Positions 1 through 61,969 of a stretch of DNA of 61,969 bases are shown here, piece after piece. The DNA is from Actinomycetota bacterium (GTDB lineage Bacteria; Actinomycetota; Acidimicrobiia; IMCC26256; JAENVU01). Location: NCBI GenBank assembly GCA_016870395.1, contig VGBT01000014.1, positions 1 to 61,969 of the forward strand, given 5' to 3'. The notes beneath the pieces were generated by a model. That model saw only the letters and a program-made list of their open reading frames with translations, did no database searches and was not told where the DNA came from. Every line of letters starts with the position of its first letter. Position 1 is the first letter of the stretch. A program made the position numbers and the translations under genes.

Positions 1-1
1 C

Positions 2-541
2 ATGCAAGAGCTTCTCGCACGCATGAGGACGCGGCGTGAGGACGAGCAGGGATTCACGCTCATCGAGCTGATGGTGGTCGTGCTCATCATTGCCATCTTG
101 ATCGCCATCGCCATCCCGACGTTCCTCGGTGCCAAGTCCCGTGCGCAGGACAAGGCGGCTCAGTCGAGCCTGCGTAACACCTTGACGAACGCGAAGGGCA
201 TCTACACCGACAGTGAGAGCTATGCGTCTGCGGACGCGACCGCGTTGGCCTCGGCGGAGCCGAGCCTGAGCTTCCAGGCGGCGGCTTCGACGGGGGCGAA
301 GGTCGTGTCGGTGGACTCGCCGGCGGCGAACTTGTTCGTGGCGGCGGCGCGGTCGAACTCGGGCAAGTGCTTCGCGATCGCGGACAACGTGAACGGTCCT
401 GGGACCATGTTCATGGTGGTCGCGAACTCGGGCGGCACGTGTTCGGCGGCGAACGCGAACACGCTGGACAGCGTGAGCGACGAGACGACTGCGGGCCTGT
501 CCGCGGCCGGCACCGTCGGCGAGTGGTCCAGCAGCTGGTAG
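2..541 (+). CDS. type IV major prepilin-like protein
   Basis: This is a secreted pilin precursor of about 179 residues, expected to be cleaved by the prepilin peptidase encoded two genes downstream and assembled into a type IV pilus or pseudopilus. The class III signal is plain: a charged leader ending at Gly17, then FTLIE with the conserved Glu at position 5 of the mature chain, then a hydrophobic helix to about residue 43. Two cysteines (about 123 and 147) probably form the C-terminal disulfide loop, and the chain ends in a W-rich tail. The first ATG lies at the window edge, so the ribosome-binding site cannot be seen and a start further upstream cannot be excluded. The next gene has the same layout, which suggests duplication. 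Confidence 0.9.
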   Translation: MQELLARMRTRREDEQGFTLIELMVVVLIIAILIAIAIPTFLGAKSRAQDKAAQSSLRNTLTNAKGIYTDSESYASADATALASAEPSLSFQAAASTGAKVVSVDSPAANLFVAAARSNSGKCFAIADNVNGPGTMFMVVANSGGTCSAANANTLDSVSDETTAGLSAAGTVGEWSSSW

Positions 542-563
542 TTCGGACCGGACGAGGAGGTAG

Positions 564-600
564 GAGGGCCCAGGCGGGATCACGATTCCCCTGGGCCCTC
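564..600. terminator. long hairpin between the two prepilin genes
   Basis: A perfect 11-bp inverted repeat (GAGGGCCCAGG / CCTGGGCCCTC) is extended inward, past one bulged C, by GGGATC/GATTCC with one G-U pair. No T-tract follows, and the ATG of the second prepilin is only 9 nt downstream. It could partly terminate or stabilise the first pilin transcript, giving unequal pilin expression, or it could hide the second gene's start. A strong GAGGAGG tract at 554-560 lies just upstream of the stem, not next to the second ATG. The role is inferred. Confidence 0.5.
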
Positions 601-608
601 TGCCCATC

Positions 609-1106
609 ATGAACACTCGACGTTCTTCCGACGACACCACCCGTCACGACGGGGAGCTGGGCTTCAGCCTCATCGAGCTCATGACCGTCGTGATGATCGT
701 CGCGGTGCTCATCGCGATCCTCATCCCCAACTTTCTCCAGGCCAAGAAGCCGGCGATGGACCGGCAGGCCCAGTCACTGCTGCGCGAGAGCGCGACCGCG
801 GCGCGCACCGTCGAGTCGTCGGCCGCGGAGGTCGCCCCGACTGCCTCGGCGCTCGCGAGCACGGAGCCTGGGGTCGACTTCGTCGACGCGACGACGAGCG
901 CAACGGCGAAGATGAACCGGGTCTCCGTGAGTGAAGGGACTTCGGGCGGTGCCTGGTACCTGATCCTCGCGTCGCACTCGACGTCCGGCCGGTGCTATGC
1001 GGTGCTCGAGCGCGATGGCGCGGCCACAGCCTTCCAGCGCATGGAGTCCGCGTCGTGTCGCGCCGACCAATTCGATCCGGGCACCGGCTGGGTCGGCAGC
1101 TGGTAG
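609..1106 (+). CDS. second type IV prepilin-like protein
   Basis: A 165-residue prepilin with a charged leader ending at Gly18, then FSLIE and a hydrophobic stretch to about residue 41. The cleavage site and Glu5 are conserved. Cysteines near 129 and 150 match the spacing of the upstream pilin, and both proteins end in a similar G-x-W-x-x-SW tail, so the two look like tandem paralogues that have diverged in the globular part. It may be a minor pilin or an alternative major subunit. There is no convincing Shine-Dalgarno sequence directly before the ATG. A strong hairpin fills the gap between the two genes. Confidence 0.88.
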   Translation: MNTRRSSDDTTRHDGELGFSLIELMTVVMIVAVLIAILIPNFLQAKKPAMDRQAQSLLRESATAARTVESSAAEVAPTASALASTEPGVDFVDATTSATAKMNRVSVSEGTSGGAWYLILASHSTSGRCYAVLERDGAATAFQRMESASCRADQFDPGTGWVGSW

Positions 1107-1163
1107 CACGGCCCGGGCCGGGCATTCCCTGCTCGCCGCCGCCGCCCCCGTAACCTCGACCCG

Positions 1164-1943
1164 ATGGACCCCGAGACGCTGCTCGTCGTCGCATGCGCGC
1201 TCCTCGGTCTGGTGATCGGGTCGTTCCTCAACGTCGTGGTCTGGCGCGTGCCTCGCGGGGAGTCCGTTGTGCACCCACGGTCGCACTGCCCGCGTTGTGA
1301 CGCACAGCTCGCTGCGTCCGAGAACGTTCCTGTGGTCTCGTGGCTCGCGCTGCGCGGGCGGTGCCGGCACTGCGGTGCCCCGGTCTCGCTGCGCTATCCC
1401 CTCGTCGAGGTCGGCTGCGCCGGGCTGTGGGCGGCGATGGCGCTCCGCTTCGGCGCGGCGTGGGAGCTGCCCGTGTACCTCGGGTTCGTCTCCGCGCTGC
1501 TCACGCTCGCGTTGATCGATCTCGACACGTACCTGCTTCCGAACCGCATCGTCTATCCGCTCGCGGGGTTCCTGGTCGTCGGCTTCGCTGCCGTGGCATT
1601 CGGCACCGGTGCATGGTCGGCGTACGGACGCGCGCTCGCGTCGGGTGCCGCAGCGTTCGCGGCCTTCTTCCTCGTGCACGTCGCGGCGCCACGCGGGATG
1701 GGGTTCGGCGACGTCAAGTTCGCCTTCTGCCTCGGTGTGGCACTCGGGTGGATCTCGGTGGGAACGGTCGTGCTCGGCCTGTTCCTGGGCTTCCTCCTCG
1801 GCGCCGTGGTGGGGGTGATCCTCATCGCGCTGCACCGCAAGGGGCGGCGCGACCAAGTGCCCTTCGGGCCGTTCCTCGCCGCGGGCACGGTGCTGGCGCT
1901 GTGCTTCGGGCAGCCCCTGCTCGACCTCTACCTCGGGTCGTAG
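1164..1943 (+). CDS. pilD: prepilin peptidase / N-methyltransferase (A24 family)
   Basis: An inner-membrane aspartic protease that removes prepilin leaders and, in the bifunctional form, methylates the new N-terminal Phe. The 259-residue length matches the family. The N-terminal cytoplasmic domain carries the two Cys pairs (C42-x2-C45 and C67-x2-C70) typical of bifunctional enzymes. The catalytic aspartates are in LIDLDTYLLPN (about 118-127) and GFGDVKF (about 180-186). Several hydrophobic segments follow, as expected for a polytopic enzyme. Its position directly after two prepilins and before PilM/N/O fits a single pilus locus. Confidence 0.95.
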   Translation: MDPETLLVVACALLGLVIGSFLNVVVWRVPRGESVVHPRSHCPRCDAQLAASENVPVVSWLALRGRCRHCGAPVSLRYPLVEVGCAGLWAAMALRFGAAWELPVYLGFVSALLTLALIDLDTYLLPNRIVYPLAGFLVVGFAAVAFGTGAWSAYGRALASGAAAFAAFFLVHVAAPRGMGFGDVKFAFCLGVALGWISVGTVVLGLFLGFLLGAVVGVILIALHRKGRRDQVPFGPFLAAGTVLALCFGQPLLDLYLGS

Positions 1944-2037
1944 GTCGAGAATTCAAGCCCGACACCGTCCGGCGTCGATGCAGCTCACAGACGGATTCGG
2001 ATCGCCTCCCGGGAGGGCTTCAGGTCTGTTGCCCGTG

Positions 2038-2066
2038 TTGACGATTGTTGAGGCTGAGACTTACTG
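2038..2066 (+). promoter_or_regulatory. possible promoter before the HTH gene
   Basis: TTGACG (2038-2043) lies 17 nt upstream of TTACTG (2061-2066), a fair -35 but weak -10 match for a housekeeping sigma factor. It precedes a GAGGGGAAG ribosome-binding tract and the GTG at 2095. No experimental support. Confidence 0.3.
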
Positions 2067-2094
2067 TGCGCCGAGTCAACGAGGGGAAGTCAGC

Positions 2095-2319
2095 GTGGCG
2101 TCGCCGTTCCCGTACGAGCTGCTGACCGCCCGTGAGGTGGCGGAGGCGATGCGGGTCTCGACCATGACCGTGTACCGGCTCATCAAGTCTGGTGAGCTGC
2201 CGGCGATACGCGTCGGCAAGCACCTCCGGATCCGGCGGACCGAGGTCGATGCGTACCTCGACGCCCGGGTGGTCTGCACGCCCTCGAAGCAGGGAGGCGG
2301 CCCGTGGCCCGCCGCCTGA
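2095..2319 (+). CDS. small excisionase-type HTH DNA-binding protein
   Basis: A 74-residue protein that is essentially one winged helix-turn-helix of the excisionase/MerR-like (HTH_17) class: LLTAREVAEAM, then STMTVYRLIKSGELPAIRVG, then a wing with HLRIRR. Such proteins bind DNA, often as regulators rather than true excisionases. The GTG at 2095 is chosen because GAGGGGAAG lies 7-15 nt upstream; an in-frame ATG at 1978 would add unrelated sequence. It ends inside the first codons of the PilM-PilN gene, so it is probably co-transcribed with it and may regulate the pilus genes. That role is inferred from position only. Confidence 0.8.
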   Translation: MASPFPYELLTAREVAEAMRVSTMTVYRLIKSGELPAIRVGKHLRIRRTEVDAYLDARVVCTPSKQGGGPWPAA

Positions 2320-4121
2320 TCGGCCTCGACATCGGGACCAACGCGGTCCGCGTCGCGGAGGTCGAGCCCGGCAACCCAACGTGGGTCACGACCTTCGGCC
2401 AGGTCGCGCTCCCGCCCGAGGCCATGCGCGAAGGCGAGGTGGTGGATCCGGGCGCGGTCACCGCGGCGATCCAGCGCCTCTGGAAGGAGCTCAGCCTGGG
2501 TCGCGGCGAGGTTCGGGTGGGCGTCGCGAGCCCGCGGGTGCTCGTGCGCACCGTCGATCTCCCTGCGATGGCCGAGTCCGACCTCGCGAGCGCGTTGCGC
2601 TTCCAGGCCCAGGAGCTGATCCCTATCCCCCTCGAGGAGGCCGTCCTCGACTTCCAGGTGCTCGAGTCGGTGCCGGGCGCGGCGCCGACTCCGGCCCCGG
2701 AGCACACCGAGCCGGGCGGCGACGAGCCACCGACCGAGCCGGGCGGAACGCCGCCGACCGAGCCGGAGGGCGCCAAGCGGGTGCTGCTCGCCGCGGCCCA
2801 CCGTGACACGGTCGACGGCCTCGTCGGCGCGGTACGGGCCGCGGGGCTCCGCGTGGGGGCGGTCGACCTGATTCCGCTCGCGCTGATCCGGTCGATCGGC
2901 ACGGGGGTCTCGGACGAGGGTGTAGGAGCCGAGGCCATCGTCAGCGTCGGTGGTGGTGTCACGGTGATCGTGATCCACGAGGCCGGGATCCCGCGCTTCG
3001 TGCGGAGCCTCGGCGTCGCGGGTCGTTCCCTCACCGACGCGATCGCGCGCGACCTCGCACTCACCGTCGACCAGGCCGAAGCGCTCAAGCGCCAGGGCGA
3101 CCGGGCTCCGGAGGACCTCGCACGCGCCGCCGCCGCGGCGATGGCACGGCCGCTCGGCGACCTGGCCGAGCAGGTGCGCGGCTCGCTCGACTACTACCGA
3201 ACCCAGCCGGACGCCACAACGTTGCTCCGGGTGACGCTCACCGGCGGCGGCGCCCTCTCCTCCGGGCTCCCGGAGCGCCTGCACGACCTCGTCGGGCTCC
3301 CGGTGGACTTCGCCGCGCCGCGTGATCACATCGCGGTGGCCGACATCGGCTTCCCGGGCGATCAGATCCCGTCGCTCGACCCGTTCCTACCCGTCCCCGT
3401 CGGTCTCGCGCTCGGCGGTCTCGCGACGGGCAAGCGGATCAACCTGGTCGGGGGTGATGGTCGTGGAGCCGTCGACCGCGCGCGGGTCGTCAAGGTGGCT
3501 GCCGTCGTCGGCGCGGTGCTCGTCCTCGGGCTCGGTGCGCTCTGGTGGGTGCGCAAGAGCGCGGTCGACACCGAGAAGGAGCGGCTCGCGGAGGTCGAAC
3601 AGGAGAACGAGCGCCTCCAGTCGAAGATCGCCTCGCTGTCCGATGCGCAGCAGGCCCAATCGCAGGTCGAGGCGATCCGCGCCCAGGTGCAGACGATCGT
3701 CGCGACCGACATCTCCTGGTCGCGCATGCTCCAGGAGATCGCACGCACGATCCCTGCCGACTCGTGGCTCACTGCGTTCACCGGCAGCTCGAACGCGGGC
3801 GCGGCGGTCGCGGCTGGGACCACGGCGCCCACCGGCACAGGGCCGGTCACCAGCGGCTCCGCGACGTTCACGATCGTGGGGCTCGACTTCACGTCGGTCT
3901 CGGCCTGGATCCAACGGATCAGCACCATCCCGAGCTTCGCCGACCTCTGGGTGCCGAGCGCGACGAAGGGCGCGAGCACCGAGGCGGCGTCGTCCACGTC
4001 GGGTTCCTCCTCCACGACGACCTCGGGTGGACGGGTGCTCGTCAACTACACGTCGAACGCGACGATCACCTCGGAGGCCCAGAGCGATCGGGCCGAGCAG
4101 TTCGAAGAGGAGACGCCGTGA
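2304..4121 (+). CDS. PilM-PilN fusion, type IV pilus inner-membrane assembly protein
   Basis: A 605-residue protein that joins two normally separate pilus proteins. Residues 1 to about 375 are PilM, an actin-like cytoplasmic ATP-binding protein (LDIGTNAVRVAEVE at 8-21). A proline-rich repetitive insert sits near 130-155. Residues from about 378 resemble PilN: RINLV, matching the short PilN N-terminal motif that docks on PilM, then a membrane helix near 394-414, a coiled coil to about 460 and a Ser/Thr-rich C-terminal domain outside the membrane. Starts with GTG at 2304 and overlaps the HTH gene. PilM and PilN bind each other in other bacteria, so a fusion makes mechanical sense. No stop or frameshift lies between the two parts. 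Confidence 0.85.
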   Translation: MARRLIGLDIGTNAVRVAEVEPGNPTWVTTFGQVALPPEAMREGEVVDPGAVTAAIQRLWKELSLGRGEVRVGVASPRVLVRTVDLPAMAESDLASALRFQAQELIPIPLEEAVLDFQVLESVPGAAPTPAPEHTEPGGDEPPTEPGGTPPTEPEGAKRVLLAAAHRDTVDGLVGAVRAAGLRVGAVDLIPLALIRSIGTGVSDEGVGAEAIVSVGGGVTVIVIHEAGIPRFVRSLGVAGRSLTDAIARDLALTVDQAEALKRQGDRAPEDLARAAAAAMARPLGDLAEQVRGSLDYYRTQPDATTLLRVTLTGGGALSSGLPERLHDLVGLPVDFAAPRDHIAVADIGFPGDQIPSLDPFLPVPVGLALGGLATGKRINLVGGDGRGAVDRARVVKVAAVVGAVLVLGLGALWWVRKSAVDTEKERLAEVEQENERLQSKIASLSDAQQAQSQVEAIRAQVQTIVATDISWSRMLQEIARTIPADSWLTAFTGSSNAGAAVAAGTTAPTGTGPVTSGSATFTIVGLDFTSVSAWIQRISTIPSFADLWVPSATKGASTEAASSTSGSSSTTTSGGRVLVNYTSNATITSEAQSDRAEQFEEETP

Positions 4122-4813
4122 AGCGCGGGTGGCTCCTGGGGATCGTCGCCGGCGCGCTGGTTCTCGTGCTCGTGTGGTACTTCCTCTTGTGGGCGCCGGC
4201 CTCCAAGGACCTCGACGACACGCGCGAGCAGGTGTCCGAGCAGCAACGCCAGCAGCTGAGCCTCGAGGCCACCGTCAAGCGACTCCAGGCCCTCGCGGAG
4301 AACGCGCCGCAGCTGCAGGCGACGCTTCGTCGCTACGACGCCGCGATCCCCGAGACCCCCGACCTCGCCGACTTCATCATCCAGTGCAACGACATCGCGA
4401 TCGCGTCGGGCATCGACTGGCTCGCGATCTCGCCCTCACCGCCCGCCGCAGGCACACCGGTGACCACGATCGCGCTCTCGATCAACGTGCAGGGCGGCTT
4501 CTTCCAGGTGCTCGACTACCTCAACCGGCTCGAGGATCTCGAGCGCCTCGTCGTGGTCGACACGATCAACATCGCGGCGGGCGGCGGGACCGCGGACGGC
4601 TCGGGGACGACCTCGGCGTCGTCGGACGCGTCCGGGGGCACCCTCACCGTCACGCTGACCGGACGGATGTTCACGCGGGGGACGCCGCCGGCCGCCCCCG
4701 GCACCGAGTCGAGCCCGACGACCGAGACCACGACCACGACTTCGGCCGGCTCGTCGACCACGACCACGACCGGTTCGTCGGGTGCGACCACGAGCACCAC
4801 GGGGGTGGGCTGA
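4118..4813 (+). CDS. pilO: PilO-like pilus assembly protein
   Basis: A 231-residue bitopic membrane protein: short cytoplasmic N-terminus, one transmembrane helix (about 7-25), a coiled coil (about 30-65) and a ferredoxin-like periplasmic or extracytoplasmic domain, the usual PilO layout. The last 50 or so residues are a Thr/Ser-rich low-complexity tail, long for the family and possibly a glycosylated or wall-spanning segment. GTG at 4118 overlaps the stop of the PilM-PilN gene, so the two are translationally coupled. PilO normally pairs with PilN, encoded just upstream as a fusion. Confidence 0.82.
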   Translation: MKRGWLLGIVAGALVLVLVWYFLLWAPASKDLDDTREQVSEQQRQQLSLEATVKRLQALAENAPQLQATLRRYDAAIPETPDLADFIIQCNDIAIASGIDWLAISPSPPAAGTPVTTIALSINVQGGFFQVLDYLNRLEDLERLVVVDTINIAAGGGTADGSGTTSASSDASGGTLTVTLTGRMFTRGTPPAAPGTESSPTTETTTTTSAGSSTTTTTGSSGATTSTTGVG

Positions 4814-5382
4814 TGGGTGAGAACAAGCGCCTCCTCGCGATCCTCGCGATCGGTGGTGTCATCGTCGCCGCGTTGGTCGCCTACAACCTGTTCGGCAAGG
4901 GGGGCGGCGAGGAGGCGACGACGAGCACACCGGCCCCCGCGGTGACGAGCAACGGCCCGGCCGGCGGCACGGCCACCACCACGACCACGACACCCGGAGC
5001 GCCGAGCGTGCCGGGCGGGGAGTTCGACGTGTTCGCCACCCGCGACCCCTTCGAGCCCGTCGTCTCCGTCACGCCGGTGACCACGACCCCCACCACGACC
5101 AGCAGCGCCACGACGGCGACGACCACCTCCGGCGCGACGACCGCCACGACGACCGCCCAGCAGAACCCTTCGGGCGGGACGAGCGTGGCGCTGCTCGACG
5201 TGTTCGACGAAGGCGGTGTGACCAAGGCCCGGGTGCAGGTCGGCTCGACCGTGTACACGGTGGCGCCGGGCGAGACGTTCGCGGTCAGCTACCGCCTCGT
5301 CAGCATCAGCGGCACCTGCGGCCAGTTCCTCTACGGCGACGCGCCCTTCCAGCTCTGCGAGGGCGAAGCCGTCATCAAGTAG
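4813..5382 (+). CDS. PilP-like / uncharacterised pilus-locus membrane protein
   Basis: A 189-residue protein with an N-terminal membrane anchor (about 8-25), a long Thr-rich disordered linker (about 35-125) and a small C-terminal domain with two cysteines near residues 173 and 184. The position after PilO and the motif FATRDPFEPVV, which resembles the RDPF segment of PilP-type proteins, suggest a PilP-like partner of the PilN-PilO complex, but similarity is weak. ATG at 4813 overlaps the PilO stop by one base. It ends the pilus cluster; the next gene starts the shikimate block. Confidence 0.65.
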   Translation: MGENKRLLAILAIGGVIVAALVAYNLFGKGGGEEATTSTPAPAVTSNGPAGGTATTTTTTPGAPSVPGGEFDVFATRDPFEPVVSVTPVTTTPTTTSSATTATTTSGATTATTTAQQNPSGGTSVALLDVFDEGGVTKARVQVGSTVYTVAPGETFAVSYRLVSISGTCGQFLYGDAPFQLCEGEAVIK

Positions 5383-5420
5383 CCGGTAGGCGAAGGCCCG
5401 GCCGGTAACCTGGGCGAGCC

Positions 5421-6575
5421 ATGCTGCGCTACCTGACCGCCGGGGAGTCGCACGGCCCGGCCCTGGTGGTCGTGGTCGAGGGACTCCCCGCGGGACTCCC
5501 CGTCACCGTCGATGAGATCGGCACCGAGCTCGCTCGCCGGCGGCTCGGCTTCGGTCGCGGGCCGCGCATGCGCTTTGAACGCGACGACGTCGAGCTGCTC
5601 GGCGGCGTCCGCCACGGCGCGACGCTCGGCTCCCCGGTGTCGGTGGTGATCCACAACACCGAGTGGCCGAAGTGGCAGGAGGAGATGTCCCCCGCCCCGG
5701 GGATCACCTCGGCGCCGCTGCGCCAGCCCCGCCCCGGCCACGCCGACCTCGTCGGGATGCAGAAGTACGGCTTCGACGACGCTCGCAACGTGCTCGAGCG
5801 CGCGAGCGCTCGTGAGACCGCGGCGAGGGTCGCGGCGGGCGCGCTCGCCAAGGCGCTGTTGTCCCATCTGGGGACCTCGGTGATCTCGCACGTGACGCGC
5901 ATGGGCGCGGCCGCCCTTCACCCCGACGCGGCGCGCCCGACGCCGACCGACCTCCCCCACGTCGACCAGTCGCCGGTGCGCTGCTTCGATGCGGTGACCG
6001 AGGCCGCGATGGTCGCCGAGGTGGAGGGTGCGGCCAAGGCCGGCGACTCGCTCGGCGGCGTCATCGAGGTGCTCGGCTACGGCGTGCCTCCCGGGCTCGG
6101 CTCCCACGTGCACTGGGATCGTCGGATCGACGGCCTGCTCGCGCAGGCGCTCATGAGCATCCAGGCGATGAAGGGCGTCGAGATCGGCGAGGGCTTCGCG
6201 GTGGCGTCGCGGCGGGGGAGCGCCGCCCACGACGAGATCCTCTGGGACGACGCCACCGGCTACACACGTGCTTCTGATCGCGCCGGAGGCATCGAAGGCG
6301 GCATGACGACCGGCGGCCTGCTCGTGGCCCGCGCGGCGATGAAGCCGCTCGCATCGCTGAACCGGCCGGTGTTGCGCACGGTCGACACCGAGACCAAGGA
6401 GCAGACGGTCTCCTTCAAGGAGCGGACCGACGTGACCGCGGTCCCGGCGGCGGGGGTGGTGGCCGAGACGATGGTCGCACTCGTGCTCGCCTCCGAGGCG
6501 CTGCGCAAGCTCGGTGGAGACTCACTCGCTGAGCTCGTGCGCAACCACGACGCCTACCGCGCCTCTCTGGCGTGA
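5421..6575 (+). CDS. aroC: chorismate synthase
   Basis: Converts 5-enolpyruvylshikimate-3-phosphate to chorismate using reduced FMN, the last step of the shikimate pathway. The 384-residue length matches the family. Signatures include [10 protein letters not shown] with the catalytic His at about 11, [10 protein letters not shown] at 101-110, and [11 protein letters not shown] at about 128-138. It opens the block aroC-aroK-aroB-aroQ, in which the first three genes overlap by 4 nt. The standard actinobacterial order is kept. Confidence 0.98.
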
Positions 6576-7087
6576 GCGGGCGTCACCTCGTGCTCGTGGG
6601 CCTCATGGGTGCGGGCAAGACGACCGTCGGCGAGGAGTGCGCGCGACGGCTCGGCCGCCCCTTTGTCGACACCGACGACCTCGTGGTCGCAGCCGCCGGT
6701 CGTTCCGTCGCCGAGCTCTGGGAGGTAGAAGGCGAGGCCGGATTCCGGGCTCGGGAGCAGGCCGCGATCGCCGACGTCTGCGCGTCGCCCACGCCGTTGG
6801 TGGTCGCGTGCGGCGGCGGGGCGGTGCTCGATCCCGAGAACCGGCGGGTGCTGCGGGCCGCCGGTTGCGTCGTCTGGCTCGACGCACCGGCGGACGAGCT
6901 CGCCGGTCGCCTGGTCTGCGACGGTACGAGACCCCTCCTCGCAGGTGCCGACCGCGCCGCCACGCTGACCCGGCTCGGCCGGCAGCGGGCCGACGCCTAC
7001 GCGGCCGTAGCGCACGCGCGCGTCGATACCGGACAGCGGTCCGTCGCCGAGGTCGCCGGCACCGTCCTCGAGGTCTACCCGCGATGA
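6572..7087 (+). CDS. aroK: shikimate kinase
   Basis: Phosphorylates shikimate at the 3-OH with ATP. The 171-residue P-loop kinase shows Walker [11 protein letters not shown] (about 10-19), the shikimate-binding DTDDLV (about 34-39) and the CGGGAVL motif near 83-89. GTG at 6572 overlaps the aroC stop. The length is normal and no key residue is missing. Confidence 0.97.
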
Positions 7088-8175
7088 AGCGCGTCCCCGT
7101 CGAGGTCGAACCACGCTACGAGATCTTTGTGGGGCCCGGCGCGCTCGCGCGCGCTGGCGACCTGCTCGAGGGCCGGCGCCGCGTCGCCGTGGTGAGTCAG
7201 GCCGGCATCGCCGCCCGGTACGCGACAGAGCTGCGCGGTGCCATCGGCGCGCCGACCGAGCTGTTCCTCATGGACGACGGCGAGGAGGCGAAGTCGCTCG
7301 CGACCGTGGAGTGGCTTGGTCGTGAGCTCGCGCGGTGGGGTCTGTTGCGGGACGACGCGATCGTCGCGCTCGGAGGCGGGGTGGTCGGCGACACCGCCGG
7401 CTTCGTCGCCGCGGTGTACCACCGCGGGATCGCGGTCGCGCAGGTACCCACGACGCTGCTCGCCATGGTCGACGCGGCCATCGGCGGCAAGACCGCCGTC
7501 AACCTTCCCGAGGGCAAGAACCTCGTCGGTGCGTTCCACCACCCGATCGGCGTGCTGGCCGACCCGGAGACGCTGTCGAGCCTCCCGGAGCGCGAGTTCC
7601 GCTCCGGCCTCGGGGAGGTCGCCAAGTACGCGCTGCTCACCGACGTGGTCGAGGACCCGACGGGCCTCACGGGCGTGCTCCGGCTGCACGCGGCCGAGGT
7701 GCTCGCGCGCGACCCTGTGGTGCTCGGCGAGGTGGTGGCCCGGTGCGCGGCGATCAAGGCGGCTGTCGTGGCACGCGATCCGCTGGAGCAGACCGGCGAA
7801 CGGGCGACCCTCAACCTCGGGCACACCTTGGGTCACGCCCTGGAGACCGCGGGCGCCTACGACCTCACCCACGGCGAGGCGGTCGCGATCGGCCTGGTGT
7901 TCGCGGGGGCACTGGCAGGGGCGTGCGAGCGCGTCGGCGTCGACGTGGTGGATCGCTACCAGGCCGTGCCCCAGGCGTTGGGTCTGCCGACGGAGGTCCC
8001 CGACGGCGAGGCGCTGGACCCGGCCGAGCTCGTCGCGCTGATGCGCCGCGACAAGAAGGCGGCCGGCGGGCTCACGTTCGTGCTCCCGGGCCCGAATGGG
8101 ATCGAGCGGGTCGACGACCCGCCCGAACACGCACTGCGGTACGCGTTCGCGTCGGTGGGCATCGGCGTCGGTTAG
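7084..8175 (+). CDS. aroB: 3-dehydroquinate synthase
   Basis: An NAD- and metal-dependent cyclase that makes 3-dehydroquinate from DAHP, the second shikimate step. The 363-residue frame begins at ATG 7084, overlapping the aroK stop. Visible signatures are LGGGVVGDTAGFVAA (NAD-binding), PTTLLAMVDAAIGGKT, NLVGAFHHP, and the metal ligands in NLGHTLGHALE and THGEAVAIG. It sits between shikimate kinase and dehydroquinase, as in many actinobacteria. Confidence 0.97.
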   Translation: MKRVPVEVEPRYEIFVGPGALARAGDLLEGRRRVAVVSQAGIAARYATELRGAIGAPTELFLMDDGEEAKSLATVEWLGRELARWGLLRDDAIVALGGGVVGDTAGFVAAVYHRGIAVAQVPTTLLAMVDAAIGGKTAVNLPEGKNLVGAFHHPIGVLADPETLSSLPEREFRSGLGEVAKYALLTDVVEDPTGLTGVLRLHAAEVLARDPVVLGEVVARCAAIKAAVVARDPLEQTGERATLNLGHTLGHALETAGAYDLTHGEAVAIGLVFAGALAGACERVGVDVVDRYQAVPQALGLPTEVPDGEALDPAELVALMRRDKKAAGGLTFVLPGPNGIERVDDPPEHALRYAFASVGIGVG

Positions 8176-8190
8176 GAGCTGGAGGACGAG

Positions 8191-8628
8191 ATGGCCACGA
8201 TCCTGCTGCTGTCGGGACCCAACCTCAACCTGTTGGGGGAGCGGGAGCCCGCGGTCTACGGCACCGACACGCTCGACGACTGCGTCGCGACGGCGCGCAC
8301 CGCCGCGGAGGCGGCCGGGCACACGCTGGAGCACGTGCAGTCGAACCACGAAGGCGTGCTGATCGACGCGATTCAGGGCGCCCGCGGTCGCTGTGCGGCG
8401 ATCGTCGTCAACCCGGGTGCGTTCACCCACTACGCGTATGCGGTCGCCGACGCGCTGCGTGTTTTCGACGGCGTGAAGGTCGAGCTGCACCTCTCGAACC
8501 CCGCGGCGCGCGAGGAGTGGCGGCGCCGATCGGTGGTCGCACCCGTGGTGACCGGGACGGTCGCGGGGTTCGGTCGCACGGGCTACCGGCTCGCGCTCGA
8601 GGCCGCGATCTCGAGGCTCGACCCATGA
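8191..8628 (+). CDS. aroQ: type II 3-dehydroquinate dehydratase
   Basis: Dehydrates 3-dehydroquinate to 3-dehydroshikimate. The 145-residue length fits the small dodecameric type II enzyme. Key segments are GPNLNLLGEREPAVYG with the catalytic Tyr, NPGAFTHYAYAV with the active-site His near 79, and HLSNP. GGAGGACGAG precedes the ATG by a short gap. It ends the shikimate block and is followed by a structured palindrome. Confidence 0.97.
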   Translation: MATILLLSGPNLNLLGEREPAVYGTDTLDDCVATARTAAEAAGHTLEHVQSNHEGVLIDAIQGARGRCAAIVVNPGAFTHYAYAVADALRVFDGVKVELHLSNPAAREEWRRRSVVAPVVTGTVAGFGRTGYRLALEAAISRLDP

Positions 8629-8642
8629 CCCCCGCAGGCCCC

Positions 8643-8694
8643 CCCGGGTTTGTGCGCAGAGGAGCGGATAGCGCTCTTCGGCGCACAATCCGGG
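8643..8694. repeat. family A structured palindrome, copy 1
   Basis: The outer stem is TTGTGCGC (8650-8657) with GCGCACAA (8681-8688), flanked by CCCGG/CCGGG. An internal loop AGAG/TTCG encloses an inner stem GAGCG (8662-8666) / CGCTC (8672-8676) with the 5-nt loop GATAG. It lies between aroQ and pepQ, both on the plus strand. It resembles the copy at 39065-39114 in layout and in the GAGGAGCG-ATA-CGCTC core, but the outer stem differs and is still fully paired. It could be a terminator, but no T-tract follows. Confidence 0.75.
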
Positions 8695-8713
8695 CCGGTG
8701 AGGAGGGCGCGCG

Positions 8714-9838
8714 ATGAGCACCTCGGGCATGGCGGGTACCGCGCTGCCGGCGATGGACGTGGCCGGCCGGATCCCGAGGCTGCGCGAGCGCTTCGACGAC
8801 GCCGGCATCCGGGCGCTGCTCGTGACCCGCCTCCCGAACCTCCGGTACCTCACCGGCTTCACCGGCTCGGCCGGGATGCTGCTGGTCACTCCCAACGACG
8901 CGGTGCTGGTAATCGACGGTCGCTACCGCGAGCAGGCCGGAGAGCAGCTCGCGGCGTCGGGTGTGCCGGTGCGCGTCGACGTCGGGATCAGCCAGGCCCG
9001 CCAGCGCGAGATCCTCGGAGCGCTGACCGCGGAGGTGAGCGACATGGGCCTCGAAGCCCACGGGGTCACCTGGGCGCAGCAACGGGAGTTCGCTTCGGCC
9101 TGGTTCGCCGACGCCGAGCTCCTCGCCACCCACGACCTCGTCGAGGACCTCCGCATGGCGAAGGATCCAGGAGAGGTCGCCCGCATCCGCGCCGCGTGCG
9201 CGATCGCTGACGACGCGCTCGCGGCGGTGCTGCCCACCTTGGTCGACCGGCCGACGGAGCGGGCGTTCGCGCTGCGACTCGAGTTCGCGATGCGTGAGCG
9301 CGGTGCCGATGCGATGAGCTTCGAGCCGATCGTCGCCTCCGGACCCAACGGCGCCAAGCCCCACGCGCGGCCGACCGACCGGCAGATCGAGCCCGGTGAG
9401 CTCGTCGTCGTCGACTTCGGCTGCGTGGTGGAGGGCTACTGCTCCGACATGACGCGCACTGTCAGCGTGGGCGAGCCGTCGGAGGAGGCCCGCCGGGTCT
9501 GGGAGACGGTCCGCGAAGCACAGGCGGCGGGCCGCGACGCGCTCGGCCCCGGTGTCGAGCTGTCGGCCGTCGACGCGGCGGCGCGCGAGGTCGTCACCGC
9601 CGCGGGCTGGGGCGATGCGTTCAGCCACGGCACCGGACACGGGGTCGGGCTCGAGATCCACGAGGCGCCTCGGGTGGCCGCGACCTCGAGTGGTACCCTC
9701 GGTGTCGGCCACGTGGTCACGGTCGAGCCCGGTGTGTACCTGCCCGGGTTGGGCGGGGTCCGAATCGAGGACACGCTGGTCGTCACCCCCGAGGGCCCCC
9801 TCTCCCTCACCGAATTCCCGAAGGAACTCTGCGCGTGA
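8714..9838 (+). CDS. pepQ: Xaa-Pro aminopeptidase / M24B peptidase
   Basis: A 374-residue dinuclear-metal peptidase that cleaves X-Pro bonds in peptides. An N-terminal creatinase-like domain occupies about residues 10-135. The C-terminal pita-bread domain carries the metal ligands: VVVDFGCVVEGYCSDMT (two Asp near 235-246), the HGTGHGVGLEIHE segment near 305-317, TVEPGVYLPG and RIEDTL. The location immediately before efp is the classic pepQ-efp-nusB order. A GAGGAGGGCG tract lies upstream of the ATG. The exact substrate preference cannot be told from sequence. Confidence 0.93.
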   Translation: MSTSGMAGTALPAMDVAGRIPRLRERFDDAGIRALLVTRLPNLRYLTGFTGSAGMLLVTPNDAVLVIDGRYREQAGEQLAASGVPVRVDVGISQARQREILGALTAEVSDMGLEAHGVTWAQQREFASAWFADAELLATHDLVEDLRMAKDPGEVARIRAACAIADDALAAVLPTLVDRPTERAFALRLEFAMRERGADAMSFEPIVASGPNGAKPHARPTDRQIEPGELVVVDFGCVVEGYCSDMTRTVSVGEPSEEARRVWETVREAQAAGRDALGPGVELSAVDAAAREVVTAAGWGDAFSHGTGHGVGLEIHEAPRVAATSSGTLGVGHVVTVEPGVYLPGLGGVRIEDTLVVTPEGPLSLTEFPKELCA

Positions 9839-10395
9839 GCATCTCCACCAACGACCTGAAGAACGGCATGGCCCTGAACCTCCCCGAGGGGCTCATGACG
9901 GTCGTCGAATTCCAGCACGTCAAGCCGGGCAAGGGCGGCGCCTTCGTGCGCACGAAGCTGAAGAACTACCGCACCGGTGCGGTGATCGACAAGACGTTCC
10001 GGGCCGACGAGAAGGTCCGTCACGCGATGATCGACAAGCGGGAGATGCAGTACCTCTACCGCGAGGGGTCGGACTACGTGTTCATGGACAACGAGTCCTA
10101 CGAGCAGGTCCACGTCGCGCCCGACGCGCTCGGAGAGGCGGTCAAGTACCTGAAGGAGGGCGACTCCGCCGTCCTGCCCACCTACGAGGGCCAGATCCTC
10201 GGCGTCGATTTGCCCGCCGCGGTGGAGCTGAGGGTGGCCGAGACCGAGCCGGGCATCCAGGGCGACCGGGTCTCAGGCGCGCGGAAGGCCGCGATGCTCG
10301 AGACGGGACTCGTCGTGCAAGTGCCGCTGTTCGTCGAGACGGGCGAGCGGATCAAGGTCGACACTCGTACCGGCGAGTACCTCACCCGCGCCTGA
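9835..10395 (+). CDS. efp: elongation factor P
   Basis: Binds ribosomes stalled at polyproline and promotes peptide-bond formation. The 186-residue, three-domain protein has the modification loop KPGKGGAFVRTKLKN near 31-45, with Lys at the tip. No gene for a lysyl or arginine-rhamnose modifying enzyme is seen nearby. GTG at 9835 overlaps the pepQ stop. Confidence 0.98.
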   Translation: MSISTNDLKNGMALNLPEGLMTVVEFQHVKPGKGGAFVRTKLKNYRTGAVIDKTFRADEKVRHAMIDKREMQYLYREGSDYVFMDNESYEQVHVAPDALGEAVKYLKEGDSAVLPTYEGQILGVDLPAAVELRVAETEPGIQGDRVSGARKAAMLETGLVVQVPLFVETGERIKVDTRTGEYLTRA

Positions 10396-10408
10396 GTGCG
10401 GTACCGGC

Positions 10409-10807
10409 GTGGCCCCGCGACACGAATCCCGCGAACGGGCACTCGGGCTCTGCTACGAACGCGAGGTTCGGGGCCTCGACGCGGCCGCGCTGCTCGGCGA
10501 CCTGCCCGCCCCGCCCGACGACTACGCGACCGCGTTGCTCGTCGGCGTCGACGCCCACCAGGAGCAGATCGACGCGCTGCTGCGGAAGTACTCCGAGCAC
10601 TGGGCGGTGGAGCGGATGCCCGCGCTCGACCGCGCCCTGCTGCGGCTCGGCTGCTACGAGCTCTGCTACGAGCCCGACGTGCCGACCGCGGTCGTGATCT
10701 CCGAGGCCGTCGAGCTCGCCAAGCAGTACTCCACGAAGGACTCGGGGCGGTTCGTGAACGGGCTGCTCGCGCGCATCGCCGAGGAGGTCCGTGCCGCGCC
10801 GGTGTGA
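10409..10807 (+). CDS. nusB: transcription antitermination factor NusB
   Basis: A 132-residue all-helical RNA-binding protein that joins NusE (S10) in rRNA antitermination complexes. Diagnostic segments are RHESRERALGLCYERE near the N-terminus and PTAVVISEAVELAKQYSTKDSGRFVNGLLARI near the C-terminus. GTG start at 10409, 13 nt after efp. Normal length for actinobacterial NusB. Confidence 0.96.
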   Translation: MAPRHESRERALGLCYEREVRGLDAAALLGDLPAPPDDYATALLVGVDAHQEQIDALLRKYSEHWAVERMPALDRALLRLGCYELCYEPDVPTAVVISEAVELAKQYSTKDSGRFVNGLLARIAEEVRAAPV

Positions 10808-10846
10808 GCGAGCCGGAGCGGCGCGGGCCGGTGTAGAAAGGCTGCA

Positions 10847-11137
10847 GTGACCGAGACCGAGCTGCTCCCGAACGAGCTCGACGAGACGCTGGTCGGGCCC
10901 GACACGCCGTGGCTCGTCATCGTCTGGAACGACCCGGTGAACCTCATGAGCTACGTGGTGATGGTGCTCCAGAAGCTCTTCGGTCACTCGCGGGAGAAGG
11001 CCACGAAGCTCATGCTCCAGATCCATCAAGAGGGCAAGGCGGTCGTGTCGCACGGCAACCGGGAGAAGGCCGAGGTCGACGTCGCCCGCCTCCACGCCCA
11101 CGGCCTGTGGGCCACGATGCAGCGCGACTCCGCATGA
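10847..11137 (+). CDS. clpS: ATP-dependent Clp protease adaptor ClpS
   Basis: Delivers N-degron substrates to ClpA/ClpC. The 96-residue protein shows the family core [22 protein letters not shown] and the helix [23 protein letters not shown]. The segment with Asp-Pro-Val-Asn is the N-degron pocket. GTG start at 10847 with AAAGG 6 nt upstream. It is followed by a DUF2017 gene overlapping by 4 nt, a pair often seen in actinobacteria. Confidence 0.96.
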
Positions 11138-11655
11138 GCGAACGCGAGCGGTTCGTCGAAGGTGACGACGGCCGCGAGGTGCGCCTCGGGCCGGCGGAGG
11201 TCGCGTTGCTGCGCGACCTGGCCACCCAGGTGGAAGCCGTGGTCACAGGGCCCGCCACCGAGCTCGGTGCGAGCCCGGTGCGTGACCGCCTGTTCCCGCG
11301 TGCATACGACGACCCCACCGAGGACGAGGCCGAGACCGACTGGCAAACGGCGTCGCATCCCGATCTGGTTCGCGGGAAGTCCGAGGGCCTCAGCGCGCTC
11401 CTCGCCGACCTCGACGGAGCGCGCGGGGAGCCGGGCGGGCCCGTCGTGGTGGCGCTCACCGACGAGCGACTCGAAGGCTGGGTCGGAGCACTCAACGACC
11501 TCCGGCTCGCGCTCGCGGTGTCGATCGGGCTGACCGACGAGCACCAAGAGGTATCCGACGGCGACCCGCTCGCACCGATGTTCGACGCGTACCACTGGCT
11601 GACCTGGTTCCAGGGCGCGTGCATCGAAGCGCTCGTCGGCGACCTCGGCCTTTGA
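11134..11655 (+). CDS. DUF2017 family protein
   Basis: A 173-residue acidic protein of unknown function that accompanies clpS in actinobacteria. Visible traits are [11 protein letters not shown] near the N-terminus, RLFPRAYDD, a conserved [18 protein letters not shown] helix and a C-terminal [13 protein letters not shown] segment. ATG at 11134 overlaps the clpS stop. No catalytic motif is apparent. A role linked to Clp proteolysis is only inferred from co-localisation. Confidence 0.85.
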
Positions 11656-11675
11656 GACCGTGTACGGGCCTCGGG

Positions 11676-11684
11676 TGCTACACT
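11676..11684 (+). promoter_or_regulatory. extended -10 promoter of the pyrimidine operon
   Basis: TGCTACACT forms an extended -10 (TGn plus TACACT, 11679-11684). A possible -35, TTGAGA at 11652, is 21 nt away, which is too far to be convincing. Predicted transcription start near 11691 gives a short leader containing the PyrR-type loop. Confidence 0.5.
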
Positions 11685-11701
11685 GAGCTGGTTCCGTCAC
11701 C

Positions 11702-11720
11702 GGGGTCCTGTGAGTCCCCC
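11702..11720 (+). promoter_or_regulatory. probable PyrR-binding RNA loop in the pyr leader
   Basis: GGGG(11702-11705)-TCCTGTGAGT-CCCC forms a hairpin whose loop matches the known PyrR target pattern UCCnGnGAG. It ends 2-3 nt before the GGAG ribosome-binding site of pyrR. PyrR bound here with UMP would be expected to block translation of pyrR and the coupled operon, as proposed for mycobacteria, rather than act through a classical attenuator, since no terminator with a U-tract is visible. Confidence 0.65.
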
Positions 11721-11731
11721 ACGGAGTGAGG

Positions 11732-12439
11732 ATGACGATGGCCGAGAGCCCCGCGGGAAGCCCCCGCGCCGACAACCTGCGCGCTACCCCCGGCCAGGCC
11801 GCCCGTGAGGGCGGTCGTTTCGCGCCCGGTGCCGGGCGCGACGACGACGGCTTCGAGCGGCGCGCGGTCGTGTTCAGCGCGGAGGACCTGCGCCGGGCCC
11901 AGGTGCGCATCGCCCACGAGATCGTGGAGCGCAACCATGGCGCCGAGGGGATCGTGCTGGTGGGCCTCCACGAGCGCGGACCCGAGATCGCCCAGCGGCT
12001 GGCGGCCGCGATCGCGAGCTTCGAGGACGTCGAGGTGCCGGTGGGCGCGCTCGACGTGGCGTTCTACCGCGACGACATCGGGATGCGCCCGGTGCAGCCG
12101 CTGGGTCCGACCGAGATCCCCGTCGACATCGGCGGGAAGGTCGTGGTCCTGGCCGACGACGTGCTCTTCACCGGCCGCACGATCCGCGCCGCGATGGACG
12201 CGCTGACCGAGCTGGGCCGTCCCCGGGCGATCCAGCTCGCGGTGCTTGTCGACCGGGGCCATCGTGAGCTGCCGATCCGGGCCGACTTCGTCGGCAAGAA
12301 CCTCCCGACCAAGATCGCCGAGGACGTGCGGGTCCGTCTCCACGAGCACGACGGCACCGACGACGTGGTCGAGCTCTGGGGCCCGAGCGGCTTCTCGGAG
12401 CGGGGAACCGGGGCACCGAGGGAGGAGGGCGGCGCATGA
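11732..12439 (+). CDS. pyrR: pyrimidine operon regulator / uracil phosphoribosyltransferase PyrR
   Basis: An RNA-binding regulator with uracil phosphoribosyltransferase activity. The core from about residue 42 matches Pyr[28 protein letters not shown] and the PRPP loop [18 protein letters not shown] near 135-152. About 40 residues precede the usual PyrR start; they are low-complexity, and their DNA holds two tandem perfect hairpins (11799-11814 and 11821-11840). Start options are GTG 11726, ATG 11732 and ATG 11738; 11732 is chosen because GGAG is 5 nt upstream. A start at GTG 11870 would give a normal-length PyrR but has no visible ribosome-binding site. It is followed by pyrB with a 4-nt overlap. 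Confidence 0.93.
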
Positions 12440-13359
12440 GGGATTTGCTGTCGATCGCCGACCTGGACCGTGCGCAGATCGAGGCGCTCCTCGACGGTGC
12501 CGAGCACATGGCCGACGTCCTGGGACGTGACATCCCGAAGGTGCCGGCGCTGCGGGGCAAGACGGTGGTAAGCCTCTTCTACGAGGACTCCACTCGCACG
12601 CGCTTGAGCTTCGAGACGGCGGCGAAGCGTCTCGGGGCCGACACGATGACCTTCACACTGGGTACCTCCTCGGTGAAGAAGGGCGAGAGCCTGCTCGATA
12701 CCGCGCGCACGATCGAGGCGATGGGCGTCGATGCGATGGTCGTGCGCCACTCGGCTGCGGGCGCGCCGCATCGCGTGGCCGGCTGGGTCGACGCCGCGGT
12801 CGTCAACGCCGGCGACGGGCGCCACGAGCACCCGACGCAGGCGCTTCTCGACGCGTTCACGCTGCGGCGCCACCGTGGGCCCGGGCTCGACGGGGCGCGG
12901 ATCGCGATCGTCGGTGACGTCCGCAACTCGAGGGTCGCCCGCTCGGGGATCGCCTGCTGGCACCGGCTCGGCGCCCAGGTCACGCTCGTCGGTCCGCCGA
13001 CGCTCATGCCCGAGCGCCTTGACGGCTGGCCCGTCGCGGTGTCCCACGATCTGGACGACGTGCTGACCGAGCTCGACGTGGTGTACGTGCTGCGCGTGCA
13101 GCAGGAGCGGCTGGGGCAGGCCCTGCTCCCGAGCCTGCGCGAGTACTACGCGCGCTACGGCGTCACAACGGCACGCTCAGAGCGGATGAAGCCGGATGCG
13201 CTGGTCATGCACCCGGGCCCGATGATCCGGGGACCGGAGATCGCGACCGAGGTCGTCGACGGCGGGCGGTCACTGATCCGCGAGCAGGTCGCCAACGGCG
13301 TCGCGGTGCGAATGGCAGTCCTGTGGGACCTGATCGGGAGCGGAGGCCGTCTTGTCTGA
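12436..13359 (+). CDS. pyrB: aspartate carbamoyltransferase catalytic chain
   Basis: Condenses carbamoyl phosphate with aspartate. The 307-residue protein has the carbamoyl-phosphate motif STRTR at 52-56, HPTQ near 132-135 and the C-terminal HPGP segment. No pyrI regulatory subunit is present; regulation probably runs through PyrR. ATG at 12436 overlaps pyrR by 4 nt. Confidence 0.98.
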
Positions 13360-14653
13360 CGTCGTGATCCGTGGCGGCCGTGTCGTCGACGAGGCCGGCG
13401 AGAGCAGGGCCGACGTGCTGGTGCGCGACGGCGCGGTGGCCGAGGTCTCGGCCTCTCTCCCGCTCCCTTCGGGGGCCGAGGTGCTCGACGCCGAGGGCTG
13501 CGTGGTCGCGCCCGGCCTGGTCGACATCCAGGTGCATTTCCGCGAGCCGGGGCGCGAAGAGGCGGAGACGATCGACACCGGCAGTCGCGCGGCGGCACGC
13601 GGGGGCATGACCGCGGTGGTCGCGATGCCGAACACGCAACCGCCGCTCGACGATGCGAAGGTGGTGGCGGCCGTCCTCGAGCAGGGTCGGCGCGCGCCGT
13701 GCCTCGTGACGGTCGCCGGTTGCATCACGAAGGGTCGGGCGGGGCGCGAGCTCGCACCACTCGGCGAGCTCCACGACCTCGGGGTGCGCGTCTTCACCGA
13801 CGACGGTGACTGCGTTGCCGACGCCAACGTGATGCGTCGGGCGTTCGAGTACGCGCTGGCGTTGCCCGGCAGCGTGATCGCGCAGCACGCCGAGGACCCG
13901 GCCCTCGTGGCCGGGGGGCACATGAACGAGGGCGACTGGTCCGCGAAGCTCGGGATCCCGGGCCGGCCGGGGGAGGCCGAGTCGACGATCGTCGCCCGCG
14001 ATCTCGCGTTGGCGCGCCTGACCGGGGGGCGGTACCACGTGCTGCACATGTCGACGGCGACGGCTACCGAGCTGGTTCGCGCGGCCAAGGCCGAGGGTGT
14101 GCACGTTACGGCGGAGGCGTCGCCCCAGCACTTCACGCTCACCGAGGCCGAGTGCGCGACGTTCGACCCGGTGTTCAAGATGAACCCGCCGTTGCGGACC
14201 GACGCCGACGTGGCCGCGATCGTATCGGGCCTCGTCGACGGCACGATCGACGCGATCGCGACGGATCACGCGCCCCATGCGCCCGAGACGAAGGAGCTGC
14301 CGTTCGAGGAGGCACCGCCCGGGATGCTGGGGGTGGAGACCGCGCTCGCGGTGGCGCTCACGCGCCTGGTGGATCCGGGGATCATGCCGCTGCGCGACGT
14401 CCTTGGCGCGCTGTCGTGGCGCCCGGCGCGCATCGCGGGACTCGACGCGCTGGGGCACGGCCTGCCGGTGGCGGCGGGGAACCCGGCCAACCTGTGCGTG
14501 ATCGACCCCGCCCACCGGTGGGTGGTCGACCCCGAGCGGCTGGCCAGCAAGTCGCGCAACACCCCATGGGCAGGCTGGGAGCTCACGGGCAAGGTCCGCC
14601 ACACCGTGCTGCGGGGCGAGCCGGTGGTCGTCGACGGGGAGTCGCGGCGATGA
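13352..14653 (+). CDS. pyrC: dihydroorotase (class I-like)
   Basis: A zinc amidohydrolase that cyclises carbamoyl aspartate. The 433-residue barrel enzyme has AMPNTQPP near 90, a late metal site in [13 protein letters not shown] (about 304-316) and the PANLCVIDP ending typical of the family. The usual HxH zinc pair in the first motif reads [10 protein letters not shown] (about 58-67), so the first His is Gln. The QVHFREPG form also occurs in some other bacterial dihydroorotases, so activity is not ruled out. TTG start at 13352 is supported by CGGAGG just upstream and overlap with the pyrB stop. Confidence 0.93.
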
Positions 14654-15818
14654 GCGGCGAGCGCGTGGCGCCGGCGGTGCTGATCTTGCGCGACGGCGAG
14701 TTGTTCGAGGGCGAGTGGATCGGCGCTGAACCGGGGGAGGCGGAAGCGACCGGGGAGGGCGGAGCGGACGGCAGAGTACATGGACGTGCGGAGGCGGTAG
14801 CGATTGGGGAAGTCGTGTTCAACACCGCGCTGTCGGGTTACCAGGAGATCGTCACGGATCCGAGCTACGCGGGCCAGATCATCACGTTCACCTATCCCCA
14901 CATCGGCAACTACGGAACGAACCCCGACGACGACGAGCATGAGCGCCCGTTCTGTCGCGGGATCGTCGTGCGGGACCTCGCGCGACGGGCAAGCAGCTGG
15001 CGCAGCACGGAGACGCTCTGCGGGTTCCTGAAGCGTCACGGCGTGCCGGGCATCGCCGGGATCGACACCCGTCGCCTCACCCGCCACCTGCGCGACTCCG
15101 GAGCGGTCCCGGGCGCGTTCGGCACCGACGAGGCGACGGTGCGAGCCGCGGCGACGGGGAGCCGACCGACCGACGGCGTCGACCTCGTCGCGACGGTCAC
15201 CACCGATCACGTCTATTCGTATGGCGATTTGGATGCCCCGCTTCACGTGGTGGCCTACGACTTCGGCATCAAGCGAACGATCCTCCGCCACCTCGCAGGC
15301 GCAGGCTGCTTCGTCGAGGTGGTTCCCGCCTCGACTCCCGCCGACGAGGTGATCGCGCGGTCGCCCGACGGTGTGTTCCTGTCGAACGGCCCCGGCGACC
15401 CGGCCGCGGTCGCGGGTGCGACCGAGGCGGTGCGGTCACTGGTCGGCACGGGTATCCCGGTGTTCGGGATCTGCCTAGGGCACCAGATCCTCGGTCGTGC
15501 GCTCGGTGGGTCCACCTTCAAGCTGCCGTTCGGCCATCACGGAGCGAACCATCCGGTCCGCCACGAGGCGACCGGGCGGGTCGAGATCACGAGCCAGAAC
15601 CACAACTACGCCGTCGACCTGGATTCGCTCGATCGGGGTGTGACGGTCACCCACGTGAACCTCAACGACGGCGTGTGCGAGGGCCTGGCGTTGCGCGACG
15701 AGCCCGTGTTCTCGGTGCAGCACCATCCCGAGGCAGGGCCCGGGCCGCACGATGCGGCGTACCTCTTCGACGAGTTCACCGGGCTCATGGCGGGTGTCGC
15801 CGGCGGAACGGGGCCTTG

Positions 15819-15819
<1 letters not shown>
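14650..15819 (+). CDS. carA: carbamoyl-phosphate synthase small (glutaminase) subunit
   Basis: Hydrolyses glutamine and channels ammonia to CarB. The 389-residue protein has the usual N-terminal domain ([35 protein letters not shown]) and a class I glutaminase domain with the nucleophile Cys in [10 protein letters not shown] near 274 and the His of HHPEAGPGP near 358. About 25 extra residues (about 28-52), rich in Gly, Glu and Ala, interrupt the conserved stretch between [12 protein letters not shown] and the AIGEVVFNT segment. The arm positions suggest an insertion tolerated on a surface loop. ATG at 14650 overlaps pyrC. Confidence 0.97.
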
Positions 15820-19114
<3,295 letters not shown>

Positions 19115-19118
<4 letters not shown>

Positions 19119-20077
19119 GGCGGCGCAAGGCCCCTCCGGCGGCGGTGGTCGACCCGGCGGTGCAGGTCGGCCCGCTGCAGCTTCCGGGCCCGATCGTGGC
19201 CGCGTCCGGGACCTTCGGCCACGGCGACGAGGTGGCGCGCAGCTGCGACCCGACGGCCCTCGGCGCGGTGACCGCCAAGTCGCTCGCGGCCTACGAGTGG
19301 CCCGGGAACCCCGCGCCGCGCCTGCACCCGGCGCCCGGCGGCGGGATGCTCAACTCGGTCGGGCTTCAGGGGCCCGGGGTCGCGCACTGGGTCGATGCGG
19401 AGCTACCGGCGCTGCGCCGGTGCGGGGCCCGGGTGATCGCTTCCATCTGGGGGCGGACCGTCGGCGAGTTCGACGAGGCGGCGCGGCTGCTCGCGCCGGC
19501 CGCGGCGGAGCTCGTCGCGGTAGAGATCAACGTCAGCTGTCCCAACCTCGAGGATCGCGCGCGCGTCTTCGCACACGATCCCGACGCGACCCGTGCCGTC
19601 GTGAACGCGGTGGTCGCACGGGGGCTCGGCCTGCCGATCCTCGCGAAGCTGTCGCCGAACACGTCCGAGCTGCTCGAGGTCGCGCGTGCCGCGATCGACG
19701 CGGGAGCCGACGCACTCACCCTGGTCAACACCGTCGTCGCGTTCGCCGTCGACCCGAACACCCGGCTCCCCGTGCTCGGTGCGGGCAACGGTGGTCTCTC
19801 CGGCCCACCGATCAAGCCGGTCGCGCTGCGCGCCGTTCACGATGTGACGCGCGCGCTGCCCGGCGTCGCGGTTCTCGGCACCGGTGGCGTGAACAGTGGG
19901 CTCGACGCGGTGGAGATGCTGATGGCCGGCGCGAGCGCGGTGGGGGTGGGGACGGCGACGTTTCGCGATCCTCGTGCGGCGGTTCGCATCCACGATGAGC
20001 TGCTCGCCTGGTGCGCTGCCCACGGCGTGACTCGGGTAGCCGATCTCACCGGTTGTCTGGAGGAAGGCGACGTCTGA
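19115..20077 (+). CDS. pyrD: dihydroorotate dehydrogenase (class 1B-like)
   Basis: An FMN enzyme oxidising dihydroorotate to orotate. The 320-residue protein has [12 protein letters not shown], the INVSCPN segment near 139-145 characteristic of class 1B with a catalytic Cys, LAKLSPN, and [22 protein letters not shown] as the phosphate-binding end. The 1B partner pyrK is not in this operon, so the electron acceptor is uncertain. GTG at 19115 overlaps carB. Confidence 0.95.
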
Positions 20078-20784
20078 TGGGAGCGGAGGGAGCGGTGAGC
20101 CCCGCGGTGAGGCGGCACATGGTGCTGGCGCTCGACGTCGGCGACCTCACCTCGGCCGAGGCGATAGCCCGACGCGTGGCGCCCTGGTTCGGCGTAGCCA
20201 AGGTGGGCCACGAGCTCTACGCGGAGGCGGGCCCGGTTGCGTTCGAGCGACTGCACGCACTGGGCTACGCCGTGTTCTGCGACCTCAAGCTTCACGACAT
20301 CCCGAACACGGTGGAGCGTGCCGCACGCGCGCATGCGCGTCACGGTGTCGAGCTCATGAACGCGCACGCCGTGGGTGGAGAGGTTATGTTGCGCGCATTC
20401 GTCGCGGGCGCGCGGGAGGGCGCGCGGGAAGCCGGGCTGCCCGCACCGGTCACCCTGGGTGTCACGGTCTTGACATCGGAGCCCGACGCGAGCGAGTTCG
20501 CGTCGCGACTCGAGACCGCGCGCCTGGCCGGCTGCGACGGCGTGGTTTGCAGCACGCACGAGATCGCGGCTGCCCACGCAGCCGGGATGCAGGCGCTGGT
20601 GCCTGGGATCCGGTTCGCGGGGGGCGCCGTCCACGACCAAGCGCGTGTCGCGACACCCCAGCACGCCGCCGCGGCCGGCGCGGACTGGCTCGTGATCGGG
20701 CGCGCCGTCACCGCGTCCGAGAATCCCGAGGCCGCGGCGGCGGAGGCTGGAAGCCAGGTGGAGCGGGGCCTGACGGCCCGCTGA
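20077..20784 (+). CDS. pyrF: orotidine 5'-phosphate decarboxylase
   Basis: Decarboxylates OMP to UMP, the last step of the pathway. The 235-residue protein has the catalytic DLKLHDIPNTV segment with Lys71, and the phosphate end VPGIRFAGG and DWLVIGRAVT. ATG at 20077 overlaps the pyrD stop by one base. This is the probable end of the pyr operon: a small CCGAGT-C-ACTCGG hairpin (20785-20797) and a new -10 follow. OPRT (pyrE) is not in the window. Confidence 0.96.
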   Translation: MGAEGAVSPAVRRHMVLALDVGDLTSAEAIARRVAPWFGVAKVGHELYAEAGPVAFERLHALGYAVFCDLKLHDIPNTVERAARAHARHGVELMNAHAVGGEVMLRAFVAGAREGAREAGLPAPVTLGVTVLTSEPDASEFASRLETARLAGCDGVVCSTHEIAAAHAAGMQALVPGIRFAGGAVHDQARVATPQHAAAAGADWLVIGRAVTASENPEAAAAEAGSQVERGLTAR

Positions 20785-20837
20785 CCGAGTCACTCGGGGC
20801 CTCGTTTCGACCCAGGGATCCGGAGGGGCCGCCTGCC

Positions 20838-20843
20838 TATACT
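20838..20843 (+). promoter_or_regulatory. -10 element upstream of mihF
   Basis: TATACT at 20838-20843 is a near-consensus -10, about 55 nt before the mihF ATG. No good -35 is seen at the right spacing. It suggests that mihF and the downstream genes can be transcribed separately from the pyr operon. Confidence 0.45.
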
Positions 20844-20897
20844 CGCCCTCGCCCGAACGCCTCGGCGCCGAACGAGCGCCCCGGGAGGTCCCTGCAC

Positions 20898-21218
20898 ATG
20901 CCGCTTCCGCCGTCACTCACCCCCGAGCAGCGCCAGGCTGCGCTCGACAAGGCCGCGCACGCGCGGCGGGTGCGCGCCGAGGTGAAGCAACGCCTGAAGA
21001 TGAACCGTCTCAGCCTGAATGAGCTGTTTGCACAGGGCGATGCCGACGAGGTGCTCGCGAAGCTGAAGGTGGTGAGCGTGCTCGAATCGATGCCGGGCGT
21101 GGGAAAGGTGCGGGCCCGACGCATCATGGCCGAGCTGGAGATCAGCGAGAGCCGGCGCCTGCGCGGCCTCGGGGCAAAGCAGCGGGCGGCGCTGCTGGCC
21201 GAGTTCGCCCACCAGTAG
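20898..21218 (+). CDS. mihF: actinobacterial integration host factor
   Basis: A 106-residue nucleoid-associated DNA-binding protein, found in actinobacteria and unrelated in sequence to enterobacterial IHF. It opens with LTPEQRQAALDKA, has a basic helix RRVRAEVKQRLK, and the DNA-binding helix-two turn-helix SMPGVGKVRARRIMAEL near 63-79. ATG at 20898 is chosen because GGGAGGT lies 8-14 nt upstream and the family begins there; the open frame reaches further upstream without similarity. The order pyrF-mihF-gmk-rpoZ is typical of actinobacteria. Confidence 0.96.
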   Translation: MPLPPSLTPEQRQAALDKAAHARRVRAEVKQRLKMNRLSLNELFAQGDADEVLAKLKVVSVLESMPGVGKVRARRIMAELEISESRRLRGLGAKQRAALLAEFAHQ

Positions 21219-21229
21219 CTCGGAGCGCG

Positions 21230-21796
21230 ATGGGCGTCCTGCTCGTCCTGGCCGGGCCGTCCGGCGTGGGCAAGGGAACGATCGGCAAGCGGCTGCTCGA
21301 GCGAGACCCCGGTCTCCAGTGGTCGGTGAGCGCCACGACGCGGGCACCCAGGCCGGGGGAGGTCGAGGGTGTCGACTACCGGTTCGTCAGCCGCGAGGAC
21401 TTCGAACGCCTGCGCGCGAACGGCGGCTTCTTGGAGTCCTTCGAGGTGTACGGCCAGCTCAAGGGGACCCTCCGGGCGCCGGTCGAAGCCCGCCTGCGGG
21501 CCGGGGGAGACGTGCTCATGGAGGTCGACGTGCAGGGGGCGCTGGCGGTGAAGGACGCGATCCCGGACGCGTTGCTCGTCTTCGTGCGGGCCCCGACCCC
21601 CGAGGCCCAACGAGCACGGCTCGTGGCCCGGGCCTCCGACGACGACGAGCAGCTCGTCCGGCGGCTCGAGACCGCGGGGGCCGAGGAGGCCGCGTCCGGA
21701 CGGTTCGACGCCGTGGTGGTCAACGACGACCTGGACCGGGCCGTCGAGGAGGTCGCTGCTATCCTGAAGAGCCGCCGTGTAACCGGTGCACCCTGA
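21230..21796 (+). CDS. gmk: guanylate kinase
   Basis: Phosphorylates GMP to GDP. The 188-residue P-loop kinase has GPSGVGKGTI (about 8-17), the GMP-binding segment STTRAPRPGEVEGVDYRF in slightly altered form (SATTRAPRPGE) and the LMEVDVQGAL segment. Length and motifs are normal. Confidence 0.97.
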   Translation: MGVLLVLAGPSGVGKGTIGKRLLERDPGLQWSVSATTRAPRPGEVEGVDYRFVSREDFERLRANGGFLESFEVYGQLKGTLRAPVEARLRAGGDVLMEVDVQGALAVKDAIPDALLVFVRAPTPEAQRARLVARASDDDEQLVRRLETAGAEEAASGRFDAVVVNDDLDRAVEEVAAILKSRRVTGAP

Positions 21797-21904
21797 GCGA
21801 CCGCCCTCGCCTGCCGAGTGGCCCGCGACCTCCGGGACGCGCCACGACTGCGGCTCCGACCACCGGCCCGTCCGAACCCCCCATCTCTAGGAGCACCCCC
21901 TCTG

Positions 21905-22237
21905 ATGCCCGACCGCCGCGCCTCGCTCACCGAACCCCGCATCGAGAATTTGCTCGCCCGGGAGGACTCCAAGTTCACGCTGGTGACGCTCGCCGCGCGG
22001 CGAGCCCGGGAGATCAACGACTACTACAACCAGCTCGGAGAAGGGCTCGGCAAGATCGTGCCGCCCCAGGTGACGTCCGTGTCGCGCAAGCCGCTGTCGA
22101 TCGCACTCGAGGAGATCGAGGTCGGCAAGATCGTCAAGGCCGACCTCCCCCCCGAGGCCGAGGACACCGAAGACCTCGAGGCGGTGGTCTCCGCAGTAAT
22201 GTTCGGCGAGGCCGAGCCCGAGCCGAGCGCAGGCTAG
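21905..22237 (+). CDS. rpoZ: RNA polymerase omega subunit
   Basis: A small assembly subunit of RNA polymerase, 110 residues. The core reads IENLLAREDSKFTLVTLAARRAREIN, then VSRKPLSIALEEIEVGKIV, both standard for omega. ATG at 21905 follows AGGAGCACCCC. An acidic C-terminal tail follows. It lies between gmk and coaBC as expected. Confidence 0.95.
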   Translation: MPDRRASLTEPRIENLLAREDSKFTLVTLAARRAREINDYYNQLGEGLGKIVPPQVTSVSRKPLSIALEEIEVGKIVKADLPPEAEDTEDLEAVVSAVMFGEAEPEPSAG

Positions 22238-22244
22238 GAGCACG

Positions 22245-23479
22245 GTGGGGGGCGCGGCCGAGCCGGTGCTCGCCGGCCGACGGATCGTCCTCGGCGTCTC
22301 GGGAGGGATCGCGGCGTACAAGGCCGTCGAGCTGTGCCGGCGTCTCGTCGATGCCGGTGCCCACGTCGTGCCGGTCCTCACCGAGGACGCCCAACGCTTC
22401 GTGGGTGCGCTCACCTTCTCGGCGCTCGCGTCCGAGCCGGCGCGCACCGACCTGTTCAGCGGTGCGACCGGCGGCGACCCGATCCCGCACACCCGCCTCG
22501 GCCAGGGCGCGGACCTCGTGATCGTGGCACCCGCGACGGCCAAGACCCTCGGGAAGTACGCGGCCGGGATCTCCGACGACCTGCTCTGCGCGACGTTGCT
22601 GGCGACGCGGGCGCCCGTGCTGGTGGCCCCCGCGATGCACACCGAGATGTGGGAGCACCCGGCCGTGCAGGACAACCTCGCGACGTTGCGCCGGCGCGGC
22701 GTGCACGTGGTCGATCCCGAGTCGGGGCATCTGGCCGGCGGCGACGAGGGAGAGGGGCGCCTCGCCGCGCCGGAGCGTATCTTCGACGTTGCCGTCGCCG
22801 TCCTCGCCCAGGGCCACGACCTGGCGGGTGTGCGAGTGCTCGTCACTGCCGGCGGGACGCGGGAGGCGATCGACCCCGTGCGGTTCGTCGGGAACCGCTC
22901 GTCGGGGAAGATGGGCTACGCCGTCGCCGAGGTCGCCGCGCGCCGGGGCGCGGCTGTGACTTTGGTGACCACCCAGGGCCGACCCGTGAGCTCGGCGATC
23001 GAGGTCGTCCGCGTCACCACCGCCGAGGACATGCACCGTGAGGTCGTCGCCCGGTTCCCGGAGACCGACGTGGTGGTGATGGCCGCCGCCGTCGCCGACT
23101 TCCGTCCCAAGGTCGTCGCGGCCGAGAAGCTGAAGAAGCACGACGGCGTTCCCGAGATCGTGCTCGAACCGACGCCGGACATCCTCGCGGCGCTCGGTGA
23201 GCGCAAGGTCGCCCAGCTGCTGGTCGGCTTTGCCGCCGAGACCGAGCGGGTGCGCGAGCGCGCCGCAGAGAAGCTGGCGCGCAAGCGGGTCGACCTGATG
23301 GTGGCCAACGACGTGAGCGAGCCCGGAGCAGGCTTCGAAGTCGACACGAACCGGGCCGTGCTGGTTGACTCCTCCGGCGCCGAGGAGGACACGCCGCTTC
23401 TGACGAAGATGGCGCTGGCCGGCGTCATCTGGGACCGCGTGGCCGAGAGGCTCGGCCGGGCCGAAACGAGGGAGCACCC

Positions 23480-23483
<4 letters not shown>
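22245..23483 (+). CDS. coaBC: bifunctional phosphopantothenoylcysteine decarboxylase / synthetase
   Basis: Makes 4'-phosphopantetheine from phosphopantothenate and cysteine in CoA synthesis. The 412-residue protein has an N-terminal flavoprotein decarboxylase domain ([30 protein letters not shown] near 126-139) and a C-terminal CoaB domain ([20 protein letters not shown] near 197-216 and FAAET). The loop [11 protein letters not shown] has Gly where some enzymes carry Cys, as in other actinobacterial versions. GTG start at 22245. Confidence 0.96.
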
Positions 23484-24673
<1,190 letters not shown>

Positions 24674-24706
24674 CGCGCGGCGACGGTAGGGAGCGGAGCG
24701 ATCGGA

Positions 24707-24781
24707 GGTCGCTCGCAGGAGCAGGCGAGCAGGCCCGGAGGGCCGCCGGCGGGTACCCCGCCGGCGAGCGAGCGCGACCAG
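24707..24781. repeat. family B palindromic element, copy 1 (intergenic)
   Basis: It starts GGTCGCTCGCAGGAGC and ends GAGCGAGCGCGACCAG, which can pair imperfectly. The centre is a perfect 9-bp stem GCCGGCGGG (24745-24753) / CCCGCCGGC (24757-24765) with loop TAC. The same 5' block (GCTCGCAGGAGC) and 3' block recur at 36142-36211 and 55263-55327. It lies between metK and priA, 13 nt before the priA start. Confidence 0.8.
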
Positions 24782-24793
24782 CATGCCTCACGG

Positions 24794-26560
24794 GTGTGCC
24801 GGGTTCGGCCCGACGTGCCCGCGGTCGACCGGGCGTTCGACTACCTGGTGCCCGACGCGATGGCCGACGAGGTGCGCGTTGGCACGATCGTACGGGTGCC
24901 GCTGCACGGGCGGCGGGTACGCGGGTGGGTCGTCGCCGACAACGTCCTGCCCGGAACCGAACCATCTCGCCTGCTCGCGCTGAGCAAGGTCGTTGGTGCC
25001 GGCCCGCCCGAACCCGTGATCGAGCTGTGTCGCTTGGCGGCCTGGCGATGGGCCGGCACCGAGCTGGCGCTGTTGAGGGCCGCATCGCCTCCGAACGCGG
25101 TGCGCGAGCCGTGGCCGGTCGACCCCCCGGGTGCTCCGCCGCACCGCTCGGTGTCCGAGGTGCTGGCATGGCCGCCCGCCATGGATCGCCGCGACCTCGT
25201 CGCGGACCGGATCGCGCCCGACGGCTCCACGCTCGTGGTGGTGCCGGACGGGGCGCGCCTGGGTGCACTGGTGCGGCACCTGGAGCGGGCCGGCCATCGG
25301 GTCCTGCTGATGCGATCAGACGATCCCGACGCACTGCGCACGCGCGCGTGGGCCGCGGCGCGCTTCGGCCGCTGCGTGGTGGTCGGGGGCCGCGTCGCGG
25401 TGTGGGCGCCGGTCCCCGACCTCGAGCGGGTGATAGTGCTCGACGAGGGGGACGAGGCGCTCCAGGAGGAGCGATCGCCCACCTGGCACGCGCGTGAGGT
25501 CGCCGCGGCGCGCGTCGCGGGCGTCGGGGCGTCGCTGACCTTGGTGGGGGTGGTCCCGACGCCCGAGGCGGTGACGATCGCAGGCGCGCCGGTGCGGCCG
25601 AGCGCCGCCGCCGAGCGCGAGCACTGGCCGGTGCTCGAGGTCGTCGACCTTCGGGAGGAGCCACCCGGGATCGGGCTCCTGTCGGAAGGTCTCGCCCGGG
25701 CGCTGCACCGCGCAGTCGATGCCGGCGGTCGCGCGGTGTGCGTGGTGAACCGCAAGGGCCGTGCGCGCCTGCTCACGTGCCACGCCTGCGACGAGCTCGC
25801 GCGCTGCGAGCGCTGCGGCGCCGCGGTCGTGGAGACCGACGATCGTTCGCTGCTGTGCGCGCGCTGCGGCACGCGCCGGCCGTTGGTGTGTCTGCGCTGT
25901 CATGGTGGCCGCATGCGCGTCCGTCGGCTGGGCGTGGCCCGCCTGCGCGACGACCTGGCCGCCCTGCTGCCGCGAGCCGAGGTCGCCGAGGTCGACGCGA
26001 CCACGGAGGAGATCCCGGACGTGCCGGTGCTCGTGGGCACGGAGGCCGTGCTTCATCGGGTGCGCCGGCTTCCCCGCGCGCGGGCACTCCTGTTCGTCGG
26101 GTTCCTCGACTTCGACCAGGAGCTCGCCGCGCACCGGTACCGGGCGTCGCAGCAAGCCGTGGCCCTGCTCGCTCGCGCGGCGCGGCTGCTGGGTGCACGG
26201 GGGGGCGATGGCCGGCTCCTCGTGCAGACGCGTCTGCCCGATCACGAGGTGCTCGCGGTGGCCCGCACCGGGAATCCTGTGCCGCTGCTCGACGCGGAGA
26301 CCGCGCGCCGGCGCGAGCTGGGCTATCCGCCGTTCGGAGCGGTCGCGGAGCTCAGCGGTGCACCCGAGGCGGTGCGCGCAGCCCTCGACGTGCTGCCTCC
26401 CGAGGTGGTGGTGCTGGGTCCGACCGAGGCGCCGACCGGGCTGCGTGCACTGGCCCAGGCAGCGACCGTCGAGCTGCTCGCCGACGCGCTCGCCGAGGCC
26501 GGGCCGATGGGGCGCGCCGAAGGGCGGCTGCGGGTCGCGGTCGACCCCCCGAGGGTCTGA
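24794..26560 (+). CDS. priA: degenerate primosomal protein N' (PriA-like)
   Basis: A 588-residue relative of the replication-restart helicase PriA. The N-terminal DNA-binding domain (AVDRAFDYLVPDAM, VGTIVRVPLHGRRVRGWVV) and the zinc-binding cysteine cluster (CHACDELARCERCGAAV and LCARCGTRRPLVCLRC near 329-375) are present. The helicase part has no Walker A GxGKT, and the expected DEEH box reads LDEGDE, so it is probably not an ATP-driven helicase. This loss is common among actinobacterial PriA proteins. GTG at 24794 is preceded by a family B repeat and has no good ribosome-binding site. Confidence 0.88.
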   Translation: MCRVRPDVPAVDRAFDYLVPDAMADEVRVGTIVRVPLHGRRVRGWVVADNVLPGTEPSRLLALSKVVGAGPPEPVIELCRLAAWRWAGTELALLRAASPPNAVREPWPVDPPGAPPHRSVSEVLAWPPAMDRRDLVADRIAPDGSTLVVVPDGARLGALVRHLERAGHRVLLMRSDDPDALRTRAWAAARFGRCVVVGGRVAVWAPVPDLERVIVLDEGDEALQEERSPTWHAREVAAARVAGVGASLTLVGVVPTPEAVTIAGAPVRPSAAAEREHWPVLEVVDLREEPPGIGLLSEGLARALHRAVDAGGRAVCVVNRKGRARLLTCHACDELARCERCGAAVVETDDRSLLCARCGTRRPLVCLRCHGGRMRVRRLGVARLRDDLAALLPRAEVAEVDATTEEIPDVPVLVGTEAVLHRVRRLPRARALLFVGFLDFDQELAAHRYRASQQAVALLARAARLLGARGGDGRLLVQTRLPDHEVLAVARTGNPVPLLDAETARRRELGYPPFGAVAELSGAPEAVRAALDVLPPEVVVLGPTEAPTGLRALAQAATVELLADALAEAGPMGRAEGRLRVAVDPPRV

Positions 26561-26624
26561 CCGATCCCGTCGGTGACCGAAGCCGTCGGAGCGACACCTC
26601 GGGTCACCGACGCGGATGGCGCGC

Positions 26625-27830
26625 TCAGGCGGGGGCGGTCACGAGCTCGTCGACTCGCGCCTCGAGCCCGGGATCCGGGTCGCCCGGCGCCATTCGGGTG
26701 CGCAGCAGGTGCTTGGCCCCGCGGGACTCGGCCGCCTCCAGCAGGCACGCGCACGCGTACAGCTCGGTGAGCCGGTCGAGCACGTCCCGGCAGTAGAAGG
26801 CACCGTGCTCGGGTTCGGCCACGCACCGGTCGGCCTCGCCGACGGTGCGCTGCCAGGTTGCCGTGAGCTCGTCGGCGACGGACAGGGTGCTGTCGGCGAG
26901 GATCTTGCCGACCCGCTCGTCGACCACGCGCAGGATCAGGAGCCGGCCGACGTGGGTGAGCACCTGCGCGGCGAGCACGTCCTCGTTCGTGGCGGTCCCC
27001 GCGTCGATTCGGTCCTCGAGCGCGGTGAGGGCGAAGACGAGGTGCAGTGCCCCGAGCCACGACGCCCGCATGGCGGCAAGCAGGCGTCGGAGCGCGGAAA
27101 ACGCCGAGATCGGCCGGTGAGAGGCCTTGCGGTGGGCTGCGTAGGCACTGGCCTCGAACTACGCGCGGCGCCACGAAGCAACCGAGGCCGCGCGTTCCCC
27201 GCGGGCCGTCGGGCACCCGTGCGGTGACCAGGAATTGCGCGAAGTCGGCGACGGCGCAGAACCACTTCTCGCCCGAGATGCGGTACCTCCCGTCGCCGTT
27301 AGGGTCGGCGCGGGTGGCGTTGGCGCCGACGTCGCTGCCACCCCGGACCTCGGTGAGGAACTGCGAGTCCCGCTCGGCGCGGCGGCGCAGAGGCCGTGCG
27401 AGGCCGATCGTCACGTGGTCGGGCACGCATGGCCGGCTTCACCTTCGAGCGAGAGCAGAGAGAGCAGCACCGCCTGCTCGAAGGCGCGCCCGGACGTGCC
27501 GGAGTGAGCGACCAGGCCGCTGACCCACACGGGATCGCCGGCGCGGTGGTAGTCAGGGTCGAGCTCGACTACCTCGACGCGTCGGCCGATCGCGTTTCAC
27601 CGTGCGATCTCAGGGGTCCGGCCGGGTCGCTCGTAGCGTGCTGCCGCCGGACCGACCACCTCGACGACGGCCCGACCGAGTGCGGCGGCCTCCACCTCGA
27701 GCGCCACGGGGCGCTCGGCCGGCACGTCACGGGCGACGATCGCGCGCAGGGCGGTGTCGGCGCGCTACGGGTCGGCGGGGAAGGCCGCCCGCCAGTCGGC
27801 GAGGTCACCCCGGGCGGACGCGAACGTCCT
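26625..27830 (-). pseudogene. decayed AidB-like acyl-CoA dehydrogenase
   Basis: Read on the minus strand from about 27830 to 26625, pieces of one acyl-CoA dehydrogenase appear in order but in different frames. The 5' part (LADWRAAFPADP ... AGDPVWVSGLVAHSGT ... GRAFEQAVLLSLLSLEG) is broken by TAG at 27765-27767, TGA at 27597-27599 and TGA at 27411-27413. It continues in another frame as QFLTEVRGGSDVGANATRA and ISGEKWFCAVADFAQFLVTA, the FAD/substrate region. After CFVAPR, roughly 100 residues are missing, and the C-terminal part resumes in a third frame (YAAHRKASHRP ... GALHLVFALTALEDRIDAG) to a TGA at 26625. No intact start or terminal repeats were seen. The gene cannot make a full protein. 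Confidence 0.88.
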
Positions 27831-27897
27831 CGGACTGCAGTCTCGCGCCGCGTCGCCCTAGGGTGCACCGGTTCCCAGGCGCGCAGGAGCGAGGACC

Positions 27898-30183
27898 ATG
27901 AGCTATCCGGGGTTCGAGGGATCGGTCGGTCGGGTGGTGGCGACCTCCAAGGGCTGGTGGCCGCCTCGGCCCACCCCCCGCGAGGGCGCGCCGAACATCG
28001 TCGTGATGCTGGCCGACGACCTCGGTTTCGCCGATCTCGGCTGTTACGGCTCGGAGATCGACACGCCCAACCTCGACAGGCTCGCGGGCCTGGGAGTGCG
28101 CTACACGAGCTTTCACGTCGCGCCGATGTGCTCTCCTACACGCGCCGCGCTCCTCACCGGTGTCGATCCGCATCGAGCGGGCCTCGGCACCGTCGCGCAC
28201 GTCGATCCGGGCTTCCCCGGCTACGCGTCGGAGCTCGCGCCCGACGTCGCGACCATAGCGGAGATCCTGCGCGACCGTGCGGGCTACGCCACGATGGCGG
28301 TCGGCAAGTGGCATCTCGCGAAAGACTCGGATGGCAGCGCGGGGGGCTCCAAGCGCTCCTGGCCGTGCCAGCGCGGGTTCGACCGGTACTACGGCGTGAT
28401 CGACGCGTTCACGAACCTCCACCACCCGCATCGGATCGTCGAAGACAACCACCAGGTCGAGGTCGACCGGTACGAAGACGACTACTACTTCACCGACGAC
28501 ATCACCGACCGTGCGATCTCGATGATCCGGGAGCAGCAGGCGAGCAACCCTAGGCAGCCCTTCTTCTGCTACTTCGCACACGGAGCGGTGCATGCCCCGC
28601 TGCACGCTCGACCGGAGGAGATCGCCAAGTACCGGGGTCGCTACGACGCGGGCTGGGATCGCATTCGCGAGGAGCGTTTCGCGCGCCAGCGCGAGCTGGG
28701 TGTCGTCCCACCCGGCGTCGAGCTGCCGCCGCGTAACACGGAGCCAGGCGACGACGTGCCGCCCTGGGACGAGCTCGCCGAGCGCGAGCAGCGTCTGTTC
28801 GCCCGCCACATGGAGGTCTACGCGGCGATGGTCGACCGCATCGACCAGAACGTGGGCCGCCTTGTCGAGGCGCTCGACGACGTCGGCGTGCGCGAGAACA
28901 CGATCTTCGTCTTCCTCTCCGACAACGGCGCGTCGCGCGAAGGTGAGGGGACGGGCACGACCGCCTACTACGTACACCTGCTGCAGGGTGACGACGTCGA
29001 CGCCGACCTCGCCCGCATCGACGAGATCGGCGGGCCCACGACCACTCCTCACTACCCGCGGGGATGGGCGATGGCGAGCGGCACGCCGTTCCGGCTCTAC
29101 AAGATCAACGCGCACCAGGGTGGTCACTCGGTGCCGTTCATCTGGTCGTGGCCAGCGGGCCTGCCGGCACGGGGTGAGCTGCGCACTCAGTACCAGTACG
29201 TCACCGGGTTGCTCCCGACCTTGCTCGAGCTCGTCGGCGTGGAGCGGCCGGATGAGCGTCAGGGCGTACCGCTCACACCCCTCCAGGGCGCCAGCTTCGT
29301 ATCGACCCTGCACGACCCCGACGCACCGGGCACGCATCGCGAGCACGTCGTGGAGAACAACGGACATCGGGGCTACTACCGAGAGGGCTGGCACGCGGTG
29401 ACGCGCCATCCGCGCATGGAGGCGTATGCGAAGGACTGTTGGGAGCTCTACGACCTCACGACCGACCCGACCGAGCTGCACGACCTCGCCGGAGAGCAGC
29501 CGGAGCGGCTTGCCGAGCTCGTCGACGCGTGGGAGCAAGCCGCCTGGGCGAACCGCATCTTCCCTCTCGACGACGGCACCAGCCTGATCTACCTGCAGCG
29601 CCCCGAGGCGAACGCCGCCTACGCTGACCCGATCCGCATTCCTCGCGGCACGCCGACGCTCGAGCGGTGGCGATCGGTGCAGCTGATCTGGTTCCGCGGG
29701 TTCACCGTCGGCGTGGAGCTCGAGCACCGCGCCGGCGACGATGGGATGCTCTTCGCCCATGGCGACCAGGGTGCCGGCTACGCGTGCTACGTGCGCGACG
29801 GTGAGCTCGTCTTCGCCCACAACGACGGTCGTGGGGGCATGACGAGGGTCTCCGGAGGCTCGTTGCCCAGCGGGACCCGCGAGGTCGTGGTCGAGCTCGC
29901 GGCCCCGGGTGAGCGGCGGTGGGACCTGTCGCTGCGGGTCGACGGACGCGAGGTCGCGACGCACGACGACCTACCGATGCTCTTCGGGATGGCGCCGTTC
30001 GAGGGGATCGACGTCGGGATCGACCGGCGCTCGCCGGTCGACTGGGCGCTCTACGAGCGCTTCGGACCGTTTCCGTACTCGGGTTCGCTCGCCGCGGTCA
30101 CCTACACCCCGGGCGAGCCCGCGCCCGACGCGCCGGTCCACCTGATGGGCATGCTCCGCGAGCTCGGCGCGAAGTTCGAGTAG
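27898..30183 (+). CDS. arylsulfatase with C-terminal extension
   Basis: A type I sulfatase of 761 residues that hydrolyses sulfate esters. Metal-binding Asp pair in MLADDLGFADLGCYG (about 37-51), the formylglycine site CSPTR at 78-82 (the Cys is converted by a formylglycine-generating enzyme, not encoded here), VGKWHLA near 138-144 and SDNGAS near 341-346. The last 200 or so residues, after the sulfatase core, form a beta-rich domain resembling laminin-G/concanavalin folds. No signal peptide is apparent, so it is probably cytoplasmic. GGAGCGAGGA precedes the ATG. With the pseudogene next to it, it interrupts the usual priA-def-fmt order. Confidence 0.93.
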   Translation: MSYPGFEGSVGRVVATSKGWWPPRPTPREGAPNIVVMLADDLGFADLGCYGSEIDTPNLDRLAGLGVRYTSFHVAPMCSPTRAALLTGVDPHRAGLGTVAHVDPGFPGYASELAPDVATIAEILRDRAGYATMAVGKWHLAKDSDGSAGGSKRSWPCQRGFDRYYGVIDAFTNLHHPHRIVEDNHQVEVDRYEDDYYFTDDITDRAISMIREQQASNPRQPFFCYFAHGAVHAPLHARPEEIAKYRGRYDAGWDRIREERFARQRELGVVPPGVELPPRNTEPGDDVPPWDELAEREQRLFARHMEVYAAMVDRIDQNVGRLVEALDDVGVRENTIFVFLSDNGASREGEGTGTTAYYVHLLQGDDVDADLARIDEIGGPTTTPHYPRGWAMASGTPFRLYKINAHQGGHSVPFIWSWPAGLPARGELRTQYQYVTGLLPTLLELVGVERPDERQGVPLTPLQGASFVSTLHDPDAPGTHREHVVENNGHRGYYREGWHAVTRHPRMEAYAKDCWELYDLTTDPTELHDLAGEQPERLAELVDAWEQAAWANRIFPLDDGTSLIYLQRPEANAAYADPIRIPRGTPTLERWRSVQLIWFRGFTVGVELEHRAGDDGMLFAHGDQGAGYACYVRDGELVFAHNDGRGGMTRVSGGSLPSGTREVVVELAAPGERRWDLSLRVDGREVATHDDLPMLFGMAPFEGIDVGIDRRSPVDWALYERFGPFPYSGSLAAVTYTPGEPAPDAPVHLMGMLRELGAKFE

Positions 30184-30229
30184 CGCCGGCCTGGCGCATT
30201 TGCGCACCGGCACCGGCAGGGCTCCGTCC

Positions 30230-30235
30230 TACACT
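30230..30235 (+). promoter_or_regulatory. -10 element of a probable leaderless def promoter
   Basis: TACACT at 30230-30235 is exactly 7 nt before the GTG at 30243, so transcription would begin at the start codon. No ribosome-binding site is visible in GGACGGC. No clear -35. Confidence 0.5.
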
Positions 30236-30242
30236 GGACGGC

Positions 30243-30770
30243 GTGACCACGTACCGGATCCGTATCTTCGGCGACCCCGTCCTGCGCCAGCAGGCGAAGG
30301 AGGTCACCGAGCTCGACGGCGCGCTCGCCCGCCTCGTCGCGACCATGCACGAGACCATGTACGAGGCCGCCGGTCTCGGCCTTGCCGCACCTCAGGTCGG
30401 TGTGCAGAAGCGCCTCTTCACCTACGACATCGGCGACGGTCCCGTCGTGATGGTCAATCCGCAGGTGGTCGAGGAGTCGGGGGAGTGGTCCTACGAGGAA
30501 GGCTGTCTCTCGATCCCTGGACTCAGCTTCGAGATCGTGCGGCCCAAGCTCGTCACGATCCGCGGCCTCGACCTCGACGGCAACGAGGTCGTCCTCGAAG
30601 GCGACGAGCTGCTCGGGCGCGTGTTCCTCCACGAGCTCGACCACCTCGACGGCACGCTCATGCTCGACCGGCTCGACCCCGACACGCGCAAGCTCGCGCT
30701 CAAGGCGATCCGTGAGCAGGACTTGCGCGCGATCGCCGGCGAGCGCGTCGGCTCCCAGCAGCGCCTCTAG
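30243..30770 (+). CDS. def: peptide deformylase
   Basis: Removes the formyl group from nascent proteins. The 175-residue metalloenzyme has motif 1 GLGLAAPQ (44-51), motif 2 EGCLS (86-90) with the metal Cys, and motif 3 HELDH (130-134). GTG start at 30243, probably leaderless. It is followed, 3 nt later, by fmt, which provides the matching formyltransferase. Confidence 0.97.
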   Translation: MTTYRIRIFGDPVLRQQAKEVTELDGALARLVATMHETMYEAAGLGLAAPQVGVQKRLFTYDIGDGPVVMVNPQVVEESGEWSYEEGCLSIPGLSFEIVRPKLVTIRGLDLDGNEVVLEGDELLGRVFLHELDHLDGTLMLDRLDPDTRKLALKAIREQDLRAIAGERVGSQQRL

Positions 30771-30773
30771 CTG

Positions 30774-31610
30774 TTGCGACTCGTCTTCCTCGGCACCCCT
30801 GAAGACGCGGTCCCGCCGTTGCGGGCTCTCGTCGCCGCGGGCCACGAGGTGGCGCTCGTCGTCACCCAGCCCGACCGCAAGCGCGGACGGGGTGGCGCGC
30901 TCGTGCCGAGCCCGGTGAGGGCGACGGCTTCGGAGCTCGGGCTCCCGGTGCTGACCCCGGCGCGTGCGGGTGAAGTGGTCGAGGACGTGCGCGCTTCCGG
31001 GGCGGACCTCGGAGTGATCGTCGCGTTCGGTCAGCTGCTTCCGCCGTCGCTTCTCGGCGCACTGCCGCTCGGGTTCGTGAACTTGCACTTCTCGCTGCTG
31101 CCGCGCTGGCGCGGGGCCGCGCCGGTCGAACGGGCGATCCTGGCGGGCGACGCGCAGACAGGTGTCTGCGTCATGGCCGTCGAGGCGGCGCTCGACGCCG
31201 GTCCCGTGTACGCGCGAGCCAGCACGCCGATCGACGCGACCGAGACCGCAGGAGAGCTGCGGGCGCGTCTCGTCACGCTCGGAACCGACCTCCTCGTGCG
31301 CACGCTCCCCGTCTTCGGAACCGCGTCACCGGAATCCCAGACGGGCGAGCCGACCTACGCGGCGAAGCTGACCGTCGAGGAGTTCCGACTCGACCTCGCT
31401 CGTCCCGCGGCGGAGCTCCTCCGGGTGATCCGGGCCGGAAACCCGCGTCCGGGAGCGTGGCTCGACCTCGACGGCAAGCGCCTGAAGGTGCTCGCGGCCC
31501 ATGTCGAGGCCGGACAGCTCGTGCCCGACGTCGTGCAACCGGAAGGGAGAGGCGCGATGTCGATTGCCGCCTGGAGGGCCGGCTATCGCGGCCCCGACCC
31601 GTTCGGGTGA
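30774..31610 (+). CDS. fmt: methionyl-tRNA formyltransferase
   Basis: Formylates initiator Met-tRNA using 10-formyl-THF. The 278-residue protein, short for the family, has the catalytic NLHFSLLPRWRGAAP segment near 102-116 and the DAGPVYAR segment. The C-terminal tRNA-binding domain is compact. TTG start at 30774, 4 nt after def. rsmB follows with an overlapping GTGA. Confidence 0.95.
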   Translation: MRLVFLGTPEDAVPPLRALVAAGHEVALVVTQPDRKRGRGGALVPSPVRATASELGLPVLTPARAGEVVEDVRASGADLGVIVAFGQLLPPSLLGALPLGFVNLHFSLLPRWRGAAPVERAILAGDAQTGVCVMAVEAALDAGPVYARASTPIDATETAGELRARLVTLGTDLLVRTLPVFGTASPESQTGEPTYAAKLTVEEFRLDLARPAAELLRVIRAGNPRPGAWLDLDGKRLKVLAAHVEAGQLVPDVVQPEGRGAMSIAAWRAGYRGPDPFG

Positions 31611-32944
31611 GGGCCAGGCGCGCGCGCGTGACGGCTCGCGACGTGGCCCTTGCCGCGCTGGTTCGGGTGGAAGGCGGGGCATACGCGAACGTCGCGCTTC
31701 CCGCAGCCCTGCGCGCCAGCGCGCTCGACGCACGCGAGCGGGCCCAGGCGACCGACCTCGTCTACGGGACGCTCCGGCGGCAGCGGGCGCTCGACCATCT
31801 GCTGGAGCAGGTGATGGACCGCGACCTCGACGATCTCGACCCCCCGGTGCGGGCCGCGTTGCGCATCGGCACGCGTCAGCTCGTCGAGGGCGTGCGGCCG
31901 CACGCGGCCGTGAGCGCGACGGTCGATGCGGCAGCGAAGGTGGCACCTCGAGCCAGGGGCTACGTCAACGCGGTGCTACGGCAGGTGGCCGAGCTCGGTC
32001 CGCCATGGCCGTGGCCCGAGGGAGCCGACCCGGCATCGGTCGCGGTCCGCGCGTCGATGCCCGACTGGGTCGTCGAGCTCCTGGTGGAGGACATCGGCCT
32101 CGTCGCCGCGCTCGGGGTCGTCGAGTCGGCGTCGCGCCCCGCCGCGCTCACGCTTCGGCCGAACCCGCTGCGTACCGATCCGGATGCGCTCGCGGCCGAG
32201 CTCGAGGCCGGTGGGGCGAGCGTGGGGCGCGGCGAGCTCGTCCCCGACGCCCTCGTCGTGCTCGGCGCCGGCGACCCGGCCGTGCTCCCCGCCATCGCAG
32301 GCGGTCGGGCGACCCCCCAGGACCAGGCCAGTCAGGCGGTCGCCGCGTCCGTCGGAGCGGTGGCTGGTCAACGGGTACTCGAGATCGGCGCGGCCCCCGG
32401 CGGGAAGGTGAGCGCGATCGCTGAGCTGATGGGTGACGACGGTCTCGTGGTCGCGGTGGACGTCGATGCCGGGCGCCTCCGCCTGGTGACGGACGCGCGC
32501 GCTCGGCTGGGGTTGCGTGCCGTCGTTCCGGTGCAGGCCGACGGTCACCGACTTCCGCTGCGCGTGCGATCGTTCGATCGGGTGCTGCTCGACGCGCCGT
32601 GCACCGGTCTCGGTGTGCTCCGACGCCGCCCGGAAGCGCGATGGCGTCTTCGTCCCGAGCAGGTCTTCGAGCTCGCGGATCTCCAGCGCGAGCTGCTGCA
32701 CAGCGCGGCGGAGCTCGTGTGCTTGGGTGGGCTGCTCGTCTACTCGGTGTGCACCCTCACCGCGGCGGAGACCCGCGACGTGGGTGAGTGGGCGGTCGGG
32801 ACACTCGGCGACTTCGTGCCCGAGGCGCCGCCCGGGGCGCCCTGGGAGCCCGACGGCCCGGGCGCGCGCCTGTTGCCCCAGGCGGCCGGGACCGACGGGA
32901 TGTGGTTGCTGCGCCTGCGCAGGACCGGCGAACCCCGCGGGTAG
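31607..32944 (+). CDS. rsmB: 16S rRNA (cytosine-967-C5)-methyltransferase
   Basis: Methylates C967 of 16S rRNA with SAM. The 445-residue protein has an N-terminal NusB-like RNA-binding domain (ARERAQATDLVYGTLRRQRALD), then the methyltransferase fold with VLEIGAAPGGK (motif I), DAPCTGLGVLRRRPEARW (motif IV, catalytic Cys) and YSVCTLTAAET (motif VI Cys). Start is GTG 31607 (overlapping fmt) or GTG 31628. Confidence 0.95.
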   Translation: MRARRARVTARDVALAALVRVEGGAYANVALPAALRASALDARERAQATDLVYGTLRRQRALDHLLEQVMDRDLDDLDPPVRAALRIGTRQLVEGVRPHAAVSATVDAAAKVAPRARGYVNAVLRQVAELGPPWPWPEGADPASVAVRASMPDWVVELLVEDIGLVAALGVVESASRPAALTLRPNPLRTDPDALAAELEAGGASVGRGELVPDALVVLGAGDPAVLPAIAGGRATPQDQASQAVAASVGAVAGQRVLEIGAAPGGKVSAIAELMGDDGLVVAVDVDAGRLRLVTDARARLGLRAVVPVQADGHRLPLRVRSFDRVLLDAPCTGLGVLRRRPEARWRLRPEQVFELADLQRELLHSAAELVCLGGLLVYSVCTLTAAETRDVGEWAVGTLGDFVPEAPPGAPWEPDGPGARLLPQAAGTDGMWLLRLRRTGEPRG

Positions 32945-32954
32945 GGTGCGACGC

Positions 32955-33611
32955 ATGGGCAAGATCGCACCGTCGATCCTCTCGGCCGACTTCGCACAGC
33001 TCGCCGCGGAGGTCGATCGCGTGCGTCCGGAGGCCGACCTCCTCCACGTCGACGTGATGGACGGCCACTTCGTGCCCAACCTCACGATCGGTGCGCCGGT
33101 GGTGCGGTGCCTCCGACCGCGCACGGATCTGTACCTCGACTGTCACCTGATGATCAACAACCCCGGTGACCTGCTCGACGACTTTGCGAAGGCCGGCGCC
33201 GACTCGTGCACCGTGCACGTCGAGCTCGGTGACCCCCGTCCGCTCTTCGACCGGATGCGCGCACACGGGATGCGGGTCGGACTGGTGCACAACCCCGAGA
33301 CCCCGCTCGACGCCGTGCTGCCGTACCTGGAGGACATCGATCTTCTGCTCTTCATGAGCGTGCACCCCGGATTCGGCGGGCAGGCGTTCATCCCGTCGGT
33401 GCTCGACAAGCTGCGGGCGGCCCGGAAGATCGTCGACGAGCGTGGCCTCGCCGTGGAGCTCGAGATCGACGGCGGCATCAACGCGCAGACTGCGCCGCTC
33501 GCCGCCGCCGCCGGGGCCGACATCCTCGTCGCGGGGAGCGCGGTGTTCCGCACGGCCGACCCGGTCGCCGCGGCACGCACCATCCGGGACGCCGCATGGC
33601 CGAACGGGTAG
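32955..33611 (+). CDS. rpe: ribulose-phosphate 3-epimerase
   Basis: Interconverts ribulose-5-P and xylulose-5-P in the pentose phosphate pathway, supplying ribulose-5-P to the riboflavin genes downstream. The 218-residue barrel has APSILSADF, HVDVMDGHFVPNLT, SVHPGFGGQAF and the IDGGIN phosphate segment. All metal ligands (His, Asp, His, Asp) appear present. Confidence 0.97.
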   Translation: MGKIAPSILSADFAQLAAEVDRVRPEADLLHVDVMDGHFVPNLTIGAPVVRCLRPRTDLYLDCHLMINNPGDLLDDFAKAGADSCTVHVELGDPRPLFDRMRAHGMRVGLVHNPETPLDAVLPYLEDIDLLLFMSVHPGFGGQAFIPSVLDKLRAARKIVDERGLAVELEIDGGINAQTAPLAAAAGADILVAGSAVFRTADPVAAARTIRDAAWPNG

Positions 33612-34093
33612 CGCACCTGGCCGCGAAGGTCCTCACCGTCTCCGACGGCGTCGCCGCCGGAACGCGCGAAGACCACGCGGGTGTCGCGCTCGTCGCCCGG
33701 CTGGGCGAACGCGGTTTCGACGTCGTGGAACACCGCGTGGTGGCGGACGGGATCGCACCGGTCGCGGCGGCGCTGCAGGCGATGACCGAGGGGTTCGCGG
33801 GGCTCGTGGTCACCACGGGCGGGACCGGGTTCGGGCCCCGCGACCTCACCCCCGAAGGCACCGCGGAAGTTCTCGAGCGTGACGCACCCGGAATCGTCGA
33901 GGCGATCCGACGGTCGGGCGACGAAGCCGACCGCGGATTCGGGATGCTGTCACGGGCTCGAGCCGGGACGGTGGGCCGGGCACTCGTCGTGAACACGCCG
34001 GGCTCGTCGAATGGCGCCCTCGAGGCACTCGAGGTGGTGCTCCCGGTGGTGAGCCACTCGCTCGAGCTGCTCCGCGGCGATCGTCCCCATTGA
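33596..34093 (+). CDS. molybdenum cofactor biosynthesis protein (MogA/MoaB family)
   Basis: A 165-residue molybdopterin adenylyltransferase-like protein, which activates molybdopterin for metal insertion. Visible: VLTVSDGVAAGTREDHAG, LVVTTGGTGFGPRDLTPE (the MPT-binding loop) and the C-terminal NTPGSSNGALEAL. It overlaps the end of rpe by 16 nt. MogA and MoaB cannot be told apart from sequence alone. No other moco genes are nearby. Confidence 0.9.
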   Translation: MAERVAHLAAKVLTVSDGVAAGTREDHAGVALVARLGERGFDVVEHRVVADGIAPVAAALQAMTEGFAGLVVTTGGTGFGPRDLTPEGTAEVLERDAPGIVEAIRRSGDEADRGFGMLSRARAGTVGRALVVNTPGSSNGALEALEVVLPVVSHSLELLRGDRPH

Positions 34094-34104
34094 CCCCGGG
34101 ATCG

Positions 34105-34126
34105 GAATAGAAACGCGTTTCAATTC
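34105..34126. promoter_or_regulatory. 22-bp palindrome over the riboflavin promoter
   Basis: GAATAGAAACG-CGTTTCAATTC is a near-perfect palindrome (10 of 11 positions) centred at 34115/34116. It lies just upstream of the extended -10 TGCTAACCT (34139-34147), over the -35 region, where a repressor would bind. The symmetry is typical of a TetR-type operator; the regulator is unknown. Confidence 0.6.
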
Positions 34127-34138
34127 TGGTCGGGATCG

Positions 34139-34147
34139 TGCTAACCT
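34139..34147 (+). promoter_or_regulatory. extended -10 promoter of the riboflavin operon
   Basis: TGCTAACCT, with TAACCT at 34142-34147, is about 20 nt upstream of the first paired bases of the FMN riboswitch. A poor -35 (TTTCAA, 34118) lies 18 nt away and overlaps the palindrome. Confidence 0.45.
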
Positions 34148-34167
34148 GACCGGACAGTCAAGAGAAG

Positions 34168-34320
34168 CGCCCTCGGGGTACGGGTGAAAGTCCCGACCGG
34201 CGGTGACCACGGCTCGGGCTCCGCCCGATCCTGGAAGCCCGCGAACCCACGGCCTCCAGCCGTGGGCCGACTCCGTGAGACTCGGAGGCCGACGGTTACA
34301 GTCCGGATGGGAGAGGGTCG
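34168..34320 (+). ncRNA. FMN riboswitch (RFN element)
   Basis: An RNA aptamer that binds FMN and represses riboflavin genes. Conserved blocks are present in order: GGGTACGGGTGAAAGTCCC, GACCGGCGGTGA, AGCCCGCGA, GTGAGACTCGGAGGCCGA, CGGTTACAGTCCGGATGGGAGAG. The P1 stem pairs CCCTC (34170-34174) with GAGGG (34313-34317). One arm is extended to a long GC stem (CCCACGGC...GCCGTGGG). The rib genes follow. No U-tract terminator is seen after it, so control is probably at translation. Confidence 0.97.
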
Positions 34321-34385
34321 AGCGGGTCCGGTGCGCGTCGCGCGTGCCCGGGCTCGACGTGGTGTGCACCCCGTGGGCCGGACGA

Positions 34386-34401
34386 CCACCGAGGACGGTG
34401 G
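34386..34401 (+). promoter_or_regulatory. hairpin in the riboswitch expression region
   Basis: CCACCG-AGGA-CGGTGG is a perfect 6-bp stem with loop AGGA, about 65 nt after the aptamer. It overlaps the in-frame GTG (34398) and is next to GGGGAGAG, so it may hide a ribosome-binding site. Its pairing partner in the FMN-free state is not clear. Confidence 0.45.
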
Positions 34402-34433
34402 GGAGAGCCTTGGGGACGACCGACGGCGAGCTG

Positions 34434-35531
34434 ATGGAGCGGGCCCGGGTGCTGGGCCTCGACGCTCGGCTGCGCACACCTCCCAACCCCTGGGTGGGTT
34501 GCGTGATCGTCTCCGGTGGCGAGATCGTCGGCGAGGGTGCCACCCGGCCTCCCGGAGGGCCTCATGCCGAGGTCGAGGCGTTGGTGGCTGCAGGCGCTCG
34601 AGCCCGGGGCGCGACGGCCTACCTGACCCTCGAGCCCTGCGCGCACCACGGCCGAACGCCACCCTGTGCCGACGCGCTGATCGACGCCGGGATCCGTCGC
34701 GTCGTGACCGCGATCGAGGATCCCGATCCGGCCGTCGCGGGGGCGGGGCACGCCCGACTGCGCGCTGGCGGGATCGAGGTCGTCGTCGGCGTCGAGGCGA
34801 CGGGGGTGGCCGAGGACCTCGCGCCGTACCTGCACCAGCGGCGCACCGGCCGGGCGTTCTGCCTCTGCAAGACCGCGATGAGCCTCGACGGCCGCACGGC
34901 CGCGGCCGACGGCTCCTCGCAGTGGATCACCGGCCCCGAGGCACGCGCCGACGGGCATCGACTGCGGGCCGAGTCCCAGGCGGTCGTCGTGGGCCCCTTG
35001 ACCGCCCGCCACGACCGACCGTCGCTCACGGCCCGTGACCTCGAGCCGGCCCCTCCCCGCCAACCGCTGCGGGTCCTGCTCGACGCGGCGGGGCATGTCG
35101 AGGTTGCCGGCCCGCTCTTCGACCCCCGCCTCGCGCCGACCCTCGTGGTCACCACGGGTGCCTCCCCGGTGGCCGCGCGCGAGGCGTGGGCAACCGCAGG
35201 CGTCGATGTGGTCGTGGTCGGGAGCGGCCCTCGCGGGCGCGGCGTTGATCTCGTGGCCACGCTCGAGCTTCTCGCGACCGAGCGCGGTGTGCTCCAGGCG
35301 ATGGTCGAGGGCGGTGGCCGCCTCCACGGCGCACTCGTCGCCGAAGGACTCGTTGACCGGCTCGTCGCCTACGTCGCGCCGGTGATCCTGGGTGAGCAGG
35401 GCCTTGCGGTTTTCGGCTTCGACGGCCCGGCCACGCTGGCCGACGCCCAGCGCTGGCAGGTCACCGACTGCACCCGCCTCGGCCAGGACGTGCGCCTGAC
35501 GTTCGATCCCATGCCGACCGGGGACGCGTGA
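34434..35531 (+). CDS. ribD: bifunctional diaminohydroxyphosphoribosylaminopyrimidine deaminase / reductase
   Basis: Catalyses the deamination and side-chain reduction in riboflavin synthesis. The N-terminal deaminase has the zinc motifs HAEVEAL and PCAHHGRTPPCADAL; the C-terminal reductase has KTAMSLDGRTAA and MVEGGGRLHGALV near the end. The ATG at 34434 (MERARVLGLDARLRTPPNPWVG) gives the normal family N-terminus, about 365 residues. GTG 34398 and TTG 34410 are in frame and nearer to purine-rich tracts, so the start is uncertain. First gene under the FMN riboswitch. Confidence 0.93.
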   Translation: MERARVLGLDARLRTPPNPWVGCVIVSGGEIVGEGATRPPGGPHAEVEALVAAGARARGATAYLTLEPCAHHGRTPPCADALIDAGIRRVVTAIEDPDPAVAGAGHARLRAGGIEVVVGVEATGVAEDLAPYLHQRRTGRAFCLCKTAMSLDGRTAAADGSSQWITGPEARADGHRLRAESQAVVVGPLTARHDRPSLTARDLEPAPPRQPLRVLLDAAGHVEVAGPLFDPRLAPTLVVTTGASPVAAREAWATAGVDVVVVGSGPRGRGVDLVATLELLATERGVLQAMVEGGGRLHGALVAEGLVDRLVAYVAPVILGEQGLAVFGFDGPATLADAQRWQVTDCTRLGQDVRLTFDPMPTGDA

Positions 35532-36220
35532 TGTTCACGGGGATCGTGGAGGAGCTCGGCTCGGTGCGCGCAGTCGTCGCGAGCGACGGCGGCGCGCGGA
35601 TCGAGATCGCCGCGACCACCGTGCTCGACGACGCGGCCCTCGGTGCCTCGATCGCGGTGAACGGGTGCTGTCTCACTGTCGTCGAGCTCGGCGACGGGTG
35701 GTGGGCGGCCGACGCGGTCGCCGAGACGCTCGACCGCACGAGCCTCGGCGCACTCGAGGCCGGCGATCCCGTCAACCTCGAGCGCCCCGTGCGGCCGAAC
35801 GATCGCCTCGGTGGACACATCGTGCAGGGCCACGTCGACGGGGTCGGGGTGCTCGTGGATCGGCACCCCGCGCCGGACGGCTCCACCCGCATGCGGTTCT
35901 CGGCCCCGGAGTCGGTCCGCCGCTACCTCGTGGAGAAGGGCTCGGTGGCGGTCGACGGCATCAGCCTCACCGTCACCGCGCTGCACGACGACGACCGAAT
36001 CGGCCGGGGCGCGGACGGCCCCGCCGGTTTCGAGGTCGCCGTGATCCCGCACACCCTTGCGGTGACGACGCTGGGTGCCAGGCAGCCCGGCGAGCCCGTG
36101 AACCTCGAAGCCGACGTGCTGGCCAAGCACGTCGAGCGACTGCTCGCAGGAGCGGCGGACGGCCACGGAGTGGCGGCGCCGGGCATCCCGGCGCCGAGTG
36201 AGCGCGACCAGAGAGGCTGA
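35531..36220 (+). CDS. ribE: riboflavin synthase alpha chain
   Basis: Dismutates two lumazines to riboflavin. The 229-residue protein has the two tandem lumazine-binding repeats (MFTGIVEELGSV at the N-terminus and GHIVQGHVDGVG near 95-106) and the usual NLEADVLAKHVERLLA end of the family. About 27 further residues come from a family B palindromic element (36142-36211) that is read through: LAGAADGHG to PSERDQRG. ATG at 35531 is chosen over GTG 35528 because MFTGIVEE is the family start. It overlaps ribD. Confidence 0.94.
   Translation: MFTGIVEELGSVRAVVASDGGARIEIAATTVLDDAALGASIAVNGCCLTVVELGDGWWAADAVAETLDRTSLGALEAGDPVNLERPVRPNDRLGGHIVQGHVDGVGVLVDRHPAPDGSTRMRFSAPESVRRYLVEKGSVAVDGISLTVTALHDDDRIGRGADGPAGFEVAVIPHTLAVTTLGARQPGEPVNLEADVLAKHVERLLAGAADGHGVAAPGIPAPSERDQRG
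36142..36211. repeat. family B palindromic element, copy 2 (inside ribE 3' end)
   Basis: It starts GCTCGCAGGAGCGGCG and ends GAGTGAGCGCGACCAG. The centre is a perfect 9-bp stem GGCGCCGGG (36175-36183) / CCCGGCGCC (36187-36195) with loop CAT. Same layout as copy 1, with a different but still paired central stem. It encodes the ribE C-terminal tail, and its end lies just before the ribBA ribosome-binding site. Confidence 0.8.
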
Positions 36221-36221
36221 C

Positions 36222-37445
36222 ATGTTCACCCACATCGAGAACGCGATCGCAGCGGTCGCCCGTGGCGAGATCGTCGTCGTCGTCGACGACGAGGACCGCG
36301 AGAACGAGGGGGATCTCATCATGGCCGCCGAGAAGGTCACGGCCGAGGCCATGGGCTTTTTCGTGCGCCACACGAGCGGGGTCATCTGCATGCCGATGGT
36401 GGGGGAGCGGCTCGACGCGCTCCAGATCCCGCTCATGGTGCACGACAACACCGAGTCGCAGCGCACCGCGTTCACCATCTCGGTCGACGCGCGCAGTGGC
36501 ATCACCACCGGCATCTCCGCGGCGGACCGCGCGACCACGGTGCGCACGCTCATCGAACACTCGTCGACCCCGGCTGACCTCGTGCGTCCGGGTCACATCT
36601 TCCCCTTGCGGTACCGGGAGGGCGGCGTGCTCAAGCGCGCCGGGCACACCGAGGCGTCGGTCGACCTCGCCCGGCTCGCCGGCTGCGAGGCAGCCGGGGT
36701 CCTCGCGGAGGTGGTGAACGACGACGGCACGATGGCCCGGATGCCCCAGCTTGAGACGTTCGCAGCCGAGCACGGGCTCCACCTCATCTCGATCGCGGAT
36801 CTGGTCCGCTACCGGCGCCATCGCGAGAAGCTGGTGCGACGGGTCAGCGAGGCCCGTATCCCGACGCGCCACGGGGACTTCACGGCCTACGTCTTCGAGA
36901 GCCTGCTCGACGGGGTCGAGCACATGGCGTTCGTCCGCGGCGAGGTCTCCGGTCAGGAGAACGTGCTGGTGCGCGTGCACTCGGAGTGCCTGACCGGTGA
37001 CGTGTTCGGGTCGATGCGCTGCGACTGCGGGTTGCAGCTCGACCGGGCGCTCGCGCAGATCGCCGAGGCCGGGCGGGGCGTCGTCGTGTACCTGCGGGGC
37101 CACGAGGGCCGTGGCATCGGCCTGGGCCACAAGCTGCGTGCGTACACGCTCCAAGACCAGGGTCGTGACACGGTGGAGGCGAACGAGGACCTGGGCTTCC
37201 CGGCCGACTCGCGTGAGTACGGGATCGGGAGCCAGGTCCTCGTCGACCTGGGGATCACGACGATGCGACTCATGACGAACAACCCGGCGAAGTACGGCGG
37301 GCTCGAGGGCTTCGGCCTCGAGATCGTCGAGCGGGTGCCACTGTCGGTCACGCCGAACCGCGAGAACATCGCGTACCTGCGTGCCAAGCAGGAGAAGCTC
37401 GGCCATCTCCTCGACATCGCCGACGAGGAGATCGGCGGATCGTGA
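36222..37445 (+). CDS. ribBA: bifunctional DHBP synthase / GTP cyclohydrolase II
   Basis: Makes dihydroxybutanone phosphate from ribulose-5-P and opens GTP, the two entry points of riboflavin synthesis. The 407-residue protein has the RibB domain (DDEDRENEGDLIMAAEKV near 22-39, TEASVDLARLAG) and the RibA domain with zinc Cys in SECLTGDVFGSMRCDCGLQL and the RGHEGRGIGLGHKL loop. ATG at 36222 follows GAGAGG; the GTG at 36198 would start within the repeat element. Confidence 0.97.
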   Translation: MFTHIENAIAAVARGEIVVVVDDEDRENEGDLIMAAEKVTAEAMGFFVRHTSGVICMPMVGERLDALQIPLMVHDNTESQRTAFTISVDARSGITTGISAADRATTVRTLIEHSSTPADLVRPGHIFPLRYREGGVLKRAGHTEASVDLARLAGCEAAGVLAEVVNDDGTMARMPQLETFAAEHGLHLISIADLVRYRRHREKLVRRVSEARIPTRHGDFTAYVFESLLDGVEHMAFVRGEVSGQENVLVRVHSECLTGDVFGSMRCDCGLQLDRALAQIAEAGRGVVVYLRGHEGRGIGLGHKLRAYTLQDQGRDTVEANEDLGFPADSREYGIGSQVLVDLGITTMRLMTNNPAKYGGLEGFGLEIVERVPLSVTPNRENIAYLRAKQEKLGHLLDIADEEIGGS

Positions 37446-37472
37446 CGTCGAACGCGCAGGAGGCACGAGCCG

Positions 37473-37958
37473 ATGGGTGAGTACGCCGCTCCCGGCGAGG
37501 CGGTCGACGGCGCAGGGATCCGCGTCGCCGTGGTCGTCAGCCGGTTCAACCCGGACATCACCGGGCCCCTGCTCGAGGGCACGCGCCGGGCGCTCGCCGT
37601 GCGGGGAGTGGTCGACGACGACGTGACCGTCGCGTGGGTCCCCGGCGCCTTCGAGCTGCCACTCGTGGCCAAGGTGCTCGCCGGCTCCGGCGCGTGCGAC
37701 GCGGTCGTCTGTCTCGGTGCGGTGATCCGGGGCGACACCCCGCACTTCGACTACGTGGCCGGCGAGGCGGCCCGGGGCCTCCAGGAGGCGGCGCTCAGCA
37801 CCGGCGTCCCGGTCGTGTTCGGCGTCCTGACCACCGACACCCGACAGCAAGCGCTCGACCGGGTGGGAGGCAGCGAGGGCCACAAGGGCGAGGAGGCGGC
37901 GCTCACCGCGCTCGAGATGGTCGCATTGTTACGTCATCTGCCTCGCCAGCGCGACTAG
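37473..37958 (+). CDS. ribH: 6,7-dimethyl-8-ribityllumazine synthase
   Basis: Condenses the two RibBA/RibD products to lumazine; normally a 60-mer or pentamer. The 161-residue protein has VVSRFNPDITGPLLEGT, AWVPGAFELPLVAK, and GAVIRGDTPHFDYVAGEAA with the catalytic His near 89. GTCGAACGCGCAGGAGG lies upstream of the ATG. Confidence 0.97.
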   Translation: MGEYAAPGEAVDGAGIRVAVVVSRFNPDITGPLLEGTRRALAVRGVVDDDVTVAWVPGAFELPLVAKVLAGSGACDAVVCLGAVIRGDTPHFDYVAGEAARGLQEAALSTGVPVVFGVLTTDTRQQALDRVGGSEGHKGEEAALTALEMVALLRHLPRQRD

Positions 37959-37971
37959 AAACGACGTTCGC

Positions 37972-38847
37972 ATGCTGCGCATCGTCCTCCCCAAGGGCTC
38001 ACTCGAGCGAGCCACCTTCCAGCTCTTCGAAGACGCCGACCTCACCGTCCAGCGCGCGTCCGACGTCGACTACCGGGGGACCATCGACGACCCGAGGGTC
38101 CTGGACGTGACAGTGCTGCGCCCCCAGGAGATCCCGCGGTACGTGGCCGAGGGCCTCTTCGACGTCGGGGTCACCGGTCGCGACTGGGTCGAGGAGACGG
38201 GTGCCGACGTCGAGACGCTCACCGAGCTCCACTACTCGAAGGCGACGGCTCGCCCGATCCGCATGGTGCTCGCGGTGGCGGGCGACTCGCCCGTGTTGTC
38301 GGTCGCCGATCTCCCGCCGGGCGTGCGCGTGCACACCGAGTACCCCGAGCTGACGCGTCGCTTCCTGACCGACGCGGGCATCCGGGCCGAGGTCACGCTG
38401 TCCTACGGCGCGACCGAGGCGAAGATTCCGGAGATCGCCGATGCAGTGGTGGAGATCACCGAGACGGGCCGCGCACTGCGCGCCGCAGGCCTGAAGATCC
38501 TCGACACGATCCTCGTGTCGTACACGGAGCTGATCGCTAACCGCGACTCGTTCGCCGACCCCGACAAGCACAAGGCGATGGAGCAGGTGATGACGCTGCT
38601 CACCGGCGCGCTAGAGGCGCGTGGGCGCGTGCTGGTCAAGCTCAACGTCGAAGCGAGCGTGCTCGACGCGGTGATCGGCCTGCTCCCCGCGTTGAAGTCG
38701 CCGACCATCTCGGAGCTGTTCGGCGAGGACGGATACGCGGTGGAGACCGTCGTCGCGAAGTCGGAGATCAACACCCTGATCCCGGCGCTGAAGGACGCGG
38801 GTGCGACGGGGATCATCGAGCTGCCGATCGCGAAGATCGTCCACTAG
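37972..38847 (+). CDS. hisG: ATP phosphoribosyltransferase (long form)
   Basis: First enzyme of histidine synthesis. The 291-residue long form has LRIVLPKGSLE at the start, DVGVTGRDWVEETG, the PRPP loop EITETGRALRAAGLKIL near 161-177, and a C-terminal ACT-like histidine-feedback domain (VEASVLDAVIGLLPALKSPT and ELPIAKIV). In many actinobacteria hisE precedes hisG after ribH; here hisE is absent and must lie elsewhere. Confidence 0.97.
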   Translation: MLRIVLPKGSLERATFQLFEDADLTVQRASDVDYRGTIDDPRVLDVTVLRPQEIPRYVAEGLFDVGVTGRDWVEETGADVETLTELHYSKATARPIRMVLAVAGDSPVLSVADLPPGVRVHTEYPELTRRFLTDAGIRAEVTLSYGATEAKIPEIADAVVEITETGRALRAAGLKILDTILVSYTELIANRDSFADPDKHKAMEQVMTLLTGALEARGRVLVKLNVEASVLDAVIGLLPALKSPTISELFGEDGYAVETVVAKSEINTLIPALKDAGATGIIELPIAKIVH

Positions 38848-38849
38848 CC

Positions 38850-39059
38850 GTGGGCGAGCTGGTGATGGGGACGGTCGTCGCCTTCGACGAGCGCCGGGGC
38901 CTAGGGGAGATCGAAGGCCCCGACGGTGCCCGGTTCTCCTTCCAGTGCACGCGCATCGCCGACGGTTCACGCGTCGTCACGGTGGGCGCGCCGGTCACCT
39001 TCCGGGTGGTGGCCGGGCTGCTCGGCCGCTGGGAGGCCACCGACATCGAGAAGAGTTGA
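38850..39059 (+). CDS. degenerate cold-shock-domain protein
   Basis: A 69-residue protein of a single cold-shock fold. The layout MGTVVAFDERRGLGEIEG resembles the RNP1 strand of Csp (usually KGFGFI), and RFSFQCTRI stands where RNP2 (VFVHFS) is. Several aromatic RNA-binding residues are replaced, so its binding may be altered. It starts with GTG at 38850, just 2 nt after hisG, and is followed by a family A palindrome. Confidence 0.72.
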   Translation: MGELVMGTVVAFDERRGLGEIEGPDGARFSFQCTRIADGSRVVTVGAPVTFRVVAGLLGRWEATDIEKS

Positions 39060-39064
39060 TCCCC

Positions 39065-39114
39065 CCGGATTGTTGCCTGAGGAGCGCATACCGCTCCCTT
39101 CGCAACAATCCCGG
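39065..39114. repeat. family A structured palindrome, copy 2 (between convergent genes)
   Basis: Outer stem ATTGTTGC (39069-39076) / GCAACAAT (39102-39109), flanked by CCGG/CCGG. Internal loop CTGAG/CCTTC. Inner stem GAGCG (39082-39086) / CGCTC (39092-39096), loop CATAC. It lies between the convergent cold-shock gene and the GH15 gene, where a bidirectional terminator would be expected. No T-tract. Confidence 0.75.
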
Positions 39115-39132
39115 CCGGTCGGTCGGTCGGGC

Positions 39133-40950
39133 TCAGATACGGTAGTGGGCGCGGTCCTCGATCGGGCCGTTGCCCCGGCTCAGGTGCGCGGCCGTGTTCA
39201 CGAGGCAGACGTGCGTGAACGCCTGGGGGAAGTTCCCGAGCTGGCGGTCTGCGGCCGGGTCCCACTCCTCGGCGAGCAGACCGACGTCGTTCGTCAGCCC
39301 GAGCAGCCGTTCGAACAGCGCGCGCGCGTCGTTCTCCCGACCGATGAGCGCGTAGCAGTCGGCCAGCCAGAACGAGCACGGGAGGAACGCGCCTTCGCCC
39401 TTGGGGAGCCCGTCGACGTCACCATCCGGCTGGGTCTGGTAGCGGAGCACGAACCCGTCGTCGAGGAGATCGCGCTCGATGGCGCGCACCGTACTCACGA
39501 CGCGGGGGTCGTCGCCGGGGAGGAACCCGACGAGCGGTGCCATGAGCACCGCGGCGTCGAGCTGCTTGGAGCCGTACGCCTGGGTGAACGCGCCGAGCTC
39601 GGGGTCCCAGCCCTCGGCGCAGATCTGGGCATGGATCTCGTCGCGCACCTGTCCCCAGTGCGCCGCGGGACCCCTCAGCCCGAACTCCTCGACGTTGCGC
39701 ACCGCCCGATCGAACGCGAGCCAGGCCATCACCTTGGAGTGCACGAAGTGCTGGCGCGGTCCGCGGACCTCCCAGATCCCGTCGTCGGGGTGACGCCACT
39801 TGTCCTCGAGGCAGCCGAGGAGCGCGGTCTCGAGTTCCCACGAGTCGTGGTGGCTCCCGAGCTCGGGAATGAGCCGACGGGTCCGGTAGAGGGTCGCGAG
39901 CACCTCGCCGTACACGTCGAGCTGGAACTGCTCGCTCGCGGCGTTGCCCACGCGCACGGGCGCCGAGGCCTCGTACCCCGGTAGCCAGTCGAGCTCGAGC
40001 TCGGTGAGGCGGCGTTCACCGGCGGCGCCGTACATGATCTGGAGGTCCTCGGGTGAGCCGGCGACCGCGCGCAGCAGCCAGTCGCGCCAGGCCAGCGCCT
40101 CCTCGGTGTAGCCCCCGACGGTGAGCGAGAACAGCGTCAGCGTCGCGTCGCGCAGCCAGCAGAAACGGTAGTCCCAGTTGCGGACACTGCCGATCCACTC
40201 CGGCAGAGATGTCGTCGGCGCGGCCACGATCCCACCGGTCGGCCCGTACGTCAGCGCCTTGAGGGTGATGAGCGACCGCATCACCGAGTCGCGCCACTCG
40301 CCTTCGTAGGTGCACTGCGACGACCAGCGGTGCCACCAACTGGTCGTCTCGCGCACCGTACGCTCCGCATCGCCGAGGCGGGGTGGCGGCTCGTGCGACG
40401 GGTGATACGCGAGCACGAACGGCACCTTCTGGCCCGCCTCCACGACAAAGTCGGCGACCGTCGCGTCGTCGGCACCGTGGGTCTGCACGGGCGTGCGCAA
40501 GAGCATGGCATCGGGTCCGGCGACCACGCGCAGGTCGCCGTCGCGGCGTTCGACCCATGGCACGATCGACCCGTAGTCGAAGCGGATCCGCAGGTCCATG
40601 TGCATCGGCACACGCCCGGAGAGTCCCTCGACCAAGCGCACCACGTCGACGGTCCGTTTCCGGATCGGCATGCAGTCGGTGATCTTCACGTCGCCGTCGT
40701 CGGTACGGAAGACGGTCTCGAGCACGAGCGTGTCAGGCAGGTAGCGCCGCTCGATCGAATGGATGCCGCCGGCCGGGGCGATCTTCCAGAATCCGTGGTC
40801 GGGGCGGCCGAGCAGCGCGGAGAACACGGCGCCCGAGTCGAAGCGCGGCATGCACATCCAGTCGATCGAACCGTCGCGACCCACGAGCGCCGCCGTCTGC
40901 GTGTCGCCGATCAGCGCGTAGTCCTCGATCCGCAGCGTCTGATGTTTCAT
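39133..40950 (-). CDS. glycoside hydrolase family 15 protein (glucoamylase / trehalase)
   Basis: A 605-residue inverting alpha-glucosidase of the GH15 family; actinobacterial members include trehalases and glucoamylases. Signatures: IEDYALIGDTQTAALVGRDGSIDWMCMPRFDS at the N-terminus, WDYRFCWLRDATLTL with the substrate-binding Arg-Asp, and EEWDPA near 570 with the catalytic base Glu. ATG at 40950 is preceded by AGGA. The same frame is open further upstream, but without similarity. It is the third gene of a minus-strand group with DUF2207 and DUF1844. Substrate cannot be decided from sequence. Confidence 0.93.
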   Translation of the reverse strand: MKHQTLRIEDYALIGDTQTAALVGRDGSIDWMCMPRFDSGAVFSALLGRPDHGFWKIAPAGGIHSIERRYLPDTLVLETVFRTDDGDVKITDCMPIRKRTVDVVRLVEGLSGRVPMHMDLRIRFDYGSIVPWVERRDGDLRVVAGPDAMLLRTPVQTHGADDATVADFVVEAGQKVPFVLAYHPSHEPPPRLGDAERTVRETTSWWHRWSSQCTYEGEWRDSVMRSLITLKALTYGPTGGIVAAPTTSLPEWIGSVRNWDYRFCWLRDATLTLFSLTVGGYTEEALAWRDWLLRAVAGSPEDLQIMYGAAGERRLTELELDWLPGYEASAPVRVGNAASEQFQLDVYGEVLATLYRTRRLIPELGSHHDSWELETALLGCLEDKWRHPDDGIWEVRGPRQHFVHSKVMAWLAFDRAVRNVEEFGLRGPAAHWGQVRDEIHAQICAEGWDPELGAFTQAYGSKQLDAAVLMAPLVGFLPGDDPRVVSTVRAIERDLLDDGFVLRYQTQPDGDVDGLPKGEGAFLPCSFWLADCYALIGRENDARALFERLLGLTNDVGLLAEEWDPAADRQLGNFPQAFTHVCLVNTAAHLSRGNGPIEDRAHYRI

Positions 40951-40984
40951 CGTCGTCCTGTCTCGATCCGTCGGGAACCGGAAT

Positions 40985-42760
40985 TTACCCGGCGCCGATC
41001 CCGCCTCCGCCCCCGCCGCCGCCACCACCACCCGAGAAGCCTCCCCCACTCCCGGAGCCGCTCGACGCCGGCGTGAACGCGGCGACCGAGGCGCTCGCGA
41101 ACCCGACACCGAAGCTCCCGATCCCGCCGACCCCGGCGGCCGGACGCAGGGGGATCCACCACCGCGCGTACCGCGGGGTCTCCTCGGCGGGCAGACGCAT
41201 CGCGATCCCCTGGGCGAGCTCGTCACTCACGCCGAGCGCGACGGCATACACGAGGTACCGCTCCCAGAGTGCCAGGTGGCCCGCGGGTGCCTCGTCGAGC
41301 GCGGAGAAGTCGTGCAGGTAGCGGCGCACGCCCTGCCACTCGGCCCAGCGTCGCTGGCCGCGCGCGCTGCGCTGGCGCATCAGGGGAGTGAGGGCGAGCT
41401 GGGCGGCCGCCCAGGCCACGGCGACGATCCCGGAAACGTATGCGCGCGCGCCGATGGCGGCCACACCGACGAGCCCGACCACGAGCGCGATCGCGACGTT
41501 GAACACGAACGGAGCGGCTCGGCCGCCGTTGACGTACTTGCGGATCCGCAGATCCGACGCGACGTTCGACTGGAACGAGCGCCAGAACGCCTGTGACTCC
41601 TTCTGGTGTGCGCCCGCGTGACGGGTGATCTCGGACTGCGTCGTGACGCTGCCGGTCGCGAAGATCTGCTCGAGCGCGCGCTCCTCGTACCGCCGGAGCT
41701 CGCCGACGTCCGGCTCGAGCTCGGTGCGCTCAAACCGGTAGTCGCTCCTGTCGGGGAGCAGGAACCGGTCTTCGGTCGTCTCGGCAATGGTGAGGTAGCC
41801 ACGCTGAGCGAGGTCGATCACGGTCGCGGAGAACGCGGTCGGACGCACCCGTCCCCAGGCCATCAGCGCGTCGACGACCGCCGGTGGGTCGTCCGGCAGC
41901 TCGCGCACGTACTCGCCGATGTCGGTCGGCGTCGCCGGTTCACGGCCCCATCGCCGCCACACGAGGAAGAACCCGAGCATCCCGAGCAGCGTCAGCAGCG
42001 CTGCGACCACCGTGAGCAGGTCACGCCGGTCCTCGGTCTCGCGGGCCGCCTCGGCGTCGGCACGGCGCCGCGCGTTGGCGGCGTCGGCCCAGGCCTGCTC
42101 TTGCCCGAGGATCGTCGCCAGCCGTGCCGGGCTCGTCACCGCGAGCGCAGGGAGTCGATCGCGAGGGACCGCGACCCTCCCTTCGACGAACGTCCCCTGA
42201 GCGACGTCATTCGCGCGCCAGTCGACGGTGTCGGCACCGACGTCGACGACGCCGTTCAGCGGACCGTGGCCCCACGCGCGCAGCTCGCCGGCACCCGGCG
42301 GGACGGCAAGCGTGGCCGTGACCGTGCCGATCTGCGGGTGGTCCTCGCCGACCCACTTCCAGTACAGCTCCGCGACGTCGGGTCCGACCGCCACCGCGCC
42401 GGTGACCGTGTAGGCGACGTCGAAGGTGCGCTGCTCGTCGGTGGCGTCGAAGAACCACTGGAGGTTGTAGGGGTCGCCGGCATGCACGAGCGCGGCGCCG
42501 TGCTCGTGCACCGAGACGTCTGTGAGGGTGTACGGGCCGACGGGGATCGGCCGGGTCCCGTACGAGAAGGTGCCGGTGAAGTCGTAGGTGATGTGCTCGA
42601 CGACGCGCATCGACCCGTCGGCGCGCAGCTCGGCCTCGACCTCGACGCGGGGGACCGAGAACGACTTCTGCGGGAAGACCTCACGGGCGACCCAGCCGCC
42701 GGCGATCAGCAGGGCGACGAAGAGCGCGAATCCCGCCGAGCCCCAGTAGCGGCGGCTCAC
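40985..42760 (-). CDS. DUF2207 domain-containing membrane protein
   Basis: A 591-residue predicted membrane protein. N-terminal helix (about 6-24), then an extracytoplasmic beta-rich DUF2207 domain (VEVEAELRADGSMRVVEHITYDF), a second membrane helix near 250-270 with VAALLTLLGMLGFFLVW, a cytoplasmic region with a winged-helix look (ATVIDLAQRGYLTIAET), two more helices near 440-480, and a Gly-rich tail of SGGG repeats. GTG at 42760 overlaps the DUF1844 stop. Function unknown. Confidence 0.85.
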   Translation of the reverse strand: MSRRYWGSAGFALFVALLIAGGWVAREVFPQKSFSVPRVEVEAELRADGSMRVVEHITYDFTGTFSYGTRPIPVGPYTLTDVSVHEHGAALVHAGDPYNLQWFFDATDEQRTFDVAYTVTGAVAVGPDVAELYWKWVGEDHPQIGTVTATLAVPPGAGELRAWGHGPLNGVVDVGADTVDWRANDVAQGTFVEGRVAVPRDRLPALAVTSPARLATILGQEQAWADAANARRRADAEAARETEDRRDLLTVVAALLTLLGMLGFFLVWRRWGREPATPTDIGEYVRELPDDPPAVVDALMAWGRVRPTAFSATVIDLAQRGYLTIAETTEDRFLLPDRSDYRFERTELEPDVGELRRYEERALEQIFATGSVTTQSEITRHAGAHQKESQAFWRSFQSNVASDLRIRKYVNGGRAAPFVFNVAIALVVGLVGVAAIGARAYVSGIVAVAWAAAQLALTPLMRQRSARGQRRWAEWQGVRRYLHDFSALDEAPAGHLALWERYLVYAVALGVSDELAQGIAMRLPAEETPRYARWWIPLRPAAGVGGIGSFGVGFASASVAAFTPASSGSGSGGGFSGGGGGGGGGGGIGAG

Positions 42761-43182
42761 GAGCTCGAATCGTCCTCCGCGGGTTGGTCGGCCCCCCGCG
42801 CGCCCTGGGAAGCGACCTCCACGTAGGCGAGTCGCAGCTGGGCGACCCCCTGGCGGAGGGGCTCGGCGTTCGGGGCCAGCCGGTCGCCCAGGCCCTCGGA
42901 CAGCGCGGCCATCGCGTCGAGGGCCAGGCCGGCCTGCGCGAGCGACCCGGGACGCTCGGCGGCCAGGCCGAGGTGCAGCACGCAGATCTCCTGGAGCTCG
43001 ACCGCGAACTGGGTGACGATCGCCTCGACGGGTGTCGTCGCCAGGCGGGCGAGCATCTCCCGCAGCTCGGCGGGGTCGAGCTGCTCCGGCTCGCCGGGCG
43101 GTCCGTCCGGCGAGCCGCCCGGCGCGGGGGCCGCTCCCGGGCCGACCGGTTCTTCTCCGTACGGTGTCCAGAGGCTGCTCAT
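42757..43182 (-). CDS. DUF1844 family protein
   Basis: A 141-residue soluble protein. The Pro- and Gly-rich N-terminus is followed by a helical core (LHLGLAAERPGSLAQAG, LDAMAALSEGLGDRLAPN) that resembles DUF1844 proteins. ATG at 43182 with AAAGGA upstream; GTG at 43200 is also in frame. It is divergent from infC across about 300 nt. No function can be assigned. Confidence 0.72.
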   Translation of the reverse strand: MSSLWTPYGEEPVGPGAAPAPGGSPDGPPGEPEQLDPAELREMLARLATTPVEAIVTQFAVELQEICVLHLGLAAERPGSLAQAGLALDAMAALSEGLGDRLAPNAEPLRQGVAQLRLAYVEVASQGARGADQPAEDDSSS

Positions 43183-43482
43183 CGAGGTGTATCCTTTCAC
43201 GACAACTCAGTTGGGAAGTGGGACGTCTCCCGGTGCCGTGTGAGCGGCGCCCCGGCGCCCCCACCCGGCCGGGCCGGCAGTCTCCGATCCTCACCCAGGT
43301 CGGAGGGCGCCGGGCGCCGCGTCCGGGTCGTCCTCTTCGACCGGCCCCAACCGGTCGGCGGGCCTCGGCCCGGCGGTGGACGCTTCCCGGTGTCCACCGT
43401 TCTCGCGTGCGGGTCGGTGGCCAGACCACCAGCCGTTCCGGGTTCCCCGGGGCGGGCCCCGAGTCGAAGAGGTGATGCCAAC
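43183..43482 (+). ncRNA. structured infC leader region, no gene seen
   Basis: This 300-nt stretch has no supported gene. It holds tandem perfect hairpins: GACCGG-CCGGTC (43339-43356), CGGTGGAC-GTCCACCG (43374-43399) and GGTGG-CCACC (43416-43430). The infC-rpmI-rplT operon is feedback-regulated by L20 in other bacteria through leader RNA; whether this leader does the same is unknown. Confidence 0.4.
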
Positions 43483-44091
43483 ATCGCAGCCGCGGACGAA
43501 GCACGGATCAACGACCGCATCCGGGCCCGGGAGGTCCTGCTGATAGCCGAGGACGGCGATCAGCTGGGCATCCGACCTCTCCCTCAGGCGCTCGCGACCG
43601 CCAAGGAGCAGGATCTGGATCTGGTGGAGGTCGCGCCCAACGCCAACCCACCCGTGTGCCGGATCATGGACTACCGGCGGTGGCAGTACGAGCAGCAGCA
43701 GCGGCGCAAGGAGTCGCGACGCAAGGCGACCAACGTCGTCATCAAGGAGATGAAGTACCGGCCCAAGATCGACGGCCACGACTACGAGACCAAGACCCGG
43801 AAGGTGCAGTCCTTCCTCGGTGGCGGCAACAAGGTCAAGGTCACGATCATGTTCCGGGGGCGTGAGATGGCCCATCCGGAGCTCGGGCGCAAGATCCTCG
43901 ACCGCATCGCGCAGGACGTCTCGGAGATCGCGGTGGTCGAGATGGCGCCGCGCCAGGACGGCCGCAACATGACGATGGTGCTGAACCCGACGGTGAGAAG
44001 ACCGAAATCGACCAAGTCGGCGCCCGAGGGCGTGGGAGCCGAAGTCGCCGAGACCCCGCCGGACGCCACCGGTACGCCAGCAGGAGCCTGA
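43483..44091 (+). CDS. infC: translation initiation factor IF-3 (probable ATC start)
   Basis: Controls start-codon choice on the 30S subunit. The 202-residue protein has [13 protein letters not shown] at the N-terminus, [20 protein letters not shown], the basic linker and [17 protein letters not shown] near the C-terminal domain. No ATG, GTG or TTG fits. The ATC at 43483 (in [10 protein letters not shown]) is in frame with AGAGGTG at 43469-43475, 7 nt upstream, so it is the likely start. IF-3 autoregulates its own rare start codon in other bacteria. C-terminal tail is Pro/Ala-rich. Confidence 0.88.
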
Positions 44092-44092
44092 G

Positions 44093-44290
44093 ATGCCCAA
44101 GGTCAAGACGCACCGAGGTGCCGCCAAACGCTTCAAGGTCACCGGATCGGGCAAGATCCGGCGGCGCAAGGCCTTTCGCGCCCATCTCCTCGAGCACAAG
44201 CCCACCAAGCGCACGCGCCGGCTCGGTCGCGGCGCCGAGGTGACCGGCGGAGACAAGAAGCACGTCGAGCGACTGCTGGGTCGCGCCTGA
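44093..44290 (+). CDS. rpmI: 50S ribosomal protein bL35
   Basis: A 65-residue basic ribosomal protein: [24 protein letters not shown] is the classic start, followed by [10 protein letters not shown]. It lies between infC and rplT, the standard order. One nucleotide separates it from infC. Confidence 0.98.
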
Positions 44291-44332
44291 TCCGGGCGCG
44301 GTCGACGGGCAGCCCACGAGGGAGACGGACAC

Positions 44333-44695
44333 ATGGCACGCGTCAAGCGCGCAGTTTCGGGAAAGAAGCACCGTCGAGCGATCCTGGCGAAGGCCGAGGG
44401 CTACTCGGGCGCACGCAGCCGTCACCTTCGCGCCGCGAACGAGCAGGTCATGCACTCGGGCCAGTACGCGTTCCGCGACCGTAGGGCGCGAAAGGGCGAG
44501 TTCCGCAAGCTGTGGATCGTCCGCATCAACGCCGCGTGCCGGGAGCAGGGCATCAGCTACTCGCGCTTCATCGCCGGCCTGAAGGCGGCAGAGGTCGACG
44601 TCGACCGCAAGGTGCTGGCCGACCTCGCGGTGCGAGACGCGGCTGCGTTCGGCGCCCTCGTCACCACGGCCCGCGAGGCGCTCGACGCTGCCTAG
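44333..44695 (+). CDS. rplT: 50S ribosomal protein bL20
   Basis: A 120-residue rRNA-binding protein needed for early 50S assembly: [60 protein letters not shown] lies upstream of the ATG. L20 represses its operon in some bacteria. Confidence 0.98.
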
Positions 44696-44699
44696 GAAG

Positions 44700-45503
44700 G
44701 TGACGCGAGACGAACCCGCGCTCGGGCCGCGGCACCACGAGGTCAAGCGGCTGCGGGCGCTGTTGCGCGACCGCGGGGCGCGCCGTACCGAGGAGGCGTT
44801 CGTACTGGAGGGGCCGCGCCTGGTCGCCGACGCGCTTCGCCGAGGTGCTCCGATCGAGACCCTCTACCTCGGTCCGGGTGCCAAGACCGCGTTCGCGGCA
44901 CCCGTGGCCGACGCTCGCGCTGCGGGAATCCGGGTGTGCGAGCTCAAGGAGGGCGTGCTCGAGAAGGTCGGGACGACACGCACGCCCCAGCCCGTGCTCG
45001 CGGTCTCGCCGATCCCGCGGCGCGTCACCGATCTTCGGACTGGGGGCGTCGTCATGGTGCTCGTCGGCGTGGCCGACCCGGGGAACCTGGGGACGCTGCT
45101 GCGCAGCGCCGAGGCCGCAGCTGTGGGGTTGGTGCTCTGCTGCGGGGAGACCGTCGACGCCTTCAACCCGAAGACCGTTCGCTCGTCGGCGGGCGCGATC
45201 TTCGGCGTGCCGGTGGTCGAGGATGCCGACCCGGTCCACGCACTCGGGATGCTGGGCGCCGCGGGGTACCGGCGGATCGGGACCGTCGCGACCGGCGGCC
45301 GTAGGTACACCGATGCCGACCTCGGGGGCGCGATCGCGATCGTGCTCGGCAGCGAGGCGCACGGCTTGCCCGAGGGCGTCGCCGATCGGCTCGACGAACG
45401 AGTGACGATCCCGATGGCGGGCGCGCTCGAGAGCCTCAACCTGGCGGTGGCGGGGAGCGTGCTGTGCTTCGAGGCGGCCCGTCAGCGCGCCGCGACTCGA
45501 TGA
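44700..45503 (+). CDS. TrmH/SpoU-family RNA 2'-O-methyltransferase
   Basis: A SAM-dependent 2'-O-methyltransferase with the deep knot fold. The 267-residue protein has a substrate-binding N-terminal domain (EEAFVLEGPRLVADAL) and the SPOUT motifs: GVADPGNLGTLLRSAEAA (motif 1 with N-x-G and Arg), IVLGSEAHGLPEGV (motif 2) and IPMAGALESLNLAVAGSVL (motif 3). The rRNA or tRNA target is not known. GTG at 44700 is 5 nt after rplT. Confidence 0.92.
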   Translation: MTRDEPALGPRHHEVKRLRALLRDRGARRTEEAFVLEGPRLVADALRRGAPIETLYLGPGAKTAFAAPVADARAAGIRVCELKEGVLEKVGTTRTPQPVLAVSPIPRRVTDLRTGGVVMVLVGVADPGNLGTLLRSAEAAAVGLVLCCGETVDAFNPKTVRSSAGAIFGVPVVEDADPVHALGMLGAAGYRRIGTVATGGRRYTDADLGGAIAIVLGSEAHGLPEGVADRLDERVTIPMAGALESLNLAVAGSVLCFEAARQRAATR

Positions 45504-45509
45504 CCCACC

Positions 45510-45560
45510 CGTTCTCGGAACGATTCGGGCCCTATGGCGGCCCCGAGCGTGCCGAGAACG
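45510..45560. repeat. family A structured palindrome, copy 3
   Basis: Outer stem CGTTCTCGG (45510-45518) / CCGAGAACG (45552-45560), perfect 9 bp. Inner stem around TCGGG (45525-45529) / CCCGA (45542-45546) with CC/GG pairs inside and a central CTATGGC. It closely resembles copy 4 at 49446: both share CTCGGAACGATTCGGGCCC and GAGCGTGCCGAG while their outer ends differ in compensating pairs. It lies between trmH and pheS. Confidence 0.78.
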
Positions 45561-45603
45561 TGCGGGTTCAGGGTCCGCCGGCTCTCTAGACTCCTGGCGT
45601 CCC

Positions 45604-46641
45604 ATGACCACGGATCCCGCGACCGACCCCGCCGCCGAGCTCGACCTCGACGCCGCCCGCGCGGCGATCGCCGCCGCGACCACCGCCGACGAGCTCGACG
45701 AGCTGCGCCGGCGGTTCCTCGGCAAGAAGGGCCTGGTTGCCCGGGCCAAGGAGTCGATCAAGACGCTGGCTCCGGATCAGCGCCCTGCCGTCGGCCGGGC
45801 GGTGAGCACGTACAGCGCGGCGGTGGAGGAAGCGCTCGGGGCCCGCGCCGCCGGCCTCGGGCCGGCCGAGGTCGAGGGACCGTCGCTCGACCTCACGCTG
45901 GGAGGGCACGGCCGCCGGCGCGGTCATTCCCACCTCGTCACCCAGTGCCGGCGCGATCTCGAGGACGTGTTCGTGGCGCTGGGCTACCGCGTCGCCGAGG
46001 GCCCGGAGGTCGAGTCCGACTGGTACAACTTCGAGGCCCTCAACTTCCCACGGGGGCACCCGGCACGGGCGATGCAGGACACGCTCTACGTCGATCTCGG
46101 CGAGCCCGAGCAGGTTCTGTTGCGCACCCACACCTCACCGGTCCAGATCCGGGTGATGGAGTCCCAGCCCCCGCCGATCTACTGCGTGATGCCCGGGCGC
46201 ACCTACCGCAACGAGACGCCCTCGCCGCGGAACTCGCCGGTCTTCCACCAGATCGAGGGACTGGCTGTAGACCGCGGCCTCACCTTCGGGGACCTCGCGG
46301 GCACCATCGAGGCGTTCACCAGCGCCTACTTCGGTCAGCGGGTGCGCTCGCGCCTGCTGCCGTCGTTCTTCCCGTTCACCGAGCCTTCGGCCGAGTTCGC
46401 GCTGAGCTGCGTGTTCTGTGACGGATCGGGTTGCCGAGTGTGCTCGCACACCGGCTGGATCGAGCTCGGCGGCTGCGGGATGGTCGACCCCAACGTCTTC
46501 CGGTCGGTCGGCATCGACCCCGAGGAATACTCCGGCTTCGCGTTCGGGTTCGGGCTGGAGCGCATGCCGATGCTGCGCTACGGCGTGGAGCCCATCAAGA
46601 CCTTCTTCGACAACGACCTCCGCTTCCTCATCCGGTACTAG
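45604..46641 (+). CDS. pheS: phenylalanyl-tRNA synthetase alpha subunit
   Basis: Class II synthetase catalytic subunit, 345 residues. The N-terminal coiled coil (about 15-85) binds tRNA. Motif 2 (VFHQIEGLAVDRG) and motif 3 (GFGLERMPMLRYG near the C-terminus) are present. A Cys-rich segment CVFCDGSGCRVC near 268-279 resembles a small zinc site seen in a subset of PheS proteins. Confidence 0.97.
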   Translation: MTTDPATDPAAELDLDAARAAIAAATTADELDELRRRFLGKKGLVARAKESIKTLAPDQRPAVGRAVSTYSAAVEEALGARAAGLGPAEVEGPSLDLTLGGHGRRRGHSHLVTQCRRDLEDVFVALGYRVAEGPEVESDWYNFEALNFPRGHPARAMQDTLYVDLGEPEQVLLRTHTSPVQIRVMESQPPPIYCVMPGRTYRNETPSPRNSPVFHQIEGLAVDRGLTFGDLAGTIEAFTSAYFGQRVRSRLLPSFFPFTEPSAEFALSCVFCDGSGCRVCSHTGWIELGGCGMVDPNVFRSVGIDPEEYSGFAFGFGLERMPMLRYGVEPIKTFFDNDLRFLIRY

Positions 46642-46649
46642 AGGCCACC

Positions 46650-49037
46650 GTGCGCGCGCCGCTCTCCTGGATTCTCGAGTTCGTCCCGATCGACGCGGAG
46701 CCGAGGGTCATCGCCGAGGCTCTCGACCGTCTCGGCCTCGAGGTCGAGGCGATCGACGTCCCGGGGCGCGAGATCGTCGGTGTCCGCGTTGCGAGGGCGC
46801 TCGCGGTCCGCAAGCACCCCAACGCCGACCAGCTCCATCTCGTCGACGTCGACTACGGCGACGGCACGACTACCGTCGTCTGCGGCGCGCCCAACGTCGT
46901 CGCCGGGATGGTCGTGCCCTTCGCGCCCGCCGGAGCGACCTTGCCCGGTGGCTTCACGCTCTCGCGGCGCAAGATCCGCGGTGAGGTCTCCGACGGCATG
47001 CTCTGCTCCGCCAAGGAGCTGGGCCTGGGGGAAGACCACGCCGGCATCCTCACCTTGCCCGTCGACGTCGAGCTCGGCATCGACGTGCGCGACGCGCTCG
47101 GGCTGCGTGACGTCGTGTTCGACCTGTCGATCACCCCCAACCGGCCTGACGCCATGTCGATCGTCGGCGTCGCGCGCGACCTCGCGGCGCACTTCGGCAT
47201 GTCGCTCGAGATCCCGGAGCCGGAGATCACCACGAGCGGCGCCGCCACCGGCGAGTTCGCGACCGTTCTCGTCGACGCACCGGAGCGGTGTCCCCGCTTC
47301 ACCGCACGCCGCATCGAGGTCACGATGGGGGCCTCACCCGACTGGATGCAGCGTCGTCTCGTGCTGGCGGGGATGCGACCGATCTCGAACGTCGTCGACG
47401 TGACCAACTACGTGATGCTCGAGCGCGGTCAGCCGCTCCACGCGTTCGACCTCTCCCGGCTGCGCGGGCGCGGGATCGTGGTCCGCCTGGCGGCGTCGGG
47501 CGAGACCCTCACCACGCTCGACGGCGTGGAGCGCCGGCTGACTCCCGAAGACCTCTTGATCTGCGACGGCGAGCGGCGGGGGCAGGCGATCGCGGGGATC
47601 ATGGGCGGTGCCGAGGCCGAGGTGCACGACGGCACCACCGAGGTCTTCCTCGAGGCCGCGTACTTCGCGCCGATCGGGATCTCGAAGACCTCGAAGCGGC
47701 TCGGGCTTCGGTCCGAGGCGAGCGCGCGCTTCGAGCGCGGGGTCGACCCCAACGGCGTCCTCACCGGCTCGACGCGCGCGGCGCAGCTGCTCGCGGAGGT
47801 CGCGAGCGCCACCGTCGCGCCCGACCCGATCGACGAGTACCCGGCACCGGTCGAGCGGGCGCGGATCTCGGTGCGCACGGCCCGCGTCAACGCCGTCCTC
47901 GGCCTCGACCTTGATGCCGACCGGGTCAAGGACGCACTTCACCCGCTGGGCATCGAGACGGAAGGCGGCCAGGACCTCGTCGCGATCGCGCCGACGTTCC
48001 GGCCCGATTTGGAACGCGAGATCGACGTCATCGAGGAGGTCGCGCGACGCGTTGGCTTCGACGAGATCCCGCGGACGCTCCCGCACACCACCGAGCAAGG
48101 GGGTGGCCTGACGCTCCGCCAGCGCGAGCGTCGCCTCGTGACCGACGTGATGGTCGGGATGGGCGCCTCGGAGGCGATGACGATCCCGCTGATCGCGCCT
48201 GTTGACGTCGCCGCCGTCGGCCTCGATCCGGACGCGACGGTCCGAGCCACCAACGCCTTGCGGGCCGAGGAGCCGGTCCTGCGCCCCGCGATCCTGCCCG
48301 GGCTGCTGCATGCGGTCGCGCACAACGCGGGTCTCGGCTTCACCGACCTGGTGCTCTTCGAGCAGGGCCACGTGTTCCTCCCGCCCCGGCCGGGCGACCT
48401 GCTGCCCGACGAGCGCGACCGGCTCGCGGTCGTGCTCACCGGCACGGTCCAACGGACCCCGGTCGAGGCCGACCGCCCGGTCGATGGCTACGACGCGGTC
48501 GAGCACCTCGAAGCGCTCGTCGCGGCGCTCGAGCTCGCCGACGTCCGGCTCGAGCGCGGTGCGGCTCCGGGGTTCTCTGCGTCGCGATCCGCCGCAATCC
48601 TGGTCGACGGCGTCTCGGTCGGGCATCTGGGTGAGCTCGCATCGGGGGTGGCGGAGGCGTTCGGTGTGCCCACGGTGGTCGTGGCGCTGGAGCTCGACCT
48701 GGATCGCCTGCTCGATGGTGCGCGGCGAGACCGGGCGTTCCGTCCGCTGCCGCGGTTTCCCGCCTCGACGATCGACCTGGCGTTCGTGGCGTCCGAGGAG
48801 GCCGCGGCCGGCGACATGCTGCGCACGCTGCGCGCGGCTGGGGGCGAGCTGCTCGAGGACGTCCGCCCGTTCGACGAGTTCCGAGCTGAGGCACTCGGCC
48901 CGGGCCGGCGCAGCGTGGCGTTCGCGCTCCGATTCCGGGCGCCCGACCGCACCCTGACCGATGCCGAGGTCGCCGAGCTGCGTCAGGCCTGCGTCGACGC
49001 GGTCGCGACCGCGCACGGTGCCGTGCTTCGCTCGTAG
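46650..49037 (+). CDS. pheT: phenylalanyl-tRNA synthetase beta subunit
   Basis: A 795-residue partner of PheS with editing activity. The N-terminal EMAP/tRNA-binding domain (VRVARALAVRKHPNADQLHLV), B3/B4 editing domain (FDLSRLRGRGIVVRLA), B5 domain (RGVDPNGVLTGSTRAAQLL) and the C-terminal anticodon fold (FPASTIDLAFVASEEAAAGDM) appear in order. GTG at 46650 is 8 nt after pheS. Confidence 0.97.
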   Translation: MRAPLSWILEFVPIDAEPRVIAEALDRLGLEVEAIDVPGREIVGVRVARALAVRKHPNADQLHLVDVDYGDGTTTVVCGAPNVVAGMVVPFAPAGATLPGGFTLSRRKIRGEVSDGMLCSAKELGLGEDHAGILTLPVDVELGIDVRDALGLRDVVFDLSITPNRPDAMSIVGVARDLAAHFGMSLEIPEPEITTSGAATGEFATVLVDAPERCPRFTARRIEVTMGASPDWMQRRLVLAGMRPISNVVDVTNYVMLERGQPLHAFDLSRLRGRGIVVRLAASGETLTTLDGVERRLTPEDLLICDGERRGQAIAGIMGGAEAEVHDGTTEVFLEAAYFAPIGISKTSKRLGLRSEASARFERGVDPNGVLTGSTRAAQLLAEVASATVAPDPIDEYPAPVERARISVRTARVNAVLGLDLDADRVKDALHPLGIETEGGQDLVAIAPTFRPDLEREIDVIEEVARRVGFDEIPRTLPHTTEQGGGLTLRQRERRLVTDVMVGMGASEAMTIPLIAPVDVAAVGLDPDATVRATNALRAEEPVLRPAILPGLLHAVAHNAGLGFTDLVLFEQGHVFLPPRPGDLLPDERDRLAVVLTGTVQRTPVEADRPVDGYDAVEHLEALVAALELADVRLERGAAPGFSASRSAAILVDGVSVGHLGELASGVAEAFGVPTVVVALELDLDRLLDGARRDRAFRPLPRFPASTIDLAFVASEEAAAGDMLRTLRAAGGELLEDVRPFDEFRAEALGPGRRSVAFALRFRAPDRTLTDAEVAELRQACVDAVATAHGAVLRS

Positions 49038-49040
49038 CCG

Positions 49041-49445
49041 ATGTCCGACCGGTTCGTGCACACGGTTCGACCCCGCTACGCGGAGGTCGACCAGCAGGGG
49101 GTCGTGTTCAACGCGCACTGGCTCACGTTCTTCGACGAGGCCTGCACGCGGTTCTTCGAGTGGCTGGGCGACACGCCGAGCGAGTCGTTCTTCTCCGAGT
49201 ACGACCTGATGATCGTGAAGGCGGTGCTCGAGTGGGAGGGTCCGGCCGGCTTCGACGAGCACGTCGACATCGAGGTCGTGCCCACCAGGCTCGGCAAGAA
49301 GAGCCTCGAGCTCACCTACCGGGCGTCGGTGGGAGAGCGCCCCGCGTGCACCGGGGTCATCACGTACGTGAGCGTGACGCCGGGCACGCACGACTCGGTG
49401 CCGATCCCCGACCGGCTCCGCACCCGGCTCGAGTCCACTACTTGA
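49041..49445 (+). CDS. acyl-CoA thioesterase, 4-hydroxybenzoyl-CoA thioesterase-like
   Basis: A 134-residue hot-dog fold protein. The N-terminal RPRYAEVDQQGVVFNAHWLTFFDEA segment has the catalytic Asp of the 4HBT/YbgC group (Asp near 15), and EGPAGFDEHVDIEVV and KKSLELTYRA complete the fold. It probably hydrolyses acyl-CoA; the substrate is unknown. ATG at 49041 is 3 nt after pheT, so it may be transcribed with it. Confidence 0.85.
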   Translation: MSDRFVHTVRPRYAEVDQQGVVFNAHWLTFFDEACTRFFEWLGDTPSESFFSEYDLMIVKAVLEWEGPAGFDEHVDIEVVPTRLGKKSLELTYRASVGERPACTGVITYVSVTPGTHDSVPIPDRLRTRLESTT

Positions 49446-49498
49446 CCGATCTCGGAACGATTCGGGCCCCTATAGGGCCCTGAGCGTGCCGAGATCGG
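49446..49498. repeat. family A structured palindrome, copy 4
   Basis: Outer stem CCGATCTCGG (49446-49455) / CCGAGATCGG (49489-49498), perfect 10 bp. Inner stem GGGCCC (49464-49469) / GGGCCC (49475-49480), loop CTATA. Nearly identical to copy 3 in the middle but with GAT for GTT in the outer stem, paired on both sides. It lies between the thioesterase and alkylsulfatase genes. Confidence 0.78.
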
Positions 49499-49520
49499 CG
49501 GGGGAGGGGAGAATCCGGGG

Positions 49521-51419
49521 ATGACCGGTCCGGATCTCAGCCCCAAGGACGCGTCCGAGCACACCGCGGCTGCCAACGCCGCGGTCCACGCGCACCTGCC
49601 GTTCTCAGATCGCGCCGACTTCGAGCGTGCGTCTCGGGGCCGGATCGCCGGTCCGCCCCCGCCCCTGACGCCCGGTGGCTTCTCGGTGTGGGACCTCACT
49701 ACCTTCGACTTCCTCGACGGTGACGCGCCACCGACCGTCAACCCGAGCCTGTGGCGCCAGGCGCAGCTCAACTGCGTCGCCGGGCTGTTCGAGGTCTGCG
49801 ACGGCATCTACCAGGTGCGCGGCCTCGACCTGTCGAACGTGACGTTCGTGGCGGGCGAATCCGGTTGGATCGTGATCGACCCGCTCACCTCCTCGACAAC
49901 GGCACGCGCCGCGCTCGACCTCGTCACCGAACACCTTGGCGCACGGCCGGTGCACACGGTGATCTACACCCACAGCCACGTTGACCACTTCGGCGGCGTC
50001 CGCGGCATCGTCGACGAGGAGGCGGTGCGCGGGGGAGCGGTGCGCATCTTCGCCCCCGAAGGGTTCCTCCGAGCGGCGGTCAGCGAGAACGTGATCGCCG
50101 GCAACGTGATGACCCGCCGTGCGACCTACATGTACGGGGCGCTCCTGCCTCGCGGCCCGAAGGGCCACGTCGATGCCGGACTCGGCAAAGGCGTGCCGCT
50201 CGGCCCGAGGGGGCTTATCGCTCCCACCGACACGGTGACCGACAGCGGCAGCGAGATGACCATCGACGGGATGCGCCTCGTGTTCCAGCTCACACCCGGC
50301 ACCGAGGCGCCCGCCGAGATGAACTTCGCGTTTCCCGACCATCGCGCGCTGTGCATGGCCGAGAACTGCACGGGAGTCCTCCACAACCTCTACACGCCGC
50401 GCGGCGCGGAGATCCGTGACGCGCTCGCCTGGAGCAAGTACATCGACGAGTCGATCGAGTGGTTCGCGGCGACGAGCGACGTCGTGTTCGCCTCCCACCA
50501 CTGGCCGCGCTGGGGAGACGACGTCGTGCCCTATCTCGGCAAGCAACGCGACGCCTACCGCTACCTGCACGACCAGACGATGCGGCTCGCGAACCATGGG
50601 CTCACGCCGGTCGAGATCGCCGAGGAGCTCGTCCTTCCGCCAGGTCTCGGGGACGAGTTCTTCAACCGCGACTACTACGGCACGGTCAGCCACAATGTGA
50701 AAGCCGTGTACCAGCGCTATCTCGGCTGGTTCGACGGCAACCCGGCCAGCCTGCATCGGCTTCCTCCCGTCGACGCGGCGCGCCGGTACGTGGAGTTCAT
50801 GGGTGGTGCCGACGACCTGTTGCGCAAGGCTCGCGCGTCCTTCGAGCTCGGTGAGTACCGGTGGGTCGCGGAGGTCGCAAACCACCTGGTGTTCGCGGAG
50901 CCGGAGAACCTCGAGGCCAGGGCGCTGCAGGCCGACACTCTCGAGCAGCTCGCCTACCAGGCCGAGTCGGGCCCCTGGCGGGCCTTCTACCTGACGGCTG
51001 CCCAGGAGCTGCGCCACGGCGTGCCCGACTTCGGGCCGATGGGTGCAGTCGCCGGCGACACGGCCGCGGCGATGACCGTCGAGATGCTGCTCGACTTCCT
51101 CGCAGTGCGGATCGACGGACCGCGCGCTGCGGGTCGCCGGTTCGCGCTCGACATCGACGTCACCGACCGCGACGAGCGGTGGGCCGTCTCGGTGGAGCAC
51201 GGCACGCTTCGGGCCGTCTCGGGACGGGACTCGGAGCACGCTGCGGTTCGGCTCACGTTGGAGCATGCGGCGCTCGCAGCGCTGGTGCTAGGGGAGCGCG
51301 CTCCCCGAGCGCTCGTGGCCGACGGCGCCCTGCAGCTCGAGGGCGACGAGACCGTGCTCGAGGATCTCTTCGCGTGCTGTGAGACCTTTGACACCTGGTT
51401 CCCGATCGTCACCCCCTGA
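49521..51419 (+). CDS. alkylsulfatase (SdsA1-like metallo-beta-lactamase fold)
   Basis: Hydrolyses alkyl sulfate esters through a zinc-dependent C-O cleavage. The 632-residue protein has an N-terminal domain, a metallo-beta-lactamase core with THSHVDHFGG near 151-160, AENCTGVLHNLYTPRG near 277-292 and FASHHWPRWGD near 323-333 (the second zinc ligands), a dimerisation helical region from 350-500, and a C-terminal SCP2-like lipid-binding domain. Two Shine-Dalgarno-like tracts (GGGGAGGGGAG) precede the ATG. No signal peptide is apparent. Confidence 0.93.
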   Translation: MTGPDLSPKDASEHTAAANAAVHAHLPFSDRADFERASRGRIAGPPPPLTPGGFSVWDLTTFDFLDGDAPPTVNPSLWRQAQLNCVAGLFEVCDGIYQVRGLDLSNVTFVAGESGWIVIDPLTSSTTARAALDLVTEHLGARPVHTVIYTHSHVDHFGGVRGIVDEEAVRGGAVRIFAPEGFLRAAVSENVIAGNVMTRRATYMYGALLPRGPKGHVDAGLGKGVPLGPRGLIAPTDTVTDSGSEMTIDGMRLVFQLTPGTEAPAEMNFAFPDHRALCMAENCTGVLHNLYTPRGAEIRDALAWSKYIDESIEWFAATSDVVFASHHWPRWGDDVVPYLGKQRDAYRYLHDQTMRLANHGLTPVEIAEELVLPPGLGDEFFNRDYYGTVSHNVKAVYQRYLGWFDGNPASLHRLPPVDAARRYVEFMGGADDLLRKARASFELGEYRWVAEVANHLVFAEPENLEARALQADTLEQLAYQAESGPWRAFYLTAAQELRHGVPDFGPMGAVAGDTAAAMTVEMLLDFLAVRIDGPRAAGRRFALDIDVTDRDERWAVSVEHGTLRAVSGRDSEHAAVRLTLEHAALAALVLGERAPRALVADGALQLEGDETVLEDLFACCETFDTWFPIVTP

Positions 51420-51431
51420 CGGGGTGGGCGG

Positions 51432-52244
51432 TCAGGTGCCGAGCAGGAATTGGCGGAGCGGGTCGTCCTGTAGCTCGCGCGCATGGGCCGGTCCGAGCGC
51501 GGGGTCACCGCGCAACGCGGCCGCTCCGTCGGGTGCGAGCTGCACGATGTAGGCCTTGCGTACCCCAGCGGTGCGATTGCGGCCGGTCGCGTGGGGCGTG
51601 AGCGACGAGAAGACGACGACGCTTCCGGCCCTCACGGGCACCGGGACCGCGTCCTCGGGATCGTGACAGCACTCGAAGCCGATCGGCGTGTCGCGGTGGG
51701 CGAGCGTGCCCTGGTGGTGTGCCCCCGGCAAGACCCATACGCACCCGTTGTCCTCGGTCGCGTCGGTGATCGCGACCCAGCAGGTGACGTAGGCCTGTGG
51801 CTCGACGTAGGTGTACCCGTTGTCCTGGTGCCAGAGCACCGGCTCCGCTCCGTGGGGCTGCTTGTACACCGCCTGCTCCCAGTAGAGGCGCCCGCTCGGT
51901 CCGATGAGGTCGCGGCCGATGTCGGCGAAGAGCGATGACCCGCAGAAGTCGCGAAGCACTCGCGACCGGGCGACCAGGTGGACCGCGATCGACACGGTGT
52001 CGACGCCTGCGATGCTGAACCGACCCTCCGGCTGCGTGTGCAGGAAGTCGAGCACCTCGCGATCGAACGGCTCGATCTCCGCGTCGAGCGCCGCGAGCGT
52101 CTCAGCGTCGACGGCGTCCTCGAGTACGAAGAAGCCGTCGCGGTCGAACGCCGCGGCTTGCGCCTCCGTGACGCGACGGAACGGACCAGAGTGCTCCGAC
52201 CAGGTAAACCCGGTGTTCCACGGGTGGGGCTCGAAGGAGTTCAT
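51432..52244 (-). CDS. phytanoyl-CoA dioxygenase (PhyH) family protein
   Basis: A 270-residue Fe(II)/2-oxoglutarate oxygenase. Metal ligands are in WHQDNGYTY (His139, Asp141) and SLTPHATGRN (His218), with Arg222 for 2-oxoglutarate. GYTYVEPQAYVTCWVAI and GCVWVLPGAHHQGT are standard for this family. The substrate is unknown; PhyH hydroxylates branched acyl-CoA, and the two hot-dog genes upstream (with overlap) suggest a lipid acyl-CoA role. ATG at 52244. Confidence 0.9.
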   Translation of the reverse strand: MNSFEPHPWNTGFTWSEHSGPFRRVTEAQAAAFDRDGFFVLEDAVDAETLAALDAEIEPFDREVLDFLHTQPEGRFSIAGVDTVSIAVHLVARSRVLRDFCGSSLFADIGRDLIGPSGRLYWEQAVYKQPHGAEPVLWHQDNGYTYVEPQAYVTCWVAITDATEDNGCVWVLPGAHHQGTLAHRDTPIGFECCHDPEDAVPVPVRAGSVVVFSSLTPHATGRNRTAGVRKAYIVQLAPDGAAALRGDPALGPAHARELQDDPLRQFLLGT

Positions 52245-52609
52245 CCGGCGATGCTACGGCGAGCAGATCCGACGACCGCGGTGACGCCGGTCGTCGAGTT
52301 CGCGACGGTGATCGTCGCGGCACCCTGGTCGACGCCGTCGTCGACCTCACCGTCGAGGCCGACGACGGCCACCACCGTGTCGCCGTCGGAGACCAGGCCG
52401 ACGAAAATGAGCTCGAGCTCTCCGTGGGCCAGGAACTCCTCGCCCCACGCGTCGAGAAGAAGCCCGTACGCGGGTCCGGCCGATTGCATGCCCTGCGCGA
52501 CGAGGCGCCGGTACCCAAGGCCGGCCGCGGCGTCGGGATCCGAGTGGAAGTTGCCCCGGCGCGAGTATGCGTGCAGCAGCTCGGCGGTGAGGTGCAGCTC
52601 CCGCCTCAC
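52241..52609 (-). CDS. MaoC-like hot-dog hydratase subunit, catalytic Asp absent
   Basis: A 122-residue single hot-dog domain resembling the C-terminal half of MaoC-type enoyl hydratases. The hydratase-2 motif normally reads D-x-N-P-x-H; here it is R-R-G-N-F-H-S-D (about 17-24), so the Asp is missing while the His remains. GTG at 52609 overlaps the upstream gene, and the stop overlaps PhyH. With the next gene it may form a heterodimer in which one subunit is catalytic. Confidence 0.78.
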   Translation of the reverse strand: MRRELHLTAELLHAYSRRGNFHSDPDAAAGLGYRRLVAQGMQSAGPAYGLLLDAWGEEFLAHGELELIFVGLVSDGDTVVAVVGLDGEVDDGVDQGAATITVANSTTGVTAVVGSARRSIAG

Positions 52610-52998
52610 GCGCCGGGCTCGCAGAAGGTCGCGACCGACGTCCAGAGCGGGTCGCCGTCGAACAGGGTGATCTCCGCGATCACCACGACGTACTCCCGGT
52701 CCCGCCGCTCGTAGCGCTCCGAGACCGCCCCGGTCACGGTCAGCTCGACCCCGGCCGGGCCGCTGCGGTGGGCGCGGAGGCGCTGGCGGGCGTGCAGCAG
52801 CGGTACCGGTGCGATGGTCTGGAAGGCCAGGATGGTGAGGTTGGCTGCGATCGGGGGGTAGAGGGCGCCCGCGGCCAGCAGCGGGTGGCGGGCACCGGCC
52901 GAAGCCCAGTAGCGCTGGTTGGCGGCCGGGGACACCGTGAATCCGACCGGCCCGAAGCGCTCGCCCTCGACGACCCCGGCGAAGGGCGGACCTTGCAT
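52606..52998 (-). CDS. FAS1-like / MaoC N-terminal hot-dog protein
   Basis: A 130-residue hot-dog-fold protein matching the N-terminal half of bidomain MaoC proteins: FTVSPAANQRYWASAGARHPLL, RQRLRAHRSGPAGVELTV and a beta-strand rich end. It is probably the partner of the next gene. ATG at 52998 lies inside the argC operator; TTG at 53007 is also possible. The start may be blocked when the arginine promoter is active. Confidence 0.75.
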   Translation of the reverse strand: MQGPPFAGVVEGERFGPVGFTVSPAANQRYWASAGARHPLLAAGALYPPIAANLTILAFQTIAPVPLLHARQRLRAHRSGPAGVELTVTGAVSERYERRDREYVVVIAEITLFDGDPLWTSVATFCEPGA

Positions 52999-53026
52999 TC
53001 TATGCAATCTGCTGCATAGAATGCGG
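52993..53026. promoter_or_regulatory. ArgR-type operator over the argC promoter
   Basis: Twelve-bp arms GCATTCTATGCA (52995-53006) and TGCATAGAATGC (53013-53024) are exact inverted repeats. Each half holds a TGCAT-ATGCA ARG-box-like unit (TTGCATTCTATGCAA and CTGCATAGAATGCGG). TTGCAT at 52993 and TAGAAT at 53017-53022 are spaced by 18 nt as -35 and -10. The -10 ends 5 nt before the argC ATG, which implies a leaderless transcript that ArgR can block. Confidence 0.82.
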
Positions 53027-53027
53027 C

Positions 53028-54065
53028 ATGGCGTATCGAGCCGCGGTCATCGGCGGGTCAGGTTACACGGGCGCGGAGCTGCTCCGGCTGTGCGCCGGCA
53101 ATCCCGACCTCGAGGTGGTGCACGTGACTGCGGAGGCCAACGCGGGCGCCGCGGTCGCCGAGCTGTACCCGTCGCTCGCGGCGGCCTACGCGGGACTCCG
53201 CTACGCCACGGTGGACCCCGGGGCCTGCGCGGGGCTCGACGTCGTGTTCGTCGCGCTCCCGCACGGGGAGTCCCAGAAGATCATCCCCCAGCTGGTGGAG
53301 CGCGTCGGGCACGTGGTCGACCTCGGTGCCGACTTCCGGCTGCCGGTCGACACCTACGCCCGCTGGTACGGCGCGGCGCACACCGCCCCCGAGCTCCTCG
53401 ACCGGTTTGCCTTCGGGCTGCCCGAGCTCTTCCGCGAGGAGATCCGGGCCGCGCCCCACGTTGCCGCCCCGGGCTGCTATCCGACAGCCACCGCGCTCGC
53501 GCTCGCGCCGTTGCTCGCGGAGGGTCTCGTCGAGCGCACCGGAATCGTCGTCGACGCGATGTCCGGCCACTCGGGCGCCGGTCGCGGCCTCAAGATCGGC
53601 CAGCACTTCTCGGAGGCCGACGAGAGCGTCGTGGCGTACGGGCTCCTGGCCCATCGGCACACCGCAGAGATGGAGCTCGCGCTCGGGCGGGTTGCCGGCG
53701 CCCCGGTCGAGGTGCTCTTCACCCCCCACCTGGTACCGATGGTGCGGGGCGTCCACGCGACGTGCCACGCCCGACCCGCCGACTCCGAGCTCTCGACCGC
53801 TCGCCTGCTCGAGTGCTACCACGAGCACTACGCGGCGGAGCCGTTCGTGGCGGTCGTCGACGAGCCGTCGCCCACGAAGGCCGCGACCGGTGCGAACACC
53901 TGCCACGTCACGGTGCGCTACGACACCCGCACCGATTCGGTGCTCGCCTTCGGGGTGATCGACAACCTCGTGAAGGGTGCCTCGGGGCAGGCCATGCAGA
54001 ACGCCAACCTGATGCTCGGCCTCCCGGAGACGACCGGCCTGCCGACGATCGGTCAGTGGCCGTGA
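53028..54065 (+). CDS. argC: N-acetyl-gamma-glutamyl-phosphate reductase
   Basis: NADPH-dependent reduction of N-acetylglutamyl phosphate. The 345-residue protein has the Rossmann start VIGGSGYTGAELLRL, the catalytic Cys in APGCYPTATAL (about C149), and the family end TGLPTIGQWP. ATG at 53028 has no Shine-Dalgarno and lies at the predicted transcription start. First gene of the arginine operon. Confidence 0.97.
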   Translation: MAYRAAVIGGSGYTGAELLRLCAGNPDLEVVHVTAEANAGAAVAELYPSLAAAYAGLRYATVDPGACAGLDVVFVALPHGESQKIIPQLVERVGHVVDLGADFRLPVDTYARWYGAAHTAPELLDRFAFGLPELFREEIRAAPHVAAPGCYPTATALALAPLLAEGLVERTGIVVDAMSGHSGAGRGLKIGQHFSEADESVVAYGLLAHRHTAEMELALGRVAGAPVEVLFTPHLVPMVRGVHATCHARPADSELSTARLLECYHEHYAAEPFVAVVDEPSPTKAATGANTCHVTVRYDTRTDSVLAFGVIDNLVKGASGQAMQNANLMLGLPETTGLPTIGQWP

Positions 54066-55234
54066 GCGTCACTGCGGCGAAGGGATTCGAAGCCGGCGGG
54101 AGCGTGTGCGGCATCAAGGCGGGCGGCGCGCCCGACCTCGCCATCGTGACGACGGCGTCGCGACAGCCCGTGGCCGCGGCCGGGGTGTTCACGCTGAACC
54201 TGGCCTCGGCGGCACCGGTGCAGGTGAGCCGCCGCCATCTCGGAGACGGGGTTGCCTCGGCGGTCGTGCTGTCGTCGGGCAACGCGAACGCGGCGACCGG
54301 GGAGCAGGGTCGAGCGGATGCCCTCCGGATGGCCGAGCTCACCGCGGCCGGGCTCGGGTGTGCGACCGGAGACGTGCTGGTGTGCTCCACGGGACTCATC
54401 GGCTACCCGATGCCGATGGCCGCGCTCGAGTCCGGGATCCCCGCACTCGCCGCCGACCTCAACGGAGCGGGCGCAGCCGCCGAAGCGATTCTCACCACCG
54501 ACACCGTTCGCAAGGAGGCGGTCGCCCCGGTCGGCGACACGGCGGCCGTCGTAGGGGGGATGGCCAAGGGCGCCGCGATGCTGATGCCCGCGATGGCGAC
54601 GATGCTCGCCGTGCTCACCACCGACGCCGCGGTCGACCCGGTGACGCTGCAGCTGGCGCTCGCTCGTGCCGTCGACGACACGTTCAACCAGCTGTGCGTC
54701 GACGCGTGCACGAGCACCAACGACACGGTGCTGGCGCTTGCCGGCGGCGCATCGGGGGTGAGCATCGACGACCGGGCCGGTGCGCACGCCCTCACCGACG
54801 CGCTCACCGAGACCTGTGGGTCCCTCGCGGAGCAGATGGCGCGCGATGCGGAAGGGGCGACCAAGCTCGCCCGAGTCACGGTCTGTGGCGCGCGCTCGGA
54901 TGCCGAGGCCCACATGGCGGCCCGGACTGTCGCCCGTTCCCAGCTCGTGCAGTGCTCGCTCAACGGCGAGGACCCGTACTGGGGTCGCATCCTCTCAGAG
55001 CTCGGCGTCAGTGGCGCGGTGTTCGATCCGGAGGCCGTCGAGATCGCGTACAACGGCATCGTGAGCTGTCGCAACGGCATCGCAGCTCCCCACGACGCGG
55101 AGGCGCTGCGGAAGGCGATGGCCGGGCGCGAGGTTGTCATCGCCTGTGATCTCGGCAACGGCAGCGGTCGGGCCGCGGTCATCTTCACCGACCTCTCGTG
55201 CGCGTACATCGACGAGAACCGAGGCACGTCATGA
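54062..55234 (+). CDS. argJ: bifunctional ornithine acetyltransferase / N-acetylglutamate synthase
   Basis: Recycles acetyl from N-acetylornithine to glutamate. The 390-residue precursor is self-cleaved at the ATML Thr (about 180, in MPAMATMLAVLTTDA) to give alpha and beta chains. LNGEDPYWGRIL and NGIVSCRNG near the C-terminus are standard. GTG at 54062 overlaps argC. Confidence 0.97.
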   Translation: MSVTAAKGFEAGGSVCGIKAGGAPDLAIVTTASRQPVAAAGVFTLNLASAAPVQVSRRHLGDGVASAVVLSSGNANAATGEQGRADALRMAELTAAGLGCATGDVLVCSTGLIGYPMPMAALESGIPALAADLNGAGAAAEAILTTDTVRKEAVAPVGDTAAVVGGMAKGAAMLMPAMATMLAVLTTDAAVDPVTLQLALARAVDDTFNQLCVDACTSTNDTVLALAGGASGVSIDDRAGAHALTDALTETCGSLAEQMARDAEGATKLARVTVCGARSDAEAHMAARTVARSQLVQCSLNGEDPYWGRILSELGVSGAVFDPEAVEIAYNGIVSCRNGIAAPHDAEALRKAMAGREVVIACDLGNGSGRAAVIFTDLSCAYIDENRGTS

Positions 55235-56172
55235 CCACGGCGGCGGGCGAGCCTGCGAGCCCGCTCGCAGGAGCGGCGAGCGACCAGGGGTCCAGGGGCC
55301 CCCACGGCTCGGAGCGAGCGCGACCAGACGCGGAGGCGAAGGCTCATGTGCTCGCGGAGGCCCTGCCCTACATCCGCGAGTTCAGCGGCCGGACTGTCGT
55401 GGTGAAGTACGGCGGGCACGCCATGGACACCCCCGAGCTCGCCGACCTGTTCGCGCAAGACGTCGTGCTCATGCACCTCGTCGGGATGAACCCGGTGATC
55501 GTGCACGGTGGCGGCCCGCAGATCTCCGACCTCATGCGCCGTCTGGGCAAGGAGCCCGAGTTCGTCGACGGGCTGCGCGTCACCGATGCCGAGACCGTCG
55601 ACATCGTACGGATGGCGCTCGTCGGCAAGGTCAACCGCGAGGTCGTCGCGACCGTGAACCGCCACGGCAGCTTCGCGGTGGGTCTCTCCGGTGAGGATGC
55701 CGGCCTGCTCACCGTCACCCGACGCGACGAGCGTCTCGGCTTCGTCGGCGACGTCGCGCGCGTCGACCCTTCGATCATCGAGCGCATGACGCGAGAGGAC
55801 CTCATCCCGGTGGTCGCGACGATCGGCACCGACGAGCACGGCCAGGCCCACAACGTCAACGCAGACACGGTGGCCGGCGCGATCGCCGAGGCACTGGGTG
55901 CGGAGAAGCTCGTGTACCTCACCGACGTCGCCGGCGTGTACGCCGACTACCCCGACGAGGAGTCGCTGGTGTCGCGGGTCGACGTGGAGGGGCTGGAGAC
56001 CCTCGTCGCGGCGGGCAAGGTAGGGGAGGGGATGATCCCGAAGCTGGCGTCGTGCGTGCACGCGCTGCGCAACGGTGTGACCCGGGCCCACATCCTCGAT
56101 GGCCGCATCCCCCACGCGCTGCTCCTCGAGTTCTTTACGCGTGAGGGCATCGGCACGATGGTGCACCCGTGA
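55231..56172 (+). CDS. argB: N-acetylglutamate kinase
   Basis: Phosphorylates N-acetylglutamate. The 313-residue protein has VVKYGGHAMDT near 56-66, VIVHGGGPQISDLMRRLG near 86-103, GLRVTDAETV, and the ATP region NVNADTVAGAIAEALGAEKLVYLTDV. The first 30 or so residues come from a family B repeat (55263-55327), read as PLAGAASDQG to SERARPD; the ordinary enzyme starts near residue 33. ATG at 55231 overlaps argJ by 4 nt. Confidence 0.95.
   Translation: MTTAAGEPASPLAGAASDQGSRGPHGSERARPDAEAKAHVLAEALPYIREFSGRTVVVKYGGHAMDTPELADLFAQDVVLMHLVGMNPVIVHGGGPQISDLMRRLGKEPEFVDGLRVTDAETVDIVRMALVGKVNREVVATVNRHGSFAVGLSGEDAGLLTVTRRDERLGFVGDVARVDPSIIERMTREDLIPVVATIGTDEHGQAHNVNADTVAGAIAEALGAEKLVYLTDVAGVYADYPDEESLVSRVDVEGLETLVAAGKVGEGMIPKLASCVHALRNGVTRAHILDGRIPHALLLEFFTREGIGTMVHP
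55263..55327. repeat. family B palindromic element, copy 3 (inside argB 5' end)
   Basis: It starts GCTCGCAGGAGCGGCG and ends GAGCGAGCGCGACCAG, 65 nt in all. The interior pairs CGAGC (55277-55281) with GCTCG (55307-55311); the central stem is less perfect than in copies 1 and 2. The 5' block is read LAGAA in argB, as in ribE, though the 3' block is in a different phase. Encodes argB N-terminal residues. Confidence 0.76.
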
Positions 56173-57443
56173 CCACCCCCGACCCCCACGGGGTTTTGGC
56201 GTCAAGAGACCGCGATAGCCGCGGCCTGCTGACGCCAAAACCCCTGGAGGAGCTGGTTGCGCTCGACGCCGAGCACGTGATGCAGACCTACGGTCGGCTG
56301 CCCGTGGCGTTCGTCCGCGGGGAGGGCACCCGACTGTGGGACACCGAGGGCAAGGAGTACCTCGACTTCCTCTCCGGTCTCGCGGTCACCTCGTTGGGTC
56401 ACGCACACCCGGCGGTCGCCGACGCGCTCGCGGCGCAGGCACGCACGCTGCTTCACACGTCGAACCTCTACTACAACGCGCTCCAGCCGAAGCTTGCCGA
56501 ACGCCTCGACCTGCTCCTCACGTCCGCGACCGGGACCGCCGGCCGGACTTTCTTCGCCAACTCGGGTGCCGAGGCCAACGAGTGCGCGATCAAGCTCGCC
56601 CGCCGCCACGGCCAGGCGAACGGAGGTCCCGAACGCTTTCACGTGATCTCCGCGCTCGGCTCGTTCCACGGTCGCACCCTCACGACGCTCGCCGTGACCG
56701 GCCAGCCCCAGAAGCAGGAGACGTTCCAGCCGCTGCCCACCGGCTTCCGCCAGGTCGCGTTCGCCGACCTCGCTGCCCTCCGCCGGGCACTCGACGAGCG
56801 CGTCTGCGCGGTGCTCCTCGAGCCCGTGCAGGGCGAGGGTGGTGTGAACCCGGCACCGCCGGGCTACCTCGCCGCGGTGCGCGAGACCTGCGACGAGCGT
56901 GAGGCGCTGCTGCTCGTCGACGAGGTGCAGACGGGCCTGGGCCGCACCGGTCGCTGGTTCGGGTTCGAGCACGGGGGGGACGTTCGTCCCGACGTCGTGA
57001 CCGTGGCGAAGGCCCTGGGAAACGGCGTCCCGATCGGTGCCTGCTGGGCCCGCGCGGAGGTGGCGGACGCCTTCCGCCCGGGCGACCACGCCACCACCTA
57101 CGGCGGCCAGCCGCTCGCCGCCGCGGCCGCACTCGCCGTCCTCGACGTGATGGAGCGCGAAGACGTGCCGCGCCTGGCGGCGCAGGCGGGTGCCCGCCTC
57201 GCGAAGGCGCTGACCGCCCTCGAGGGTGTGGCCGAGGTGCGCGGCCAGGGTCTCCTGCTCGCCGCGCAGCTCGCACCCGGCCGTGACGCGGGTGCGGTCG
57301 CGAATGCGTGCCTGGAGGGCGGGCTGATCGTCAACGCGGTGACGCCGACCGCGCTGCGCCTGGCACCTTCGTTGCTCGTCACCGACGCGGAGATCGATGC
57401 CGCCGTCGCCATCCTGGAGGAGGTCCTGCTCCGTGACTCGTGA
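56169..57443 (+). CDS. argD: acetylornithine aminotransferase
   Basis: A PLP enzyme that makes N-acetylornithine. The 424-residue protein has GHAHPAVADAL, the PLP-binding LVDEVQTGLGRTG, and the Schiff-base Lys in TVAKALGNGVPIG. The first 30 residues are unusual; a family A palindrome (56190-56244) is embedded, encoding HGVLASRDRDSRGLLTPKPL, before the usual start (EHVMQTYGRLPV). GTG at 56169 overlaps argB. Confidence 0.95.
   Translation: MTTPDPHGVLASRDRDSRGLLTPKPLEELVALDAEHVMQTYGRLPVAFVRGEGTRLWDTEGKEYLDFLSGLAVTSLGHAHPAVADALAAQARTLLHTSNLYYNALQPKLAERLDLLLTSATGTAGRTFFANSGAEANECAIKLARRHGQANGGPERFHVISALGSFHGRTLTTLAVTGQPQKQETFQPLPTGFRQVAFADLAALRRALDERVCAVLLEPVQGEGGVNPAPPGYLAAVRETCDEREALLLVDEVQTGLGRTGRWFGFEHGGDVRPDVVTVAKALGNGVPIGACWARAEVADAFRPGDHATTYGGQPLAAAAALAVLDVMEREDVPRLAAQAGARLAKALTALEGVAEVRGQGLLLAAQLAPGRDAGAVANACLEGGLIVNAVTPTALRLAPSLLVTDAEIDAAVAILEEVLLRDS
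56190..56244. repeat. family A structured palindrome, copy 5 (inside argD)
   Basis: Outer stem GGGGTTTTGGCGTCA (56190-56204) / TGACGCCAAAACCCC (56230-56244), perfect 15 bp. Internal loop AGAGA/CCTGC. Inner stem CCGCG (56210-56214) / CGCGG (56220-56224), loop ATAGC. It is the strongest copy and lies inside the argD open frame, at codons 8-25. It does not disrupt the frame. Confidence 0.8.
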
Positions 57444-58350
57444 CCTGCTGGAGATCGATGACCTCACGCCGGCCGAGCTCGGGCGTCTGCTCGACACGGC
57501 CCGGAAGTGGAAGGCCGACCCGTCGGCCGTGCCGCGCGCCCTCGCCGGGCGCGGCGTGGCCCTCGTGTTCGAGAAGCCGTCGGCGCGGACGCGCACCTCG
57601 GCTGAGATGGCCGCCTACCTGCTAGGCGGCCACCCCATCGCGATCCGCGCCGAGGAGGTGGGGATCGACACCCGCGAGACCGCCGAAGATGTCGCCCGAA
57701 CCCTGGCCGGCTTCTGCGCCGTCATCGCGGCGCGCGTGTTCGACCACGGTGTCCTCGTCCGGATGGCCGCTGCCGTCGAGGTGCCGGTGGTCAACCTGCT
57801 CTCCGACGTGGCCCACCCCTGCCAGGCGCTCGCCGACCTCATGACCATCGGCGAGGTGTTCGGCGGCGTCGAGGGCCGGCGGGTCGCGTTCGTCGGCGAC
57901 GGCAACAACGTGGCGGCGTCGCTTGCGTACGGTGCGGCGCTGACCGGTTTCGAGCTGATCGTCAGCTCGCCGCCGGGCTACGAGCTCGACGAGCACCTCG
58001 TCGACCGCGCGCGCAACCTCGGCGGGGCCATCGAGCTCGTCGCCGACCCGAATGAGGCGGTGCGCGACGTCGACGTGGTCTACACCGACGTCTGGACCTC
58101 GATGGGCGAGGAGGACGAGGCCGAGGCGCGTCGGGAGGTCTTCAACGCGTGGCGCGTCGGTCCCGAGCTCATGGACCAGGCGGGCTCCGGTGCCGTGTTC
58201 ATGCACTGCCTCCCGGCCCACCGGGGCGAGGAGGTCGCGGCCGACGTGATCGACGGGCCCGCGAGTGTGGTCTGGCAGCAGGTCGAGAACCGGATGCACA
58301 CGAAGCGCGCGCTGTTCGCGTGGCTCGTGTCGGCCCAGGAGGTGGTGTGA
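57433..58350 (+). CDS. argF: ornithine carbamoyltransferase
   Basis: Makes citrulline from ornithine and carbamoyl phosphate. The 305-residue protein has SARTRTS near 50, HPCQALAD near 130 and HCLPAHRGEEV near 256-266. The carbamoyl phosphate comes from CarAB in the pyr operon of this window. GTG at 57433 overlaps argD by 11 nt, after GGAGGAGG. Confidence 0.97.
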   Translation: MTRDLLEIDDLTPAELGRLLDTARKWKADPSAVPRALAGRGVALVFEKPSARTRTSAEMAAYLLGGHPIAIRAEEVGIDTRETAEDVARTLAGFCAVIAARVFDHGVLVRMAAAVEVPVVNLLSDVAHPCQALADLMTIGEVFGGVEGRRVAFVGDGNNVAASLAYGAALTGFELIVSSPPGYELDEHLVDRARNLGGAIELVADPNEAVRDVDVVYTDVWTSMGEEDEAEARREVFNAWRVGPELMDQAGSGAVFMHCLPAHRGEEVAADVIDGPASVVWQQVENRMHTKRALFAWLVSAQEVV

Positions 58351-58820
58351 TGGCGACGCTGGGAAAGCCGCAGCGCCAGCATCGAATCACCCGGTTGTTG
58401 GAGGAGCAGGTGATATCGAGCCAGGCGCAGATCGTGGAGCTGCTCGCGGCGGAAGGGGTGCTCGCGACCCAGGCGACCGTAAGCCGCGACCTCGAGGAGC
58501 TCGGCGCGCTCAAGGTCCGGATCCCCGGTGGTGCGATGGCGTACGCGGTGCCGGAGCACTCGAAGGACCATGCGCCTCCGGAGGAGTGGCTGGGCCGGGT
58601 GATGGGGGAGTTCGTGGTCGAGGTCGCGCACTCTGGAAACCTGGTCGTGCTGCGCACGCCACCGGGCTCGGCGCATGTGATCGGATCCGCGCTCGACCGG
58701 GCCGGGTTCCCCGACGTGCTCGGCAACGTCGCGGGCGACGACACTTTGATTCTCGTGTGTGCAGAGCACATCGGCGGGGCCAAGGTGGCGAGCCGCCTGG
58801 CCGAGCTTGCCGGTTTCTGA
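58350..58820 (+). CDS. argR: arginine repressor
   Basis: A 156-residue hexameric regulator that binds ARG boxes with arginine as corepressor. The N-terminal winged HTH (ITRLLEEQVISSQAQIVELLA, TQATVSRDLEELGA) and the C-terminal ACT-like domain (GSALDRAGFPDVLGNVAGDDTLIL with arginine-binding residues) are both present. ATG at 58350 shares one base with argF. It is expected to bind the operator at 52993-53026. Confidence 0.96.
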   Translation: MATLGKPQRQHRITRLLEEQVISSQAQIVELLAAEGVLATQATVSRDLEELGALKVRIPGGAMAYAVPEHSKDHAPPEEWLGRVMGEFVVEVAHSGNLVVLRTPPGSAHVIGSALDRAGFPDVLGNVAGDDTLILVCAEHIGGAKVASRLAELAGF

Positions 58821-58845
58821 CGACGGCATGGTGGAGGGGAAGCAG

Positions 58846-60090
58846 ATGGCGAAGCGGGTGGTGCTCGCGTACTCCGGGGGGCTCGACACCTCGGTGCTCG
58901 TGAAGTGGATGCAGGAGGAGTGGGGCGTGGAGGTGGTCGCGCTCGCGGTCGACGTCGGTCAGGTCCCCGGCGCCGACGCGGAGTACTGGGGCGCGATCCG
59001 GGCTCGGGCCGCCGCAGCCGGCGCGATCGAGGCTCGCGTCGTCGACGCGCGCGAGGAATACGCCAGTCGATATGTCGCCAACGCAATCAAGGCCAACGCG
59101 CTCTACGAGGGCAAGTACCCGCTCGTCTCCTCGCTGTCGCGACCGGTGATCGCCCGCCACCTCGTCGCCGCGGCGCGTGAGTTCTCGGCCGACGCGGTGG
59201 CGCACGGCTGCACCGGGAAGGGCAACGACCAGGTGCGCTTCGAGGTCGCGGTCCGCACGCTCGCACCCGACCTCGAGGTGCTCGCGCCCGTGCGCACCTG
59301 GGGCTTCACGCGTCGCGACTCGATCGACTACGCGAGATTGCACGGGATCCCGATCACCGCGACCGAGGACAAGCCCTACTCCGTCGACGAGAACATCGTC
59401 GGGAGGGCGATCGAGTGCGGCGCGATCGAGGACCCTTGGAACGCGCCGCCCGAGGAAATCTACGAGCGGACCCGTGCGGTGGCGGACGCCCCGTCCGAGG
59501 ATCGCGAGATCGTGATCGGGTTCGAGCGCGGCGTGCCGGTCAGCCTCGACGGGGTCCCCACGCCGCTGCACTTGATGCTGCCCGAACTCGACAAGGTAGT
59601 CGGTGTCTACGGGTTCGGCCGCGTCGACATGGTCGAGAATCGGCGGGTGGGCATCAAGAGCCGCGAGATCTACGAGTGCCCGGGCGCGCTCGCGCTGATT
59701 CTCGCCCACGCGGACCTCGAGTCGATCACGCTCGAACGAGACGTCGCGCGTGAGAAGTCCCATCTCGAGTTTCGGTACGCCGAGACGGTTTACGACGGAC
59801 TGTGGTACTCGCCCCTGCGCGAGGCGCTCGACGCGTTCGTCGACGCGACGCAGCGGCACGTGACGGGCGAGGTACGGCTGCGCCTCCAGCCCGGGCGTTG
59901 CGACGTGGTCGGACGGCGCGCGGAGCGCGGCCTCTACGACTTCGCCCTCGCGACCTACGAGGCCGACGACGCGTTCCGCCACGAGGACGCGGCCGGGTTC
60001 GTGCGGCTCTGGGGCCTCTCGGTGGAGACCTGGTCGAAGCGCCAGCGCACCGAGGAGCCGGTGGTATCGAAGGAGCGCCGCGATGCCTGA
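58846..60090 (+). CDS. argG: argininosuccinate synthase
   Basis: Joins citrulline and aspartate. The 414-residue protein has the PP-loop VVLAYSGGLDTSVLVKWM at the N-terminus and GCTGKGNDQVRFEV, and the ATP/citrulline segment SVDENIVGRAIECG. ATG at 58846 is chosen over ATG 58828 because GGAGGGGAAG lies just upstream. Confidence 0.97.
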   Translation: MAKRVVLAYSGGLDTSVLVKWMQEEWGVEVVALAVDVGQVPGADAEYWGAIRARAAAAGAIEARVVDAREEYASRYVANAIKANALYEGKYPLVSSLSRPVIARHLVAAAREFSADAVAHGCTGKGNDQVRFEVAVRTLAPDLEVLAPVRTWGFTRRDSIDYARLHGIPITATEDKPYSVDENIVGRAIECGAIEDPWNAPPEEIYERTRAVADAPSEDREIVIGFERGVPVSLDGVPTPLHLMLPELDKVVGVYGFGRVDMVENRRVGIKSREIYECPGALALILAHADLESITLERDVAREKSHLEFRYAETVYDGLWYSPLREALDAFVDATQRHVTGEVRLRLQPGRCDVVGRRAERGLYDFALATYEADDAFRHEDAAGFVRLWGLSVETWSKRQRTEEPVVSKERRDA

Positions 60091-61576
60091 CCTGGAGACC
60101 GAAGGCGAGGATGAGCGGCGCACGTATCGTGCGACGCCCGAGCCGGGGCCCGAGCGGCCTGCGCCGGAGGCGCAAGAGCGGGGGAGTAGGACGCGCACCT
60201 TGTGGCACGGTCGGTTCGCGCAGGGGCCGGCCGACGCGTTGATGGACCTCAGCGTGAGCCTGCCCTTCGACCGCCGGCTGGCCCATGACGACCTGCACGG
60301 CTCACGGGCCCACGTCGACATGCTCGCGTCCGTCGGGCTGCTCACCGAGGCCGAGCGGTTCGCGATCGCCGACGCGCTCGACCGGGTGGAAGCCGAGCTC
60401 AACGGCGAAACGTTCGCGTTCGCGCCCACCGACGAGGACATTCACACCGCGGTCGAGCGCCGGGTCACCGAGCTGGTCGGTGACGCCGGGGCGAAGCTGC
60501 ACACCGGCCGTAGCCGCAACGACCAAGTCGCGCTCGATCTCCGCCTGTGGCTCCGCCGTGAGGCCCGCAGCGTTGTACTGCGCCTGCACGATCTGCAGAC
60601 GGTGCTGGTCCGGCGTGCGCAGGAGTGCGGCGACGACGACTACCTACCTGGCTACACGCACCTCCAACGGGCCCAGCCCGTCCTGCTCGCCCACCACCTG
60701 CTCGCGCACGTCTGGGCGCTCGGCCGTGACGTCGAGCGCTGGCAGGCCGTCGCAGCCCGCGCCGACGTGTCACCGCTGGGTGCGGGCGCACTCGCCGGTT
60801 CCAGCCTGCCGCTCGACCCGGACCGCGTAGCGCGGAGCCTCGGCTTTGCTCACCGGTTCGAGAACTCGCTCGACGCGGTGTCGGACCGCGACTTCGTGGC
60901 CGAGGCGCTCTTCGCCGCGGCGCTGGCTCAAGTGCACCTATCGCGCCTCGGCGAGGAAGTCGTGCTCTGGTCGAGCGAGGAGTTCGGGTTCCTCCGATTG
61001 CCCGACGAATTCTCGACCGGGTCGTCGATGCTGCCCCAGAAGAAGAACCCCGACGTGGCTGAGCTGGCGCGCGGCAAGGCTGGACGCGTGATCGGCGGCC
61101 TCGCAGGGTTCCTCGCGACGCTCAAGGGCCTGCCGCTGGCGTACAACCGCGACCTGCAGGAGGACAAGGAGCCCCTGTTCGATGCTGTCGACACGCTCAC
61201 CCTGAGCCTGCTGGCGCTGACCGGGCTCTTCGACGCGGTGGAGCCCGTGGGCGACCGGATGCGCGCGGCGGCCGACGTGGAGACCACCGCGGCGACCGAT
61301 CTCGCCGAGTACCTGGTGGAGCGGGGCACGCCGTTTCGCCAGGCCCACGCGGTGGTCGGCGCGCTGGTCCGGCAGTCGCTCGAGCGCCGGATCCCACTGA
61401 CCGAGCTGGTCGAGGCCGAGCCGCGGTTCGGCGCGGACGCGCAAGACCTGCTCGCGCCGGGCGCGGCCGTCCGGCGGCGCACGACGCCCGGCGGGGGAGG
61501 GCCAGTGCCCCTCGTCGCCCAACTCGTCGCGGTGCGCGAGCTGCTCGCCCGTGAGCAGGCATGGCTCGACGCCTGA
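60083..61576 (+). CDS. argH: argininosuccinate lyase
   Basis: Splits argininosuccinate into arginine and fumarate. The 497-residue protein has [20 protein letters not shown] near 315-334, [13 protein letters not shown] near 138 and the [13 protein letters not shown] start of the family at about residue 39. The first 38 residues are extra and Glu/Arg/Pro-rich; their DNA holds two hairpins, CGCACG-TAT-CGTGCG (60119-60133) and TGCGCC-GGA-GGCGCA (60160-60174). A TTG at residue 40 is another possible start, but the ATG at 60083 overlaps argG by 8 nt, consistent with coupling. Confidence 0.94.
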
Positions 61577-61969
61577 CCCGCGCGTTCTACGCGCGTGATC
61601 CGCGCGAGCTCGCTCCCGAGTTGCTCAACAAGGTCTTGGTGCACGACGAGCCGGGCGTGGGCCGGGTCGCGGTGCGGCTCGTCGAGGTCGAGGCGTACCT
61701 GGGAGCGACGGACCCCGCCAGCCACGCGTTTCGCGGGAAGACGGAGCGCAACGCCACCATGTTCGGCCCGCCCGGTCGCCTCTACGTGTACTTCACGTAC
61801 GGGATGCACTGGTGCGCGAACGTCGCCGCCGGGTCGCCGCCGGGCGAGGCGGGCGCGGTGCTGATGCGGGCGGGCGAGCCACTCGAGGGGCTGGAGCTGA
61901 TCCGCGTCCGGCGGGGAGCGGCGCGCCGCGAGCGGGAGCTCTGCGCCGGGCCCGCGCGACTCGCCCAGG
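61561..61969 (+). CDS. mpg: DNA-3-methyladenine glycosylase, partial (cut by window end)
   Basis: An AAG/Mpg-family base-excision enzyme. The visible 136 residues match the family: [42 protein letters not shown], the [23 protein letters not shown] segment with the intercalating Tyr, and [17 protein letters not shown] at 61561 overlaps the argH stop by 16 nt, which suggests it belongs to the arginine operon transcript. The C-terminus lies outside the window. Confidence 0.93.

Follow-up and report, generated by a model that had tools for sequence, protein, structure and literature searches.

A putative KstR-type operator at riboflavin promoters of one order of Acidimicrobiia, with and without the FMN riboswitch

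FMN riboswitches on riboflavin (rib) operons and KstR regulons are already known, each as a system of its own. The motif of KstR, TnnAACnnGTTnnA, is a 14-bp palindrome that lies over a promoter in the form TAGAAC(N2)GTTCTA, and some sites of M. smegmatis start with GAGAAC, without the outer T (Kendall et al., 2007, PMC1995591). Mycobacterial rib genes are described as devoid of an FMN riboswitch (PMC12855090), and promoter control of rib by a Fur-type regulator is on record for clostridia (PMC6311696). Comparative analysis of a rib locus from an Acidimicrobiia genome now leads us to think it very probable that a palindrome over its promoter is an operator for a TetR repressor of the KstR family (PF17925), which would control initiation of the rib operon. 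We read the palindrome in this way because it lies on the -35 box, is conserved across six families, occurs in a genome that encodes PF17925 TetRs, shares its motif with sites near such TetRs and near genes of lipid/steroid type, and is present in lineages that have the operator only. The initial annotation, made from this sequence by itself, had proposed a TetR-type operator through which a DNA-binding repressor acts in addition to FMN sensing by RNA; the comparative data support both levels, a putative operator on the -35 plus the riboswitch, and suggest KstR as the operator class.

The window, by which we mean the whole stretch of DNA analysed, comprises 61,969 nt of contig VGBT01000014.1 (GCA_016870395.1, Acidimicrobiia). 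It belongs to a genome of 2.98 Mb in 97 contigs (G000), whose nearest named relatives by ribD are metagenome genomes of Acidimicrobiia. The genes follow one another in the order ribulose-phosphate 3-epimerase, MoaB-like, ribD, ribE, ribBA, ribH and hisG (Table 1). An RF00050 aptamer scoring above the gathering threshold stands 5' of the rib genes and is the sole FMN riboswitch of the genome. Upstream of it lies the 22-bp palindrome, positioned over the -35 region and 5' of an extended -10 just as first annotated, with a symmetry that reaches, imperfectly, across 34100-34131. It overlaps the promoter in the manner of a KstR-type operator, the predicted -35 box falling into its right half. Elsewhere in the window, a 761-aa open frame (27898-30183, + strand) looks sulfatase-like by eye.

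Table 1. Features around the rib promoter, in window positions
Feature	Position	Strand	Remark
MoaB/MogA-like gene (MoCF_biosynth)	33596..34093	+	5' neighbour of palindrome; 11-nt gap from gene end
22-bp palindrome GAATAGAAACGCGTTTCAATTC, candidate KstR-type operator	34105..34126	.	10/11 pairs complementary
14-bp core AGAAACGCGTTTCA within palindrome	34109-34122		
-35 box TTTCAA, inside operator right half	34118..34123	+	predicted
Extended -10, TGC TAACCT (hexamer 34142-34147)	34139..34147	+	predicted; 18-nt spacer after -35
FMN riboswitch aptamer (RF00050)	34165..34322	+	84.9 bits, gathering 66.2
ribD (deaminase-reductase)	34413..35531	+	exact start codon uncertain
ribE (riboflavin synthase, lumazine-binding domains)	35528..36220	+	
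ribBA	36204..37445	+	
ribH (lumazine synthase)	37473..37958	+	

What sets this palindrome apart? Bare palindromicity is ordinary: the window holds eight palindromes of equal quality, against a mean of 3.6 and a maximum of 8 in 40 shuffles, and we dropped it as evidence for being weak. What is exceptional is the composition, position and conservation of the palindrome, and the case for an operator is built on conservation and motif identity instead of on symmetry. The shuffled windows contained no match to the palindrome even when up to three mismatches were allowed. Its core agrees with the KstR-class consensus TNNAACNNGTTNNA at seven of eight fixed positions, the outer left T being replaced by A, and its left half reads TAGAAAC, a variant of the usual TAGAAC that is common to the window and G003 (TAGAAACGTGTTCCAA). 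We trained a matrix on 13 sites, none from a rib promoter, that flank PF17925 genes in other genomes, the sites being picked by a consensus that the window site does not fully match. Under this matrix the window site, at 25.2 bits, outscores everything else in the 62 kb; elsewhere in the same genome six sites score 21.6-26.3 bits and a seventh, on contig 2, 17.2 bits; all 21 operator-bearing riboswitch promoters reach 25-32 bits, and the other 28 riboswitch promoters stay below 6.2. The next match in the window (TACTACAACGCGCTCCAGCC, 56469-56488, 14.2 bits) probably arose by chance.

Within its own genome the palindrome is isolated. The initial annotation had proposed looking for further copies near a TetR gene, a route that would fail: elsewhere the palindrome recurs in just two places, with three mismatches each and hence no close second copy, and all 19 TetR_N matches of the genome lie on contigs other than that of the window, which contains none. 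The exact consensus has 17 sites in the genome versus 9 for a reversed control, and a one-mismatch search for TRGAACNNGTTCYA gave 22 sites versus 23, no excess. Because the one-mismatch counts equal the control level, only near-perfect sites of this genome are informative, and because the search for the palindrome was barren, the link to TetR regulators becomes visible only through the motif of the relatives.

The relatives are more telling. An FMN riboswitch was sought in the 120 nearest genomes and matched in 49 (34 of the order, 15 of the wider class); the sequence 5' of each was inspected, with 150 nt upstream of the aptamer as the motif window. Within that distance, an exact consensus occurs in 19 of the order's 34 genomes with a riboswitch, and 21 have the motif when G000 and G003 are added, which carry one mismatch each (AGAAACGCGTTTCA, AGAAACGTGTTCCA) and keep the AAC-NN-GTT core; after dinucleotide shuffling, the 34 upstream stretches yielded a mean of 0.07 matches and a maximum of 1. 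Lack of conservation before the rib operons of relatives, which had been named at the outset as grounds for giving up the operator, is thus not what these genomes display. The 15 riboswitch-bearing genomes of the wider class outside the order have no motif on the rib promoter. Altogether, of the 48 genomes of the order that could be assessed, 29 have the motif on the rib promoter (the one-mismatch G000 and G003 counted), and these are distributed over six families. A TANNNT sequence follows 16-19 nt 3' of the operator in 26 of these 29 promoters, riboswitch-less ones included, as compared with a mean of 2.2 and a maximum of 7 after shuffling of the downstream sequence. In a collection of named genomes, a consensus match within 600 nt was found at one of 80 ribD loci, that of a Rhodanobacter and probably by chance, and at none of the Acidimicrobiia and Pseudonocardiales loci, which argues that the rib operator is limited to its clade.

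Does the operator depend on the riboswitch? The order includes 24 riboswitch-less genomes, 14 of which are readable before ribD; ten were set aside (G007, G008, G011, G016, G018, G020, G027, G033, G045, G050), ribD being absent or weak or the sequence being cut by a contig end or N run. The operator precedes ribD in eight of the 14 (G001, G002, G013, G023, G032, G042, G047, G054), and therefore is independent of the riboswitch; a search of these eight loci up to E 0.1 yielded no FMN aptamer. In the window's genus, both other genomes carry the operator (TAGAACGTGTTACA) on the -35 and ribD behind a similar MoaB-like frame, and their short rib leader matches no FMN aptamer up to E 1. In families f1, f10 and f12, operator-only genomes have family mates that still carry the riboswitch, so that loss of the riboswitch is the simpler reading there. 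G054 has two perfect KstR-type palindromes before ribD, 65 nt apart (G054:C27:2144-2222), and the gene upstream of rib is P-loop kinase-like (AAA_33), not MoaB-like; the operator accordingly stays with rib across a changed gene order. On balance we lean towards a scenario whereby a lipid/steroid regulon of KstR type took in vitamin B2 synthesis in this order, atop the riboswitch in many lineages, and whereby in several separate ones (G001/G002, G013, G023, G032/G054, G042, G047) a catabolic repressor replaced a metabolite-sensing RNA. Two irregularities among these loci deserve mention. The G013 leader has, past the operator, a CCTCGGG stretch like the start of a riboswitch leader, with no FMN aptamer detected, and is possibly a decayed riboswitch; the ribD of G023 is present as two overlapping frames (G023:C1:2277073-2278157), as if the gene or its assembly contained a frameshift.

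It is conceivable that the conserved element is just a strong -35 or upstream promoter element whose symmetry is accidental and which binds no repressor. We consider this very unlikely, since such an element would fit the -35 box in the right half and the near-fixed distance to the -10 (26/29), but neither the conservation of the left half TAGAAC, which lies outside the -35, nor the recognition of the site by a KstR-type matrix trained on no rib promoter. The element is, moreover, absent from other riboswitch-bearing rib promoters (13/34 in the order, 15/15 in the class), all 29 operator-bearing genomes have PF17925, and the right half in G032 and G054 reads GTTCTA, a perfect operator half and not a better -35.

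Which protein might bind the putative operator? Two TetRs of the genome have a C-terminal PF17925 domain and KstR as best match, on contig 59 (E 1.2e-28, to KstR structures) and contig 69 (6e-26); both combine TetR_N with PF17925 and resemble KstR over nearly the full length. As to possible autoregulation, GGGAACGTGTTCCA stands close to the probable start of the contig-69 gene, with TGGAACGTGTTCTA immediately 3', and the neighbourhood of the contig-59 gene holds two perfect sites, at 0.8 and 4.5 kb from the start of that gene. The contig-59 cluster (L150:1-6500) encodes, besides the KstR-like TetR, a nitronate monooxygenase, a thioesterase, an enoyl-CoA hydratase and a P450, and harbours those two perfect KstR-type sites. 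Among 30 PF17925 loci fetched, 13 have a consensus site nearby and 17 do not, the reversed control having none.

Across 61 genomes, perfect TAGAACNNGTTCTA sites number 72, versus 7 for the reversed control; a PF17925 gene is found no more than 10 kb away from 19 of the 72, where roughly one would be expected. Each of the 32 genomes that contain a perfect site also has PF17925, and the 13 that lack PF17925 contain no such site. PF17925 also accompanies the rib operator in 29 of 29 genomes, versus 14 of 19 without the operator (Fisher p 0.007, kinship not corrected); G017 and G028 of family f12 are without both, and G049 has a PF17925 gene and no operator. It is unlikely that the site belongs, instead of to a KstR-like protein, to a different TetR or to a dimeric regulator of another kind that recognises a similar palindrome and might respond to flavin or redox state: the genome has 19 TetR_N matches to choose from and the window shares its variant left half TAGAAAC with G003 (TAGAAACGTGTTCCAA), but the site has the matrix identity of sites beside PF17925 TetRs, PF17925 co-occurs in 29/29, and eight operator genomes possess a single PF17925 gene (G001, G002, G023, G043, G047, G051, G053, G055).

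The genes beside sites of the window's genome encode P450s, luciferase-like monooxygenases, a nitronate monooxygenase, an enoyl-CoA hydratase and an AMP-ligase. The 26 proteins flanking perfect sites of G054, G032 and G052 include four acyl-CoA dehydrogenases, three luciferase-like monooxygenases, two AMP-ligases and one KshA-type ketosteroid hydroxylase. Several of the families beside sites use flavin. A site adjoins kshA-type genes in G054, G042 and G052. A kshA homologue occurs in 34 of the 61 genomes, that of the window included, where its contig (C80) has no motif site among exact-consensus or one-mismatch matches.

A tree of PF17925 proteins (96 loci minus four short fragments, giving 92, plus the two of the window's genome) contains at least three clades, the third being that of the operator-bearing f12 genomes, so the rib regulator need not be one orthologue everywhere. 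In f1, f6, f10 and f18, the phylogeny suggests the contig-69 clade as a candidate rib regulator, because its single-PF17925 genomes (G001, G002, G023) carry the operator and four genomes with only a contig-59-type gene, all of one family (G021, G031, G036, G039), do not. The same comparison makes it doubtful, though a real possibility, that the KstR-like repressor is of the contig-59 clade instead, or that both paralogues act, which would be a variant of the KstR-type reading and not exclusive of it. In favour of this variant are the two perfect sites in the contig-59 neighbourhood and the genomes G013 and G052, which combine the rib operator with a contig-59-type gene and yielded no contig-69-type gene; their assemblies, however, are incomplete (89 and 68%), and they misfit the contig-69 assignment unless the gene is missing from the assembly. 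Five genomes have a contig-69-type gene and no rib operator (G014, G019, G022, G029, G048).

How might a KstR-type operator govern flavin synthesis? The release ligand of KstR is of the CoA thioester or steroid-CoA class. We envision that a KstR-like dimer, here most likely the contig-69 paralogue, would occupy the -35 and keep RNA polymerase off, and that the operator would be freed by a ligand of lipid or steroid origin, probably a CoA thioester. Flavin synthesis would then rise along with the flavin-using catabolic enzymes, and the FMN riboswitch, where present, would limit the transcript by product feedback, so that the combined logic might amount to an AND gate: lipid present and FMN low. 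If true, cofactor supply would be tied, via a named repressor family, to the catabolic programme that consumes it, the consumers being FAD acyl-CoA dehydrogenases and flavin-type monooxygenases. Within the order, genomes with the riboswitch alone, with riboswitch and operator, with the operator alone and with neither would also form a natural series that may reveal how a protein supplements and replaces a riboswitch.

Two-level control of rib had been called unusual, a view that holds for the form proposed here: searches of the open-licence literature yielded no KstR-type (lipid/steroid repressor) control of a rib operon, nothing relevant on KstR and riboflavin among the papers listed, the excerpted R. 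equi paper included, and nothing on KstR and Acidimicrobi. It is not wholly without precedent, since the clostridial system is reported to place a transcription factor at the rib promoter as well; that system couples an iron signal to a Fur box, in contrast to the lipid-type TetR suggested here (PMC6311696). The KstR regulon of mycobacteria (Rv3574/MSMEG_6042) resembles the one proposed here in the TetR family, represented here by PF17925, in a 14-bp palindrome TnnAACnnGTTnnA that overlaps promoter elements and in targets of lipid metabolism and redox type, putative ones here, but here the rib operon carries the putative operator, and the word riboflavin does not occur in the mycobacterial paper (PMC1995591). 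With rib operons under the FMN riboswitch (RFN element, RF00050) the locus shares the same canonical aptamer 5' of ribD-ribE-ribBA-ribH; it differs from them by an additional, putative protein operator on the promoter, which stands alone in eight of the 14 assessable riboswitch-less relatives.
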